Shown: positions 1 through 64,000 of the stretch, piece by piece
Position numbering within the stretch: the stretch's first letter is position 1
Layout: every line of letters starts with the position of its first letter
DNA from: a bacterium
Lineage (GTDB): Bacteria > Patescibacteriota > Gracilibacteria > UBA1369 > GCA-2718715
Direction of reading: 5' to 3'
DNA: 64,000 bases
Assembly (NCBI GenBank): GCA_018662325.1
Contig: JABJGM010000005.1
Coordinates: 1 to 64,000 of the forward strand
The notes under the pieces: model-generated
The model's input: the letters and a program-made list of their open reading frames with translations, nothing else
What the model was told of the DNA's origin: nothing
Databases searched by the model: none
Position numbers and translations under genes: made by a program

Positions 1-361
<361 letters not shown>

Positions 362-501
362 TAATAAGTTCATTGTAACCACTGCATAATTTCTTATGTG
401 TTGGTTACAACGAATGTCTTTAATCAGCATTACTGTTTATAACCAGTAAAATTACATTGCTTTTATCTTACAAAACCTATATCTTATAGAAAAGAGGTTT
501 T

Positions 502-613
502 GTCTTGGTGCTTATAGATAGTGGGGTACACCTGTTCTCATCTCGAACACAGTAGTTAAGCCACTAATCGCCGATGATACTGTTTAACGGTAAAGTAGGG
601 CGGCGCCAAGACA
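502..613 (+). rRNA. 5S ribosomal RNA
   Basis: Located after 23S; terminal complementary ends 'tcttggtg...cgccaaga'; 5S-like core 'ctcatctcgaacacagtagttaagcc'. Confidence 0.92.
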
Positions 614-631
614 AAGCTTCTTTTTTATTAG

Positions 632-661
632 AAAGCCTATTATTTTAAATAGGCTTTTTTT
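632..661 (+). terminator. Rho-independent terminator of rRNA operon
   Basis: AAAGCCTAT-tattttaa-ATAGGCTTTTTTT hairpin plus T-run. Confidence 0.85.
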
Positions 662-734
662 ATTTGTATACTTAGATTTATTGAACAATATTAAACAAAT
701 TGGTAAAATTTATTCTTACATTTAACCAATATAA

Positions 735-2306
735 ATGAAAATTTTATCAAAAACTGATCTGCTGCGAAATCAAATATGTCCAACTAAATTAGCGCTAGAT
801 AAACAAGAAAACCCGTTAAAAGATAGATCTAAAGATGAATCCCTACACTCAGGTGTATTATCTCATTATCGTCGTGAAGGAGGTTACCAGATTGAAGATA
901 TTGCAGAACAAATGTTTGAAGGTATACAAAAATCTACACTTTTTGGGGTCAAAGGATTACTTGAGACTCAAAGTTTAGTTTTTGGTAAAGTACCTGCTGT
1001 CTCTCAAGCATCAGCCCAAAGTAGTGGTAATTATGCGCGTGCAGATATTTTAGCAAAAATGCCTCAAAAGGAAGTTAATCTTGAACTAAGAAATTATATG
1101 AGAGAAAATTATAGATCTTCTTATGGTGGATATCACGCTCTATATGAAGTTAAATCAACTACTACAGTTAAGAAGGATCACATAGTTGATTTAGCATTTC
1201 AGACTCATGTATTTGAATCTAGTGCTTATAAAATTGGGAAGACCTTTGTAATAACAGTTAAAAAAGACTTTGAAAGAACAGATCAAGAAATTAATCCAAG
1301 TCACATTTTGGAAATTACAGATGTAACTGATAGAGTTTTAAATGAACTACCAAATCTTAAGGAAAAAATTAATTCTGCTCATTTCACATTAAATCAATCA
1401 GAAATTCCTTCATCAACTATATATAAACAATGTAATCACAATAAAGCGGATACCATTTGTCCTCATATAGCTTACTGTCCTAATTGGTCTAACTTAGATG
1501 CAGAAAAAACTCCAATCTTTTATCTTCCATTTTTAAGTCAAAAAAAACAGGATCAATATGCAGAAGATAATATTATGTATATCGAAGACATCGATCCTAA
1601 AGATAAAAAACTTACTAAAACTCAAACCCCAGTAGTTTTAGCTCATAAACAAGATCAACCATTAATTAACCTTGATAAAATTCAAGAGTTTTTAGATCAA
1701 GTTGATACTAATTTACCAATAAGTTTTTTAGACTTTGAAACTTTTACAAAAGTAATACCTGAGATTGGACACAAACCATATCAATTAATTCCTATACTTT
1801 CATCAACTGGCATTTTATATCCAACAAATCATTTAGTAAGGCACGATTTTATTGAAACATCAATGCCAAGTAACTCAAGATTTTTTGCTGAATCCTTAAT
1901 TAGAAACATTGATAGTATTGGTTCAATCTTTTCATGGTATATGCAATTTGAAAAATCTGTAATAAAACAATTAATCCATATGAATCCTGATCTTGATGGG
2001 GAATTAAATTCAATTTGCGATAGAATGTTAGATTTAAGAGACCCATTTTCAAAAGGATATTATGTCGATAGAGGATTTGAAGGAACCACAAAATTAAAAA
2101 AAGTTGGACATATATTAACTCAAGATCTTAGCTATAATGGATTAGAAGTTGATAATGGAAGCATGGTAGGAGATCACTGGTATGAAATGATAAACTCAGA
2201 TGATATCCATAAAAAAAATACAATAATTACTAATCTACAAAAATACTGTAGTCTAGATACAACAAGTTTAGTTAGAATTTATCAATTTCTAAAAGATCTT
2301 ACATAA
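735..2306 (+). CDS. DUF2779-like protein: RecB/Cas4-type PD-(D/E)XK nuclease domain fused to DEDD 3'-5' exonuclease-like domain
   Basis: N-terminal Cys plus late 'CNHNKADTICPHIAYCP' cluster (Fe-S pattern of Cas4/AddB-like nucleases), 'YEVKSTT' E-x-K motif, then 'ISFLDFETF' DEDD motif. Confidence 0.7.
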   Translation: MKILSKTDLLRNQICPTKLALDKQENPLKDRSKDESLHSGVLSHYRREGGYQIEDIAEQMFEGIQKSTLFGVKGLLETQSLVFGKVPAVSQASAQSSGNYARADILAKMPQKEVNLELRNYMRENYRSSYGGYHALYEVKSTTTVKKDHIVDLAFQTHVFESSAYKIGKTFVITVKKDFERTDQEINPSHILEITDVTDRVLNELPNLKEKINSAHFTLNQSEIPSSTIYKQCNHNKADTICPHIAYCPNWSNLDAEKTPIFYLPFLSQKKQDQYAEDNIMYIEDIDPKDKKLTKTQTPVVLAHKQDQPLINLDKIQEFLDQVDTNLPISFLDFETFTKVIPEIGHKPYQLIPILSSTGILYPTNHLVRHDFIETSMPSNSRFFAESLIRNIDSIGSIFSWYMQFEKSVIKQLIHMNPDLDGELNSICDRMLDLRDPFSKGYYVDRGFEGTTKLKKVGHILTQDLSYNGLEVDNGSMVGDHWYEMINSDDIHKKNTIITNLQKYCSLDTTSLVRIYQFLKDLT

Positions 2307-2316
2307 GAATAAAAAA

Positions 2317-2340
2317 AAAGCACCTTCGGGTGCTTTTTTA
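2317..2340. terminator. Terminator between convergent genes
   Basis: AAGCACC-ttcg-GGTGCTTTTTT, UUCG tetraloop stem with A/T runs on both sides. Confidence 0.85.
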
Positions 2341-2346
2341 ATTAAA

Positions 2347-3051
2347 CTAGCTTAGATTCTGGAGATTTTCGTCGGTTAGAGATTCATTTCTTGAAATTTC
2401 AGGATTATAAGCTTCATAGAAATATTCTATTAACTCCCGGGTATTTAATCGTTTAACTTCTAATCCACAATTTGCAAGACTATGAATAACTGTTTCAGAA
2501 CGTGATTCGAGACCGGTTTTAAGTTTATCAAATTGTTTAAGTCTACTTAAAAAAGATGACCGAGTATCACCCTGCCGAAATCTTTCTAAAAATCTTGTAA
2601 ATATAGAGACTTTTTTTGAGGTGAAAGTTTCAAAAGGTACAACTACGTAAAACTTTTTATCCATAATATCAACATAATCTAACAACCTTGAAATATAATC
2701 AATATACTCAAGAGTTTGATTTTTGAGAAGTTCATTAGTTTGATTATCAGCTCTTTTCTTTAGTTTCTCTAGGTATTCATCTAGATCAACTTTTTTAGAA
2801 TCAATTACTATTTGAACAGGAAAATCTATAGTATTTAAAAAACTTCTGTAAGATGCAATGATTGCTTCTTGTTCATGTTCAGATTTAAGGTTGAAATTAA
2901 TTGAACCACACTCTAAAACAGCTCGAACACCACCATTTTTTAAAATAACAACATCATCTTTTATTTCAGATATTCTTAAATGAGTCTGAGTTGCAGCATT
3001 TGGATTACTTCCGGATTTTTTTACTTTTTCTTTATTCTCCATGTTTAACAT
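2347..3051 (-). CDS. TraC/VirB4 N-terminal-domain-like protein of T4SS-like system (no ATPase domain)
   Basis: Downstream of and overlapping a PrgI-like gene; 'DDVVILKNGGVRAVLECGSINFNLKSEHEQEAIIASYRSFLNTIDFPVQIVI' resembles the VirB4/TraC N-terminal domain; no Walker motifs. Confidence 0.65.
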   Translation of the reverse strand: MLNMENKEKVKKSGSNPNAATQTHLRISEIKDDVVILKNGGVRAVLECGSINFNLKSEHEQEAIIASYRSFLNTIDFPVQIVIDSKKVDLDEYLEKLKKRADNQTNELLKNQTLEYIDYISRLLDYVDIMDKKFYVVVPFETFTSKKVSIFTRFLERFRQGDTRSSFLSRLKQFDKLKTGLESRSETVIHSLANCGLEVKRLNTRELIEYFYEAYNPEISRNESLTDENLQNLS

Positions 3052-3481
3052 TAATTTTATCTAAAATTGATTCTAGTTTTTTGTCAGATAAATCTCCTTT
3101 ACGAGAATCTTTCTTTTTTAAGTTTGGATCAATATGAACAAAAGTATCTGAGTACTTTGGTGTATATAATAAATTTTTATGACTAAAAAATCTAGTCCTA
3201 GGCTTAAGCAAAAATTCAATCAAATGGAGTAGATAATTAATAAATGTCATATGCGAAATTTTCACAAAAGCAAATACTAAAGTCATAATAATCACAAAAC
3301 CAACCGTAGGACCCCATACAATTACTGTATATAAAGGATAAAGTGTTAAATACAAAGAATATGCAACACCACCTCCAAGTAGAACTATTCCTAGTTGTTT
3401 AAATGTAACGTTTAAAAAGATCGTATCTTCTCTTTGAACATTCTGTGGCACTTGAAATCTCATATATAAATTTACTTGCAT
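3032..3481 (-). CDS. PrgI family membrane protein
   Basis: 'RFQVPQNVQREDTIFLNVTFKQLGIVLLGGGVAYSLY' matches PrgI N-terminal pattern; two TM helices. Confidence 0.75.
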   Translation of the reverse strand: MQVNLYMRFQVPQNVQREDTIFLNVTFKQLGIVLLGGGVAYSLYLTLYPLYTVIVWGPTVGFVIIMTLVFAFVKISHMTFINYLLHLIEFLLKPRTRFFSHKNLLYTPKYSDTFVHIDPNLKKKDSRKGDLSDKKLESILDKINVKHGE

Positions 3482-3508
3482 TTATTATAGCAAGAATAAT
3501 GATAATTA

Positions 3509-4234
3509 TTAACTTTTTTTAAAAGGATGAAAAATCCGGGTTGCTAAAAAAGTGGGATAAGCAATAGCTTTATTTGTTATATTTATATATGGAGTTTTCG
3601 TAAATATCGAACCATTAAATTCTAAAACTTTATAAATTAAATAATGTTGAATTTGAATGATGAAATGGATTGCAGATTTAAATAAACTAGGTACTTTCTC
3701 TAGATTAAAAAGACCAGTATCCATTAGCTGAATTTCATTCTCTGGATTTAGTTTGAAATTAAATACTTTTAAGGATTCTGTTCTCGAGAAAAAATAACTA
3801 ATTAAACCTTTAGCTGCATCCGCTCCTAAAAAGTCAATAGCCTTATTTTCACTCAAGTAAAGTTCATTTGAAAGCTCTACATATTTTTTTAACTGACTAC
3901 AAATTACTGGGTCCGATAAGTTAAACTCTGATAAAATTGGCTGAGTATTAAATTCTTGTTCAATAACATAAGGAACAGATATAAAATGACCATTAACGCA
4001 AATACAAGCTGGATCTAAAATATTAGTATCTAAAGTTTGAATTCCTAATTCAGAAAGAATTTCTAGGTTTTCCTGCATTCCTAAGGCATCGTTAGAGTTC
4101 CAAAAGCAATCAGGATATTTATAAACATATTGACAATTATTTTTTGATTCACCTTCCAACAGGCATACATTATGTTCTGCACCAGAGGCAAAAGGCTTTT
4201 GAAGATTCAATATATCAGAAGAAAATTTATTCAT
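3509..4234 (-). CDS. Hypothetical protein, possibly kinase-like fold
   Basis: ORF; weak resemblance to aminoglycoside-phosphotransferase/kinase-like folds ('YVYKYP', 'IQLMDTGLF'). Assignment tentative. Confidence 0.4.
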   Translation of the reverse strand: MNKFSSDILNLQKPFASGAEHNVCLLEGESKNNCQYVYKYPDCFWNSNDALGMQENLEILSELGIQTLDTNILDPACICVNGHFISVPYVIEQEFNTQPILSEFNLSDPVICSQLKKYVELSNELYLSENKAIDFLGADAAKGLISYFFSRTESLKVFNFKLNPENEIQLMDTGLFNLEKVPSLFKSAIHFIIQIQHYLIYKVLEFNGSIFTKTPYINITNKAIAYPTFLATRIFHPFKKS

Positions 4235-4319
4235 AAAAAGGATTCAATTTCTAAAATTATAATTATCTAAAAAGCAAATTGCAAATTTTGAGAATTTAGT
4301 TTAAATTAAGAAAAAAACT

Positions 4320-6134
4320 ATGAATAAAAACATTCGAAATTTCTGTATTATTGCGCATATCGATCATGGTAAGTCTACACTTTCAGATCGTATGCTAGAA
4401 ATCACTTCAACTCTCTCAAAGTATGAAATGAAACATACACAAATGTTAGACACAATGGATATCGAACAAGAAAGAGGAATTACAATTAAACTCCAACCTG
4501 TGAGGATGGAGTACGAAATGAATAATGAAAATTTCATTCTAAATCTAATTGATACACCTGGACATGTAGATTTTTCATATGAGGTATCAAGATCTTTAGC
4601 TGCCTGTGAAGGTGCGATTTTAGTGGTTGATGCTTCTCAAGGAATCGAAGCCCAAACTCTTGCAAATGTTTATATGGCATTAGAACACGACCTAACAATA
4701 ATACCTGTATTAAATAAAATAGATCTACCAGCGGCAAATCCAGATAAAGTTGGAGATGAAATTGCAAATTTACTTGGATGTGATAAAGATGAAATCCTTC
4801 AAGTTTCTGCTAAAATGGGTACCAATGTGGAGCAATTGATTCAACAAGTAATAAAAGACATTCCAGCTCCTCCAGAAAAACCTGAAAATGAAGAAACAAA
4901 AGCCTTAGTCTTTGATTCAACTTACGATCCTTACAAAGGGGTTGTAGTTTTTGTAAGAGTATTCCAAGGTCAAATAAACAAAAAAGACAAACTAAGACTT
5001 TTAAACACCATCTCAGACTTCGAAGCTCTAGAAGTTGGTTACTTTAAACCCAAATACGAGCCAAGTGAGAGTCTTAAAGAAGGTGAAGTGGGCTACATTG
5101 TTACTGGATTTAAGTCTGTAGGTGAAGCCAGAGTTGGTGACACTGTATATAAAACTCAAAACAAAGAGAAATTCCCTATGGAAAAAGCAGAAGCCTTAAG
5201 TGGGTATGAAAAAGTTAAACCTTTTGTATTTGCATCAGTATTTTGTACTGAAGCTTCGGATTATCCATTACTTAGAACCGCTCTTGAAAAATTAAGTTTA
5301 AACGATAGTGCTGTAACTTACGAACCTGAACAATCAACCGCACTTGGAAATGGATTTAGATGTGGGTTTTTAGGACTTCTGCATTTAGATATCGTACAAG
5401 AAAGATTAGAAAGAGAATTTGACTTAGATCTAATTGTTACAGCTCCTTCTGTGTCTTACAAGGTAAATCTTTCAAATAACACTCAAGAGACTATTTCAAA
5501 CCCTTCACTACTTCCTGATCCAGCTAGAATTGAAGCAGTTTTAGAACCATGGGTAAAAGCTGAAATCTTAGTTCCAAACGACTACGTAGGTGCAGTTTTA
5601 GAGCTCTGCCAAGATAAAAGAGGTATTCAAAAAGATATCCAATATTTAGCAAAAGATAGAGTAATGATTGTAAATGAACTTCCACTTGCAAACATAGTTG
5701 TGGATTTTTATGACAGACTTAAAACAGTAACTTCAGGTTACGCCTCTTTTAGTTATGATTTCCTAGAATTTAGAATAGAAAACTTAGTAAAATTAGACAT
5801 TTTAATTGCTGGTTCAAAAATTGATGCCTTTTCATGTGTAATACATAGAACAGAAGCTCAAAATTTTGGATCTAAGCTTGTTAAAAAGCTAAAGAAACTA
5901 ATTCCAAGAGCTCAATTTGAAATCGCTCTACAAGCCGCAATAGGCTCAAGGGTAATTGCAAGAGAAACAATCTCAGCTTTAAGAAAAGATGTAACCGCTA
6001 AACTCTACGGAGGGGATAGAACAAGAAAAGACAAACTTTTAAAGAAACAGAAGAAAGGTAAGAAAAGATTAAAAATGCTAGGAAACGTAACAGTTCCACA
6101 AGAAGCATTCCTAGCTGTACTTAAAAAAGATTAA
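4320..6134 (+). CDS. lepA: Elongation factor 4 (LepA)
   Basis: 'NFCIIAHIDHGKSTLSDRMLE', G-domain motifs, and LepA C-terminal domain 'AKLYGGDRTRKDKLLKKQKKGKKRLK'. Confidence 0.97.
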   Translation: MNKNIRNFCIIAHIDHGKSTLSDRMLEITSTLSKYEMKHTQMLDTMDIEQERGITIKLQPVRMEYEMNNENFILNLIDTPGHVDFSYEVSRSLAACEGAILVVDASQGIEAQTLANVYMALEHDLTIIPVLNKIDLPAANPDKVGDEIANLLGCDKDEILQVSAKMGTNVEQLIQQVIKDIPAPPEKPENEETKALVFDSTYDPYKGVVVFVRVFQGQINKKDKLRLLNTISDFEALEVGYFKPKYEPSESLKEGEVGYIVTGFKSVGEARVGDTVYKTQNKEKFPMEKAEALSGYEKVKPFVFASVFCTEASDYPLLRTALEKLSLNDSAVTYEPEQSTALGNGFRCGFLGLLHLDIVQERLEREFDLDLIVTAPSVSYKVNLSNNTQETISNPSLLPDPARIEAVLEPWVKAEILVPNDYVGAVLELCQDKRGIQKDIQYLAKDRVMIVNELPLANIVVDFYDRLKTVTSGYASFSYDFLEFRIENLVKLDILIAGSKIDAFSCVIHRTEAQNFGSKLVKKLKKLIPRAQFEIALQAAIGSRVIARETISALRKDVTAKLYGGDRTRKDKLLKKQKKGKKRLKMLGNVTVPQEAFLAVLKKD

Positions 6135-6139
6135 ATTAA

Positions 6140-6166
6140 AAAGGACCAATCAAGGTCCTTTTTTTA
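6140..6166. terminator. Terminator between convergent lepA and P-type ATPase
   Basis: AAGGACC-aatcaa-GGTCCTTTTTTT. Confidence 0.85.
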
Positions 6167-6176
6167 TAATTAAAAT

Positions 6177-8711
6177 TTATGAGGTTTTGGTTTGCAACTT
6201 ATTGGTCCATGCAACAAGTGGCTGAACTAAAAAGGCAGTACTAGAAAGCAATAATATCATAGCCCACTGAGTTAAGTTTAAAGGAGTAGTCTTTAGGTAT
6301 TCTTGCATTACTGGATTATAAATCGCAAATAATTGAATACAGAATGAAAATACAACCGAAACATTTAACCAGAAGTTATCGAACATTTGTTTAATTTTTG
6401 GAACAAAATCAAACTTACATACGTAAACCAGCATTAATTCAAACATCACAATTTGCGTAAATACCATAGTTCTAGCTAAACTTTGAGAGTTCATGTCAAA
6501 GCTTGCTCCAAAAATGGATTGATCGATTTTTAGTCCGTAAAAATATACAGCTAAATTTGCAAATATCTGAAGGAAAACAGCAATTGATATAAATTTACCA
6601 AATTTCGACAGTAAAGACTCATTGGTAGCATGAGGTTTTTCATTCATTATAGATTTATCTCTTACAGTTTGACCCAAGGCTAAAGCTGGAAAGGCATCTG
6701 TTACTAGGTTAATAAATAGTACTTGCAAGGGAATGATAGGAAGAGGAAAACCCATTAAAGTCAAAATAGACACAGCTGCAATAGTATCAAAATTAGCAGA
6801 AAGTAAAAATTTCAAAAAGGAAATAATATTTTTATATATTTTACGACCTTCAAAAATTGCATTCACAATAGTAGAGAAATTATCATCCTGAAGCACAATA
6901 TCAGCCACTTCCTTAGTAGCTTCCGTTCCTTTAATACCCATAGCGACTCCAACATCAGCTTTTTTAAGTGCTGGAGCATCATTTACTCCATCTCCTGAGA
7001 CAGCCACAACTTCACCCATAGACTGGAGCAGACTTACAAGTCTAAACTTATGTTTTGGAGAGGTTCTGGCAAAAATATCAAATTCTTTTAAAGCTTTTTT
7101 TAACTCGTAATCTTTCATTTTATCAATTTTATCACCAGTTAAACCTTTTGGATTTACAAAACCAATTTTCCTAGCAACACTAAGGGCAGTTTCCAAGTTA
7201 TCTCCGGTAATAACTTTTACATCAATTGAAGCTTTTCTAACATCAACTAAAGATTGTTTAACACTTAATCTAGGTGGATCAATCATAGCAACTAAACCAA
7301 CTAAAACTAAATCTTCTTCAGTAATTGAGTCAGCTTTTTTATATGCAAGAGCTAATACTCTAAGTGCATTATTCGAATAATCTACAGATTTATTTTGGAT
7401 GACTTTTCTGTAATTTGCATCAATTGCAACTTCTTTCCCATTAACTAAAACATGCGAACATTTTTTAATAAGCATTTCTAGAGCACCTTTAGTGTAAACT
7501 TTTTTTCCGTCAAAAACCGACATCATTTTTCTACTAGATGAAAAAGCCATTTCATCAACAATTTTTAATTGTTCTGGTAGATCATATTTTGCTGATAGAA
7601 CCTTTAAGGCAATTTCGGTTGGATCACCTAAAATATTTGGTACAACCTGGGAGTTATTACAGGCATTACAAATTTGCAATAAAGAATGTAAATCTTTATT
7701 GGAGGTTTTAAGTTTAAAATTCTTAAAATTGTAACCCTCACCTGGAATTTCTAAATCTTTAGAAAAGGTAAAAACATTAGTTACCATCATTTCATTTTTA
7801 GTCAGCGTCCCAGTTTTATCAGTACAAATTACAGTTGTTGCGCCTAAGGTCTCAACTGATTTTAATTTTCTTACAATAGCTTTTTTACGACTCAAAGCCT
7901 GTACTCCAAAAGCTAAAGTTAAGGTTAAGATTACAGGTAAACCTTCTGGAATTGCAGATACTCCTAAACTCACAGAAGTCATAAACAAATCAATAACTTT
8001 AAAGTCTTTAAGATAACCAAGTAAAAAAACTAAAGATATAAGAGATAAAACAATAAAGCCAAGTTTCTTTGAAAGCTTATCAATTTGAATATCTAAAGGG
8101 GATGGGTCGTCTTGAGTTTCGTTTAATAGATTTACAATTTTTCCAAATTCAGTGTCTTTACCGGTCGCAAAAACCTCAGCATATCCATTCCCTGAGACAA
8201 CTAAGGTGCCCTTGAAAGTTCTAGATAAATCATCGAATTTAATATCTTTAGTAACAGGATTTGACTCTCCAGTTAATACAGCTTCATCTACTTTTAGATT
8301 ATAAACACTTAAAAGTTTGCAATCTGCAGGGATTTTATCTCCTTCGCTTAAATACAAAACATCTCCTGGAACCAAGTATTTAGTTTCAATCTCCTTTTTT
8401 ATACCATCTCTAATCACCACAGCTTTTGATTTTATCATACTCTTAAGTGATTCCACAGCTTTCTCAGCCTTGAATTCTTGAATGAAACCAACAACAGTAT
8501 TAATAACAACTACTATCAAAATAGCTATAGCATCCTTAGGATGGCCAATAATAAAAGACACACCACCTGCTAATACTAAAATCAGTACTAAGTAAGATTT
8601 TAACTGATCAAAGAGAATTCTTAGAATTTTAAAATCTTTCTTTTTAGGAATTTCATTTAAACCATAGATCTTAAGTCTTCTTGAAACTTCCTTGGAATTT
8701 AATCCTTGCAT
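6177..8711 (-). CDS. P-type cation-transporting ATPase (Ca2+-ATPase-like, P2 type)
   Basis: 'CTDKTGTLTKNEM' phosphorylation motif, 'TGES', 'VSGDGVNDAPALKKADVGVAMG'; 844 aa with cation_ATPase_N and C architecture. Confidence 0.93.
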   Translation of the reverse strand: MQGLNSKEVSRRLKIYGLNEIPKKKDFKILRILFDQLKSYLVLILVLAGGVSFIIGHPKDAIAILIVVVINTVVGFIQEFKAEKAVESLKSMIKSKAVVIRDGIKKEIETKYLVPGDVLYLSEGDKIPADCKLLSVYNLKVDEAVLTGESNPVTKDIKFDDLSRTFKGTLVVSGNGYAEVFATGKDTEFGKIVNLLNETQDDPSPLDIQIDKLSKKLGFIVLSLISLVFLLGYLKDFKVIDLFMTSVSLGVSAIPEGLPVILTLTLAFGVQALSRKKAIVRKLKSVETLGATTVICTDKTGTLTKNEMMVTNVFTFSKDLEIPGEGYNFKNFKLKTSNKDLHSLLQICNACNNSQVVPNILGDPTEIALKVLSAKYDLPEQLKIVDEMAFSSSRKMMSVFDGKKVYTKGALEMLIKKCSHVLVNGKEVAIDANYRKVIQNKSVDYSNNALRVLALAYKKADSITEEDLVLVGLVAMIDPPRLSVKQSLVDVRKASIDVKVITGDNLETALSVARKIGFVNPKGLTGDKIDKMKDYELKKALKEFDIFARTSPKHKFRLVSLLQSMGEVVAVSGDGVNDAPALKKADVGVAMGIKGTEATKEVADIVLQDDNFSTIVNAIFEGRKIYKNIISFLKFLLSANFDTIAAVSILTLMGFPLPIIPLQVLFINLVTDAFPALALGQTVRDKSIMNEKPHATNESLLSKFGKFISIAVFLQIFANLAVYFYGLKIDQSIFGASFDMNSQSLARTMVFTQIVMFELMLVYVCKFDFVPKIKQMFDNFWLNVSVVFSFCIQLFAIYNPVMQEYLKTTPLNLTQWAMILLLSSTAFLVQPLVAWTNKLQTKTS

Positions 8712-8767
8712 AATAAATAAATTAAGTTTTTTTTATTATAGCGAAATTTTAGAAAAATTAAAAAAAC

Positions 8768-8796
8768 TTGACTTTAAAAAACTGAATTAATATAAT
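8768..8796 (+). promoter_or_regulatory. Sigma70-type promoter for tRNA-Gln
   Basis: TTGACT (8768-8773), 17-nt spacer, TATAAT (8791-8796), 16 nt before the tRNA. Confidence 0.75.
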
Positions 8797-8812
8797 AATT
8801 TTACAAATTCGA

Positions 8813-8889
8813 TGGGGTGTCGCCAAGTGGACTAAGGCGCCTGGTTTTGGTCCAGGTATTCGAGGGTTCGAATCCTTCCACCCCAACCA
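8813..8889 (+). tRNA. tRNA-Gln (TTG), CCA encoded
   Basis: Acceptor TGGGGTG/CACCCCA, anticodon loop TTTTGGT, T-loop GGTTCGAATCC, ACCA end. Confidence 0.95.
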
Positions 8890-8892
8890 AAC

Positions 8893-8921
8893 AAAACTAC
8901 TTATAATAAGTAGTTTTTTTG
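8893..8921 (+). terminator. Terminator after tRNA-Gln
   Basis: AAAACTACTT-ataat-AAGTAGTTTTTTT. Confidence 0.85.
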
Positions 8922-8980
8922 TTAATGAAATTTGATTTAAATTATAAGTAAATTATAATGTGTTTAATTAACTTCAAATT

Positions 8981-10009
8981 ATGTTTACTGAATTTCTAAG
9001 TCAAAACACAAACCAAGCAATTGCTTACTTTATTATCACGAACATCGGTTTGTTTTTAGCCCTAATCCTCACAAAGGCTTTTGTGCTAAAAAATCTAAAA
9101 ATGATTTATAAAAGAACCAAAAGTATAGTCGACGATGTGGTGTTTGACGTACTAGCCAAACTTAAAAGCAGTACTGTTTTTGTGATTTCTACAATTATCT
9201 CCATGAATCTTTTAGTCATACCAGGACAAATTCAAAAATACGCCAATCTTTTAATTATATTAATATTAACATTTGAAGCCTCAAAAATCTTAAATCATAT
9301 TTTAAGAAAATTCATTGCCAGCAAATTTGAAAACAATAAATCAGCCAAGACATTGTATATAGCTTTCGAAAAAGTTTTAGAAGTTATTGTATATGCTATT
9401 GGATTAATATTAATTCTAGATAATTTTGGTGTAAATGTTTCAACTCTTATTGCAGGTCTAGGGATTTCAGGGGTAGCAGCAGCCTTAGCCGTTCAAAATA
9501 TTTTAGCTGATATTTTTGCATCGGTAGCAATTTATCTAGATAAACCTTTTAACATTGGAGACTTTATTCATATTAATGGAAATTACGGTACAGTTTCTAA
9601 AATCGGACTTAAAACAACAGTTATTAAAACAATTTTAGGAAGTGATATTCTTATTTCCAATAAAGATATTGCAAACCTTCCAATAGAAAACCTTGGTAGA
9701 ATTAAAGAGAGAAAAATTATAACAACTGTAGGAGTTTCATATGACACTCCAACTAAAAAACTTAAAAAAATTCCTGAATTAATTATTGGTCTATCTAAGA
9801 TTAGTGAAAAAATAGAAGTTTTAAACTGTTCATTGGATAAATTAAATGATTTTTCTTTGGACTATTCAATCTTTGTTAAATACAAAACTCCAGATATAAA
9901 AGAATTCAATCAACTAAAAAACGATTTTAATATCGCAATTTTAGAGTTATTTGAAAAAGAAAAAATTGAAATCCCTTTCCCAACTCAAATCCGAATTAAT
10001 AAAAAATAA
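8981..10009 (+). CDS. MscS-family mechanosensitive ion channel
   Basis: 'LIAGLGISGVAAALAVQNILADIFASVAIYLDKPFNIGDFIHINGNYGTVSKIGLKTTVI' TM3 and beta-domain motif. Confidence 0.93.
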   Translation: MFTEFLSQNTNQAIAYFIITNIGLFLALILTKAFVLKNLKMIYKRTKSIVDDVVFDVLAKLKSSTVFVISTIISMNLLVIPGQIQKYANLLIILILTFEASKILNHILRKFIASKFENNKSAKTLYIAFEKVLEVIVYAIGLILILDNFGVNVSTLIAGLGISGVAAALAVQNILADIFASVAIYLDKPFNIGDFIHINGNYGTVSKIGLKTTVIKTILGSDILISNKDIANLPIENLGRIKERKIITTVGVSYDTPTKKLKKIPELIIGLSKISEKIEVLNCSLDKLNDFSLDYSIFVKYKTPDIKEFNQLKNDFNIAILELFEKEKIEIPFPTQIRINKK

Positions 10010-10908
10010 TGTCATCAATTAAAATTCAAAATTTAAGAAAAGAATATTCAAATAAAGTCCAAGCATTAAAAGGCATTGATTTAGAGATTCAAGAAGGCGA
10101 CTTTCATGCTCTTTTAGGAAGCAATGGAGCTGGAAAAACCACAACCATTGGAATTCTTACAGATTTAGTTAAAAAGACATCTGGAACAGTTGAAATTGCA
10201 GGAATTGATATTGAAAAGAATTTCAATCAAGCTAAAAAATTAATTGGAGTGGTTCCACAAGAAATGAACTTTAATATTTTCGAAAAAGTAGAAGATATAG
10301 TGATTCAGCAAGCTGGATTTTATGGACTAAATAAAAAGCAAGCTACTGAAAAAACTCATGAAATTTTAAAATCCCTGTCTTTGTACGATAAAAAAGAGCA
10401 AATTTCTAGAACATTATCAGGAGGAATGAAACGAAGATTAATGATAGCTAGAAGTTTAGTTCATGATCCAAAAATCCTAATCTTAGATGAACCAACAGCA
10501 GGGGTGGATGTTAAACTTCGTCATGAAATGTATGAATTCCTAACTGATTTAAACAAAAAGGGAGTTACAATCTTACTTACAACTCACTATTTAGAAGAAG
10601 CCGAACTTTTATGTGATAAAATATCAATTATTAAAGAAGGTGAAATTATAATTTCTGGAAAAAAAGAAAAAGTTTTAAATGATCTTTCAACGCAAATTTA
10701 TTTGTTTGAATCACAAAATTTCAAACCTCAATCTCTTAAAAACTATAAGTTAAGCAAAACTGAAAACAAAAATGAATTTCAAGTTCAAATTAATAAAAAT
10801 CAAAGCCTGAATCAGTTTTTAAAAGAAAGCTTGGCAGAAAATTTCACATTTGAATCCATCAAGCCCAAAACCAACCGACTTGAGCAACTATATCTAGAAT
10901 TAACCTAA
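10009..10908 (+). CDS. ABC transporter ATP-binding protein (ABC-2 type)
   Basis: Walker A 'LLGSNGAGKTTTIG', signature 'LSGGMKRRL', Walker B 'ILILDEPTAGVD'. Confidence 0.95.
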   Translation: MSSIKIQNLRKEYSNKVQALKGIDLEIQEGDFHALLGSNGAGKTTTIGILTDLVKKTSGTVEIAGIDIEKNFNQAKKLIGVVPQEMNFNIFEKVEDIVIQQAGFYGLNKKQATEKTHEILKSLSLYDKKEQISRTLSGGMKRRLMIARSLVHDPKILILDEPTAGVDVKLRHEMYEFLTDLNKKGVTILLTTHYLEEAELLCDKISIIKEGEIIISGKKEKVLNDLSTQIYLFESQNFKPQSLKNYKLSKTENKNEFQVQINKNQSLNQFLKESLAENFTFESIKPKTNRLEQLYLELT

Positions 10909-10911
10909 AAA

Positions 10912-11667
10912 ATGCAAGCCTTTATTACACTGTACTCAAAAGAACTTAAAAGATTCCTTAGAATCTGGACCCAAACCTTATTACCCCCAATAATTAACCA
11001 AACTTTATATTTAACGATTTTTGGATCGATTATAGGAAGTAAAATTGGAGAAATTGCTGGAGTTAGTTATATTCAGTTTATCTTACCCGGACTTTTAATG
11101 ATGTCTGTTGTTATGGGTACTTATTCAAATGTTGTCTCTAGTTTTTTCGGTAGTAAATTTCAGCGCTCAGTAGAAGAACTTTTAGTTGCACCTGTATCTA
11201 ATTTTACAATCCTACAAGGTTACTGTTTAGGAGGGATCTCTAGAGGAATAATAGCTGGAGTTTTAGTTTTATTAACATCACTTGTATTCTCAAGCTTTCA
11301 AATTCACAGTATTGCATTAGTTTTAATTTATACTTTTCTATCAAGTTATGTGTTTGCACAGGCCGGATTTTTAAATGGACTTTTTGCCAAAAAATTCGAT
11401 GATGTATCAATTTTCCCAACCTTTATATTAAATCCACTGATATTTTTCGGGGGAGTATTTTACGATATTAGTACCCTTCCATCTCACTTAAAAATCATAA
11501 GTCAGTTAAATCCAATCACTTACATGATAGAAGGCTACCGTTATAGTTTTCTTGGAATACAAGGACAACAAACAACTAAAACAATCCTTGTCTTAGCCTT
11601 ATTTGCAATAGGATTAACATGGATTAACATGCACTACCTAAACAAAGGCAAAGGTTTAAAATCTTAG
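10912..11667 (+). CDS. ABC-2 type transporter permease
   Basis: Adjacent to ABC ATPase; six-TM protein with ABC-2 motif 'YTFLSSYVFAQAGFLNGLFAKKFDDVS...NPLIFFGGVFYDISTLP'. Confidence 0.92.
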   Translation: MQAFITLYSKELKRFLRIWTQTLLPPIINQTLYLTIFGSIIGSKIGEIAGVSYIQFILPGLLMMSVVMGTYSNVVSSFFGSKFQRSVEELLVAPVSNFTILQGYCLGGISRGIIAGVLVLLTSLVFSSFQIHSIALVLIYTFLSSYVFAQAGFLNGLFAKKFDDVSIFPTFILNPLIFFGGVFYDISTLPSHLKIISQLNPITYMIEGYRYSFLGIQGQQTTKTILVLALFAIGLTWINMHYLNKGKGLKS

Positions 11668-12915
11668 TTAGTCTAATACCGACATATTTAAATACAAGGC
11701 CGGATTCACGTGTTTCCCGTTTTTGTGGACCTCAAAGTGCAAATGAGCGCCAGTAGTCAAATAACCAGCTCCACGAGTCCCAGGAGCTCCACCTGACAGT
11801 CCAATAGCTTGACCTCTTTTAACAAAGTCACCTTCTTTTACATATGACTTATACATATGCCCATACAAAGTAGTAAAACCTTGATTATGAGCTACTATTA
11901 TATAGTTATAAGAATTATTATTCGAGTCTTTAACTTTCAAAACCTTTCCATTAGCCGGAGCCAAAACTTTTGATTGCTGCCTGGCTGGAATATCAATAGC
12001 TAAGTGATCAATTCCAATCACTCTTTTATAAGAAGGATCTAAAAATCCAGCTGAAATCCCTCGAGATGGAAAAATAGGCCACGAAAACTTAACTTTCCCT
12101 GAATTAAAATCATCTAGCGATTTATTTACCTTTGTAATCTGACTTGAAATCTTTTGATAATCTAATTCAAGATTTTTTAAAGATCTTTGAACTTCTAACT
12201 CTTGAGCTTTGGATTCAGCAATTAATTTTTGATAATTCAAAACACCTCTACGTTTTTGCTCTATAATATTTTCTTGTGTTTGCTTTTGAATCTTTAAATT
12301 AGATCTTGAAACTTCTAATTGACTTAAGAGTTCAATTTGTTGGGATTTAAGTTGATTTACAGCTTCTTTTTTATCCAACATCGCAAGAAGTGAATCATCT
12401 AATTGAGAGATTTTAATATTAACTAAGTTTTCAATCGATGAAATATATGAAATTTCATTAATAATTTCAGAGGAAGTTGAATCTGAAAATAAAAATTTAA
12501 TCAAACTTTGATTCGAAGGTTCAAAAAGTCCATAATTTTGGTTAGAGACATAAATCAAAGAAATCAATTTAGAGACTTCAAGCTTTAAATCATAAATTTC
12601 TAGCTCAAGCTTTAAAATATCATTTTCTAGAATTAAAAGCTGACTATTAATCTCATTTATAGTCGATTCTGTCTTTAATATTTCAGATTCTGTAATTTCA
12701 AGATCTTTTTTTAGGTTGCTTAAAAGTAAATTTACATCCTTAATAGTGTTTTCAAGAGTAGACTTTTGAGAACTTAAATTTCGTATTTTTTTATTTAAAT
12801 CACTGATTTGTTGCTTAGATGAAGCTATTTTCGTAGAAATCGACTCTAAAGTTTCAGAGAATCCAAGATTCAAAGAAAAAAGTAATAAAAGTAGTAAAAT
12901 TAATTGTAAAAACAT
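11668..12915 (-). CDS. Coiled-coil murein hydrolase activator / M23 peptidase (EnvC-like)
   Basis: Signal peptide, long coiled coil, C-terminal M23 with intact 'HLAID' (HxxxD) and 'HLHFEV' (HxH). Confidence 0.9.
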   Translation of the reverse strand: MFLQLILLLLLLFSLNLGFSETLESISTKIASSKQQISDLNKKIRNLSSQKSTLENTIKDVNLLLSNLKKDLEITESEILKTESTINEINSQLLILENDILKLELEIYDLKLEVSKLISLIYVSNQNYGLFEPSNQSLIKFLFSDSTSSEIINEISYISSIENLVNIKISQLDDSLLAMLDKKEAVNQLKSQQIELLSQLEVSRSNLKIQKQTQENIIEQKRRGVLNYQKLIAESKAQELEVQRSLKNLELDYQKISSQITKVNKSLDDFNSGKVKFSWPIFPSRGISAGFLDPSYKRVIGIDHLAIDIPARQQSKVLAPANGKVLKVKDSNNNSYNYIIVAHNQGFTTLYGHMYKSYVKEGDFVKRGQAIGLSGGAPGTRGAGYLTTGAHLHFEVHKNGKHVNPALYLNMSVLD

Positions 12916-12940
12916 TTTTTTATAATAATAGCAAATTCTC

Positions 12941-12969
12941 TTGAAAAATTAAAACACATAATCTATAAT
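12941..12969 (+). promoter_or_regulatory. Promoter of rpmA operon
   Basis: TTGAAA (12941-12946), 17-nt spacer, TATAAT (12964-12969). Confidence 0.7.
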
Positions 12970-12996
12970 TGGCGTACATGTAATTCAATGTAATCC

Positions 12997-13269
12997 ATGG
13001 CAACTAAGAAATCAGGTGGTTCGAGTAAAAATGGTCGAGACTCCAACGCCAAGCGGCGTGGTGTCAAAATCTATGGTAACCAACCTTGCCTAGCTGGCAA
13101 CATTATCATTCGTCAAAAAGGAAGTAAGTACAGATTGGGTAAAAACGTTGCCCAAGGTAAAGACTTTACAATCTATGCATTGTTAGACGGAATGGTACAT
13201 TTCTATGAAAAAAAAGTACAAAGATTCGATGGTAGAAAATACCTTAGAACATTTGTAGAGGTAATCTAA
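12997..13269 (+). CDS. rpmA: 50S ribosomal protein L27
   Basis: '[48 protein letters not shown]'. Confidence 0.96.
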
Positions 13270-13276
13270 TATATAA

Positions 13277-13996
13277 ATGGAAAACTTCGAAGTAGATAGC
13301 GTTCAAGAGGGTGCCGAGGGAATTGATCCGTCGGCTCTAGAACGTGCCCAAGAAAAAGCACGTGAAAACGCTAAACAAGCAAAAAAGGATAAATCAAAAG
13401 AAGCAAAGCAAAAACAAAATGAAAGTGCTTTGTATGATATTGTTACGCAAGTAATTGATCACTTGGGATATAACCACGAGCTTTCTAGAATTCTGGTTCA
13501 AGCTTTAAGTTATAACGTTCCATCTAAAATAATTCTAGCTGCGGTAGCTGTGATTTTTGATTCAATCCAAGAGTATCTTGGGATGAATTTAATTAAGGAT
13601 GAAAACGAATCCAATTTTGATCAAAACAAAACACTCTTACCGCAAATCCAAAACCAAGATATGAATCTAAAAGTTAAGCTAAACCTTAACGAATGGTTAT
13701 CTAACTTTGATTCAATAATTTTTGAGGATCCTAAATTTAACTTTCCAAAGGTTTTAGACCCATACACTAAAGATACTCTTAAAAAACCTTTAATCGAGCT
13801 TTTAAGCTATTCTAATCAAGAATATTTCCAAAGAGAAAATGTGGATTTCAATCCACAAAATGTGATTAATTTCATTAATTTATTTTCAGAAAATATAATT
13901 GATAGACTGGTTAAATTCAAAGAAAACCAATTTGAGTTAGAAGCTCAAAATATTCCAAAAGAAGATGTAAATTTTGAAGATGACCCAAATAGTTAA
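13277..13996 (+). CDS. Hypothetical protein in rpmA-bolA-grx operon
   Basis: ORF tightly spaced between rpmA and bolA-like gene; charged N-terminus; no family recognised. Confidence 0.6.
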   Translation: MENFEVDSVQEGAEGIDPSALERAQEKARENAKQAKKDKSKEAKQKQNESALYDIVTQVIDHLGYNHELSRILVQALSYNVPSKIILAAVAVIFDSIQEYLGMNLIKDENESNFDQNKTLLPQIQNQDMNLKVKLNLNEWLSNFDSIIFEDPKFNFPKVLDPYTKDTLKKPLIELLSYSNQEYFQRENVDFNPQNVINFINLFSENIIDRLVKFKENQFELEAQNIPKEDVNFEDDPNS

Positions 13997-14219
13997 TCAG
14001 GAATATATTGTAAATAAGCTCCAAGAAAGTTTAGATAAAGATGCAGTTGTGGAAATTAAAAGTCGCGATAAAGCATTTAAACATTTAGAATTTTACATTA
14101 CATCTTCCATCTTGAAGCAAATGCCTTTAATTAAAGCGCACAGAAGCGTATTAAACATATTTAAAGATGAATTAGATCAAAATTTAATTCATGCTATTTC
14201 AATCACTATAAAAAAATAA
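13980..14219 (+). CDS. BolA family protein (start at 13974 or 13980)
   Basis: 'MTQIVNQEYIVNKLQESLDKDAVVEIK...LIKAHRSVLNIFKDELDQNLIHAISITIKK' matches BolA 'HR.V......L...IHALSI' pattern. Confidence 0.8.
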   Translation: MTQIVNQEYIVNKLQESLDKDAVVEIKSRDKAFKHLEFYITSSILKQMPLIKAHRSVLNIFKDELDQNLIHAISITIKK

Positions 14220-14220
14220 T

Positions 14221-14526
14221 ATGAATTCTTTCCAAGAAATTGAAAATTTAATCAAAACCAATAAAGTCGTTTTATTTATGAAAGGCGAAAAAAACCAACC
14301 TGAATGTGGGTTTTCAATGCAAGTCGTTGAAACACTAAATGAGCTAGACGCTGATTTTTATTCAGTTAATGTTTTAACCAGACCCGATATCCGTAAAGAT
14401 CTTAAAGAATATTCATCATGGCCAACTTTTCCTCAGCTTTACGTTGATGGAGAATTAATTGGCGGAGCTGATATTGTAAAATCTTTGTATATGGATAGCG
14501 AACTTGAAAAAATTCTTTTTAACTAA
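14221..14526 (+). CDS. Monothiol CGFS glutaredoxin (GrxD/Grx5-like)
   Basis: 'VVLFMKGEKNQPECGFSMQVVETLN...YSSWPTFPQLYVDGELIGGADIV' with CGFS, WP-TFPQ and GG motifs. Confidence 0.95.
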   Translation: MNSFQEIENLIKTNKVVLFMKGEKNQPECGFSMQVVETLNELDADFYSVNVLTRPDIRKDLKEYSSWPTFPQLYVDGELIGGADIVKSLYMDSELEKILFN

Positions 14527-14535
14527 TACTCATAG

Positions 14536-15150
14536 ATGGAAGCAAAAGCAACAAAAATCACTAAATACTGGCGTATATCTCGAATCTTAGAGGAGTTTCC
14601 TGACTCAGTCGAGGTTTTTATGGAATACGACCTAGATTGCGTTGGCTGCTCAGCTTCATCCACTGAAAGATTAATTGACGGATTAAAGTCTCACGATTAT
14701 AGCGATCAAACTATTGATGAAATAATGCAAAGATTAAATCAAATTTCTGACTTTCAATTCGAAGAGAGTTTAAAAGATCAAAGCAAACTCTTAAAAGAAT
14801 TAAAAATCCAAGAAAGTAATGAATCATTTTTAATAGGGGACTTTGAAATTCACAAATCCGCTTTCAACGCAATTATTCAATCCAATAAAGATAAAAAAAT
14901 CTTTGAAATAAAACTCCAAGCCTCCGGCTGTAGCGGCTTTGAATATCAATTAAATTTTGTAGAAAACGCAAATCCAAGCAATCAAATCTTTGAGATCCAA
15001 GATCTAAAGATCAGTTTGGACTATTACTCTTATGAAAAATCTAAAGGTGCAAAATTGTATTTTAAACAAGATTTAATAGATTCAGGACTAAGAATAGAAA
15101 ACCCAAACCAAAAAACAAAATGCCAATGCGGTAAATCGATTGGATTTTAA
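14536..15150 (+). CDS. DUF1858 domain fused to HesB/IscA-like A-type Fe-S carrier
   Basis: N-term 'ISRILEEFPDSVEVFMEYDLDCVGC' (DUF1858); C-term 'KLQASGCSGFEYQL...KTKCQCGKSIGF' (A-type carrier C and CxCG cysteines). Confidence 0.9.
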   Translation: MEAKATKITKYWRISRILEEFPDSVEVFMEYDLDCVGCSASSTERLIDGLKSHDYSDQTIDEIMQRLNQISDFQFEESLKDQSKLLKELKIQESNESFLIGDFEIHKSAFNAIIQSNKDKKIFEIKLQASGCSGFEYQLNFVENANPSNQIFEIQDLKISLDYYSYEKSKGAKLYFKQDLIDSGLRIENPNQKTKCQCGKSIGF

Positions 15151-15169
15151 TATATATTTACATAAAAAG

Positions 15170-15247
15170 TGGGGTGACTGATGGGGCTCGAACCCACGGC
15201 CCCCGGGACCACAACCCGGTGCTCTAACCAACTGAGCTACAATCACC
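15170..15247 (-). tRNA. tRNA-His (GTG), with G-1 and CCA encoded
   Basis: Reverse complement GGTGATTGTAGCTCAGTTGGTTAGAGCACCGGGTTGTGGTCCCGG...CAGTCACCCCA; G-1:C73 pair and GTG anticodon. Confidence 0.95.
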
Positions 15248-15370
15248 ATAAAAGTAAATTAATTTTAAACAAACTTGCCCTAAAAAGCAAGCTATTTTAA
15301 TTTAATTCTTTGCATTTACAAAGCCCAGGAAAATACAGAAAATATATTAAACAAAGAAGGATAAAGCATA

Positions 15371-15487
15371 TAAAAAAACAACAAAAAGAAGCTCTCCGTA
15401 GAATGTCCTGCTAACTTGAGCAAAGGATATATGAGGAGAGCAAGGGCTGTAAGGAGATTCAAAGAGAAACCTTAAATTCCTTACAAC
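15371..15487 (-). ncRNA. Candidate structured RNA or complex 3' UTR/terminator
   Basis: On minus strand: TATAAT-like box at ~15487-15495, hairpin TGTAAGGA/TCCTTACA (15448-15455 with 15478-15485), then GCTCTCC/GGAGAGC stem (15391-15397 with 15435-15441) with a nested stem, then U-rich tail. No known family recognised. Confidence 0.4.
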
Positions 15488-15511
15488 TATTATAGCAAAA
15501 TATTTTTAACT

Positions 15512-18172
15512 TTAGAAACTTAAAGCATTCAATGTAGAACTATCTGAAACAAGATTGGCTTTCTTCTTGTAAAAAGCTTCAGGAGTTTTTGGAGGAACGA
15601 AATATTCTTCCTTTTCTTCAATTTCATAACATGTAAAATACAAGGCATAGTACTCAAAACTTGCTTTAATTCTATCAAGGGCATGGCCAGTTTTTACATG
15701 ATTTAGCGATGAAATAACACCTCTTGCTATATCAAGATTCTTATTTAAGACTTCAACTCTACGATCTCTCTCTGTTGAAACACCCTCTGTTGAAAATCTA
15801 CTCCATAATCTATATATACTTAATACTTTAACTGTAGCAGGATCTCTTCCGGTTAAAACCTCCACAATTTGAGCAGGAGCGCTTGAAAATAACAAAGAAA
15901 CAATATTCATTACAGAAGGAGCAAATGATTTTAAGGCAGTTAACGATGTCTGAAGAAGAGTAAGCTGACCTTGTGTAATTTTAACATTTTTGGGAAGTTT
16001 TTTGTTTATTTGATCTAATTTAATACTGCCTGGTTCGTTTAAAATATTAAATATATCAGAATTACCTTCTGTTTCACCTCTAAAAACATTTGTATAAAGT
16101 CTAAGCACTCTATTCCCAAACACATTGTTGTCCATAGAAACCAATTGTTGGTCATGTATATCATCAATTTCATCAGATTCATAATTGTAAGCTGGCGTCT
16201 GACCTTCTCTTATCCAAGAGAATCCAGCTAACAAAGGTGTTGAATTACCATCTTCATCTTCATCTGATCCAGCAAATACTAGTTTTAAGGAAGCAGGGTT
16301 GGAGTTACGAGGGGGTAGGATACTTTTAACTTTTTCATATAAAGCTTTTAGGTTTGCTTCAGTCAAATCTGCATTAGCAATTTGAAAAGAGGCATAAATA
16401 AACGTACCATCGGTGGTAACATTAATTCCATTTGTAATACCATTAATATCATCATGAGCATTTACTTCTCTAAAATACGCCGAGTGATAGTGACCACTTA
16501 ATCTAGAAAGACTTGATATTTTTTGGTTAATATGAGTTTGCAAGTATTCAGGCCTTTTAGCTGAAATATGATCTTCAACTCTATGGTCAATACCCATTTG
16601 AGGAATGGTCACGTTTGTATCATCAGTAACAACTTTTGTACGATTCTCAATAGTTGGTTGTGCTGTTACTGGAGTTTCCATATCGTCTTGGGCAAGTAAA
16701 TTATCGATTTCGGCAGAGTTACTCATTAAAAAGTGCATACCTTCAACCCAGGTTCGACTTGAAGAAAGTGCAATATGGAATTTTGCTTTTTCATATGGAT
16801 TTTGATCTTTAGCTTCATATTTATTTATTAGTTGAGGGATAACTAATTCTAAAGATGATTTAATCTGCGGATAAGCAGTCAGTGCACCCAAAACTGCTGA
16901 AGAGGAAGATGCTGAAATCAATACTGCAGTATCGGAATCTCGAGGAGCAAAAGTCATAATGACATCCCTAAAAGGAAGCGATGCAAATACTTCATTTCCA
17001 ACGATTGAATCAATAAACCCTTCCATAGAATTTACAACACCAGGTGTCTTAGCCTCTTCTAAAGAAAACCCACAAATTCTAGCAATAACCTGTTGGGGAT
17101 TTTTAGAATTATTTCCTCCAAGTAAGGCTTTAATTTTTCTAACTTCCATGTAACTTCTTCCGTACATGAATTTTGTACCTAAATGGGCCAACATTGGAGC
17201 ACCTAAAGATGCAACTATTGCAGTTTTAATACCAGCATTAATTTTAGGAAAATTATGCCCAACAGCCCTACCTAAAACTAAAGCTCCGATTAAAGAGATA
17301 GCCTTTTCACCTCCAGAAAGTCTACCAAATTTTTGTAAAATATCACCTGGAAGACCTGCTGCAGGTGATAAAAATCCCATAGCAGAATCAGGATTTGCTA
17401 TATCTCCAAAACTTGCAGATAAATTAGCTTGTTGATTTGAATCATTATAATACTTTTGCAGGGCATCACATACCTTACTCAGCGTAGAGCAAGCTTCTTG
17501 CCTTTTATCTTTGTCAGACTTCGTTTCTCTAGGGGTTTTCGGAGTAAGCTCTTCTTCAATTGAACTTAAAATACTAAGCAGTAGAGAGTCAGGTTGACAT
17601 TGCATCAATGACTCTAGCATATATTTAGCTAACCTTGGATCAGCCATAAACTGGCCAGTTCTAACTGAACCACTTGAATTTTGAATATAACTCCATAAAG
17701 GAGCATTTTTATAAGCAAAAACTTCTTGAAATTTATATGCAACATTTTCAATATTGGTAGGCTTAAGAAATGAAAGCTCAAGATTTCTTCTTTCTTGTTC
17801 ATTACTATAAGTGGTTTTCCAAGCTGCTATCAAGTCTATTAAACTCGGCAAATCTTTATTGAACTCAGTGTGAAAAGCCGTCTGTAAAGCTGTGTAGGTA
17901 GCACTTCCATTTCCAAAATCTAAAGTATCACATGGAGCTTTCTCATCGTAACTTGGATCCATGGTATTTTTGGTAATAAAATCAAGAGCGGAAACAGATT
18001 GACCTTTGATTTCAAAGGTTCTGGTAAGTCTAACTATATTCATATATTCAGGGACGCCATTAGGATTATCTAAAGCGGCGCTTGTTACATGATTTCTTAG
18101 TGCACACAAACGATTTTCATTTAAAAAGTTTTGATTGTACAAATTATTATCTCGGTAGGGAATTGGTTTCAT
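15512..18172 (-). CDS. Large hypothetical protein (886 aa)
   Basis: Long intact ORF, third gene of a three-gene operon; short hydrophobic segment near 'AISLIGALVLGRAVGHNFPKINAGIKTAIVASLGAPMLAHLGTKF'. Confidence 0.75.
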   Translation of the reverse strand: MKPIPYRDNNLYNQNFLNENRLCALRNHVTSAALDNPNGVPEYMNIVRLTRTFEIKGQSVSALDFITKNTMDPSYDEKAPCDTLDFGNGSATYTALQTAFHTEFNKDLPSLIDLIAAWKTTYSNEQERRNLELSFLKPTNIENVAYKFQEVFAYKNAPLWSYIQNSSGSVRTGQFMADPRLAKYMLESLMQCQPDSLLLSILSSIEEELTPKTPRETKSDKDKRQEACSTLSKVCDALQKYYNDSNQQANLSASFGDIANPDSAMGFLSPAAGLPGDILQKFGRLSGGEKAISLIGALVLGRAVGHNFPKINAGIKTAIVASLGAPMLAHLGTKFMYGRSYMEVRKIKALLGGNNSKNPQQVIARICGFSLEEAKTPGVVNSMEGFIDSIVGNEVFASLPFRDVIMTFAPRDSDTAVLISASSSSAVLGALTAYPQIKSSLELVIPQLINKYEAKDQNPYEKAKFHIALSSSRTWVEGMHFLMSNSAEIDNLLAQDDMETPVTAQPTIENRTKVVTDDTNVTIPQMGIDHRVEDHISAKRPEYLQTHINQKISSLSRLSGHYHSAYFREVNAHDDINGITNGINVTTDGTFIYASFQIANADLTEANLKALYEKVKSILPPRNSNPASLKLVFAGSDEDEDGNSTPLLAGFSWIREGQTPAYNYESDEIDDIHDQQLVSMDNNVFGNRVLRLYTNVFRGETEGNSDIFNILNEPGSIKLDQINKKLPKNVKITQGQLTLLQTSLTALKSFAPSVMNIVSLLFSSAPAQIVEVLTGRDPATVKVLSIYRLWSRFSTEGVSTERDRRVEVLNKNLDIARGVISSLNHVKTGHALDRIKASFEYYALYFTCYEIEEKEEYFVPPKTPEAFYKKKANLVSDSSTLNALSF

Positions 18173-18217
18173 GGGGGTAAAGGTTAAATGTTTTTAAAAT
18201 GATTTAAATTCTTTGTT

Positions 18218-18580
18218 TTAGATTTTTCTGTAAATCGCCAAAATAGACTCTAGCAATGTATCAAGTTCGATGGATATTATTTCATCTATCCTTGGATTAT
18301 TTGCAGCAAAGCCAAGGTATACATCCAAAGGGTTAGTATATGGGCTAAAAGCAATTTCATTTTGCGCATCTATCATATCCTGTTTATTTAAAGCAAAGGC
18401 AGTTGCATTCATAATTGCTTGCGTAAACATATCGTAAAATTCTTTTCTTAAGAAATCTTGCTCATCATCCGCAAGATTATAAAATCCAACTTCTTTATCT
18501 AATCTAAGTAAAAATTCCTCAAAAGCTTGATCTAAATTTAAAACGATATTATTAAAATTGTAGTGTTTATTATTATTCAT
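18218..18580 (-). CDS. Hypothetical protein (120 aa)
   Basis: ORF between two co-directional large ORFs with short gaps. Confidence 0.7.
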   Translation of the reverse strand: MNNNKHYNFNNIVLNLDQAFEEFLLRLDKEVGFYNLADDEQDFLRKEFYDMFTQAIMNATAFALNKQDMIDAQNEIAFSPYTNPLDVYLGFAANNPRIDEIISIELDTLLESILAIYRKI

Positions 18581-18589
18581 AGTTCTTTA

Positions 18590-20887
18590 TTATTTTTTCT
18601 TTCCAATTATATAATTCAAGGCTCTACCACCATAATGAGAAATATTATTTCCTGAAAGCCAGTCGATTGTACCTAAAGTAGCCCTTGCAAACGGCTTAAG
18701 TATGTATTCATATGCCCCCTTTGCAGTACCTTTAACAACATTAGTAGTTCCTCTTGTAAATCTTCTGGTTCTATAACCTACTTTGGAGTAGTTACCAAAA
18801 GATCCAAGTCTATATCCTGATTTTTTTTGTAGCTTTTCATACTCTCTAAATGGTATACCTGATCGAATTAAATGATCAGAGTAATTACGATTAGACTGTG
18901 CCATTTGGAATAATGAGTCTGAGGATGAAATACCCTGAGAAATTATAGAAGATGTATAATCTAAATGAGAAGTTGCTTCTTGAGCCTTGTTTAGTAAAAA
19001 CTTTATACGTTCCGAGGTAGACATTGCAGATGAATCAATCTCTGATAAAGCTAAAACAGCTTTATAATTAGCAAATCCTTTGCTATAAATATCAATTTGC
19101 CTTTGAAGCCTAGCAAATCCAGTTTTACTAATAGCCAAAATACATTCTTTACCTTTCTCATCTAAGGATTTAAAATCACCAGAGTAAATAACCTGTAATG
19201 TTGAAACCAATCTAGCAATTGCTTCAGGATTCAACATTCTCTTAGATTTTGTAATTAATGTATCAAAATGTTGAACATCATGAGCTTGGCAAGCCTCCCG
19301 TAACACATTTGCATCTATATCAGGATGATGCTTTAAAACATCTTGAATAGCAAAAGTTAAAGACTCTTCAAAAGTAAGAGTTTTCAAAGGGATATCTACA
19401 TTTTGTAATTTTTGAGATAAATCTCCATAACTTTCTGTTGCAGCTCTAATTTTAGTTTTAAGATTACGATTTACAATTCTACTAGAGGTAACCAAATCTA
19501 AAGACTTTTGACTTGGGTTATTAATACCCGCATTTGCAAATTCAGTTTCAGTACATAACATAGAAATCGACATAGTCATTGCATCCAAACTTTCAAATCT
19601 AGAGGAAGGTGCAGGAGTACTGCTTGGAATCGAAATATTTTTAACGATATCTCTAAATTCTGAAACGTCTCTAAACTTTAAATTAGGATATTCAATATGC
19701 TGTGGATTATTACTAACATCTTTAAAATCAATTCTTTTAGGTGTTGGATCAATAAATTCATTAATATTAATTGGAGGAGTCAACGTCAAAGAAGAGTTCA
19801 TAGTATCTACAAGACGAGTAATTGAAAGTTTCAATTTATTGAAACCTGAAGCGGCATCAGACACTTCTTCAAGAACCTTCGTATATTTCGGGTTGAATGT
19901 ATGAGGTGAAGTAGTTTTATCAATGTGTGATCCTATTTTTTCTAAATTTGCCAATTCAAAAGATGCACTATCTAAAATATCAAATGAACCTTCAAGAGTT
20001 TTATCATCCTGAAAAGCATTGTCAATACTGGAAGAGAACTGATCGAATTTATCTCTTACTATACCTTCAGGGGAATCTACAGGAACATATATACTACCAA
20101 ATCTACTAAATGCATCATGCAAAGCAACATTAAATTCATTTGGATTTGAAGAATATTTAGCCGTATCTAGCAAATACAAATCAAAGGCAACAAGTAGCAA
20201 AGTATTATGCTCTGGGTTGCTAGGATCTACATCTACAGAATCTGGCAAAAGGACATTAATAAAAGTTAAACAACCATTATCTCTAAAGAAATTAGCGATG
20301 TTAACAGGATTAGATAACCCTTCTTTTTCATAAAAAGATATTAATCCATTTGAAAAGCTATCACGAAGAAAATTCAAAGCATCAAGCAAAACCTTATTCC
20401 CATTCCTTCGATATGATGAGTGAAGTAAATTAATTAATGATTCAAAAGTTGATTTATATGCCTGTGCATCAAAAGTATCCTTTGAATCTTCAAAAGTTTC
20501 AAAGGCAGAAAAAATCAAATGATAATTTGCTAGGATTTCAGTGTCATATTCTTGCTCATTAAAACCATATGCAGTTTTCATATGACCAACCGAATCCTTA
20601 TGCAGCAATTTCAATGCCCTATGAAAACCATCATTAACAGAAGACCACGTAGCATCGTTCAATTGTCTTACTTTATTAGGACGATTAATCCCAAGACCTA
20701 GTGTTAAGGTTTTATCAAGTAAACCTAAAGCTTTGGCATATTCAGCAGCAGATTGAACACGTTCGTTTTGAGAAAGGTCTTTAGAGATACTATTAATATT
20801 TGCATAAGATTTACTATTCCCATACATTCCACTTCCTGAGTTTACTGGGCTAGAACCTCCTCCAGCTCTTCTAAAATTTCTTACCAT
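18590..20887 (-). CDS. Large hypothetical protein (765 aa)
   Basis: Long intact ORF; Gly/Ser-rich N-terminus; basic C-terminus 'GYRTRRFTRGTTNVVKGTAKGAYEYILKPFARATLG...'. Confidence 0.75.
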   Translation of the reverse strand: MVRNFRRAGGGSSPVNSGSGMYGNSKSYANINSISKDLSQNERVQSAAEYAKALGLLDKTLTLGLGINRPNKVRQLNDATWSSVNDGFHRALKLLHKDSVGHMKTAYGFNEQEYDTEILANYHLIFSAFETFEDSKDTFDAQAYKSTFESLINLLHSSYRRNGNKVLLDALNFLRDSFSNGLISFYEKEGLSNPVNIANFFRDNGCLTFINVLLPDSVDVDPSNPEHNTLLLVAFDLYLLDTAKYSSNPNEFNVALHDAFSRFGSIYVPVDSPEGIVRDKFDQFSSSIDNAFQDDKTLEGSFDILDSASFELANLEKIGSHIDKTTSPHTFNPKYTKVLEEVSDAASGFNKLKLSITRLVDTMNSSLTLTPPININEFIDPTPKRIDFKDVSNNPQHIEYPNLKFRDVSEFRDIVKNISIPSSTPAPSSRFESLDAMTMSISMLCTETEFANAGINNPSQKSLDLVTSSRIVNRNLKTKIRAATESYGDLSQKLQNVDIPLKTLTFEESLTFAIQDVLKHHPDIDANVLREACQAHDVQHFDTLITKSKRMLNPEAIARLVSTLQVIYSGDFKSLDEKGKECILAISKTGFARLQRQIDIYSKGFANYKAVLALSEIDSSAMSTSERIKFLLNKAQEATSHLDYTSSIISQGISSSDSLFQMAQSNRNYSDHLIRSGIPFREYEKLQKKSGYRLGSFGNYSKVGYRTRRFTRGTTNVVKGTAKGAYEYILKPFARATLGTIDWLSGNNISHYGGRALNYIIGKKK

Positions 20888-21011
20888 AATTAATATATTT
20901 AAATTATCACTAATTTTAACATATTATACCAAAAATTTCAAGTATTAAGTATTAAAAGTTGCATTTGACAAGAAAAAAAGCTATATTTCATTCAAAATTT
21001 AACAATCCAAA

Positions 21012-22286
21012 ATGAAGATTGAAAAAAATTTAACAGCTAAGGCTGAAATTGAATTAAAAGTTACTCTAGATGCTAAAGAAATCGAAAGCTATCTTGATCA
21101 AGCTGCCAAAGAATTTGCTAAAAATGTACAAATTAAAGGTTTCAGAAAAGGACATGTTCCAAGAAACATTATCGAAGAAAATTATGGTAAAGACGTCTTA
21201 ATTGATGTAATGCTTGATTTAAAATTGTCAAATATTTACCAAAAAGCTTTAGAAGAAGAAAAAATCATTCCAATCTCTTCACCAAGAGTAGACATTCTAG
21301 ATAAAGAAAAATTGATAATCCAATTTACTTCAGCGGCTAAACCAGAAGTTGATACAAAAGGATTAGATAAAGTAAAAGTCAAAAAAGAAGAAAAGAAAGT
21401 AGCTAAAAAAGACTTAGATTTAGAACTTGAAAACATGCTTCTTCGATTTGCTGAAGTTAAAGAAGTTGAAAGAAAATCAAAAAACAAAGATGAAGTTGTT
21501 ATCAATTTCGAAGGATTCGACGAAAAAGGTGAATCAATCAACAATACAAAAGGTGAAAATTACCCATTAAAACTTGGATCTAATAGTTTTATTCCAGGAT
21601 TCGAAGAAGGTTTAGTTGGAGCTAAAAAAGGTGATAAAAAAGATTTAGATTTAGAATTTCCAAAAGATTACCACGCAGAAGATCTGAAAGGTAAAAAAGT
21701 AACTTTTAAAGTAGAAATACTAAAAGTTAACGAAAAAACTCTACCAGAGCTAAATGAAGAAATAATTGAAAAAATTTCGCATAAAAAACAATCAAAAGAA
21801 GATTTCCTAAAAGATCTTGAAAACAGACTGCAAGAAAGAAATTCTCAACAATCAAAAACCAAAGCTGAAGAAGAACTTTACTCAAAATTCCTTGAAAAAG
21901 CCAAGGTTACAGTTTCAGACTTAATGATCAAAGACGAAGAAGGTCAATTATCTAAAGAACTTGAACAAAATGCTCAAAGAATGCAAATGCCATTTGATAG
22001 CTACAAAGAAATCCTAGCTTCTAAAGAAGGTAAAACATTTGAAGAATTCCTTCAAAAACAAGCCACAGAAAGAGTTCAACTAAGAGCTATAATTCAGACT
22101 CTAATGGAAGAACATAAAATTGAAGTTGCTGAAAAAGATTTAGATGCAGAAATAACTAAAAAATCTAGCGAAGCTCCAAAAGAGATTCAAGACCAAGTTA
22201 AAGAGTATTATAAATCAAACCCTCAAGCAAAAGAGGTATTAAAAAATCAAATGAAATTAGATGCTTTACTAGCAAAATTCATGTAA
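21012..22286 (+). CDS. tig: Trigger factor
   Basis: 'IKGFRKGHVPRNIIEENYGKDVLIDVM' ribosome-binding signature, FKBP domain 'LGSNSFIPGFEEGLVGAKKGD'. Confidence 0.96.
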   Translation: MKIEKNLTAKAEIELKVTLDAKEIESYLDQAAKEFAKNVQIKGFRKGHVPRNIIEENYGKDVLIDVMLDLKLSNIYQKALEEEKIIPISSPRVDILDKEKLIIQFTSAAKPEVDTKGLDKVKVKKEEKKVAKKDLDLELENMLLRFAEVKEVERKSKNKDEVVINFEGFDEKGESINNTKGENYPLKLGSNSFIPGFEEGLVGAKKGDKKDLDLEFPKDYHAEDLKGKKVTFKVEILKVNEKTLPELNEEIIEKISHKKQSKEDFLKDLENRLQERNSQQSKTKAEEELYSKFLEKAKVTVSDLMIKDEEGQLSKELEQNAQRMQMPFDSYKEILASKEGKTFEEFLQKQATERVQLRAIIQTLMEEHKIEVAEKDLDAEITKKSSEAPKEIQDQVKEYYKSNPQAKEVLKNQMKLDALLAKFM

Positions 22287-22308
22287 TTAGAACATCTTAT
22301 TTAAAAAA

Positions 22309-22339
22309 TAAACCTAGGCAATTTCGTCTAGGTTTTTTA
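22309..22339 (+). terminator. Terminator of tig
   Basis: AAACCTAG-gcaatttcgt-CTAGGTTTTTT. Confidence 0.85.
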
Positions 22340-22426
22340 ATTAAATAAATTTGTCAAACTGCCAAAATGGAGTTGCAATTATATTAAATTATTCTTATTA
22401 TAAAGTTACGAATAAAATATGTATAC

Positions 22427-22975
22427 ATGTTAAAAAATCTATTAACTTCCAAGGTCCGAATAGATCTAATACGAACTTTTATTGAAAACACCGAATCCGA
22501 ATTTTATATTAGAGAATTAACTAGAAATCTCGATCAGCAAATCAATGCAATACGAAGAGAACTAGAAAACCTTAAATCAATAAATTTTTTAACAAGTAGA
22601 GAAAAAAATCGCAAAAAGTATTACAGCCTAAATAAAAAGTTTCTTTTATTAAACGAACTCAAAGGTTTTGTTTGTAAAACTAACCCAGATGTACTTAAAC
22701 TTTACACTCAATTAAATAAGATTAAAGAAATAGAAAAAGTAACCTTAGTTGGGACTTTCATTCAGAGAGAAGATCCAGTAGATATTTTAGTTGTAAGTGA
22801 TTTAGATTCTAACAATGTAATAAATGCAATCGATAGCTTAATTGAAGCTCCAGCTAAAATTGCGGTCCTTACATTTGACGATTACAGGTATAGAAAATCA
22901 GTAAACGATAAGTTTTTATCGCAAATCGAAGAAATTCCTGATAAACTTGAAATTATATCAAAAATTGACTTGTAA
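22427..22975 (+). CDS. Winged-HTH protein with nucleotidyltransferase-like C-terminal domain
   Basis: 'FYIRELTRNLDQQINAIRRELENLKSINFLTSREKNRKKYYSLNKKF' wHTH; C-term 'VTLVGTFI...VDILVVSDLD' resembles a degenerate NTase. Confidence 0.7.
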   Translation: MLKNLLTSKVRIDLIRTFIENTESEFYIRELTRNLDQQINAIRRELENLKSINFLTSREKNRKKYYSLNKKFLLLNELKGFVCKTNPDVLKLYTQLNKIKEIEKVTLVGTFIQREDPVDILVVSDLDSNNVINAIDSLIEAPAKIAVLTFDDYRYRKSVNDKFLSQIEEIPDKLEIISKIDL

Positions 22976-23022
22976 TTTTGATTTAATTAGTTATAATTGC
23001 ACTAATACTAAGTTGTAAAAAA

Positions 23023-23547
23023 ATGAATCAAGCATTAATTAATTCAGTTTCTAAGAAACTCCTTAAAGCTGTTCCTCAAATTAAAGTAGGTCAATTAGTA
23101 AAAGTTCACCAAAAGATTAAAGAAGGGGAAAAAACTAGAACCCAAATTTTTCAAGGTTTAGTTATTAAAATGAGAGGTGAAAAAGGAATAAATCAAACTT
23201 TCACAGTAAGAAACATTGTTTCTGGTGTTGGAGTAGAAAAAATATTTCCTGTTCACTCAAGTAACATTGAAAAAGTTGAAATAATAAGACAAAACAAAAT
23301 CAGAAGAGCAAAATTATATTACATGAGAGAAAGAACTGGTAAATCAGCTCGTCTTAAAGGTATATCTGATAATTTCGAAGCTCTAAATCAATTAAATGAT
23401 ATAGAAGCAATTTACAAAGATCTTCCAGAAACTCATTTAGCAAAACCAGAAGCACCTGCTACTGAAAACACTGAAGAAACTTCTAACGAAAAAGTAACTG
23501 AGGCTAAAGTCGAAGAAACTAAATCAAACGAAGAAGAAGTAAAATAA
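23023..23547 (+). CDS. rplS: 50S ribosomal protein L19 with acidic C-terminal extension
   Basis: 'GQLVKVHQKIKEGEKTRTQIFQGLVIKMRGEKGINQTFTVRNIVSGVGVEKIFPVHSSNIEKVEII'. Confidence 0.95.
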   Translation: MNQALINSVSKKLLKAVPQIKVGQLVKVHQKIKEGEKTRTQIFQGLVIKMRGEKGINQTFTVRNIVSGVGVEKIFPVHSSNIEKVEIIRQNKIRRAKLYYMRERTGKSARLKGISDNFEALNQLNDIEAIYKDLPETHLAKPEAPATENTEETSNEKVTEAKVEETKSNEEEVK

Positions 23548-23563
23548 ATCTTTATTAAAAAAT

Positions 23564-23592
23564 TAAAAGCTCTTACATAGAGCTTTTTTTTA
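23564..23592. terminator. Terminator of rplS (convergent region)
   Basis: AAAGCTC-ttacata-GAGCTTTTTTTT. Confidence 0.85.
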
Positions 23593-24546
23593 TTATACTA
23601 TCTCCCATGGATTAGGGGATATTTCAGAGAAATCAATATCTTCATCGTGAAAAACAAGATCGTCAAGATGGATATCTGAATCTAATTGTAGATCAAGTAC
23701 ATTTTTAAATGAGTAAGAATTAAGTAAACTTTTGACTTTAGAAGCATAAGATAAAGCAAGACCAAGAATACCATGCTTCAACATATACAAACAAGCATGC
23801 AAACGCATACAAGCAAAATATTTTATATTCGGAAGATAACCCTCTAAATCTGAGGCTAAAATAAATTCTTGATTTAATTCATTAAAAACCTGAGCATCAA
23901 GATTAGAGTCAAAAGCACAGTACAACTTCTTTAAACCTAATTGATTCGCTTTTAAGGAAATCAAATTATCAATACTTTTTATCTTCTTTAGGTCTACATT
24001 CTTATAAGTTCTGTAATTGATAAGTAAATATTTAGGATTTGAAAAGTTAACTTTAGGAAATTCCAATTCTAAAGCTAAGTCTTTTGCTAAATTTAAATTT
24101 CTAATTCCAGCTGAATATAAAAAATCATAGGATACAGAATCTCTAACTGTAATAAATTCAACTTGCTTAAGAGCAAAAGCAAACAAACTCCCGGGCTTAG
24201 AAGAAAAAGAATGCCCAAACAAATAAACTTTTTTTCTAAATAACAAAGCAAGCAACAAAATAGGCATCCAAATAAGAAAGGAGTAATATTTGTCTGAGTT
24301 AAACAATCCACCTCCACCGAATAAAACTTTGGAGCAATTGCTAATTGCCCTAAAAGGATCAATAAATCTTCGAGGATTAAACAAAGATCGTAGTCCAGCA
24401 GGAAATGTTAAAAAATCTGAATTAGTAGGGGATAAAACTTTAAATGATTTTCCTTTTAAATTTTCTAAACATGATCTGAGCAATAAATCATCCCCAAAAT
24501 TTCCAACATTATAGTTTCCAACAATTAGCACATCAAATTTACTCAT
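23593..24546 (-). CDS. Polysaccharide pyruvyl transferase family protein (CsaB-like)
   Basis: 'VLIVGNYNVGNFGDDLLLRSCLENL', 'VLFGGGGLFNSD', 'FACMRLHACLYMLKHGILGLALSYASKVKSLL'. Confidence 0.85.
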   Translation of the reverse strand: MSKFDVLIVGNYNVGNFGDDLLLRSCLENLKGKSFKVLSPTNSDFLTFPAGLRSLFNPRRFIDPFRAISNCSKVLFGGGGLFNSDKYYSFLIWMPILLLALLFRKKVYLFGHSFSSKPGSLFAFALKQVEFITVRDSVSYDFLYSAGIRNLNLAKDLALELEFPKVNFSNPKYLLINYRTYKNVDLKKIKSIDNLISLKANQLGLKKLYCAFDSNLDAQVFNELNQEFILASDLEGYLPNIKYFACMRLHACLYMLKHGILGLALSYASKVKSLLNSYSFKNVLDLQLDSDIHLDDLVFHDEDIDFSEISPNPWEIV

Positions 24547-25112
24547 AAATAATTACTTAAAAAAGATTCTCTGTGAAGATATGTTATTTCTGATTCTTTA
24601 ATTTCTTGAATATGTTTTTTTGTTAAATATCCTTTATGTGATTTAAAATCAAAATTTAAAAATCTATTAGCTTCATTAATCATCATCTTATCTCTATAAA
24701 CCTTTGCAATTACAGAAGCAGCCATTATGGACTTATGCTTAGTGTCTCCTTTGATTACAGTTTCACAATTTTGGATACCAAAATCAAGATTGCCATCAAT
24801 TAATAAGAAAGCATCCTGAAATTTCATTCGAACATTGCATGAAAGATTCCAAAAAGTTAACTTTAAACTTGCAGCCATTTTAATTGAATCAATAGTTTTA
24901 GAAGGACAAACTGCAATAAAAAAAGTTTCGTTTTGAATCAACTGCCTAGCTAAAATCTCTCTTTTTTTAGGTGTGATTTTTTTTGAATCATTTAATATTT
25001 CGTAATCTAATAAAGACTTTGAATCCAAGCAAGCACACACAACCAAGGGACCCGCAACGCAACCGCGTCCGACTTCATCAATACCAAAAACAAATTTAGA
25101 ATTAGAATTCAT
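24543..25112 (-). CDS. rnhB: Ribonuclease HII
   Basis: 'FGIDEVGRGCVAGPLVVCAC', 'DGNLDF', 'KGDTKHKSIMAASVIAKVYRDKMM', 'HKGY'. Confidence 0.96.
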   Translation of the reverse strand: MNSNSKFVFGIDEVGRGCVAGPLVVCACLDSKSLLDYEILNDSKKITPKKREILARQLIQNETFFIAVCPSKTIDSIKMAASLKLTFWNLSCNVRMKFQDAFLLIDGNLDFGIQNCETVIKGDTKHKSIMAASVIAKVYRDKMMINEANRFLNFDFKSHKGYLTKKHIQEIKESEITYLHRESFLSNYL

Positions 25113-26001
25113 AACCTTGAGGATGTTTATACATTACTGACTTAGATGCTAACATATTTCCATTCTTCACACAATCAACCACAGGGTGGTCATTTAAATA
25201 AAAATCAATAAATCCAGCTCTAAATGCATCTCCAGCTCCAGTTGTATCTACTGGATCATCAAAACAATCAACCTCTAAACTCATAAACTTATCATGTGTA
25301 ATACTATAAACTAAAACCGGCTTGCAGGATTGAGTAACAATTAAATAATCAACCAAAGATAATAACTTTGTATGTGAAACATTTAAAGTTTTAATTACGA
25401 AGTTATACTCAAGTTCATTTAAGAACAATAAGTCTGCTCCGAATACTGCTTCTAAAAATTTTTCTGGACTAGATATATAATTATTGAGTTGCTGTCCTGG
25501 ATCAAACGCAAAAGGTATATTGTTTGAACGACAGTATTCAGCGTTAGCATTCATAATATTTACAACATCTGCAGAAATAAACATAAAATCTACATTGTTA
25601 GGATTAGGGAAAGGAAGTTGAATATTAGGAGTGGAATAAATTGGCATTGGAACAAAAAAAATCATTTGATCAGAGTCTTTGTCAGAGAACATATAAGCAG
25701 TAGAAGTTAATGAGTTTTCAACTATAGAAATCAAAGATGTATCAATTCCAAGTTTAAAAAAATGGTCAAGATAACCTTGACCATCTAAGGAGCCTAATAA
25801 TGATAAAATTTGAAATTTAATATTTGATTTGTGAAGTCCGTAAGCAATATTTCCGACACAGCCACCAAATGTAACTTCTTGAGATTGCCCAAGTAGGGAA
25901 AAATCAAAAGGAGATTGTGTTTTTGATAAGTCTTTAAAGCTTGAATCAACTTTAACTATCCGATCATAGGCTAGATGGCCGGATAAGACGAGATTTTTCA
26001 T
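25102..26001 (-). CDS. PfkB family sugar/nucleoside kinase
   Basis: 'VTFGGCVGNIAYGLHKSN', 'DPVDTTGAGDAFRAGFIDFYL'. Confidence 0.92.
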   Translation of the reverse strand: MKNLVLSGHLAYDRIVKVDSSFKDLSKTQSPFDFSLLGQSQEVTFGGCVGNIAYGLHKSNIKFQILSLLGSLDGQGYLDHFFKLGIDTSLISIVENSLTSTAYMFSDKDSDQMIFFVPMPIYSTPNIQLPFPNPNNVDFMFISADVVNIMNANAEYCRSNNIPFAFDPGQQLNNYISSPEKFLEAVFGADLLFLNELEYNFVIKTLNVSHTKLLSLVDYLIVTQSCKPVLVYSITHDKFMSLEVDCFDDPVDTTGAGDAFRAGFIDFYLNDHPVVDCVKNGNMLASKSVMYKHPQGYEF

Positions 26002-26731
26002 ATAAATAGTTTATATTGTTTTCTTTTAAATAGTCGCTAACAGTTTTTGATGCATCGCTCAAAGAGCTAATAGTACCCGTGTCAGCCCAGATGTGATCTA
26101 ATTTAAAAGCTTTTAACTGACTGTCATCTAAATATTGTTTAATAATGTCAGTTACCTCATATTCACCACGATCAGAAGGTTCTAAATTTTCAATTTTTTT
26201 AAATATAGTTTTATCAAATAAGTAAAAACCAGTAATAGCGTTATTACTCTTTGGAGAATTAGGTTTTTCTTCAACAGATAAGACATTCATATTATCATCA
26301 AGCTCAGCGACTCCAAATCTCTCAGGATCATTAACTTCTACAGTATGAATTACAGATCCAGATTTAAAATTATTAACTGAATCCTCAAAATTATCAAAAA
26401 ATAAATTATCACCTAAAATCACAGCAACGTCATGGCCTTCACAGATATGTCGACACTCATTAATTGCGTGTGCGATTCCAAGGGGTTCTTCTTGAATAAC
26501 ATAAGTTAAATTACAACCAAACTTTCTTCCATTTCCAAGTAACTTGGTAAAATGTGAAAAATGTTCAGTATTAGCAACTAAAACAATATCAGTAACACCA
26601 GCAGCAATTAATGTTTTAATTGGGTAAAGAATCATTGGCAAGTTATGAATCGGAAGGATACTTTTTGGTAGAGCATGAGTCAGTGGTTGTAATCTAGTCC
26701 CTCTTCCTCCACAGGGTATAATTCCTTTCAT
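25964..26731 (-). CDS. NDP-sugar nucleotidyltransferase (glucose-1-phosphate thymidylyltransferase-like, RmlA)
   Basis: 'KGIIPCGGRGTRLQPLTHALPKSILPIHNLPMILYPIKTLIAAGVTDI'. Confidence 0.9.
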   Translation of the reverse strand: MKGIIPCGGRGTRLQPLTHALPKSILPIHNLPMILYPIKTLIAAGVTDIVLVANTEHFSHFTKLLGNGRKFGCNLTYVIQEEPLGIAHAINECRHICEGHDVAVILGDNLFFDNFEDSVNNFKSGSVIHTVEVNDPERFGVAELDDNMNVLSVEEKPNSPKSNNAITGFYLFDKTIFKKIENLEPSDRGEYEVTDIIKQYLDDSQLKAFKLDHIWADTGTISSLSDASKTVSDYLKENNINYLYEKSRLIRPSSL

Positions 26732-27570
26732 AATTCATAATTGGTTAAATAGTCCTTCAAAGCCAATTCCAAGGATCTTAACTTTGTAATATTATAGCTA
26801 TTTAAACAGGAATTTAAAGGCCTATTAACAATAGATTTAAAGTCTTCACTTGACACTTTCGCTACTATGTTTGATAAATTGAGAATCATAAAGGATAGTC
26901 TAGTGAGATCATACCAAGAAACGCATGAATCATTAACTAAGTGAAAGACTCCATTCTCATGACTTTCGATATTATCAAGTATATATTCAGCAATATCAAT
27001 CGTAAAAGTAGGAGATCCGTATTGATCATTCACAACTTTTATTTCTTGATTTTCAATAGCTTTATTCACCATAAAGGAAACAAAATTTTTCTTAAATGGA
27101 CCAAAAAGCCAGGCAGTTCTAAATATACTTACATCTGCTTGCACACTAAAAGTTAATTGCTCTCCAATTGATTTAGTTAAGCCATATCTATTAATTGGAT
27201 TTCGCAGATCAGATTCTTTGTAAGATTTTTTACTCCCATCAAAAACGTAATCCGAAGAAAATGTAATCAATCTAAAATTATATTTTTTAGAAAGTTTAGA
27301 TAATTCAAAAGGTAAAAAGCTATTCAATTTCAAAGCTAATTCAAAAATATCATCATTTGATTCAATAGTCTTAACATCATTTTGACCAGCACAATTAATT
27401 ATAAAATTAGGTTTGTGAGATTTAATATATTTTTCTAACTTCAATGGATTTAGTAAATCTAATTCATCTCTTAAAGGAAATAAGAATTCTAAATTATAAT
27501 TTTTAGAAACATGTTTAAAAGCTGAGCCTAGTAGACCTGTTGATCCTAATATTAAAACTTTAGTTTGCAT
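26728..27570 (-). CDS. dTDP-4-dehydrorhamnose reductase-like (RmlD)
   Basis: 'LILGSTGLLGSAFKHV', 'ITFSSDYVFDGSKKSYKESDLRNPINRYGLTKSIGEQL', 'SIFRTAWLFGPFKKNF'. Confidence 0.88.
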   Translation of the reverse strand: MQTKVLILGSTGLLGSAFKHVSKNYNLEFLFPLRDELDLLNPLKLEKYIKSHKPNFIINCAGQNDVKTIESNDDIFELALKLNSFLPFELSKLSKKYNFRLITFSSDYVFDGSKKSYKESDLRNPINRYGLTKSIGEQLTFSVQADVSIFRTAWLFGPFKKNFVSFMVNKAIENQEIKVVNDQYGSPTFTIDIAEYILDNIESHENGVFHLVNDSCVSWYDLTRLSFMILNLSNIVAKVSSEDFKSIVNRPLNSCLNSYNITKLRSLELALKDYLTNYEL

Positions 27571-28810
27571 AAAAATCTTGAATTTTACTCAGCAATTCTT
27601 CTTTTGATAAAATGTGAACATCAGATGAATTTCTATATTTAAGTTCAAACTGATTACTTTCTTTTAATCTAGAAGAAACAACTACACGTAATGGATTTCC
27701 AATCAGATCACAATCAGTAAATTTTACTCCAGGTCTAACATCTCTATCATCCCATAAAACTTCATAACCTGCATCTAGCAATTCATTGTATAAACTTTCG
27801 GCAAATTCATTTTCTCCAATATTAACTAAATGAATTTGATAAGGTGCAATATCTTTTGGCCAGATTATACCATTATCATCATTGTGAACTTCAACAATAG
27901 AAGCTAAGGTTCTACCAATCCCAATGCCATAGCAACCCATATATACAAATTGATTTTTATTGTCCTCATCTGCAAAATTACACTTAAGAGGCTCAGAATA
28001 TATTGTTTTTAATTTAAAAATATTAGCAACTTCGATTGATTTTCTTTCAACTAAATTATTTTTATCTAGTCCAAGTTCATTAATTACTTCATCATTATAA
28101 ACCTCTTTGTTAATAGCTATTTTTTTGTCAAAATCAACATAAATAGTGTCTTCACCTGTTTCAGATAGAAGTTGAAATTCATGACTGTACTTACAAAATG
28201 AACCACCTGACGCAAATGTAATAAATGTATCATTACCAACTCCTAATTCATTAAAAATATCAACATATGCTTGTTTATAGATCTCATATATATTATCTAG
28301 CGAAGACTCATCTTTATTAAAAGTATATAAATCTTTCATAACAAATTCTCTAGTTCGTAAAATTCCATTCTTTGCTCGAAGTTCATTTCTTAATTTAGTT
28401 TGAAATTGATATAGAGCAATCGGCAAGTCTTTATATGATTTTAGAAATTTAGATACAAGATCTGTAATAGGTTCTTCATGAGTATTAGCTAATCCTAAAA
28501 CAGTTTTATTTTTAAGTTCAGTTTTAAACCATACATCAATAACTTCATCGTCGAATCTACCAGACTTTTCCCAGATTTTTGGATCTTGCAAGGTGTTCAA
28601 AATAAGCTCAAGTGCACCATGCTTGTTTAAATTTTTACGAATAATATTTTCAATCTTTTTAGAGACATTTAGTCCAAAAGGAAGCGTTGAGTAAATACCA
28701 GCTAGGTTTTTTTCAAAAAAACCAGCCTTTTGAAGAAATATTGCACTCTTTGAAACTTCTTGTGAAGAAATATCTTTTCGTGTTTTAAAAGGATAATTTG
28801 AATATCGCAT
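27560..28810 (-). CDS. proS: Proline--tRNA ligase, short form lacking INS editing domain
   Basis: 'LAGIYSTLPFGLNVSKKIENIIRKNL', 'LGLANTHEEPITDLV', 'YQFQTKLRNELRAKNGILRTREFVMKDLYTF', 'YGIGIGRTLASIVEVHNDDNGIIWP'; 416 aa. Confidence 0.95.
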   Translation of the reverse strand: MRYSNYPFKTRKDISSQEVSKSAIFLQKAGFFEKNLAGIYSTLPFGLNVSKKIENIIRKNLNKHGALELILNTLQDPKIWEKSGRFDDEVIDVWFKTELKNKTVLGLANTHEEPITDLVSKFLKSYKDLPIALYQFQTKLRNELRAKNGILRTREFVMKDLYTFNKDESSLDNIYEIYKQAYVDIFNELGVGNDTFITFASGGSFCKYSHEFQLLSETGEDTIYVDFDKKIAINKEVYNDEVINELGLDKNNLVERKSIEVANIFKLKTIYSEPLKCNFADEDNKNQFVYMGCYGIGIGRTLASIVEVHNDDNGIIWPKDIAPYQIHLVNIGENEFAESLYNELLDAGYEVLWDDRDVRPGVKFTDCDLIGNPLRVVVSSRLKESNQFELKYRNSSDVHILSKEELLSKIQDFYAN

Positions 28811-28815
28811 AAAAT

Positions 28816-29799
28816 TTAATTATTTAGTACATGATTAACCCAATTCTGGTTTGAGTTATACCAATTAAAAGTTGAAAGTATGCCATCTTTAAAAGGGACT
28901 TTGGGCTCCCAACCTAAATCATTTTTAATCTTTGTGCTATCAATAGCATATCTTCTATCATGAGCTTTCCTATTCTCTACATATTCAATTAAAGCACTAT
29001 CCTTTCCAAGATAATCTAAGATAAGTTGAGCTATCTCAAGGGTTGTTCTCTCAAAATTTCCACCAATATTGTAAACTGATCCCGCGATAGCTTTGTTTAA
29101 GATTACATCCAAGGCAGAAACATGATCAGTAACATGTAGCCAATCACGAACATAAATGCCGTCTCCATATATAGGTAATTTTTTTTCTTGATTAGCAAGT
29201 GAAAAGAAAAGGGGAATTAACTTTTCAGGATATTGATACGGTCCATAATTATTTGAACATCTAGAAATTGTTGCATTCAAACCATATGTTTCATGAAAAG
29301 ACCTTACTAACAAATCTGCAGAAGTTTTGGTTGCTGCATAAGGGCAGTTGGGAGCAAGTGGAGTGTTCTCTGTCATAAAGTCTTTTGATCCAAGACCTAA
29401 ATCTCCATAAACTTCATCTGTGGACACTTGATGGTATCGTGAAATTCCATGATTTTGTGCTAAAACTAGTAAATTATGAGTCCCAACAATATTGGACTGA
29501 ATAAAAACAGAACTATCCACAATCGAATTATCAACATGACTTTCAGCAGCAAAATTAATAACTGCATCAATTTTGTTTTCTTTAAAAACAATACTCAAGG
29601 CATTCAAATCTGCAATATCAATTTGATAGAATTTAATTCTATTTGAATCAAGTAGATCTTGAATACTAATTAAATTTCCTGCATAGGTTAATTTATCAAC
29701 AACAATAATTTCAGTTTCAGGATATTTTTCAGCATAGTATTTAACAAAATTTGAACCAATAAAACCAGCAGCACCGGTAATTAAAATACTTTTAAACAT
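28816..29799 (-). CDS. rfbB: dTDP-glucose 4,6-dehydratase
   Basis: 'ILITGAAGFIGSNFVKYY', 'FAAESHVDNSI', 'STDEVYGDLG', 'PYAATKTSADLLVRSFHETYGL', 'RDWLHVTDHVSAL'. Confidence 0.95.
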   Translation of the reverse strand: MFKSILITGAAGFIGSNFVKYYAEKYPETEIIVVDKLTYAGNLISIQDLLDSNRIKFYQIDIADLNALSIVFKENKIDAVINFAAESHVDNSIVDSSVFIQSNIVGTHNLLVLAQNHGISRYHQVSTDEVYGDLGLGSKDFMTENTPLAPNCPYAATKTSADLLVRSFHETYGLNATISRCSNNYGPYQYPEKLIPLFFSLANQEKKLPIYGDGIYVRDWLHVTDHVSALDVILNKAIAGSVYNIGGNFERTTLEIAQLILDYLGKDSALIEYVENRKAHDRRYAIDSTKIKNDLGWEPKVPFKDGILSTFNWYNSNQNWVNHVLNN

Positions 29800-29817
29800 A
29801 AATAAAGGGGGATTAAA

Positions 29818-30213
29818 TTATAAATTAACAATATCTAAAAACTTACTAAAGTCTTCAATATAATCTTCACGATTGGGGTTATAGTTAGTAGATGAAAAAG
29901 CAAGTAAAATAGAGTCTTCACTCATATCAATAATTTCATGCCAAATCATATTTGCAACATAAACTCCATTTTCAAAAGGAGTAAGTTCAATTATTGTCTC
30001 AGTTTTCCCATCATGAAGACGAACTTTTGCTTTACCATGAAGTAAAATAAAGACTTCTTCTTCTTTTAAATGACAATGAGAACCTCTTACTGGAATATTT
30101 TCATAACAAAAATAAGTTCTCTTAACATCAAATGGAATTACATCTTTAAACTCAATAGGTAATAGACTACCTTTTTCGTTAGCAAATGAATTAAATTTTA
30201 TTTCTTTAAACAT
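29818..30213 (-). CDS. WxcM/FdtA/QdtA-like cupin (dTDP-4-oxo-6-deoxyglucose ketoisomerase family); ORF extends to 30255
   Basis: 'EKGSLLPIEFKDVIPFDVKRTYFCYENIPVRGSHCHLKEEEVFILLHGKAKVRLHDG'; internal Met at 30213 is the better start. Confidence 0.85.
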   Translation of the reverse strand: MFKEIKFNSFANEKGSLLPIEFKDVIPFDVKRTYFCYENIPVRGSHCHLKEEEVFILLHGKAKVRLHDGKTETIIELTPFENGVYVANMIWHEIIDMSEDSILLAFSSTNYNPNREDYIEDFSKFLDIVNL

Positions 30214-30229
30214 ATTAATGTATTGAATA

Positions 30230-32290
30230 TTAAACTTCCAATTTTCTTTCAACAAATGAAACTTCGTAGGCTTCTAGTAAATCTCCTTCCATAAAAGTAT
30301 CTTTAAAATGAACTTTCAAACCACATTCATTACCTGCTTTAAGTTCTGTAACATTTTCATTACCTTTTCTCAAAGAATCAAGTTTAGCTTCTCCAACAGT
30401 TTCACCGTCACGAATTACTCTTATAGTTGAGCCTTTCTTCATTATTCCATTGGTGATTTTACAACCTAAAATATATTCATTTTTCTTAGTAAAGAAAATC
30501 TGTCTTAGTTCAGCTTTCCCTAATTCTGTAACAACTTCTTCAGGATCTAACATACCAGACAAGAACGCAGTAATATCTTCAATTAATTTATAAATAATTT
30601 CATAAGATCTAATCTCTACTCCTTTTTGTTCAGCTAATTTATTTACATCAGAACTAGTTTTAGTATGGAAAGCTATAATAATAGATTGACCAGCGGCAGC
30701 CATAGCAACATCTGATTGAGATACCTCACCAACAGCATGGTGGATAATGTCTACCATAACTTCTTCGTGATTAATCTTCATCAAAGATCCTTTGATAGCA
30801 TCAAAACTACCTTTAGTATCTGTTTTTACAATAAGTTTTAATACTTTCAAATCACCTTTGGCAATCTTCGTAACAATCTCAAGAAGAGGAGCTTTTGAGG
30901 CTAATCTTTCATTCGTTCTAATTTCTGAGATTTGGTTAGCTCTATCTTTTGCTTCTTTATCGTTCTTACAAACCTGTAAAACATCTCCAGCCAGTGGAGT
31001 AGAAGAAAGTCCAGCAATCAATACCGGAAATGACGGTGGTGCAAATTGAACTCTATTACCATTGTCATCAAGCATAGCTTTAACTTTTCCATATGAGTTA
31101 CCAAGAACAACAATATCTCCCATCTTTAAAGTACCTGTGTTAACAATAATTGTAGCTACAGGTCCTAATCCAGGTTCTTGATGTGTTTCAACAGCAGTTG
31201 CAATAGCAGCTCGAGTTGGATTAGCTTTTAAAGCCTCAACTTCTGAGACTAATAATATCATATCTAATAACTTATCAATTCCATCACCTTTTAAAGCTGA
31301 AATAGGTACCATAACCGTGTCTCCACCCCAGTCTTCGGCTTGAAGACCATATTCAATTAATTCATTTTTAACTTTCTCAGGATTCGCATCTGGTAAATCC
31401 ATTTTATTAATAGCAACTATAATAGGTACTCCAGCATCTTTAGCGTGATTAATAGCTTCAATAGTTGTAGGTTTAACTCCTTCGGTTGCAGCAACTACTA
31501 AAATTGCAATATCAGTTAATTTTGCACCACGAGCACGCATTTCTGTAAAAGCTTCATGTCCAGGAGTATCTATAAAAGTAATTTTCTTTTCATTATGTGA
31601 AATTTGGTATGCAGCAACGTGCTGAGTAATCCCACCAGATTCACCAGCTACAACGTTTGTATTTCGTATTGTATCAAGAAGTTTAGTCTTACCATGGTCA
31701 ACATGACCCATAATAGTAATAATAGGAGGTCTTTCTGACAAGTTTTCAGCATCTTCTTCTCCAATCAAAGTATTAACATCTCTACTTAAAAGATCATCTG
31801 TAGATCCAGTTTCAGAAACTCTATTAACCTTAATACCAAATTCTGGCAAGATTACCATTGCTGTATCAATATCAAGTGACTGATTAATGTTGGCAATAAT
31901 ACCATTTTTCATTAACTCTCCAATTAATTTAGCAGGAGAAATTCCAGTTTTTTCACAAATTTCTTTAACTGATATACTATTGGAAACATCCAAAATCTCA
32001 GATTTCAAAGAAGAGTCAAATTTATTTCTCTTAACATATTTAGTTTTACCAGCAGTTTTCTTTCTAGCGGTTTTTTTAATTTCTCTATCCATAGTGCCTT
32101 CAATATTTTCGGCAAGATTTTCAATGTCAGATTTTGTAGTTCCAATTTCATCCTCAAGAAGTTCAGCAATATCTACATCAACTTCTAGATTCTTTTCGTC
32201 GTAATCAAATTCTAATTTCTTTAAAAGACCAGTTAACTCTTCAATACTACTATTCAATTTCTCGGCTAATTCTTTTAATTTTACTACCAT
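30230..32290 (-). CDS. infB: Translation initiation factor IF-2
   Basis: '[43 protein letters not shown]', '[16 protein letters not shown]', IF2 C-terminal domains. Confidence 0.97.
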
Positions 32291-32346
32291 TTATAACGAT
32301 TAAATAATTTCTTCACAATTCTATTCTAATATACAAATATAAGCAA

Positions 32347-32374
32347 CAAAAAAAGCCCATTTAATGGGCTTTTA
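32347..32374 (-). terminator. Terminator of rpsA
   Basis: Minus strand AAAAGCCCATTaaATGGGCTTTTTTT. Confidence 0.85.
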
Positions 32375-32393
32375 TAAAAGATTTTTGGATGAT

Positions 32394-33776
32394 TTATCTT
32401 AATTTAGATATTTTTCTAATCGTTGCATCAGTTAATCCTTCAATTTTCGTTAGTTCATCATCAGTTTTAGCAAGCAAATCCTTAAGATTAGCAATATTAG
32501 CTTCTTTTAAAACATCAAGAGCTTTTTTAGAAAGCTTTAATTGACCAAATGGATTGTCATCCGAAGTAGATTTTTCAGAAACAACCTCTTTAGGTTTTTC
32601 TTCTTGAACTTTTATAGTTTTTGCAGCTTTACGTGCATTGTGTTTAGCTTTTGCAGCTTCTTGAGATCGTTTTGCATGCTTCAATTGCTCTTCTGTAAGT
32701 TTAAACAAAGAAAGACTTATACGATGATTATTTACATCTACATTAACAATATTTGTATGAATAGACGCACCAACTGTTAGGTTGTAATCATCAGAATTAG
32801 TAACTCTTGGATCATTAAGTTCAGAAATATGAATTAAACCATTGATATCATCTGAAATTTCAACAAATGCACCAAATTCATTAATTCTTGATATTTTACC
32901 TTTAACTTGTGAACCAGGTAATAATTGTTTAGAAATTTCCTCCCATGGATTATCTGACATTTTTTTAAGTGAAAGAGAAATCTTTTCTCCATCAATACCA
33001 ATAATCTTAACTCTAATCTTATCAGTAAGTTTTGCAAAGTTAGAAGGATCATCAACATGTCCCCAAGCGATTTCAGAAATATGTACAAGACCTTCAAGAC
33101 CATTGAAAGTAACAAATAAACCAAAGTTTACCACACCAGATACAACACCTTCAATAACATCACCAATTTTAAGTTTAGCTAGAGCTTGTTTTCTTTGTTC
33201 GTAGAATGCAGCTTTTTCTGAAAGTACTAATTTTTTAGTATCAAAATCTACATTAATAACTCTACAAGATATTGTCTTACCAATTAAAGACTGAAGTCTT
33301 TGTAAGATTTTAGCAGAATCTGCACCATTTACCCTCGGGTAATGTTTAGGAGCAAGTTGTGAAACTGGAAGGAAACCTTTTATTCCATCAACTTCAACAA
33401 GTAAACCACCTTTGTTTGCATCAGTGATTTTAACATCGACTACCTCTTTATTATCATGTACTTCAACAAATCTTTGCCATGTTCTATGTTGAGAAGCTCT
33501 TCTTAAAGATAAAACTATAAGACCCTCATCATTTTCTGGCTCTAAAACAAAAGCTGAAACATCATCACCTGGATTTAAAGTTTGAACAGTTCCTGTTGAA
33601 TCAACAGCTTCTCTACCAGCAATAACACCAGTTGAAACACCATCAAGGTCAACTAAAACTCTATTTTTACGTATTGTAATTACTGTCCCTTCTACAATGG
33701 AACCTGGTTTTGGAAACTTCAAAATAGGAGAATCAACCAAAAGGTCGTCCATTGAAATTAAATTTTTTTCTGTCAT
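32394..33776 (-). CDS. rpsA: 30S ribosomal protein S1-like (four S1 domains plus C-terminal HhH/alpha-CTD-like domain)
   Basis: Four S1 repeats (e.g. 'GDVIEGVVSGVVNFGLFVTFNGLEGLVHISEI', 'GSQVKGKISRINEFGAFVEISDDINGLIHISEL'); C-term 'LKLSKKALDVLKEANIANLKDLLAKTDDELTKIEGLTDATIRKISKL'. Confidence 0.9.
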   Translation of the reverse strand: MTEKNLISMDDLLVDSPILKFPKPGSIVEGTVITIRKNRVLVDLDGVSTGVIAGREAVDSTGTVQTLNPGDDVSAFVLEPENDEGLIVLSLRRASQHRTWQRFVEVHDNKEVVDVKITDANKGGLLVEVDGIKGFLPVSQLAPKHYPRVNGADSAKILQRLQSLIGKTISCRVINVDFDTKKLVLSEKAAFYEQRKQALAKLKIGDVIEGVVSGVVNFGLFVTFNGLEGLVHISEIAWGHVDDPSNFAKLTDKIRVKIIGIDGEKISLSLKKMSDNPWEEISKQLLPGSQVKGKISRINEFGAFVEISDDINGLIHISELNDPRVTNSDDYNLTVGASIHTNIVNVDVNNHRISLSLFKLTEEQLKHAKRSQEAAKAKHNARKAAKTIKVQEEKPKEVVSEKSTSDDNPFGQLKLSKKALDVLKEANIANLKDLLAKTDDELTKIEGLTDATIRKISKLR

Positions 33777-33821
33777 AAGCGTATTTTCAATCCTTTGTTA
33801 TTTATAAATTATAATATACTT

Positions 33822-33873
33822 AAAAAAGATTGATGAAATTAAGCAATATTACTTACAAAATTTACATCAATCT
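33822..33873 (-). terminator. Terminator of clpC
   Basis: Minus strand AGATTGATG...CATCAATCTTTTTTA; arms 33828-33836 and 33865-33873. Confidence 0.7.
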
Positions 33874-33888
33874 AAAAGGAAAATCAAG

Positions 33889-36432
33889 TTATTTTATACT
33901 AAAGGTCAATTTATTAGTTTTATAACCGACAGAAATAGTCTGACCAGTTGATACTTTTTGATCTAAAATCAATTCAGTGATCTCATCCTCAATTTTATCC
34001 TGTAAAATTCTTCGAGCAGGTCGAGCTCCATATTCCGGGTCATATCCTTTTTCAGCTAAGTAAGATATGGCTTTTTCTGAAATTTTAATTTTGATATTTC
34101 TATCATTCATTCTGAATTGAAGTTGAGTGATTAAAAGCTTAATAATCTGCTTAACATCTTCATGTTTAAGGGGATCGAAAACAATTACTTTATCTATTCT
34201 ATTAATAAATTCAGGTTTGAAAAATTTTCGAACATCCGACATAATCTCTTCTTTGGTACTTTCAAAGTCTTTAATTCGTTCTTTTTCTTCTGTATCACTA
34301 AGGTTAAATCCAATAGGACCAGCCTTGGAAGTTAATTTCGATGCACCAAGATTAGATGTCATCACGATAATAGTGTTTGTAAAATCAACTTTTTTCCCCT
34401 TACCATCAGTCAATATACCATCTTCAAGAATTTGAAGTAGTAAATTAAAGAATTCAGGATGAGCTTTCTCAACTTCGTCAAAAAGTATAACGCTATAAGG
34501 CTTACGTCTAACAGATTCTGTTAACTGACCACCTTCCTCATACCCAACGTAACCAGCTGTAGTACCAGTTAATCTAGAAGCAGAATGTTTTTCTGAAAAT
34601 TCTGACATATCAATTTTTATCAATGCTTTAGGGTCGTTATACACTTCAGATGCAAGAGTTTTAACAAGTTCTGTTTTACCTACTCCTGTAGGACCTAAAA
34701 ACAGGAAACTACCTATTGGTCTTTTACTACTTGATATACCCGCACGTGATCTTCTGATTGCTTTAGATATATCTTTAACTGCATGTTCTTGACCAATTAT
34801 ATGTTTATGAAGAATGGACTCTAAATTTTTTAATTTTGATAAATCAGAAGATACTAATTTAGAAACAGGTACACCTGTAATCTTATGAACCATTGTAGCA
34901 ACATCGTCCGATGTTATTTTTTTCCTAAGATCTCTTGGTGTTTTAACAGTCTTTAATTTATCAATTTCAGATGTTAACTTTAACTCTTGATCTCTAATCT
35001 TCTTAGCTTTATCGTAATCTTGAGCAGAAACAGCTTGTTCTTTCTTTTTTGTTAATTTAGAAAGTTTAGCTTGCAGTTCCTTGATCTCGCTTTTATGCTC
35101 AGGGGTTGTAACCCTTTTTAAAGCGCAAGCTTCATCTATTAAATCAATGGCTTTGTCGGGCAAGAATCTTTCAGTAATGTATCTAGAAGATAGTTTAACT
35201 GCAGACTCTATAGCTTCATCTGTAATCATAAGATTATGATGATCTTCAAAAGATTCTCGAATTCCATTAAGCATTTCAATAGCATGTTCAATTGACGGTT
35301 CATTTACCATAATAGTCTGAAACCTTCTTTCTAATGCTTGATCGGATTCAATTGCTTTTCTATATTCATTAGTTGTAGTAGCACCAATAACTTGTATTTT
35401 AGATCTAGATAAAGCTGGTTTTAAAATATTAGCAGCATCAAGTGAACCTTCTGCACTTCCTGCTCCAATCAAAGTATGGAGTTCATCAATGAATAGAATA
35501 ATATTAGGCATTGATGAAGCTTCTTCAATAATAAGTTTAATTCTTTCTTCAAACTCACCTCTAAATTTAGTTCCTGCAACAACTGATCCCATAGGAAGAA
35601 TTAAAATTCTTTTATCCAACATTTGTTGGGGAACTTTATTATCAACAATTCTCATAGCTAAACCTTCGACTATTGCTGTTTTACCAACTCCTGGCTCTCC
35701 TATTAAAACTGGGTTGTTTTTTGTTTTACGATTTAAAATAGAAACTAATCTTTCTATTTCTTTGTCTCTACCAATAATTGGGTCAACTTTACCTTTCCTT
35801 ACTTGGTCACAAAGATCAACGGTAAAGTAATCAAGAGTAGGTGTTTTGGATTTAGATTTTTTATCTCCTTTCTTAAAAGAAGTTTGATCTGAAGAGGCCA
35901 AAACTCCATTCAGTCCATTTAGGAAAAACTCAACAGGATTCATATTGTTCATTTGACCATTCATTCCTTTGTTATCCAAACCTTTTTGGAAAAACTCAAC
36001 AATTTGAGCCTGAACATGTTTTGGATTTATCTTCATGTTTTCTAAAATAACAGTTGCAGCTGTATTGTCTTGAGAAACTACAGAAAATAAAAGATGTTCT
36101 GTTCCAACAAAATTATGATTATAACGAGAAGCACAACCTACGGCTTGTTCAATAACTTGTTTAGCAAATCCAGATAAACCAGCAGGTTTACTAGAATCAT
36201 TTTGAGTCTTTGAGCTTCTTCCTACAGATCGCAAGACTAATTCTACATTTGAAATAGAAACACCAAAATTATTTAAAATGGTTGCACCAAGTGAATTTTC
36301 TTGATGAAGTATACCTAGTAAAATGTGTTCAGTTCCAACATAATTTAAGTTTGATTCCTCGGCTTTTTCTTGAGCAATTACAAGAGCATCCTTGGCTTCC
36401 TTGGTAAATTTTTCAAAGTAATTATCTTCCAT
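33889..36432 (-). CDS. clpC: ATP-dependent Clp protease ATP-binding subunit ClpC
   Basis: Clp_N repeats, two AAA domains ('GEPGVGKTAIVEGLA', 'FLGPTGVGKTELVKTLA'), UVR-like middle domain. Confidence 0.95.
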   Translation of the reverse strand: MEDNYFEKFTKEAKDALVIAQEKAEESNLNYVGTEHILLGILHQENSLGATILNNFGVSISNVELVLRSVGRSSKTQNDSSKPAGLSGFAKQVIEQAVGCASRYNHNFVGTEHLLFSVVSQDNTAATVILENMKINPKHVQAQIVEFFQKGLDNKGMNGQMNNMNPVEFFLNGLNGVLASSDQTSFKKGDKKSKSKTPTLDYFTVDLCDQVRKGKVDPIIGRDKEIERLVSILNRKTKNNPVLIGEPGVGKTAIVEGLAMRIVDNKVPQQMLDKRILILPMGSVVAGTKFRGEFEERIKLIIEEASSMPNIILFIDELHTLIGAGSAEGSLDAANILKPALSRSKIQVIGATTTNEYRKAIESDQALERRFQTIMVNEPSIEHAIEMLNGIRESFEDHHNLMITDEAIESAVKLSSRYITERFLPDKAIDLIDEACALKRVTTPEHKSEIKELQAKLSKLTKKKEQAVSAQDYDKAKKIRDQELKLTSEIDKLKTVKTPRDLRKKITSDDVATMVHKITGVPVSKLVSSDLSKLKNLESILHKHIIGQEHAVKDISKAIRRSRAGISSSKRPIGSFLFLGPTGVGKTELVKTLASEVYNDPKALIKIDMSEFSEKHSASRLTGTTAGYVGYEEGGQLTESVRRKPYSVILFDEVEKAHPEFFNLLLQILEDGILTDGKGKKVDFTNTIIVMTSNLGASKLTSKAGPIGFNLSDTEEKERIKDFESTKEEIMSDVRKFFKPEFINRIDKVIVFDPLKHEDVKQIIKLLITQLQFRMNDRNIKIKISEKAISYLAEKGYDPEYGARPARRILQDKIEDEITELILDQKVSTGQTISVGYKTNKLTFSIK

Positions 36433-36518
36433 GTGGTTGGTTAAATTATCTATATATTATAATACGTATTTGCAAACATATTAAGTTTAATGTGTTTACA
36501 GGTTGAATAAATATTAAA

Positions 36519-36545
36519 TTAGCACTCTAAATTATAGAGTGCTTA
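36519..36545. promoter_or_regulatory. CIRCE element (HrcA operator) upstream of clpC
   Basis: TTAGCACTC-N9(taaattata)-GAGTGCTTA; one mismatch from consensus TTAGCACTC-N9-GAGTGCTAA. Confidence 0.9.
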
Positions 36546-36559
36546 AAATTTAAAATCAA
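36531..36559 (-). promoter_or_regulatory. clpC promoter with -10 inside the CIRCE spacer
   Basis: Minus strand TTGATT (36559-36554), 17-nt spacer, TATAAT (36536-36531). Confidence 0.8.
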
Positions 36560-36569
36560 GAAATAAATC

Positions 36570-38129
36570 CTATACATCTCGAAGACTATCCAGAATATAG
36601 CTTGTGTCAATAGAATCATCAATGAATTCTAACTTGAAAAAACCTGCATTTAATTTTTTAACAAATATATTAGTTGATACTTGAATGGACTCGTTGAGGC
36701 TAAGATCTGAATATTGCTTGCTAGATGAATCATCCATTAAGCTGATTAACATTGAAGGTTCAAAAGTTTTAGGATCACTAGAAAATATATAAACATCATC
36801 TTGCCGAGAGTAATACCAATCAGTAGGGTAAAAACTCTGAATCTTCATAGCAAGGCTTTCAAAAAGTCTAAAACCTTCTTTAAGAGATACAGAGGGTAAA
36901 AATTGATCATCTTGTTTACTCAACACAGTCAAAGGTCTATCAAATGCAATATTTACACCAGTAGCAAGATCCCAATCTGATACAGATCCTTCGGTGAAAG
37001 TAGCAATAATCTTAAACTCTTTAGAATAATCTATTAGCACACGTTTCTGATTATCATTTTTATCTAAGTAAATTAAATAAAATTCTTGATTATCAGTGAA
37101 AGAATAGCTGATTGAATTTTGAAATGTATCTAAAATAGAAACAACATTAGACTCAAATTTATTAACTATCGATAAAAAATCTGAATCTACATTAGTCGTA
37201 AAATCCTCATTGTTTACTGTATAACCATCAGTAAAGTCAGTAACATTCGCTGAAGAAGAATCAGGAGTTTCATCTGTGATCATATCTCCTTCAGTATCAG
37301 ATAAATCGGAAACTTTCTCTACAATAACTTCATCATCAAGTGGTTCTAAGTCAGAATTCAATAAATCTGTATCTATTGGTAACTCATGTATTTCTATATC
37401 TGATAACTTAAGAGAGTTTAAAAACTCGTCAAATGCTGTAAAACCTTCATTAGTTGGTTCTAAAAAAACATAGGTGATCTCTAAAATAAATTTATTAGAT
37501 TGAATAAAGTATTTTATAGTATCGGAAGAAGTATTATAAAGATCAAAACGATGATTATTGGTAACAAAATTTTCTTTAGGAGTATTTAGATTTAAAGATT
37601 CCAAATACGAATCAAAAGTAGGGCTTGAATCAAGTGTCTTATCTATAAAGTTAATTTTAATAAGTTGTCTAGAATTCGGATCAGATAATGATAATTGAGA
37701 GGCGAATTCCTCTAATTCAAAGGTTGAAAGATAATTAAAATACACTCCAAACTCAGAAGATTCATAACTAAGAGAATCCAGTTTTACATCTGGAGTTGAA
37801 ATAATATCAATTTGTTCAACATTTAGAATTTCAATTTGTTTACCAGCAAGCTCACTAAATTGAATTTGACCACGTAGTCTAACTTCAAAGTCAATATAAT
37901 CCAAAAGATTATGAACTATAGAGTTTAAATAAATTCTATTTTTAGAGTCTGTAAGCAGGTAGTAATCGGAGTCTAAATTATTTAAAGGTACAGATAATTT
38001 ATTAACAACACCGACAAAAGATTTAGTAGCAGGAACATCTAAAACAATCTCAGGTTCATCAAGGCTAGGGGACGAACATGCTGCAACAAAAATAGGCAAA
38101 AGTAATGATAGGATAAGTTTTTTATTCAT
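36570..38129 (-). CDS. Putative lipoprotein of unknown function
   Basis: N-terminal signal with lipobox 'LSLLLPIFVAACSS'; acidic Ser/Asp-rich extracytoplasmic sequence. Confidence 0.75.
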   Translation of the reverse strand: MNKKLILSLLLPIFVAACSSPSLDEPEIVLDVPATKSFVGVVNKLSVPLNNLDSDYYLLTDSKNRIYLNSIVHNLLDYIDFEVRLRGQIQFSELAGKQIEILNVEQIDIISTPDVKLDSLSYESSEFGVYFNYLSTFELEEFASQLSLSDPNSRQLIKINFIDKTLDSSPTFDSYLESLNLNTPKENFVTNNHRFDLYNTSSDTIKYFIQSNKFILEITYVFLEPTNEGFTAFDEFLNSLKLSDIEIHELPIDTDLLNSDLEPLDDEVIVEKVSDLSDTEGDMITDETPDSSSANVTDFTDGYTVNNEDFTTNVDSDFLSIVNKFESNVVSILDTFQNSISYSFTDNQEFYLIYLDKNDNQKRVLIDYSKEFKIIATFTEGSVSDWDLATGVNIAFDRPLTVLSKQDDQFLPSVSLKEGFRLFESLAMKIQSFYPTDWYYSRQDDVYIFSSDPKTFEPSMLISLMDDSSSKQYSDLSLNESIQVSTNIFVKKLNAGFFKLEFIDDSIDTSYILDSLRDV

Positions 38130-38130
38130 T

Positions 38131-39120
38131 TTATAGTTTATTATCAGATAAGAATTTTAATCCTTTGGTGGTTATAATTCTACCGCTAGAAGTTTTTTGA
38201 ATCAATCCATTTTTAAGTAAGAATGGTTCACAAATACATTCGATGTAATCAACCTCTTCACCTAGCAAAGAGGATAATGTCTTAACACCAATAGGACGCA
38301 TTTCACGGCTTTCAGATAAGACTTCAAGCAATTTAAAATCAAATTGATTCAAGCCAGACTGATCAATAGAAAGCAGAGATAAACAATCTAAAATATGTCT
38401 TTTTAAAACCAAAGAAATATTATGAAATAAACAGTATTCATGTACTCTTTTTAATGTATTAATAGCAATTCTAGGTACAGATTTAGTTGAAGAAATAAGC
38501 ACGTCAAGAGCATCATCTTTTATTTCAAGATCAAATGATTTTAAATGAATTTTTAAAATTTTTGCAATTTCAATCTTTGTATATTCTTCAAATTTGAAAA
38601 TAACACCAAACCTATCTCTAAAAGGCTGTGTTAATTTATCTAATCTAGTTGTAGCTCCAATAAAAGTAAAAGGTTGTAAGTCTAGACGCATGGATTTTGC
38701 CGTAGGGCCTTTTCCTATAACTATATCTAAATAAAAATCTTCAAGAGCAGTATAAAAAAACTCTTGAACGTTTGGTTTTAGTCGGTGGACCTCATCCACA
38801 AATAAAATATCATTTTCTTTTAAATTCGATAATATAGCAGCAACGTCTCCAATTTTTGTAAGGGATTGACCTTGAGAATAAACTAAATTGGAACCAATTG
38901 AACCAGAAACTAAACCAGCTAAAGTTGTTTTTCCTAAACCAGGAGCACCAAAAAAAATTAAGTGGTCTAAATTCTTTTGCAACTTATCTGAAGCATGAAT
39001 CATTAAATTTAATTGTTTAATAATTCTAGCTTGGCCCATAAAGTTATTAAAATCAATTGGTCTAAAAGATTTTCTAATTGGCTGCTCTAAGTCTTGAATT
39101 ATATCATCGTTATTTATCAT
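38131..39120 (-). CDS. ruvB: Holliday junction branch migration ATPase RuvB
   Basis: 'RPIDFNNFMGQARIIKQLNLMIHAS', 'IFFGAPGLGKTTLAGLVS', 'LFVDEVHRLKPNVQEFFYTALEDF', 'FIGATTR'. Confidence 0.96.
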   Translation of the reverse strand: MINNDDIIQDLEQPIRKSFRPIDFNNFMGQARIIKQLNLMIHASDKLQKNLDHLIFFGAPGLGKTTLAGLVSGSIGSNLVYSQGQSLTKIGDVAAILSNLKENDILFVDEVHRLKPNVQEFFYTALEDFYLDIVIGKGPTAKSMRLDLQPFTFIGATTRLDKLTQPFRDRFGVIFKFEEYTKIEIAKILKIHLKSFDLEIKDDALDVLISSTKSVPRIAINTLKRVHEYCLFHNISLVLKRHILDCLSLLSIDQSGLNQFDFKLLEVLSESREMRPIGVKTLSSLLGEEVDYIECICEPFLLKNGLIQKTSSGRIITTKGLKFLSDNKL

Positions 39121-39592
39121 ATTCTGTAATACGTGTTATGAATGTTCTTACTTTATTAGCTTTACCAATTTCTTCAAAGGTAATATCGAATTTATAAGCA
39201 GAGGATTTAATTACTATTTTTCCATAAGATAAAACTGAAATAAAGCGAATTAACCCTCTTTCAAAACTTGCAATATCTTGGATGTCTTTTAAATTAATCT
39301 CTCGTTCATGCACATTTGTGATTGAAATCCAATTAATGAAAATTAATCTTTGATTTGTAATAATAAGTTTATCAAGCCAATAAATTAAAGTCATATAAAG
39401 AAAAACAAGAGCAAATATAACAAAAGAAATTAAATAAATTAAAGACGTGTGATTGGAAAATAATTCTGTTAAAAAACGAACAAATATTAATGTAATAAAT
39501 GCAAAAAAAACAAAATATAAACATCTAATTACATATGGTAAAAAGTGGTGGTATACTGTGTGTAAAACCTGTTCATTTTTTCTAAGAATCAT
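39110..39592 (-). CDS. Membrane protein with bacterial PH-like domain
   Basis: Two TM helices followed by 'DKLIITNQRLIFINWISITNVHEREINLKDIQDIASFERGLI'. Confidence 0.65.
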   Translation of the reverse strand: MILRKNEQVLHTVYHHFLPYVIRCLYFVFFAFITLIFVRFLTELFSNHTSLIYLISFVIFALVFLYMTLIYWLDKLIITNQRLIFINWISITNVHEREINLKDIQDIASFERGLIRFISVLSYGKIVIKSSAYKFDITFEEIGKANKVRTFITRITEYDK

Positions 39593-39605
39593 AATAAAAA
39601 ATTAC

Positions 39606-40283
39606 ATGAATATAATAGATCATTTCAAAAAAAAATCAAATAAAGACATCTTTAAATACCTATTAATATTTGCATCATTAAATATGATAACATTAGGTAT
39701 AACCATTTTACTACCATTAGAGAGCAGCCAATACCAAGGGTTAAGTAATTACATTTTGATATACATGCAATTTATACTAATGATTCTTCCGTTTAAAATA
39801 TTAGGCACACCTAAAGAAAGTCTAAATCTTAACAAGGGTAGTCTTAAAAAATCAATAAAATACACGATCTATGGTTATTTTATATTTATATTTATTAATG
39901 TCTTACTAGTTCAAACAGGATTAATAGAAATTCTTCCTGGATTTGGACAACAAGAAAATATTGTAGAAAGTTTAATAAAAAATAATTTAGATAAAATAAT
40001 AATTGGTTTTGCAATATGCATTATTGCTCCGATTGTAGAAGAAATTACATTCAGAGGCTTTATTTACAATAAATTCAAAGATAACTATGGAAAAGTTTTA
40101 AGTAGCGTATTAACATCAGTGATATTTGCTGCGATACACTTCCAATTTCAGGTGATTTCAGCAATGATTGTTCTATCACTGATTATTCACTGGGTATATG
40201 AAAAATCAGGAGGATTAAATGGTGCTATAACATTCCACGTAATAAACAACACTATTACGTTTATAATAATGAGTAACTTGTAA
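39606..40283 (+). CDS. CPBP family intramembrane metalloprotease (ORF extends upstream to 39453)
   Basis: 'APIVEEITFRGFIYNKF' (EExxxR), 'SVIFAAIHFQFQ', 'ITFHVINNT'. The upstream ORF extension overlaps the opposite gene; ATG at 39606 preferred. Confidence 0.88.
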   Translation: MNIIDHFKKKSNKDIFKYLLIFASLNMITLGITILLPLESSQYQGLSNYILIYMQFILMILPFKILGTPKESLNLNKGSLKKSIKYTIYGYFIFIFINVLLVQTGLIEILPGFGQQENIVESLIKNNLDKIIIGFAICIIAPIVEEITFRGFIYNKFKDNYGKVLSSVLTSVIFAAIHFQFQVISAMIVLSLIIHWVYEKSGGLNGAITFHVINNTITFIIMSNL

Positions 40284-40307
40284 AACAATATAAAAAATGA
40301 TATAATA
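40279..40307 (+). promoter_or_regulatory. Promoter of vanW-like gene
   Basis: TTGTAA (40279-40284), 17-nt spacer, TATAAT (40302-40307). Confidence 0.55.
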
Positions 40308-40327
40308 ATAGGATTTAAATAATTAAT

Positions 40328-41719
40328 ATGATAAAAAGAATCCTACCAAATATCTGCATATGTTTGTTAGTTGTATTTATAAGTATAGGCAACACACAAC
40401 AAATCAGCATTAACTCCTTAAATGCTTTAAGAGTTCAAGATAAAGAAATTGAACTAAAATATGAAGATAAATCAGTAAAAGTAAATATAAAAACCTTAAG
40501 AAATAAGAAGAAGTTAAGTAAAGTTTTAAACCAAAGCTTATTTTATGAAAAAAAATTGGAAGTTGAAAAACATGCCAAAGTAATTAAAGAGAAAAACAGG
40601 TACAAAGCAATAGAAGGTAAAACTAAAAAAACTATAGATATGAATCATTTAGTTTTAGCATCATTAGTATCAGACTCTGTTGATATAAAAGTCAAATCAG
40701 AAAATGAAAAATTTACCATACAAGATGCTAAAAAAATGGCAGAGGATTTAAATAGAATAAAAAGACAAAAGTTAAGGATTTTTAACAATGGTAAGTTGAT
40801 AAGTTCAGAAATTGAAATCCTTGATTTATTTAATAAGAATTCAAATACAATCAATCAAAAAAGTTTAATAAATTTACTTAAAGAATTCGAGAACGATATA
40901 GAAAACCTAACATCTCACGTTTATATAAATTCAGTAACTGGTGATTCAAACGGCTTTCTAAGAAATGGTAAAAAAATAAATTACAAAAAAACTGCACAGA
41001 ATTTATTAGCAAACATAGAAAAAGGATTACTTAGAATAGAAATAATTTACGATATTGATAAAGCTTTAGTCTATGATGAAAATAAAAAAGCATATAATTA
41101 CGAAAAACAAGGTGAAGGAAAATCAAATTTCAAAGGAAGTGACTGGGGAAGAAGTCAAAACATAGAAATCGGAACTAGAAACTTAATAGCAAATGTTTTT
41201 GTTATGCCAAATCAACAAGTATCGTTTCTTAAAATCTTAAAAGATAAAGGCTCAAGAATTCCATGGAAACTTGCAAAAGTAATAAAAGAGGGAGGCAAAC
41301 TAGAATTAGAACCAGGTGGAGGACTTTGCCAAGTATCAACAACATTATTTAGAGCAGCACTTCAAAGTGGAATGACTATCGACCAATGGAGAAACCACAG
41401 CTTATATGTGTCTTATTACAAAGAATACAATAATGGTTTAGATTCAACTATTTATGCACCATATGTAGATTTAAAGTTTACCAACCCATACAACTATCCC
41501 GTTCTATTTCAAAGTTACACGAATGAAAACAAAGATGTGATAACTGAAATATATAGTCAAGAAAAACTACCTGAAGTAGAGCTAATAGGACCCTTTTACA
41601 AAGGCGATATAGAAGGACTAAGATCAAACCAAATTCTCTGGGAAAGAAATATTAAAAAATTCTTCAATACTAAAACTGAAATATTCAAATCAACTTATAA
41701 TACAAGTGTAAGTAAATAA
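40328..41719 (+). CDS. VanW family protein
   Basis: Signal peptide; 'LELEPGGGLCQVSTTLFRAALQSGMTIDQWRNHSLYVSYY...GLDSTIYAPYVDLKFTNPYNYPVLF'. Confidence 0.92.
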   Translation: MIKRILPNICICLLVVFISIGNTQQISINSLNALRVQDKEIELKYEDKSVKVNIKTLRNKKKLSKVLNQSLFYEKKLEVEKHAKVIKEKNRYKAIEGKTKKTIDMNHLVLASLVSDSVDIKVKSENEKFTIQDAKKMAEDLNRIKRQKLRIFNNGKLISSEIEILDLFNKNSNTINQKSLINLLKEFENDIENLTSHVYINSVTGDSNGFLRNGKKINYKKTAQNLLANIEKGLLRIEIIYDIDKALVYDENKKAYNYEKQGEGKSNFKGSDWGRSQNIEIGTRNLIANVFVMPNQQVSFLKILKDKGSRIPWKLAKVIKEGGKLELEPGGGLCQVSTTLFRAALQSGMTIDQWRNHSLYVSYYKEYNNGLDSTIYAPYVDLKFTNPYNYPVLFQSYTNENKDVITEIYSQEKLPEVELIGPFYKGDIEGLRSNQILWERNIKKFFNTKTEIFKSTYNTSVSK

Positions 41720-42314
41720 AAATAACAATTGGATGTAGTAAATAGATGATTAAGGAAGGCTTAACTATATAAGAAATATAGTTAGGCTTTTTTAATGTTA
41801 AAAACTTTTTAGTGAATTTAAAAGATAAAAAAGGCACTAAAAAATAAAATAAATAAGGAAAGAAAGGAAAGTAGTCCAAGGTTGATAAGCGAATAAAATT
41901 CACATGTAAAATTTCCGGAAAAATTATAAGAATAAAAGTAACTAAAAACAGATAAACTTTAAAAAATTTAAAAAGATAAACAAGTAAATTAGCAGCAAAT
42001 ATCAAATGAATAATCCCAAAATATATAAAATAATCAGGAAACAAAAACCATGAAACAACTGATATTAAAACAGAAGCGAATAACAACTTAAACAAACGAT
42101 ATCTAAAATAACTTTCAGTTTTTAACTTTGAATAGCTTAAAGCAAGAGCAAAGCCAGAGATACCAATAAACAAAAAACGAATTAACTCAAGTAGATAAGA
42201 ATTAAAATCCCACATTTTAGCACCAAAAAGAAAGGAATCAATAAAAAAATAATGATAGGAAATCATTATAATTATAGAAAAGAATTTAAGATGATCTAAT
42301 AGTAAGTATCTCAT
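41685..42314 (-). CDS. DUF1624/heparan-alpha-glucosaminide N-acetyltransferase-like membrane protein
   Basis: 'LDHLKFFSIIIMISYHYFF...FLFIGISGFALALSYSKLK...FGIIHLIFAANLLV...LLHPIVIFIYL'. Confidence 0.75.
   Translation of the reverse strand: MRYLLLDHLKFFSIIIMISYHYFFIDSFLFGAKMWDFNSYLLELIRFLFIGISGFALALSYSKLKTESYFRYRLFKLLFASVLISVVSWFLFPDYFIYFGIIHLIFAANLLVYLFKFFKVYLFLVTFILIIFPEILHVNFIRLSTLDYFPFFPYLFYFLVPFLSFKFTKKFLTLKKPNYISYIVKPSLIIYLLHPIVIFIYLHLYYKLI
41757..41792 (+). terminator. Terminator of vanW-like gene, inside the 3' end of the convergent CDS
   Basis: AACTATAT-aaga-AATATAGTTAGGCTTTTTTAA on plus strand. Confidence 0.6.
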
Positions 42315-42324
42315 AGTATATAAA

Positions 42325-42401
42325 TGGTACCCGCGAAAGGATTCGAACCTTTGACCTTCGCCTTAGAAGGGCGCTGCTCTATCCAGCTGAGCTACGCGGG
42401 C
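42325..42401 (-). tRNA. tRNA-Arg (TCT), CCA encoded
   Basis: Reverse complement GCCCGCGTAGCTCAGCTGGATAGAGCAGCGCCCTTCTAAGGCG...GGTTCGAATCCTTTCGCGGGTACCA; loop CTTCTAA. Confidence 0.95.
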
Positions 42402-42451
42402 TAATTTGTAATGGTATTTTAAGTTAATTAAAATCAAATTACAAGAGCAAA

Positions 42452-44170
42452 TTAATATATGAAATTAGAAAACTCATACAATAATTCAAACAAATCATAT
42501 CTTGTTAAAGGTTTATCTAAAGATAATAAATCATTATTTGAAATAATATTTTTTCTGTAGGCTTCTTGAACATAAGGAGCATACCAAGCACTAACATCAA
42601 AAAGATCGGAATAAAACTCATGAACGGTAAAACTAATATCAACAGATAAGATTTCATAGATAATCTTTAAGAATTCTGCTAAGTTTAAAGATTCAGATAA
42701 TAAAATATCTTTATTAACAGCTCCATTTTGTATAGCAAAATTCAATTGATCTTGGTACCAAGATTCAGAATTAATCCCAATATTAGGGTCTATTAACCTT
42801 GAAATTAAAACAATAGATTCAACCTTTGATACAGATGAATATAAATCTATTGAGCCATCCAAATAACCATTTAATATTTTTTTATCAACTAAGCTCTTTA
42901 ACAAATCACTTTTGGTATCATCGTAATTCATATCCCGAAAAACAGAAACAAAAATTTCTTTAGAGTCTAATAAAGTATCATCATAATAAACTTTGATATA
43001 TTCAGACCCAATGGCATTAGGAGACAAATTAAAAGAAAAAGAATTTTGATTTGAATCTATAAATTTAACATCTAAAAGATCAGACTCAACTCTTACTTTT
43101 GACGGATCAAATACACCAGAGCTAACAATCTTTAAAGTAGAGTCTTTAATATAAATATAATTCGCAGGAAAATTTATACTTTCAACCTTAAAATCTTCCA
43201 CTTCTAAATCAGGAGAGGTAGTAGGAGCAGAGGGAAGGGTATCAGTAGGCGAATCAACAACAGTCGAAGATTCCTCAAAAGAAACTACAGTTTCAACTCT
43301 ATAACTGTCTAATTGACTAGATAAGCTCTGTGTATTCCAAGAAAAATCCTTGAATTTAGCAATGTATTCAAAAGGATTAACGGTATATTTAATAGCGTCA
43401 GTAATTCCAACACCCTGATTAACAGCCGAGACAAAATCATATCCCTGAGCTGATATTTCATTTACATTAAAAGGCCAATAGGGCAAGAAAGGTACATCTT
43501 TAGTATTTATTTGGAAATCTAAATGGGCAGTTGTAGCAAGACCAGAATCTCCAGAAAAAGCAATCATTTGAGATTTTGATACCACTTGGCCCTCTTCAAC
43601 AAGAATTCTATCTAAATGGGCGTATGTAGAATATATATCTGTTTTCAAATTAACATTTAAAGGATCAACAACTCCTTTATGCAATATAGCTATATAATTT
43701 CCAAAACCAATATTTGACTTAACCGCTTTAACTACTACTCCATTAGCGATAGAATAAAGAGGTGTATTTTTAAGAAGTTTAATATCAACACCAGGGTGAC
43801 TACCGGCATTTTCATGACCATCAAATTTATAATTTCCAAGGTAGGGGACAGAATAGCTTATTTTCGAGTTTCTAATGTTTAAATCAGATGCCGATTTAAA
43901 ACCAACTGAGCCAAGAGGCATCAATAATATATCTGTATCATAATCAGGAAGATTAATTTTATAAGAATCAGAAACTTCATGAAAACTCGACTTATGTTGA
44001 TTTAAAGGTAAATTTACCCAGTCAACAGTTTGTGTAATTGGAGCTGAAAAACCATCAAATGCATCATGACTCAAAGAGTAATAGGTATTACTCATTAAAA
44101 AACGAGCATTTGTAATTCCAAGACAAAGAACTACCACAAGAAATCCCTTTAACAAATAAGACTTTAACAT
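42452..44170 (-). CDS. Secreted M23-like domain protein with C-terminal SLH-like repeats
   Basis: M23-like 'GSHPGVDIKLL...IAILHKG...YSTYAHLDRILVEEGQVVSKSQMIAFSGDSGLATTAHLDFQI'; SLH-like 'DVSAWYAPYVQEAYRKNIIS...LTRYDLFELLYEF'. Confidence 0.8.
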   Translation of the reverse strand: MLKSYLLKGFLVVVLCLGITNARFLMSNTYYSLSHDAFDGFSAPITQTVDWVNLPLNQHKSSFHEVSDSYKINLPDYDTDILLMPLGSVGFKSASDLNIRNSKISYSVPYLGNYKFDGHENAGSHPGVDIKLLKNTPLYSIANGVVVKAVKSNIGFGNYIAILHKGVVDPLNVNLKTDIYSTYAHLDRILVEEGQVVSKSQMIAFSGDSGLATTAHLDFQINTKDVPFLPYWPFNVNEISAQGYDFVSAVNQGVGITDAIKYTVNPFEYIAKFKDFSWNTQSLSSQLDSYRVETVVSFEESSTVVDSPTDTLPSAPTTSPDLEVEDFKVESINFPANYIYIKDSTLKIVSSGVFDPSKVRVESDLLDVKFIDSNQNSFSFNLSPNAIGSEYIKVYYDDTLLDSKEIFVSVFRDMNYDDTKSDLLKSLVDKKILNGYLDGSIDLYSSVSKVESIVLISRLIDPNIGINSESWYQDQLNFAIQNGAVNKDILLSESLNLAEFLKIIYEILSVDISFTVHEFYSDLFDVSAWYAPYVQEAYRKNIISNNDLLSLDKPLTRYDLFELLYEFSNFIY

Positions 44171-44219
44171 ATATGTATTTAAATCTTATAATTATATCAT
44201 TTTTATGAAACTAAAACAA

Positions 44220-45785
44220 CTATTCCATTAAATATCTATGAATTTGCATATCGATTATTTTAGAATCAATTATCACAGAGAAATCATTTTTCATTTTCAC
44301 CTTAAGTTTATTTAATGCAGCTAAAGTTTTATCACCAAAATAGGTAGTAGTATATTTTGAATCTAAAAAACCTTTCTCAATTAGCTTCTTTTGTAATAAT
44401 TCAACGCGTGAATTGTTATCTAAGTATTTCAATCCAACTAAATTCTCAGAACCTAAAGTTAAATTATTAGATAAAACAATTGAAGACTTAGAAGACTTCT
44501 TAAAAGATAGTTTATTGATATTTAGGATTAGCTGGTTTAAAAAACGCCTTGTCTTAGGCCCAAAAAAACCTGCACCTTGTGAAGAAGAATTCGAAATTAT
44601 ATTAGAAGATAACTGAAAATGTTTAAGTGAATTAATAGTTAATTCATCCATCATTCCCGTTAATTCAGATTTATAAAATCCAGCTTTCTTTAAAAAAGAT
44701 TGTAAATCCCTAACTATCTGGCTTTCTTGGTTTTTGTATACAGGTGAATAGAAAAAATCATTTATATTAAAATCATCTGAGAAAAAATCAGAAGACAACA
44801 TTCTTTGTAGTAAAACCGATTTAGTTTTAGGTCCAAAAAAACCGTTGGAATTACTATTTAAAAATTGAAAATTATTATCTGATTGAAAAGATTTTATAAA
44901 GTTGGAAGTTTGTTTATCAAACTTTCCAGTAATTTCTATATTATAACCTAATAAATATAGCGTTTTTTGAAGATTTAAAACATCAAAATCTTCCATACCT
45001 TCTTCTAAATTTGAAAATAAAAAATCAAATTCAACTTCCTCTTGTCTTTTATGAATAGCAAAATTCTTTAAATTGATAAAAAGAAATTCATTCAGACCAG
45101 TTTCTGGTAATTGAGAGTCTTTTATTTTAGCGAAGTTTTCTTTAAATTTATCCAAGGAAGCTTGAGTAGAATTATCAAACTGAAAGCTAACAGGTTTATC
45201 GTATAAACCTAAATCCTTAAGGAACTGCTGAACAACTCCAACAAAAAAACCATTATCACCTAATTTTAAATTAGAAATAAATTTCAAAGGGTTATAAACA
45301 CCATTTTTTGGTAAATTAACTAATGAATCATCTAGTTCTTGATACGACTCCTTCAATAGATCATCTGATATATCTGAAACCTTCTTTATAAAAAGAGTTT
45401 TCTTACCAAAGTTCAAGGCAGTTCGTAAGCCTGAATTACCATATCCAACCCAAACATCTAATCTCTTTCCCTTTATGGCTCCACCACGATCAAGAACTTT
45501 AAAATAACCAAGATTTTCAACTTGAATAACATCTCCGAATTCAAAACAAGGGGGAGCAGCAACAAAAGCATATGGAATCTCATCCACATAACTCCCGGAA
45601 GCTGTAATTATACCACCACCATTAAGAACAATTTCAGATGCATAAGATCCAGTAGAATAATAATTCTGACCAGGTAAAGGCGAATAATAAGCACTTAAAA
45701 CATAGTCACCATCATCACAACCATCGGCCAAAGAAAGACCTGGTAATAATAGTGAGAACAATAATAGTAAAAGAGTTTTTTTCAT
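44220..45785 (-). CDS. Secreted 3D-domain protein with several peptidoglycan-binding (PGBD1-like) repeats
   Basis: Signal peptide; 3D motif 'FKVLDRGGAIKGKRLDVWVGY'; repeats such as 'VLNLQKTLYLLGYNIEITGKFDKQTSNFIKSFQ' and 'GFFGPKT(K/R)'. Confidence 0.85.
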   Translation of the reverse strand: MKKTLLLLLFSLLLPGLSLADGCDDGDYVLSAYYSPLPGQNYYSTGSYASEIVLNGGGIITASGSYVDEIPYAFVAAPPCFEFGDVIQVENLGYFKVLDRGGAIKGKRLDVWVGYGNSGLRTALNFGKKTLFIKKVSDISDDLLKESYQELDDSLVNLPKNGVYNPLKFISNLKLGDNGFFVGVVQQFLKDLGLYDKPVSFQFDNSTQASLDKFKENFAKIKDSQLPETGLNEFLFINLKNFAIHKRQEEVEFDFLFSNLEEGMEDFDVLNLQKTLYLLGYNIEITGKFDKQTSNFIKSFQSDNNFQFLNSNSNGFFGPKTKSVLLQRMLSSDFFSDDFNINDFFYSPVYKNQESQIVRDLQSFLKKAGFYKSELTGMMDELTINSLKHFQLSSNIISNSSSQGAGFFGPKTRRFLNQLILNINKLSFKKSSKSSIVLSNNLTLGSENLVGLKYLDNNSRVELLQKKLIEKGFLDSKYTTTYFGDKTLAALNKLKVKMKNDFSVIIDSKIIDMQIHRYLME

Positions 45786-45821
45786 AATAAGTTTATACTT
45801 TACTTGAGGGTAAATGTCAAG

Positions 45822-48308
45822 TTAGGCCCCAATTCTTCTTAATATCTCTCGATTAACAAATTCAACGTCTCTACCATACTTTAGTCTTGAAAGCTGACGC
45901 ATAGCTTCACCAATCTCTTTATCTCCTTTTTGTAAATAGGGATTAATAGGAACAATACTAAAAGGTTTAGAAGGTTGAGTGTCTATAGATAATTTCATAA
46001 CACCTTTAAATTTATCAATGTTAATCAAATCTTGGTCGGTAAACGTCGGCTCAAATTCTTTTTTAAGGAATTCAGCATCTGGAGCTCCAACCTTAAAACA
46101 AAACATAGAACCCACATTACCGAAAATAGCATTTTTAATCTTTTCATCTCCTTTATTTACAAGTTGACCAATATACTGGTGGGCAACAACAAGACCAAGT
46201 TTATATTTACGAGCTTCAGAAAGAATGGATTCAATAGAATCAGTAATATAGTTTTGAAACTCATCAATATAAAGGAAAAAGTCTTGACGTTGATCCTTTG
46301 GAATCTTCTCACGAGAAAGAGCAGCAACTTGGAGTTTAGACACAATAATCAAACCTAATAATTTAGAATTAAACTCACCAGTCATACCTTTAGAAAGATT
46401 CATAAGTAAAATTTTATTATTCTGCATAGCATCTAAAAAATCAAAACCAGATTTTACTTGCCCAATTATATTACGCATCATTTTATTTGTAATAAAGGCG
46501 GCAAACTTAGCTGCGAAATAAGGGATAATTCTTTGTTTTTCCTCTTGTGAAGTGTTTGCCATTTGATTTTCCCAAAAAGATCTAACGATTGGATTTGTAA
46601 CCTGACTAACTCTTTCTTTTTGAAAAACTTCATCTGTAAACAGTCTAACTATATCCGTAATAGCACCACCTTTGTCATACTCCATTAATGTTAAACAACC
46701 ATTCCTAAAGTAATCCTGAAGTCGAGGACCAAAAATTTCTTCATCAAAAATCTTTATCATAAGATTCATAGCATCCATGGCAACTAACTCACGTTCATCT
46801 TCAGTCTTAGCTTCTAATAAATTAAGACCCATTGGGCGTTCAGTGTCAGAAGGATTAAATAATACTACATCATCAGCACGACTTTTAGGTATAAAAGGAA
46901 GGACATCTTCAATTAAAGTTCCATGGGGATCAATTATACATAGACCTTTTCCATTTATAAAATCTTGGCGAATCATAGCTTGCATAATAGAGGACTTACC
47001 AGTACCGGTTTGTCCAACAACATAGAAATGACGGAATCTATCAATAGGTTTTAATCGAATAGCTTTTTTTTCACCACGATAATAATTATATCCAAGTAAA
47101 ATTCCGTCATTAGGAAGATTATCTGGAGGTGGTGCAATTTTATAATTTTGCCATGCTAAATTTGGAGATCTATTAAAAGTAATATTCGGAACATGAAAAA
47201 TCATAGCTATTTCATCTGAAGACAGAATAGATTTATCAAAAAAACTAAAAAAGGGTTTTCGATTAGATCTATGTAAATAATCTTTAATCAAAGCCTTTTC
47301 AGAGTGTAAATTTTTTCCAAATAACTTCTTAGGTCCTCCAAAAGAATTCCCTGCATTCGAAGAAAATTGAGAAAAAGCAGACTTAATATTACGAATATGC
47401 ATTGAACAAGCAGATTCAGACTTAGCATTAACAACTATTCTTAAATTTGTATCAAAGCCAGATTGAGTATTTTTTTCATCCATTGCTTTTATTTCATCTT
47501 CTTCAACTTGAGTCTTTCTATCAACAGCAGAATTGTCATCAGTGCTTTCAGTGGTTCCAGTAAAAAAGAATTCGAAAAATTTTCCAATCCAGGAAAGAAG
47601 TTTAAGTGAATGTAAGAAAGATTTCTTATCACTCTCATCTTTATTCAAAAGTTCTTTTGCTTTTTTTCTACCTTCTTTAGACCATGAATTATCCTCAGGT
47701 GTAAGTATCAATTGAATTGCAGCTGATTCATCTGGCTCAAATTTCGAAAGACTATTAGATATAAAATTAAAAGGATCATTAGATTGATTTCTAAAAGATT
47801 TAAGAGGGTAAATAGAATCCTTTTTTAAGGTCATATAAGTTGCCTTAGTATATGAATCTTTAGATATCATTTTATAAGGGGAATCATAATCAACAAAAGA
47901 ATCAGGAAAAAATGCTGTTACTTTTTTTTCAATTAACTTAGCTAGATTTGAAGGTGCTAATATATACAAATTAATCATTCCATCTAGTACAACAATTTCA
48001 AAAGACAAATAATCTCTACCTTTAAATCTAGATTTTAAAGAATCATCATGAAGTGTAGAAAGAGAATTAATCAATTGAGACATAAGTGCAATGTTTCCCT
48101 TGAAATCAGAGTCTTGACCCCTACTTTCACGATCAATTTCTTTATCTTCGCGTGATTCCTTTTTAGGAGTACAAACTTTCATAAAAATCATATCCGAAGA
48201 TAACTTCGGTGCATTTTTATAATAAGAAATATATTCTAATGCTCTAAAGGTGTATTTACTTATAAAAAATAAAAATACAATCGCTAGTAAGATAAAAAAA
48301 TAATCCAT
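45822..48308 (-). CDS. Membrane-anchored VirD4/TraD-like (DUF87/TraG-type) ATPase
   Basis: N-terminal TM; 'VVGQTGTGKSSIMQAMIRQDFINGKGLCIIDPHGTLIEDVL', 'FFLYIDEFQNYITDSIESILSEARKYKLGLVVAHQYIGQL'. Confidence 0.88.
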   Translation of the reverse strand: MDYFFILLAIVFLFFISKYTFRALEYISYYKNAPKLSSDMIFMKVCTPKKESREDKEIDRESRGQDSDFKGNIALMSQLINSLSTLHDDSLKSRFKGRDYLSFEIVVLDGMINLYILAPSNLAKLIEKKVTAFFPDSFVDYDSPYKMISKDSYTKATYMTLKKDSIYPLKSFRNQSNDPFNFISNSLSKFEPDESAAIQLILTPEDNSWSKEGRKKAKELLNKDESDKKSFLHSLKLLSWIGKFFEFFFTGTTESTDDNSAVDRKTQVEEDEIKAMDEKNTQSGFDTNLRIVVNAKSESACSMHIRNIKSAFSQFSSNAGNSFGGPKKLFGKNLHSEKALIKDYLHRSNRKPFFSFFDKSILSSDEIAMIFHVPNITFNRSPNLAWQNYKIAPPPDNLPNDGILLGYNYYRGEKKAIRLKPIDRFRHFYVVGQTGTGKSSIMQAMIRQDFINGKGLCIIDPHGTLIEDVLPFIPKSRADDVVLFNPSDTERPMGLNLLEAKTEDERELVAMDAMNLMIKIFDEEIFGPRLQDYFRNGCLTLMEYDKGGAITDIVRLFTDEVFQKERVSQVTNPIVRSFWENQMANTSQEEKQRIIPYFAAKFAAFITNKMMRNIIGQVKSGFDFLDAMQNNKILLMNLSKGMTGEFNSKLLGLIIVSKLQVAALSREKIPKDQRQDFFLYIDEFQNYITDSIESILSEARKYKLGLVVAHQYIGQLVNKGDEKIKNAIFGNVGSMFCFKVGAPDAEFLKKEFEPTFTDQDLINIDKFKGVMKLSIDTQPSKPFSIVPINPYLQKGDKEIGEAMRQLSRLKYGRDVEFVNREILRRIGA

Positions 48309-50071
48309 TATTCAGTATCAATTGTTATAGAAAGCTCCTCTAAAGTATCGATTGGCATTTTAGATGGTGCTCCAAGCATTACATCTTTAGCCTTTTGATC
48401 TTTAGGAAAGGCAATTACTTCTCTAATATTTGGTTCATTACACAGTATCATTATCAGTCTATCCAGACCCCAAGCAATACCTGCATGAGGAGGAACACCA
48501 TATGAAAAGGCAGTAAGTATGTGACCAAATCTTTCTTTCGCATCTTCTTTGGAGATACCAAGCAAATCAAATACTTTTGCCTGTAAATCTCTTTCGTGTA
48601 TTCTAACAGAACCACCTGCAATTTCATAGCCATTCATAACTAAATCATAGGAGTTTGTTCTTACTCTAAAAATATCCGTGTCTATAAATTCTAGATCCTC
48701 CTTTTTAGGAGATGTAAATGGGTGATGACAAGCTTGCATAGATCCATCATCATTAACTTCGAACATAGGAAAATCAGTAACCCATCCAATAGAACATACT
48801 GATTCATCAATCAAATTAAGTTTTTTAGCAACTGCATTTCTTACATGACCAAGGGAGTTACAAGCAATATCAAAAGTATCACATGCAAAGAACATAATAT
48901 CACCTTCATTAAACTCTGTAAGCTTTAGTAACGATTCAACTTCCAAATCACTTAAGAACTTAAGGATAGGTGAATTTAACTCACCATCTTTTTTAGAAAT
49001 ATAAGCTAGTCCTTTAGCTTTATAAATTTTAGCAACTGATTCAAGCTCTGAAATATCTTTACGAGAAAATTTTTCAGCAGCTCCAGCAACTTTCATAACT
49101 TTAAGAACTCCACCAGATTTTAAAGCCCCAGCAAATGCATTAAAGCTTGTATTTTGAAAAATGCTAGAAGCATCTTTAAATTCTAAATCAAATCGTAAAT
49201 CTGGTTTATCTGAACCAAATCTATTCATAGCTTCATCATACGTAAGAGTGAAAACTTGATTGTCTTTAATAGATAAATCAGGTCTAAATTTAGTAAGAAT
49301 ATCAAATAATAGATCTGAATTAATCTTAATAATATCTTCTTGCGAAACAAAACTTAACTCCATATCAAGCTGTGTAAATTCAGGTTGTCTATCGCCACGT
49401 TGATCTTCATCTCTAAAACATCTAGCGATTTGAAAATATTTATCCATTCCTGCAACCATTAATAATTGTTTAAGCTGCTGAGGTGATTGAGGAAGCACAT
49501 AAAAATTACCAGGATAAACTCTACTAGGAACAATATATTCACGAGATCCCTCTGGAGTACCCTTAATCAAAATAGGAGTTTCAATCTCAAGAAAATCTTG
49601 AGAATCCAAAAAATCACGCATGTATTTAATAACTTTGTGACGAGTAATAATGTTAGATTTCATTTTTTCTCTTCGTAAATCTAAATATCTATGTTTTAGT
49701 CTTAATTCTTCATTTACTAAATTATCAGCGTCAATTTCAAAAGGAGTAGTTTGACTTTCGGAAAATATTTCCAATTCAGTTGCATAAATTTCAATATCGC
49801 CAGTATCTAAATTTTTATTAAGCATATTATCAGGTCTCGCAACAACATTACCAGATACCTTAATCACAAATTCAGATCTTAATTTGTGTGCAACTTCGTG
49901 TGCCTGCGATCCTTTCTCAGGATCAAAAACAATTTGTGTAATTCCATATCTATCCCTTAAATCAATAAACACAAGTCCACCGTGATCTCTTCTTTTATGA
50001 ACAAAACCACATAATATAACACTTTTTCCATCATCGTCTTTTCTTAGACTACCGCAAGTATGAGTTCTCAT
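48308..50071 (-). CDS. aspS: Aspartate--tRNA ligase
   Basis: 'MRTHTCGSLRKDDDGKSVILCGFVHKRRDHGGLVFIDLRDRYGITQIVF', 'EGSREYIVPSR', 'ARCFRDEDQRGDRQPEFTQLDMELSF', 'GIAWGLDRLIMIL'. Confidence 0.97.
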   Translation of the reverse strand: MRTHTCGSLRKDDDGKSVILCGFVHKRRDHGGLVFIDLRDRYGITQIVFDPEKGSQAHEVAHKLRSEFVIKVSGNVVARPDNMLNKNLDTGDIEIYATELEIFSESQTTPFEIDADNLVNEELRLKHRYLDLRREKMKSNIITRHKVIKYMRDFLDSQDFLEIETPILIKGTPEGSREYIVPSRVYPGNFYVLPQSPQQLKQLLMVAGMDKYFQIARCFRDEDQRGDRQPEFTQLDMELSFVSQEDIIKINSDLLFDILTKFRPDLSIKDNQVFTLTYDEAMNRFGSDKPDLRFDLEFKDASSIFQNTSFNAFAGALKSGGVLKVMKVAGAAEKFSRKDISELESVAKIYKAKGLAYISKKDGELNSPILKFLSDLEVESLLKLTEFNEGDIMFFACDTFDIACNSLGHVRNAVAKKLNLIDESVCSIGWVTDFPMFEVNDDGSMQACHHPFTSPKKEDLEFIDTDIFRVRTNSYDLVMNGYEIAGGSVRIHERDLQAKVFDLLGISKEDAKERFGHILTAFSYGVPPHAGIAWGLDRLIMILCNEPNIREVIAFPKDQKAKDVMLGAPSKMPIDTLEELSITIDTE

Positions 50072-50110
50072 TTAAATAAATTATTAATTTCAAGATCAAT
50101 TTTAGTAGAT

Positions 50111-53100
50111 TTACGAAAGAAGTTCAACAATATTATTTTTCACACTATCATCAAATTTTATTTTACTACGAAGTTTTAACTTTTTAACAATCTTATTATC
50201 TTTAACCATATGCATTGAAACACTAACATCTCCCTTAACACTCAAGATTTGTTTGAGCTCAACTAGTGACTCTTTGGGAGTATTGGAATCAACATTTATA
50301 ACTAAAGTAAGATTTTCTTTATCAAAAGATATCATCGAATCATCGTTAGTGTCTTTAATTAAGTTTGCAAAATTAAATTCTCTAATTGAGTTCACAAATA
50401 GCTTCTTAGTATCTTCAATAGATAAATTTCCAGAAACTGAAACAATCATATCATTGGAAATATTAAGTGATAAAGAAGCAAAATTTCTAGGGAAGATTAA
50501 GGCTTCAATTTCAGATGAAGAATCTTCTAATTTAAATGTAGCCATATAATCACCTTTTTTAGTGAGGAATTTTCTATAGGAAGAAACCATAGCAATACAA
50601 GTATAGGATTTTTTATCTTCGGATAACTTATTTATAGGAGTAAATTTTTTTGTATCTATTTTTATTCCAGATAATGGATGATCTGAAACATAAATACCCA
50701 AAACTTCTTTTTCTTTTTTAAGCATATCTATATTAGCTAATTCAGGAACAGAAATTAGCTGAATATCGTCTAACTTTTCTTCCTCTCCAAAAAGTGAATA
50801 CTGGCCAGTCTCTCTAGATTTTAAAGATGATTTACTATATGCATTTAAAATTTCATAATTAGATGCAATCTGATGTCTATCCCCAAATTCATCCAGAGCT
50901 CCAGCATATGCAAGTGCAGTAATAGATTTTTTATTAAGAATATCAGGTGTCAATCTCGAACATAAGTTGGATAAATTTAAAAACTTCCCATTTTTTCTTT
51001 CATCCAAAATCTTTTGAATTAAATTAACACCTAAACCTTTAATTGCTCCAAGACCAAATCTAATTTCATTTTCTTTAGTAGCAGTAAAATCAACAAGTGA
51101 TTGGTTTATATTAGGAGGAAGGATTTCAATTCCAAGCTGACTACACTCATTTATTTCAATAATAATTCTATCAGTATTATCTAAATCAGAAGTCATTAGC
51201 GCTGCCATAAATTCAGTTTGATAATGAGCTTTTAAGTATGCAGTCTGATAAGAAATATAAGCATAACATGTAGCATGAGATTTGTTAAAACCATAACCTG
51301 CAAAAGGTGTAATGACATCATCAAAGACTTTTTCCGCAAACTTTGGATCATGTCCTTGATCTTTAGCACCTTGTGCAAATTTAACTTTTTGCTCCTCTAA
51401 AAGTTCTGGAATTTTCTTACCTACAGCACGTCTTAATACATCAGCTTGACCAAGTGAGAATCCAGCAAAAACTTTAGCAATCTCAAGAATTTGCTCTTGG
51501 TAAACTCCAACCCCATAAGTTTCTTTTAAAATCGATTCAAATAAAGGGTGCATATACTTAATAGAAGAAGGATCATGTTTACCTGCGATATACTGAGGTA
51601 TATATTCCATTGGACCAGGTCTATAAAGCGCATTCATTGCAATAATATCTTCTAATCTTGAAGGAACTAACTCCTTTAAATATTTTCTCATTCCTCCTGA
51701 CTCAAGCTGAAACACACCAGTAGTTAAACCTGCAGAAAGTAATTTATATGCTTTTTCATCATCTAGTGGAATATCATCAATATTGATATCAACATCGTGC
51801 CTAGCTTTAATATTAATTAATGCATTTTCTATAATTGTTAAATTACGAAGACCTAAGAAATCCATCTTTAAAAGACCAATTGTCTCAAGAGGCTTCATTG
51901 AATACTGAGTAACTATAACCCCATCTTTTCCTGAGGCATTTTGAAGCGGTGTGAAGTTAGTAAGAGGTTGATCTGATATAATAACAGCACAAGCATGGGT
52001 ACCACAGTTACGAATAGTACCTTCAAGTTTAATAGCATTATCCAACAAAGCTTTACAACGAGGGTTTCTTTTATACTCTATAGAAAGTTCCTGTGCATCA
52101 ATAATCGAATCTTTCAAAGGATTATGCTTACCAAAAACTGTAGGAGGTAGTAATTTAGCGATCCCATCTACTTCAGAATAAGGATAACCCATAGCTCTAC
52201 CAACATCTCTAACAGCTGCCTTAGCAGACATTGTTCCGTATGTAATAACCTGAGCAACATTCATACGCCCATACTTTTCCACAACATAATCCATCACCTC
52301 ATCACGCCTATGATCAGCAAAATCAATATCGATATCAGGCATACTTACTCTTTCAGGATTTAGAAATCTTTCAAAATACAAACCATACTTCAAAGGATCT
52401 ACAGTGGTAATATCTAATACATAAGCAATCAAAGCACCAGCAGCAGAACCACGACCTGGCCCCACAATAATATTCTTTTCTTTAGCAAAATTAATAAAAT
52501 CCCAAACAATTAAAAAGTAATCGATAAAACCCATACTTTCAATAATTGAAAATTCATAATCAAGTCTCTTTAAAGCATCTGAGTGCTCACTTTCTTGATA
52601 TTTGTCATAAAGACCTTCCTTACAAAGTTTCATTAAGTAATCCTTAGAAGTAAGACCATCCGGACAATCAAACCTAGGTAATAGATCTAAATTATACTCA
52701 ATTTCAAAAGTACACTTATCGGAGATCTCAAGTGTGTTAGAAAGGCACTCAAGATTGTCACTAAAAATTTCAGAAAGTTCTTCATATGTATAATTATATA
52801 ATTCACCTTCATATTTGAATCGTTCAGGATTTGTAATAAAATCACCATTCTGAATGCATACTAAAATATCAAAGGCATCTTTATCGGATTTTAAAAAGTA
52901 ATGAGAATTTGAAGCACAAACAACTTTCACATTAAGATCTTTTGAAAGATCGAATACACCTTTGTTTATTTTTTCTTGCTTTGGGAAATTAGTGGGTGGT
53001 AAGACTTCCAAATAAAAATCATCTCCAAAAATATCCTTAAGTAGAGATGTGTATTTAGTAGCTCTCTCATAATCATCAGCTAGTAAGGATCTTGAAACAT

Positions 53101-53545
53101 CAGAAGTTATATCACCAGACAAGCAAATCAAACCTTCAGAAAATTCTCTTAGCAAATTATAATCAATTCTTGGTTTATAATAGAATCCATCTAAATGAGC
53201 TTTTGTAATCAGCTGCATTAAGTTTAGATAACCAGTTTTATTTTTTGCTAACAAAACTAAATTACAGGCCGTTCGATTAGATACATCTTTAATATTCATA
53301 TCGTCACACAAAAACATATTAGATCCAATAATTGCTTTTACATCTTGCTTTTTACATTCATCATAAAACTTACAAGCTCCATATAAAGCAGCATTGTCTG
53401 TAATAGCAATAGCTGTCATATTGTTGTCTTTAGCATACTGAGCAAGATGCTTTGGACGTGTCGTGGAGTCTAATAAACTGAAGTGAGTTAGATTGTGTAA
53501 ACTTACATAATTCATAGCTGAAATTAAATTAAATAAATTATACAC
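50111..53545 (-). CDS. dnaE: DNA polymerase III subunit alpha
   Basis: PHP domain start, 'VGPGRGSAAGALIAYVLDITTVDPLKYGLYFERFLNPERVSMPDIDIDFAD', 'GYGFNKSHATCYAYISYQTAYLKAHY'. Confidence 0.97.
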   Translation of the reverse strand: MYNLFNLISAMNYVSLHNLTHFSLLDSTTRPKHLAQYAKDNNMTAIAITDNAALYGACKFYDECKKQDVKAIIGSNMFLCDDMNIKDVSNRTACNLVLLAKNKTGYLNLMQLITKAHLDGFYYKPRIDYNLLREFSEGLICLSGDITSDVSRSLLADDYERATKYTSLLKDIFGDDFYLEVLPPTNFPKQEKINKGVFDLSKDLNVKVVCASNSHYFLKSDKDAFDILVCIQNGDFITNPERFKYEGELYNYTYEELSEIFSDNLECLSNTLEISDKCTFEIEYNLDLLPRFDCPDGLTSKDYLMKLCKEGLYDKYQESEHSDALKRLDYEFSIIESMGFIDYFLIVWDFINFAKEKNIIVGPGRGSAAGALIAYVLDITTVDPLKYGLYFERFLNPERVSMPDIDIDFADHRRDEVMDYVVEKYGRMNVAQVITYGTMSAKAAVRDVGRAMGYPYSEVDGIAKLLPPTVFGKHNPLKDSIIDAQELSIEYKRNPRCKALLDNAIKLEGTIRNCGTHACAVIISDQPLTNFTPLQNASGKDGVIVTQYSMKPLETIGLLKMDFLGLRNLTIIENALINIKARHDVDINIDDIPLDDEKAYKLLSAGLTTGVFQLESGGMRKYLKELVPSRLEDIIAMNALYRPGPMEYIPQYIAGKHDPSSIKYMHPLFESILKETYGVGVYQEQILEIAKVFAGFSLGQADVLRRAVGKKIPELLEEQKVKFAQGAKDQGHDPKFAEKVFDDVITPFAGYGFNKSHATCYAYISYQTAYLKAHYQTEFMAALMTSDLDNTDRIIIEINECSQLGIEILPPNINQSLVDFTATKENEIRFGLGAIKGLGVNLIQKILDERKNGKFLNLSNLCSRLTPDILNKKSITALAYAGALDEFGDRHQIASNYEILNAYSKSSLKSRETGQYSLFGEEEKLDDIQLISVPELANIDMLKKEKEVLGIYVSDHPLSGIKIDTKKFTPINKLSEDKKSYTCIAMVSSYRKFLTKKGDYMATFKLEDSSSEIEALIFPRNFASLSLNISNDMIVSVSGNLSIEDTKKLFVNSIREFNFANLIKDTNDDSMISFDKENLTLVINVDSNTPKESLVELKQILSVKGDVSVSMHMVKDNKIVKKLKLRSKIKFDDSVKNNIVELLS

Positions 53546-53611
53546 AAAAAAAATAAAAAAAAAGTATTGATTTCATATTAATATTTGCTAATATAAGTTT
53601 ACTTTTGGTAA

Positions 53612-53695
53612 GCCGTGGTGGCGGAATGGTAGACGCGCTGGTCTTAGGAACCAGTGGGGAAACCCGTAAGAGTTCGAGTCTCTTCCACGGCACCA
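53612..53695 (+). tRNA. tRNA-Leu (TAG), CCA encoded
   Basis: Acceptor GCCGTGG/CCACGGC, anticodon loop CTTAGGA, long variable arm, T-loop GTTCGAGTC, ACCA end. Confidence 0.94.
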
Positions 53696-53768
53696 TTTTT
53701 TTTAAATCTTTTTAATTGACATAAAGTCAATCAAAGAGTAAAGTATATACTAACAATTAAAAAACGAG

Positions 53769-54791
53769 ATGGAACAAAAATTTGAAGCTTTAAACCAAAT
53801 TATCGATATTCTTAATGAAAAAGAACAAGAAGTTATCATTAAAAGATATGGATTCGATGATGGATATCCAAAAACATTACAGTTTGTTGGAGAAAATATG
53901 TATATAACTCGAGAAAGAGTAAGACAAATCCAAAAAAAAGCTTTACAAATTTTACGTAGAGTAGCAATGCAAACAGATACAAAAGAAATTGTAGAAATTG
54001 CTGAGGAAATCATAAAAGATAATAATAATGTAATCACAGAAAAGAAATTAATCGAATTATTAAAAGAAAGAGGCTATGAAAGTCATAGCATACCAAGCTT
54101 TAGACTTTGTTTGGATTTATCAGAAAAGGTTGAAACCATTAAAAAAACTCAACAACACAACAAGGGTTATATACTAAAAGACATAGTTAAAGCTGATACA
54201 GCCAAAGAAACTATAAAAAAAGCAATAGAGGAACTAAACAATGAAAAAATATCAGTGTGTAGAATTAAATTCGAAAACAATTTATTTGATAAAACAAAAG
54301 ACACACCAAAAGAATCAATATTAAGTATTCTTGAATTATCAACAGAGATAAAACAACTTGAAAACAGAATAGGGCTAAAAAGCTGGAGATGTGTAAACCC
54401 TAAAAGTATTAAAGATAAGTCTATACTTATTCTTAATTCAGCAAACAAACCACTCCACTTTAAAGACATATTTGATTTAATTCACGAAAAAAAATACGAT
54501 CACAAACAAGTTACAATCGAAGCGGTTCATAACGAATTAATTCGATACGAGGATTTTGTACTAGTAGGCAGAGGATTATACGCCTTGAAAGACTGGGGAT
54601 ATAAACCAGGAACTGTTAAAGACGTAATAAAAGAAATACTAAAAGAAAAAGGACCATTGAATAAAAAAGAGATTGTAAAAGAAGTATTAAAAAAGAGAGA
54701 TGTACAAGTAGGAACAATTTCACTAAACCTTCAAAAAACTCCAGAGTTTCTAAGGGTAGGTAGAGCAATATATAAACTAGAAGAAAAATAA
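53769..54791 (+). CDS. Sigma-70 region 4-like HTH protein with HARE-HTH-like repeats
   Basis: 'LNEKEQEVIIKRYGFDDGYPKTLQFVGENMYITRERVRQIQKKALQILRR' is sigma4-like; 'ILNSANKPLHFKDIFDLIHEKKYDHKQVTIEAVHNELIRYEDFVLVGRGLYALKDWGY' is HARE-HTH-like; a similar motif follows at the C-terminus. Confidence 0.85.
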   Translation: MEQKFEALNQIIDILNEKEQEVIIKRYGFDDGYPKTLQFVGENMYITRERVRQIQKKALQILRRVAMQTDTKEIVEIAEEIIKDNNNVITEKKLIELLKERGYESHSIPSFRLCLDLSEKVETIKKTQQHNKGYILKDIVKADTAKETIKKAIEELNNEKISVCRIKFENNLFDKTKDTPKESILSILELSTEIKQLENRIGLKSWRCVNPKSIKDKSILILNSANKPLHFKDIFDLIHEKKYDHKQVTIEAVHNELIRYEDFVLVGRGLYALKDWGYKPGTVKDVIKEILKEKGPLNKKEIVKEVLKKRDVQVGTISLNLQKTPEFLRVGRAIYKLEEK

Positions 54792-54796
54792 AAAAA

Positions 54797-54824
54797 TAAA
54801 AAAGGGAATTAAAGCCCTTTTTTT
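54797..54824. terminator. Terminator between convergent genes
   Basis: AAAAAAGGG-aattaaag-CCCTTTTTTT. Confidence 0.75.
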
Positions 54825-55168
54825 ATTTTGGCATACATTTCCAATATTTCATCATCATTAATTGAATTTTGATTTAAAAACAACAGATTGAGAGATGATA
54901 ATAAAATTCGACAATTCTCAATTTTTTCAAGATCAGAAAGTTCGAAAAGAAGCTTTGAATAATATCTTTGTTTCTTCTCTAAAATTTTAATAAACTTATT
55001 TCTGTCAAACTCTTTTTTCTTTTTTTTGAAACCTAAAACCGGTGGAAGAGGAAGTTTCTTAGCAATTTTATTAAGATCTTTAGTTAACATATTCCTAAAG
55101 GAACCTAAGAGTGATTGATTTTTAACTAACTTATCCTTAGAATTATCTCGTTGTAAGCTTTGACTCAT
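54809..55168 (-). CDS. Hypothetical basic protein (ORF extends to 55312; start at 55168 preferred)
   Basis: Internal ATG at 55168 avoids a long overlap with the divergent gene; Lys-rich; no family recognised. Confidence 0.5.
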   Translation of the reverse strand: MSQSLQRDNSKDKLVKNQSLLGSFRNMLTKDLNKIAKKLPLPPVLGFKKKKKEFDRNKFIKILEKKQRYYSKLLFELSDLEKIENCRILLSSLNLLFLNQNSINDDEILEMYAKIKKGL

Positions 55169-56621
55169 GAAAAAAATATTAAAAATTGTATTACTTTGCA
55201 TTCTTAACATACTAATTTTAAATGCATCAGCAGAAAATGTCCAGGTTGATAAATTTGGATTTAAAGACAAACCACTAATCTTCAAAATATCCGAGGAATA
55301 TCCAGAAAACACAAAAGTTAATTGGGATTTTGGTGATAATAATAAAGAAACAGGTAGAGAAGTAATTCATAGATACAATAATCTTGGAGAATTCAATGTT
55401 AAAACAACTATTCAAAATAATACATTTAAAGAAGAAAGTGCAAAAAAAATAAAAGTAGTAGAAGAATCAGGGATATTTATAAATAACATAAAAGAAAAAC
55501 AATTTAACGCGTTAGATAAGTTTGCGAATTTAAACGATTTTCACTTAGAAAGGTTATCAAATTCAAGTGTAAAAAATAGCACAATTAAAAATCTTGAAAT
55601 TAAGAGCAAAATTGAAGACCTAGAACTGGATAAATTTAAATATTTAATTATATGGTCAAACAACGCAAATGACTTAGATTTTATTTACTCATTAGATGAA
55701 TCAAAAAGAGAAAAGATTTTAGATAAAAATTTAATCTTCATAACAGATGACATTTCTAATATCTATCTTCAAAGAAAAATAAACAATCTAAAATTTAAAA
55801 ATTCATTAATTGCTGGAAAAGAAATTCTATATGATTTAATCGAAATAAAAAAATATGATAGTTTCCTTAAATATATAATACAAAGAGAATATAATTTTAT
55901 AAATCTTGATAAAGATCTTTTGTTAAAAAAACCATATCTTGTACTTACATTGTTAACCGATTCATTAATTGACTCCGGATTAAATCCAGAAATTCTTTAT
56001 ATAATATTACTACTTCCAATTTTATTTGGATTTATGAGTATAGCTAATAATTTTATTGGAATAAGATTTTTAAATAAATTTAGTCTTATTACATTCGTAA
56101 TAGGTAGTATAGTTGGGAGTATTGAAATCATGTTGTTATTTTATACAATTGCAATAGCACAATCCCTTGTGAATAAGATTACTATTGATAAATTAAATCT
56201 ACTAAAGATTCCAAAAGAAAACTTAAACTTAGGTATTTATATAATCATTTCTTTGTTAACAATATTTGCTCTGAAATACTTTAATCTTATTGACGGAAAT
56301 CAAATAAATTCATATGCAATGAGTTTAATAATCGGATGTTTTGGAATTATTCACGTCTTTAGACAATTATCAAATAGAAAATTATTAAAAAATTTAAAAG
56401 TAATATTAGCAAACCTTTTCGCATGGATGTTAATATCTGGTTATCTTGGAGGACATAACTCATTAATTTCGAACAATATTGAAATCAAACAAAAAATATT
56501 AAACAATCCTGAAATAATTATATTTTTTATTTTAATAAATATTTTAGCGATGATTTACTCTGGTCTTAGAGTAACTGAATATATAACTTACAAAAAAATA
56601 TATGAAAATTTGGAAGAATAG
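55167..56621 (+). CDS. PKD-domain plus multi-TM (7TM) membrane protein
   Basis: Signal peptide; PKD motif 'NTKVNWDFGDNNKETGREVIHRYNNLGEFNVKTTI'; C-terminal array of TM helices; 1 nt before the ATP-grasp gene. Confidence 0.8.
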   Translation: MKKILKIVLLCILNILILNASAENVQVDKFGFKDKPLIFKISEEYPENTKVNWDFGDNNKETGREVIHRYNNLGEFNVKTTIQNNTFKEESAKKIKVVEESGIFINNIKEKQFNALDKFANLNDFHLERLSNSSVKNSTIKNLEIKSKIEDLELDKFKYLIIWSNNANDLDFIYSLDESKREKILDKNLIFITDDISNIYLQRKINNLKFKNSLIAGKEILYDLIEIKKYDSFLKYIIQREYNFINLDKDLLLKKPYLVLTLLTDSLIDSGLNPEILYIILLLPILFGFMSIANNFIGIRFLNKFSLITFVIGSIVGSIEIMLLFYTIAIAQSLVNKITIDKLNLLKIPKENLNLGIYIIISLLTIFALKYFNLIDGNQINSYAMSLIIGCFGIIHVFRQLSNRKLLKNLKVILANLFAWMLISGYLGGHNSLISNNIEIKQKILNNPEIIIFFILINILAMIYSGLRVTEYITYKKIYENLEE

Positions 56622-56622
56622 T

Positions 56623-58953
56623 ATGCTAAGTAAAAACTATAGAAACTTAAAGCTTCAAGTCTACAATGAAAAAGAGGCAATAAATTTTGCAAACAATAAG
56701 TTAAAAACAAAACATTTCTTTTCTGTAAGAGGAATTCCAGTACCAAAACTTATGGGGATTTTCAAAAATAGAGAAGATGTTAATAAATTTGATTTTGCTA
56801 ATCTTAATAAAGATTTTGTCATAAAACCAAATCAGGGTGCAGAAGGAAAAGGAATAATACCATTCAAAGAAAGAAAAGGTGATAAGTTTATAACTATTTC
56901 AAATAAAGAGCTTACAACTAATGAATTAAAAAATCATATAATTAACATAACACAAGGTATTTATAACAACGGAAATAAAGATACAGCTTTTTTCGAACAA
57001 AGAATCAAAAATAGCCCAGAGTTAGAAGAAATCACCTACAAAGGACTTCCCGATGTAAGGGTTATTTGTTTTAATCAAATACCTGTAATGGCCATGTTAA
57101 GGGTTCCCACAAAAGAGTCAGATGGTAGAGCGAATCTTGCAGAAAATGCAATGGCAATTGGAATAAATTTGTCGAACGGGGAGCCAAGCTATTATTACTA
57201 CAATGGAAAAATAACTAAAAAAGACCCATTAAACAAAAACTCAATAAAAAGAGTACCTAATTTTATAAGGGTTCTACAGATAGCTGTTAAATGCTCTCAG
57301 CTGAGCAAACTTAAGCTTGCGGGGTGTGATATAGCATTTAATGAAAAAAACGAACCATGCTTGATAGAAATCAATGCTAGACCAGGTTTGAAAATTCAAC
57401 TAGCTAACAAAGACAGCCTAAAAGAAAGAATAAACAAAATCAAAGACTTAAAACCTAAATCAATTAATGAATCAATTGAAATTGCTATGTCGATCTTTGG
57501 TGATAGTTATAAGAAATTAGAATTTGAAAAAGAAAAAATCATAGGACTAGAAGAGAAAATAAAAATATTTAATGATCAAAAAATATTTATAGCGGATTGC
57601 AATATAAAACTATCTAACGATCAAAACTTTATAGATGAAGATTTACTTAGAAAAATGAATATAGGCGACAAAAAAAATCATACATTTAAAATAAGTCTAA
57701 AAGATGATACTCAAAACCTTGTTTTTTATAAATCTAAATTACAGGATTACGATATTTTACTAGGTAAAAATGCAGTACAAAACTTTTTAATAGATCCTAA
57801 GAAAATCAAACAAACAAAATTACCAAAATATAAAGCAACAAAAAACACAGCGTATATAACAAATATTCACAATTACGGAGAAATCGATCATGAAATTCAT
57901 GAAGTAGTAAAACAACTTGGTTTTAATAAAAAACTACAACCAATAAATTACATAGAAGAAGTTCAAAAATTCAAATTAGATCCAAATTCGAACCCAAAAT
58001 TCACCTATGAAGATCACACTGACCTAATTTATAAACTTGAAAACAAGATAGAAAAAATTAAAATTCCAGACACTAAAATAGGAAAAATATTTCAAGATAA
58101 AACTAAGGAGATAAAGCTAATGTTAAAATGTTTAGAATTCTTAGGTACTTCAGAGTTCACAAGCCATTTCTCTAAACTAACTCCAATCGTTCAAGAAAGT
58201 GAATCACTAAAAGCAAAACTTTATTTAGAAAATGATATAAAACCATTATTAAATTCAGGTAAAAAATATAATCAAAAAGAATTCATAAAATTATTTCAAG
58301 AAGTTTTAGATAAATATAAATTAAATTATAAAATTGAATTAGATAAAAACACATTAACAAGAATGAAAGTAACATCTAAGAAGAAAATTAAAATAAATGC
58401 TAACACACAAAAACTAACTGAAAACCAAGTAAAAAAACTAATTGCTCATGAAATTGAAACACATGCAATAACTTATCAAAATGGAAATCAACAACCATAT
58501 AAAATATTTAATTATGGTTTTGCAAACTATATAGAACTCCAAGAGGGATTAGCAATTTACAACCAAGAAAAAAAATTAGGAATTAAACATAATTATTTTG
58601 CTGCAAACAATTTCATAGGGAACAAAGTTGTATTAGAAAATTCATTTAAAGATGCATACGAAATTTTAAAAGAACAAAATATAATTAAAAATCCAATAAA
58701 TTTTATAGCAAGATGTAAAAAAGGGATTTCAAACACAAAGTTTAAAGGAGGAAACACAAAACAATTAGTCTATTTCAGAGGAGCATTAAAAGTCAGAGAT
58801 TTAATCGAAAGAAATCCAAATATAATAAAAATTCTATACTTAGGAAAAATTAATTTCAGCAGCATTCCAACATTAAAAAAAGCAGATTTTATAAATCAGA
58901 GAATAATTTTGCCAGAATTTTTAATCAACAAAGAAGAATCACCGAAGGAATAA
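56623..58953 (+). CDS. RimK-related ATP-grasp ligase, degenerate retropepsin-like segment and DUF1704/QEGLA HExxxH peptidase fusion (ORF from 56602)
   Basis: ATP-grasp 'LKTKHFFSVRGIPVPKLMGIF...FVIKPNQGAEGKGI...GCDIAFNEKNEPCLIEINARPGL'; middle 'DYDILLGKNAVQNFLIDP'; C-term 'HEIETHAITYQNGNQQPYKIF...ELQEGLAIYNQEK'. Confidence 0.85.
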   Translation: MLSKNYRNLKLQVYNEKEAINFANNKLKTKHFFSVRGIPVPKLMGIFKNREDVNKFDFANLNKDFVIKPNQGAEGKGIIPFKERKGDKFITISNKELTTNELKNHIINITQGIYNNGNKDTAFFEQRIKNSPELEEITYKGLPDVRVICFNQIPVMAMLRVPTKESDGRANLAENAMAIGINLSNGEPSYYYYNGKITKKDPLNKNSIKRVPNFIRVLQIAVKCSQLSKLKLAGCDIAFNEKNEPCLIEINARPGLKIQLANKDSLKERINKIKDLKPKSINESIEIAMSIFGDSYKKLEFEKEKIIGLEEKIKIFNDQKIFIADCNIKLSNDQNFIDEDLLRKMNIGDKKNHTFKISLKDDTQNLVFYKSKLQDYDILLGKNAVQNFLIDPKKIKQTKLPKYKATKNTAYITNIHNYGEIDHEIHEVVKQLGFNKKLQPINYIEEVQKFKLDPNSNPKFTYEDHTDLIYKLENKIEKIKIPDTKIGKIFQDKTKEIKLMLKCLEFLGTSEFTSHFSKLTPIVQESESLKAKLYLENDIKPLLNSGKKYNQKEFIKLFQEVLDKYKLNYKIELDKNTLTRMKVTSKKKIKINANTQKLTENQVKKLIAHEIETHAITYQNGNQQPYKIFNYGFANYIELQEGLAIYNQEKKLGIKHNYFAANNFIGNKVVLENSFKDAYEILKEQNIIKNPINFIARCKKGISNTKFKGGNTKQLVYFRGALKVRDLIERNPNIIKILYLGKINFSSIPTLKKADFINQRIILPEFLINKEESPKE

Positions 58954-59930
58954 AATTTAAACTGTTTTTCAATAGCATATTGATAAGCTGATTGCATTCT
59001 ATCTAAGCCCATAAAAGCTGAAACAAGTACAAACAAAGAAGATTTAGGTAAATGAAAATTTGTAATTAAAGCATCAATGCAAAAGTCTTTATAACCAGGC
59101 TTAATAAAAATATTAGTACGATTCGAACAAGGTTCAAATAAATTATCTTTAGAATTATACAAAGACTGAAGAAATCTTAATGATGTAGTTCCTACAGCAA
59201 CCATAAAAAAATTATTTTGCTTATAATAATTTAACTCATCCAAGGTAGATTGATCATATAACAAATCTTCATAATGCATAGAATGATTATTTAAATCATC
59301 AACATCAATAGGTTTAAATGTACCTAATGACACATGCAAAGTAACATTAACAAACTTATATTTTTCTTTAATACAATCAATCATCTCGCTAGAAAAATGT
59401 AATCCAGCAGTTGGAGCTGCAACAGAACCAGAGTTTTTAGAATAAACAGTTTGATAGTTTTCTCTATATTTATTTGGATTATCAGTTTTTATATAAGGAG
59501 GAAGGGGAGTATTACCATATTTCTCAAAAAAGTCTTCTAAAGAAATATCCAAGTTATTAATTCTGAATTCTCTTCTACCATCAATTAAAACATTAATAAC
59601 TTCTATTTGATAATTATTAAAAGTATAGATTTTTCCTAATTTAAATTTTTTTCCAGGTCTACAAATTGCAATAAAGGAATTATCTAAAGTTTTTTCGAGA
59701 AAGAAAATTTCTTTATTATCAAAGATCAATCTAGCTTGAACAACTTTAGTGTCATTAAAAATGAAAACTGTATTTTTAGGAAGAAATTTAAATAAATCCT
59801 TAAATTTAACATCTACTAAGTTATCATCTTTAACAACAAGCAGTTTAGATTCAGGTCTGTCAGAATAAGGTTCTTGAGAGACTAAATGACTTGGTAAATT
59901 AAAATCATAATCATTGATATCATTAGACAT
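58896..59930 (-). CDS. queA: S-adenosylmethionine:tRNA ribosyltransferase-isomerase
   Basis: 'DYDFNLPSHLVSQEPYSDRPESKLLV', 'VAAPTAGLHFSSEMI', 'VTLHVSLGTFKPI', 'MHYED', 'TNFHLPKSSLFVLVSAFMG'. Confidence 0.96.
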   Translation of the reverse strand: MSNDINDYDFNLPSHLVSQEPYSDRPESKLLVVKDDNLVDVKFKDLFKFLPKNTVFIFNDTKVVQARLIFDNKEIFFLEKTLDNSFIAICRPGKKFKLGKIYTFNNYQIEVINVLIDGRREFRINNLDISLEDFFEKYGNTPLPPYIKTDNPNKYRENYQTVYSKNSGSVAAPTAGLHFSSEMIDCIKEKYKFVNVTLHVSLGTFKPIDVDDLNNHSMHYEDLLYDQSTLDELNYYKQNNFFMVAVGTTSLRFLQSLYNSKDNLFEPCSNRTNIFIKPGYKDFCIDALITNFHLPKSSLFVLVSAFMGLDRMQSAYQYAIEKQFKFYSFGDSSLLIKNSGKIIL

Positions 59931-61056
59931 TCCAATCGGTTAAAAATTGAGAATCTTTTAGATTTTCAACTACGGTATCATTATATTTTAAAACAATCAA
60001 AGTCATATCATCAATTTGGACTGTTTTATTGGTAAAATCAGATAGATCTTTTGATATAGAAGAAAAAATATCTAAAGATGTATTCTGATGAGAATACTTT
60101 TTAACTAAGTCTGATAAATGATCTAAACCAAAAAGTTCACCATTCTCATTCATAGCCTCCGTAATACCATCCGAGTACAAACAAATAACATCACCTTTAC
60201 TTAAATTAATTTTTTTCTTCTCTGCAATACTTGAAATATCATCTGACATAGCTAATGCAATACCTCCAGCAGGCATAACTTCAGTTACACCCTCATCAGC
60301 TCTATAAATAATTATATGCTCATGGCCACATCCAGTATATTCAATATATTTATTCGAAGGAGAATACTGAAAAAACAAAGATGTCATAAACATAGTAGCA
60401 TTAACTCTAGGAGTTAATATATGATTAATATTTACAGCTACATCTTTACAATCAGGAAAGTCTGCCAAGAGGACGTCAAAAAGAGTACTCACCATCATCA
60501 TAATTAGTCCAGCGGGCGCACCATGGCCAGTAACGTCTCCTATATATAAAAAATACTCATCGTTTAATTCTCTTACAGCAAATGAATCTCCACCGATCTC
60601 TTCGGAAGGTCTTGTTTTACAAACTATATCAAAATTAGGAACAGAAGGAACAGACTTAGGTAATACAGATCTCTGAATAGAAGCTGCAACAGAAAGTTCT
60701 TCACTCATTCTCTCTTCTTCTTTGATAACAGATGAAATTTTTTTTAGATTAGCAGTAACATCATTAAAAAAGAAAGCTAAGAGACCAAATTCATCAGGCG
60801 TATATATCTTAATAGGAACAAAAGGTTTACCAGCTATAACGTTTGAAACTTGATCGATAATATAATCTAATTTGAGAACATATTTGAAATACAAAGAAAA
60901 ATTAACTAAAAGTAGACTTAACAAAGAGGTGTAAAAAAAATAATAATCAATAAAAAATTCTTGCTTATAAATGTAAAGCAAAACAAATGGTATCAAAACA
61001 ATTATTTGATAACTTAAAAATTTATAAAAGGATTTTGATCGAGTAAAAACAAACAT
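59923..61056 (-). CDS. Membrane SpoIIE/RsbU-type PP2C phosphatase
   Basis: Two N-terminal TM helices plus HAMP-like region; 'EELSVAASIQRSVLPKSVP', 'IGGDSFAVRELNDEYFLYIGDVTGHGAPAGLIMMMV', 'DVICLYSDGITEAMNENGELFG'. Confidence 0.92.
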   Translation of the reverse strand: MFVFTRSKSFYKFLSYQIIVLIPFVLLYIYKQEFFIDYYFFYTSLLSLLLVNFSLYFKYVLKLDYIIDQVSNVIAGKPFVPIKIYTPDEFGLLAFFFNDVTANLKKISSVIKEEERMSEELSVAASIQRSVLPKSVPSVPNFDIVCKTRPSEEIGGDSFAVRELNDEYFLYIGDVTGHGAPAGLIMMMVSTLFDVLLADFPDCKDVAVNINHILTPRVNATMFMTSLFFQYSPSNKYIEYTGCGHEHIIIYRADEGVTEVMPAGGIALAMSDDISSIAEKKKINLSKGDVICLYSDGITEAMNENGELFGLDHLSDLVKKYSHQNTSLDIFSSISKDLSDFTNKTVQIDDMTLIVLKYNDTVVENLKDSQFLTDWNV

Positions 61057-61412
61057 TATAATTGATTAATTATATCTTCTAATAATTCATGAATTGAAAT
61101 AATCTTTGTTAATCCTACGGCTTCAAAACAATCTAAAACTTGGGGTTGTGGTTTAAGTAAAAAAAGTTTTTGATTTTTAGACTCTAGAGCATAAAACAAA
61201 GACACCAAAAAACCTATACCTTCAGAATTAACATACTCAAAATATCTTAAATCAAATATTAAATAAGGATCAGTACAAGAGTTAATAAAATTATTTAGAG
61301 CGGGTTTTACATCATCAATGTTAGCTTTATCAAGTTTCCCTTTAAACTCTACAATTAAGTAAGGATCAGTTGAAATTTGTTTATCCAATACATTCAAATC
61401 AAGTTGTGACAT
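61056..61412 (-). CDS. STAS-domain anti-sigma factor antagonist-like protein
   Basis: 'FKGKLDKANIDDVKPALNNFI...LIFDLRYFEYVNSEGIGFLVSLFYALESKNQKLFLLKPQPQVLDCFEAVGL'. Confidence 0.88.
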   Translation of the reverse strand: MSQLDLNVLDKQISTDPYLIVEFKGKLDKANIDDVKPALNNFINSCTDPYLIFDLRYFEYVNSEGIGFLVSLFYALESKNQKLFLLKPQPQVLDCFEAVGLTKIISIHELLEDIINQL

Positions 61413-61445
61413 TATTAAAATTAAATCAATTTAATTATAAATCAA

Positions 61446-63641
61446 TTAAATGTTTTCTAAAACTGTATTCAGGAATAACACCTCATTCTGTCTACCAATA
61501 ATAGAATAAATATCTCTTAATTCAACTACATCTTCCTTAGATTGTGCATTTAAAAAATCAGATTGATAAATCCTATCATGGAAAAAGCTTAAGATTGTAT
61601 TTAAACTGTATTTTGAATCCAACATAGTCCAAATAGATCTAGAATGTTTTAATTCATCGAAAGTAACATGTTTACAGGCATAATAGATTCCTTTTTTATA
61701 GAGATTAAATAAAAATAAATTTAAAGGTGTTTTAATTTTCAAATTAAATTTATAATCAATTTTATTATTAATTAAAAACAACAAAAGATAAGAATGGTCC
61801 AGAGGATTCTGAGAAGAAAAAAGTTTAAATATATAACTATCTAACAAATCAACTTGAAACTTTTCAATTGCACACAAAGCATAATACTTTGATAAAGGCG
61901 ATAATATATCCCAATTATCTTTGTAAAATTTAACAAACATAGGATCATCAAAAGATGATAAAGTTTCATAAATAAGTTTAGCAGACGAATCTAAATTCAA
62001 TTTTGAAAGCTCACATAAAGATTGTTCAACTTCAAATCCAGCAAGTATTTTAAAACACAGTATTTCAGTCTTTAAATTCATATCTTTAGTAGATTGAAAA
62101 AGATGATTATATTTATTTAAAATAGCAGACTTGGTAATTGATAAGTCTTCAAGCTGGGAACGATGATCCTTTAAGATATTTCTAATTATTTTACAGGTTT
62201 TACGGTGATAATTTTTATTATCAAATAAATTTAAATAAGCATCAATATAATTAATATTTAATTGTTTATTTAAAATATATAAAATCTTTGAATAAACAGA
62301 ATGAGAAAGATCATTTTTAAGCAAGAAATCTGTTAAAAAAGGAATGTAACATGATTTGAAATTTTGCTCCAAGATGAAAAGAGCATTGATAATCTTAAAG
62401 TCAGAATTTGCCAATTTAATTTCATCCAATGGGTATTGATCGTATGCTGATTTAAACTTTAAGGCAAAATAAACTGAAAACAATAGGGCGATAATCATAA
62501 AGAAAGATAAATAAGCATAACTTGCAAATAAATTATAAGTGAGAAATATAAACCCAGACCCAAGAATTAAAGCTAAAGGACGGTAGTAAGATTCATTTAA
62601 TTCCATAAATCGAACTCTTGAATTGTGATCAAAAGCATAATAAGAACTATGATAAGCATTATAATGAAGTATATTCGACAATTCCTGATTAGTTTTAAGA
62701 ATTAAAGTAGACAAAAAATTAAAGTGAAAAAGACTTAAAAAACTCAAAAGAGCTAGAGTTATGGGGGAGACAAGCATACTTTTAACTACACCTAAAAATC
62801 TTAATATATGAGATGCAAGAAATAGCTGAAAGAAAATAGCTAATCCACCAAAAACAATATGATAAAAACCAAGTTCAATTGCAAAAGATGCATGATAATT
62901 CAAATCTAATAAATATAAATATTGAAATTCAAGAAAGACAAAAAACAAAACCTGAAAAAATACCACAAACTTAACTACGGACAATTTTGACTCAGAATCA
63001 GAATCCGTAGGACTTTCATTAAACTCAAATAAATGATTAAAATCCTGCTTTAAAGTTGAATTCTCGTGCAGAACAATAATAGGCAACAAGAAAGCAGAAA
63101 GAAAAGCACAAATAAAGAAAATACTCTCAAAAGTAAAATTATAAGCAAATAAAGATATAAACAAACCAGCTAAAATAACAGCAAGCGTTTCGCTAGCTTC
63201 AACAACTGGAAAAATTCTCGTAGACTGAATGGGACTAAAAAGATCTTCAACAAATAGATTCTTAGCTATTTTAATCTGATTTAGAATCAAAGAAAACGCA
63301 AGAAAAACACATGTTATAAATAATATCTGATGGGAACTAATAAAAGGTAAAATAAGAGTGAGGAGCGAAAACATTGAAACCAAAATTGAAAAAACCACAT
63401 TTAGTTTATATTTTGAAAAAATATTTTTAAACAAGAAATATCCCAAAATCATAGCAACACCATGAGTCAAAAATAAATTAACCAAAAACTGAAAGCTATA
63501 AACTTCAACAAAATAGATAATTAAAAAACTCCAACCAATCACAGTTAAGAACTTAACTACAAACGAAATGCATACACTAAACATCAAATCTGTGAATTCA
63601 GTTTCATATACATTAATCAGTCTTAAAATTCTATCTAACAC
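61446..63641 (-). CDS. Multi-TM transporter-like protein (MFS/NTT-like) with C-terminal helical-repeat-like region
   Basis: About 12 TM helices in the first ~400 aa, then a soluble alpha-helical region (~300 aa). Confidence 0.65.
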   Translation of the reverse strand: MLDRILRLINVYETEFTDLMFSVCISFVVKFLTVIGWSFLIIYFVEVYSFQFLVNLFLTHGVAMILGYFLFKNIFSKYKLNVVFSILVSMFSLLTLILPFISSHQILFITCVFLAFSLILNQIKIAKNLFVEDLFSPIQSTRIFPVVEASETLAVILAGLFISLFAYNFTFESIFFICAFLSAFLLPIIVLHENSTLKQDFNHLFEFNESPTDSDSESKLSVVKFVVFFQVLFFVFLEFQYLYLLDLNYHASFAIELGFYHIVFGGLAIFFQLFLASHILRFLGVVKSMLVSPITLALLSFLSLFHFNFLSTLILKTNQELSNILHYNAYHSSYYAFDHNSRVRFMELNESYYRPLALILGSGFIFLTYNLFASYAYLSFFMIIALLFSVYFALKFKSAYDQYPLDEIKLANSDFKIINALFILEQNFKSCYIPFLTDFLLKNDLSHSVYSKILYILNKQLNINYIDAYLNLFDNKNYHRKTCKIIRNILKDHRSQLEDLSITKSAILNKYNHLFQSTKDMNLKTEILCFKILAGFEVEQSLCELSKLNLDSSAKLIYETLSSFDDPMFVKFYKDNWDILSPLSKYYALCAIEKFQVDLLDSYIFKLFSSQNPLDHSYLLLFLINNKIDYKFNLKIKTPLNLFLFNLYKKGIYYACKHVTFDELKHSRSIWTMLDSKYSLNTILSFFHDRIYQSDFLNAQSKEDVVELRDIYSIIGRQNEVLFLNTVLENI

Positions 63642-63667
63642 TTAAATTGTTTAAATCTTTATATTAT

Positions 63668-63698
63668 ATCAAAAAAAAGCCACTAATAAAAGTGACTT
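63668..63698 (-). terminator. Terminator of tsf
   Basis: Minus strand AAAAGTCAC-ttttatta-GTGGCTTTTTTTT. Confidence 0.7.
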
Positions 63699-63725
63699 TT
63701 AATTAAAAAGCAGATAAAAAACTAA

Positions 63726-64000
63726 TTAAACAGCTAATATATTAAATTCTTTAACTTCTGCAGAATTTTCTTTAGCATATTGAGCTATAGTTTTATCAGG
63801 AGATACAACGTAATCTTGTGAAGTAAGAGAAATAGTATTTCTAAATTTAGCTTCTTTTCCTTTTAAGATATTATCCCAAATATTTTCTGGTTTACCAGCT
63901 TTTTGTAATTCATCATTCCAAAATTCTGACTCTTTAGCAATAATTTCGCTTGAAACATCTTCTGGATTTAAAAATTCAGGTCTAGTAGCACAAGAATGCA
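63726..64000 (-). CDS. tsf: Elongation factor Ts, C-terminal part (truncated by window end)
   Basis: Own translation of minus strand: '..CATRPEFLNPEDVSSEIIAKESEFWNDELQKAGKPENIWDNILKGKEAKFRNTISLTSQDYVVSPDKTIAQYAKENSAEVKEFNILAV*'. Confidence 0.88.
   Translation of the reverse strand, partial: HSCATRPEFLNPEDVSSEIIAKESEFWNDELQKAGKPENIWDNILKGKEAKFRNTISLTSQDYVVSPDKTIAQYAKENSAEVKEFNILAV

Follow-up and report, generated by a model that had tools for sequence, protein, structure and literature searches.

In Pseudomonas aeruginosa, the rloABC operon has the gene order rloA-rloB-rloC and codes for a retropepsin (RloA), an inactive-transglutaminase 7TM protein (RloB) and an ATP-grasp protein (RloC); RloA cleaves polyglutamate, and rloA mutants are rescued by rloB/rloC deletions (PMC12239564). 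RimK attaches Glu to the C-terminus of a protein and makes free poly-alpha-glutamate, the latter stimulated by RimB, which also removes the added Glu and stimulates RimK (PMC11957791). The tubulin carboxypeptidases MATCAP/TMCP (KIAA0895L) cleave off C-terminal residues adjacent to Glu and trim polyglutamate; they need a penultimate Glu in tubulin tails, and were reported inactive on an EEEY variant (PMC10499314). In the literature examined, neither RloC/RloB nor the bacterial QEGLA/MATCAP proteins had an established substrate. Amidoligase neighbourhoods of this sort are reportedly treated by Iyer et al. 2009, according to later papers.

The locus described here lies on the forward strand of the window, a stretch of 64,000 nucleotides of contig JABJGM010000005.1 (GenBank assembly GCA_018662325.1), and comprises a gene for a three-part fusion protein preceded by a gene for an RloB-like 7TM protein. 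As the latter is directly upstream of the fusion, the locus is, by sequence comparison, related in rearranged form to the gammaproteobacterial rloABC operon, of which the canonical rloA-rloB-rloC order was also found in Aeromonas (matches to NCBIfam RloA, RloB and TIGR02291). Shared with rloABC are an RloC-type ligase (33% identity to Aeromonas RloC over 303 aa, E 2e-46), an RloB-type 7TM protein and an RloA/RimB-type fold. Unlike in rloABC, the retropepsin is cytosolic, joined to the ligase and catalytically dead, a MATCAP domain is present at the C-terminus, and the 7TM partner has a PKD-type rather than a transglutaminase-like ectodomain and a tail ending in Glu-Glu. Since the transglutaminase ectodomain and an active secreted RloA are absent, the locus was classed as an Rlo-kind variant and not as a canonical rlo operon.

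With RimB-RimK and the RimBK hybrid (PMC11957791) the locus has in common a ligase and a retropepsin in one system (in the hybrid, in one chain) and a putative writer-eraser logic, but in the fusion the ligase precedes the retropepsin, the catalytic Asp is missing and there is a 7TM partner, and bS6 is an implausible target. The C-terminal domain has the fold, the HExxxH + EGLA zinc site and the KRG...DTS.PG.F.KD block of the MATCAP/TMCP enzymes; unlike the KIAA0895L enzymes it is bacterial and ligase-fused, and its substrate is a proposed one. It also matches the TIGR02421 'flavohemoglobin expression-modulating QEGLA motif' proteins, as part of a fusion and not as a stand-alone protein. The tubulin tyrosination cycle (TTL as writer, MATCAP as detyrosinase) offers an analogy only: an ATP-grasp writer, a MATCAP eraser and a Glu-Glu tail are parallels, whereas here writer and eraser are in one chain, the target is presumed to be a membrane protein and the similarity to TTL is only marginal. 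A literature search of partial coverage turned up no report of the fusion, of the Glu-Glu tail or of RloB-like partners in Patescibacteria; in the first-pass annotation of this DNA the fusion was noted as possibly undescribed.

The fusion protein and its domains

A single uninterrupted reading frame on the + strand, from 56602 to 58953, codes for ligase, dead retropepsin and metallocarboxypeptidase in one chain of 783 aa, or of 776 aa from an internal ATG at 56623, which has GGAAGA six bases 5' of it. With a start at 56602 the frame overlaps the upstream 7TM ORF by 20 nt. This start was considered at least as likely as 56623, because L002, a relative with 91% identity, codes for Ile where the window has this ATG, and the N-termini of homologues are ~8-10 residues longer than from that ATG. 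Residue numbers below are counted from 56623. An AlphaFold2 model of the fusion (41 homologues) had a mean pLDDT of 86.9, with well-folded parts at residues 12-293, 305-392 and 418-770; its pTM of 0.51 indicates that the single parts are reliable and their relative placement undefined. A signal peptide was predicted to be absent. Of 59 related genomes, 38 have the complete fusion and two more have it broken across contig ends, so it is not an assembly artefact. An assembly error or frameshift joining two genes, which had been a doubt at first pass, was ruled out by full-length homologues in many independent genomes; the single chain of three domains claimed there was borne out by the open frame, Pfam, the folds and these homologues.

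The ATP-grasp ligase domain, of RloC/TIGR02291 type, was placed at 56656-57501 (+ strand, residues 12-293), with a Pfam match to ATPgrasp_ST (PF14397) over residues 12-274 (E 1.2e-57). The TIGR02291 score of the fusion was 208 bits, as compared with an equivalog cut-off of 314 and 470 for Aeromonas RloC. When the fusion model was searched with Foldseek, RimK (5zct, 5e-9) ranked second to human MATCAP. The ATP-grasp catalytic residues K68, E125, R146, D236, E249 and N251 were invariant in 41 homologues, and by these residues the ligase active site is intact. The description of this part as a RimK-related ligase held for the ATP-grasp identity and the RimK-like fold; the system nearest to it is the rlo operon (RloC), not stand-alone RimK.

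The middle segment (57535-57798, + strand, residues 305-392) was assigned to a degenerate retropepsin fold of RloA/RimB type by profile comparison and fold. It had no direct Pfam match, PF05618 included, and no other PF05618 match was found in a Pfam search of the window's genome. The retropepsin identity of the fused segment comes from an intermediate unfused family together with the predicted fold: fused segments matched those of DTG-bearing unfused relatives in profile comparison (E 4e-24), and the unfused segments matched PF05618 above the cut-off and Aeromonas RloA at E 3.5e-10. Compared directly with Aeromonas RloA, the fused segments gave a weak profile match (E 0.028). The segment modelled alone had a pLDDT of 90, with DDI1 RVP (3s8i) and Pseudomonas RloA (9g58) as best PDB matches, from an alignment that included DTG-bearing relatives and may have been helped by them. 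On alignment with DTG-bearing relatives, K-L-S (57607-57615, + strand) replaces the catalytic D-T-G triad. A K-x-V-R-S-A-L-G-x-E-x-R-P segment after the active-site strand, probably the flap, was conserved in the compared unfused relatives and absent from the fused ones. Given K-L-S in the window and the loss of D-T/S-G in 33 of 36 fusions, the segment is judged to be a retropepsin fold and not an active aspartic protease, as had been supposed from the missing catalytic motif.

The MATCAP/QEGLA (PF08014) metallocarboxypeptidase domain extends from 57874 to 58932 (+ strand, residues 418-770). PF08014 was matched over residues 455-754 (E 6.7e-34, 117.9 bits against a gathering score of 27); the TIGR02421 score of 125 bits was far below the curated cut-off, with a match spanning nearly the full model length. 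A family profile matched human MATCAP (7z5g) at E 9.9e-27 (hmmsearch), and the same structure ranked first for the fusion model in Foldseek (E 2e-10); both the ATP-grasp and the MATCAP (DUF1704) folds were thus recovered by structure prediction, the check proposed at first pass. The zinc-binding/catalytic motif HEIETH (58447-58464, + strand, residues 609-614) aligns with HEIGTH of human MATCAP, and QEGLA (58540-58554, + strand), with the third zinc ligand E641, aligns with EEGLA; the coordinates first given for both motifs agree with the sequence. H609, E610, H614 and E641 were invariant in 41 homologues. The HExxxH+E site is intact, and carboxypeptidase activity is predicted.

The 7TM partner and its Glu-Glu tail

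The RloB-like 7TM partner (55167-56621, + strand), identified from a PKD match and family alignment, has a signal peptide (4-22), a PKD-type ectodomain (33-91), about seven TM helices (275-467) and a short cytosolic tail that is basic apart from its last residues. The window's protein itself matches only PKD, and the RloB-like assignment rests on alignment: 15 of 17 aligned homologues matched 7TM_transglut (PF14402, the 7TM part of RloB; best 3.9e-35), and the family matched Aeromonas RloB at E 8.7e-18 (hhalign). Hydropathy and positive-inside charge place its C-terminus in the cytosol, where the fusion protein, lacking a signal peptide, is also predicted to be. Further upstream in the window, an ORF at 53769-54791 combines sigma-70 region 4, HARE-HTH and further winged-helix-like segments.

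The gene ends in two Glu codons, GAA GAA (56613-56618, + strand), which code for a candidate acceptor or substrate tail; the C-terminus reads ...YKKIYENLEE. In the 17-member alignment, with ~20% identity to the window protein, 13 columns are invariant, and these include the terminal EE. Among distinct systems, the 7TM tail was Glu-Glu in 60 of 64 fused and 4 of 58 unfused; the background in other neighbouring ORFs of >=250 aa was 7/918 (0.8%). Three of the four unfused EE systems (L172, L175, L181) have an adjacent MATCAP gene and an Asp-to-Asn dead protease. Of the fused exceptions, one partner (L016) ends in KQN and three (L003, L185, L186) in a single Glu. In a hold-out of twenty further loci, EE was found in two systems with adjacent MATCAP (G402, G360), which have N-T-G / N-T-S at the motif, and in three new fusions that have the 7TM gene next to them; none of the unlinked systems had it. 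The first-pass annotation lacked this locus context, and the upstream RloB-like gene ending in Glu-Glu now supplies its proposed ligase and peptidase with a candidate substrate.

Distribution of the fusion and loss of the protease motif

The search covered part of all Patescibacteria genomes. The fusion was present in at least 80 genome records, mostly named Peregrinibacteria, Peribacteria or Gracilibacteria, which agrees with the CPR origin suggested from the sequence; a few families that do not belong to the class have it as well. A large clade has the fusion as a fixed trait, and the same parts also occur as adjacent separate genes: other Patescibacteria had ligase and retropepsin without MATCAP, or with MATCAP as the next gene. 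In 80 regions fetched across Patescibacteria, a 7TM gene preceded nearly every ligase gene, and members of the order without the fusion were also without the 7TM gene, PKD-repeat matches aside. One contig labelled Nitrospirota (L043, JAUVQE010000042.1) carried a full Peregrinibacteria-type fusion and is probably a binning error. In two genomes the fusion or ligase gene was in two overlapping or neighbouring frames, from frameshift or sequencing error (L188, G161, 5261-7655; L127, G068, 4120-5505). Two ligase-retropepsin proteins (L161:3911-6673 and L153:3218-5779) had ~400 additional C-terminal residues, which in L161 include a second ATP-grasp domain match (PF02655, 594-774).

Counted over 97 ligase rows, D-T/S-G was lost in 33/36 fusions, in 3/7 systems with MATCAP within 100 bp and in 0/54 others; Fisher tests on such raw counts ignore relatedness. 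The Asp itself was kept in 15/36 fusions, mostly without the rest of the motif, and DTG or DSG was retained in four (L020, L196, L197, L222). In the adjacent-MATCAP lineage with a lost motif the change was Asp to Asn. On the ligase tree, 11 losses were inferred, of which one fell in an adjacent-MATCAP lineage and the other ten in fused ones; unlinked branches had none over a length of 23 substitutions per site, that of the fused branches being 15 (p about 1e-4, conditional on the tree, the rooting and the irreversibility of motif loss). MATCAP linkage with a dead protease had about three independent origins, a number of lineages with which tree-aware pair tests cannot reach significance. In three systems (L121, L144, L183) MATCAP directly follows the ligase-retropepsin gene on the same strand, DTG is intact and the 7TM tail is without EE; these are perhaps an intermediate state with two erasers. 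The association is striking and built on few independent events, and suggests that DTG loss follows linkage of MATCAP, an eraser swap in which one protease class gives way to another.

Proposed mechanism and alternatives

We put at about even chances that this is a Patescibacterial version of Rlo in which the ligase would extend, and the fusion-borne MATCAP would trim, the Glu-Glu tail of the 7TM partner, as suggested by the sequences and by analogy with the systems above. The cytosolic RloC-like ligase would lengthen the partner's C-terminus by at least one amino acid, glutamate being the most likely. In ordinary Patescibacterial Rlo systems the eraser would be the retropepsin domain fused to the ligase; in the window's lineage the fused-on MATCAP would have taken over erasing and would trim the tail back to -Glu-Glu. 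The retropepsin fold would persist in a non-catalytic role, perhaps as a linker or as a regulator of the ligase (as RimB for RimK). The 7TM ectodomain would sense an envelope signal, with tail length as readout. The added residue, the substrate, the direction and the physiological role of such a tail cycle are what we infer. More tentative is the fuller claim of a prokaryotic counterpart to the tubulin tyrosination/glutamylation cycle, in which one and the same chain would both attach a C-terminal amino-acid tag to the Glu-Glu tail of a membrane protein and take it off again, MATCAP having replaced an aspartic protease as eraser in an Rlo-type system. The combined writer-eraser put forward at first pass is still the best reading. 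Since MATCAP/TMCP are reported to be inactive on EEEY, the specificity of the bacterial MATCAP must differ or be looser if it trims the tail.

On a Halobacterium sp. DL1 plasmid, one 584-aa protein (L202:3164-4918) consists of an RloB-like 7TM part and a TIGR02291-like ligase; it has no retropepsin, and transposase genes lie a short way upstream. As its 7TM C-terminus is fused to the ligase, a free 7TM tail cannot serve as acceptor in all Rlo-like systems.

Alternatively, the fusion may make and trim a free small peptide or polyglutamate, which the 7TM partner would sense or export. Small peptides are frequent products of ATP-grasp ligases, RimK makes free poly-alpha-glutamate with stimulation by RimB (PMC11957791), and many Rlo-like systems are without an EE tail; we nevertheless regard this as unlikely, as it leaves unexplained why the 7TM tail is Glu-Glu only where MATCAP is linked. 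We consider it distinctly unlikely that the Glu-Glu tail binds MATCAP as a docking or auto-inhibitory ligand, recruiting the soluble fusion to the membrane while the real substrate is another protein. The short tail, basic apart from EE, and the preference of MATCAP-family carboxypeptidases for Glu next to the C-terminus (PMC10499314) are consistent with docking, but docking by itself leaves the ligase unexplained; no other candidate substrate was found.

The Glu-Glu codons might act as a Shine-Dalgarno-like signal for the downstream gene, with no role at the protein level and with DTG loss as lineage drift; the GGAAGA before ATG 56623 and the mostly short intergenic gaps would fit. Where the gap between the 7TM and ligase genes was >=15 nt, EE was nevertheless present in 19/20 fused and 1/12 unfused systems, unfused systems with equally short gaps were without EE, and in two genomes with the 7TM gene far from the fusion gene (G384 and G419; L205, L207) the tails still ended in GEE / TEE. 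EE at long gaps and at non-adjacent 7TM genes means that the ribosome-binding-site account of EE fails, and this explanation is very improbable. Least credible, despite the fold similarity of the ligase to RimK, is ribosomal protein bS6 as target, as for RimK/RimB: the bS6 C-termini of relatives are mostly ...D-I-x-L without Glu-Glu, bS6 is in one frame with bS18 in the window's genome so that its C-terminus is not free, and the fusion locus has an RloB-like partner gene, which RimB/RimK loci do not. This single bS6-bS18 open frame, of ~208 aa, was seen in the window's genome (L243, G000:C5:145358-145630) and in a congener (L241, G001), and is an apparent ribosomal protein fusion.

Implications

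Together, the MATCAP linkage, the dead retropepsin and the Glu-Glu tail name a specific and easily synthesised candidate substrate, by which an orphan stress-tolerance operon becomes a testable writer/eraser system. If the proposed tail cycle holds, one protease class would have given way to another within a conserved machine, and the locus would give a bacterial context to the carboxypeptidase from which a tubulin-modifying enzyme arose.
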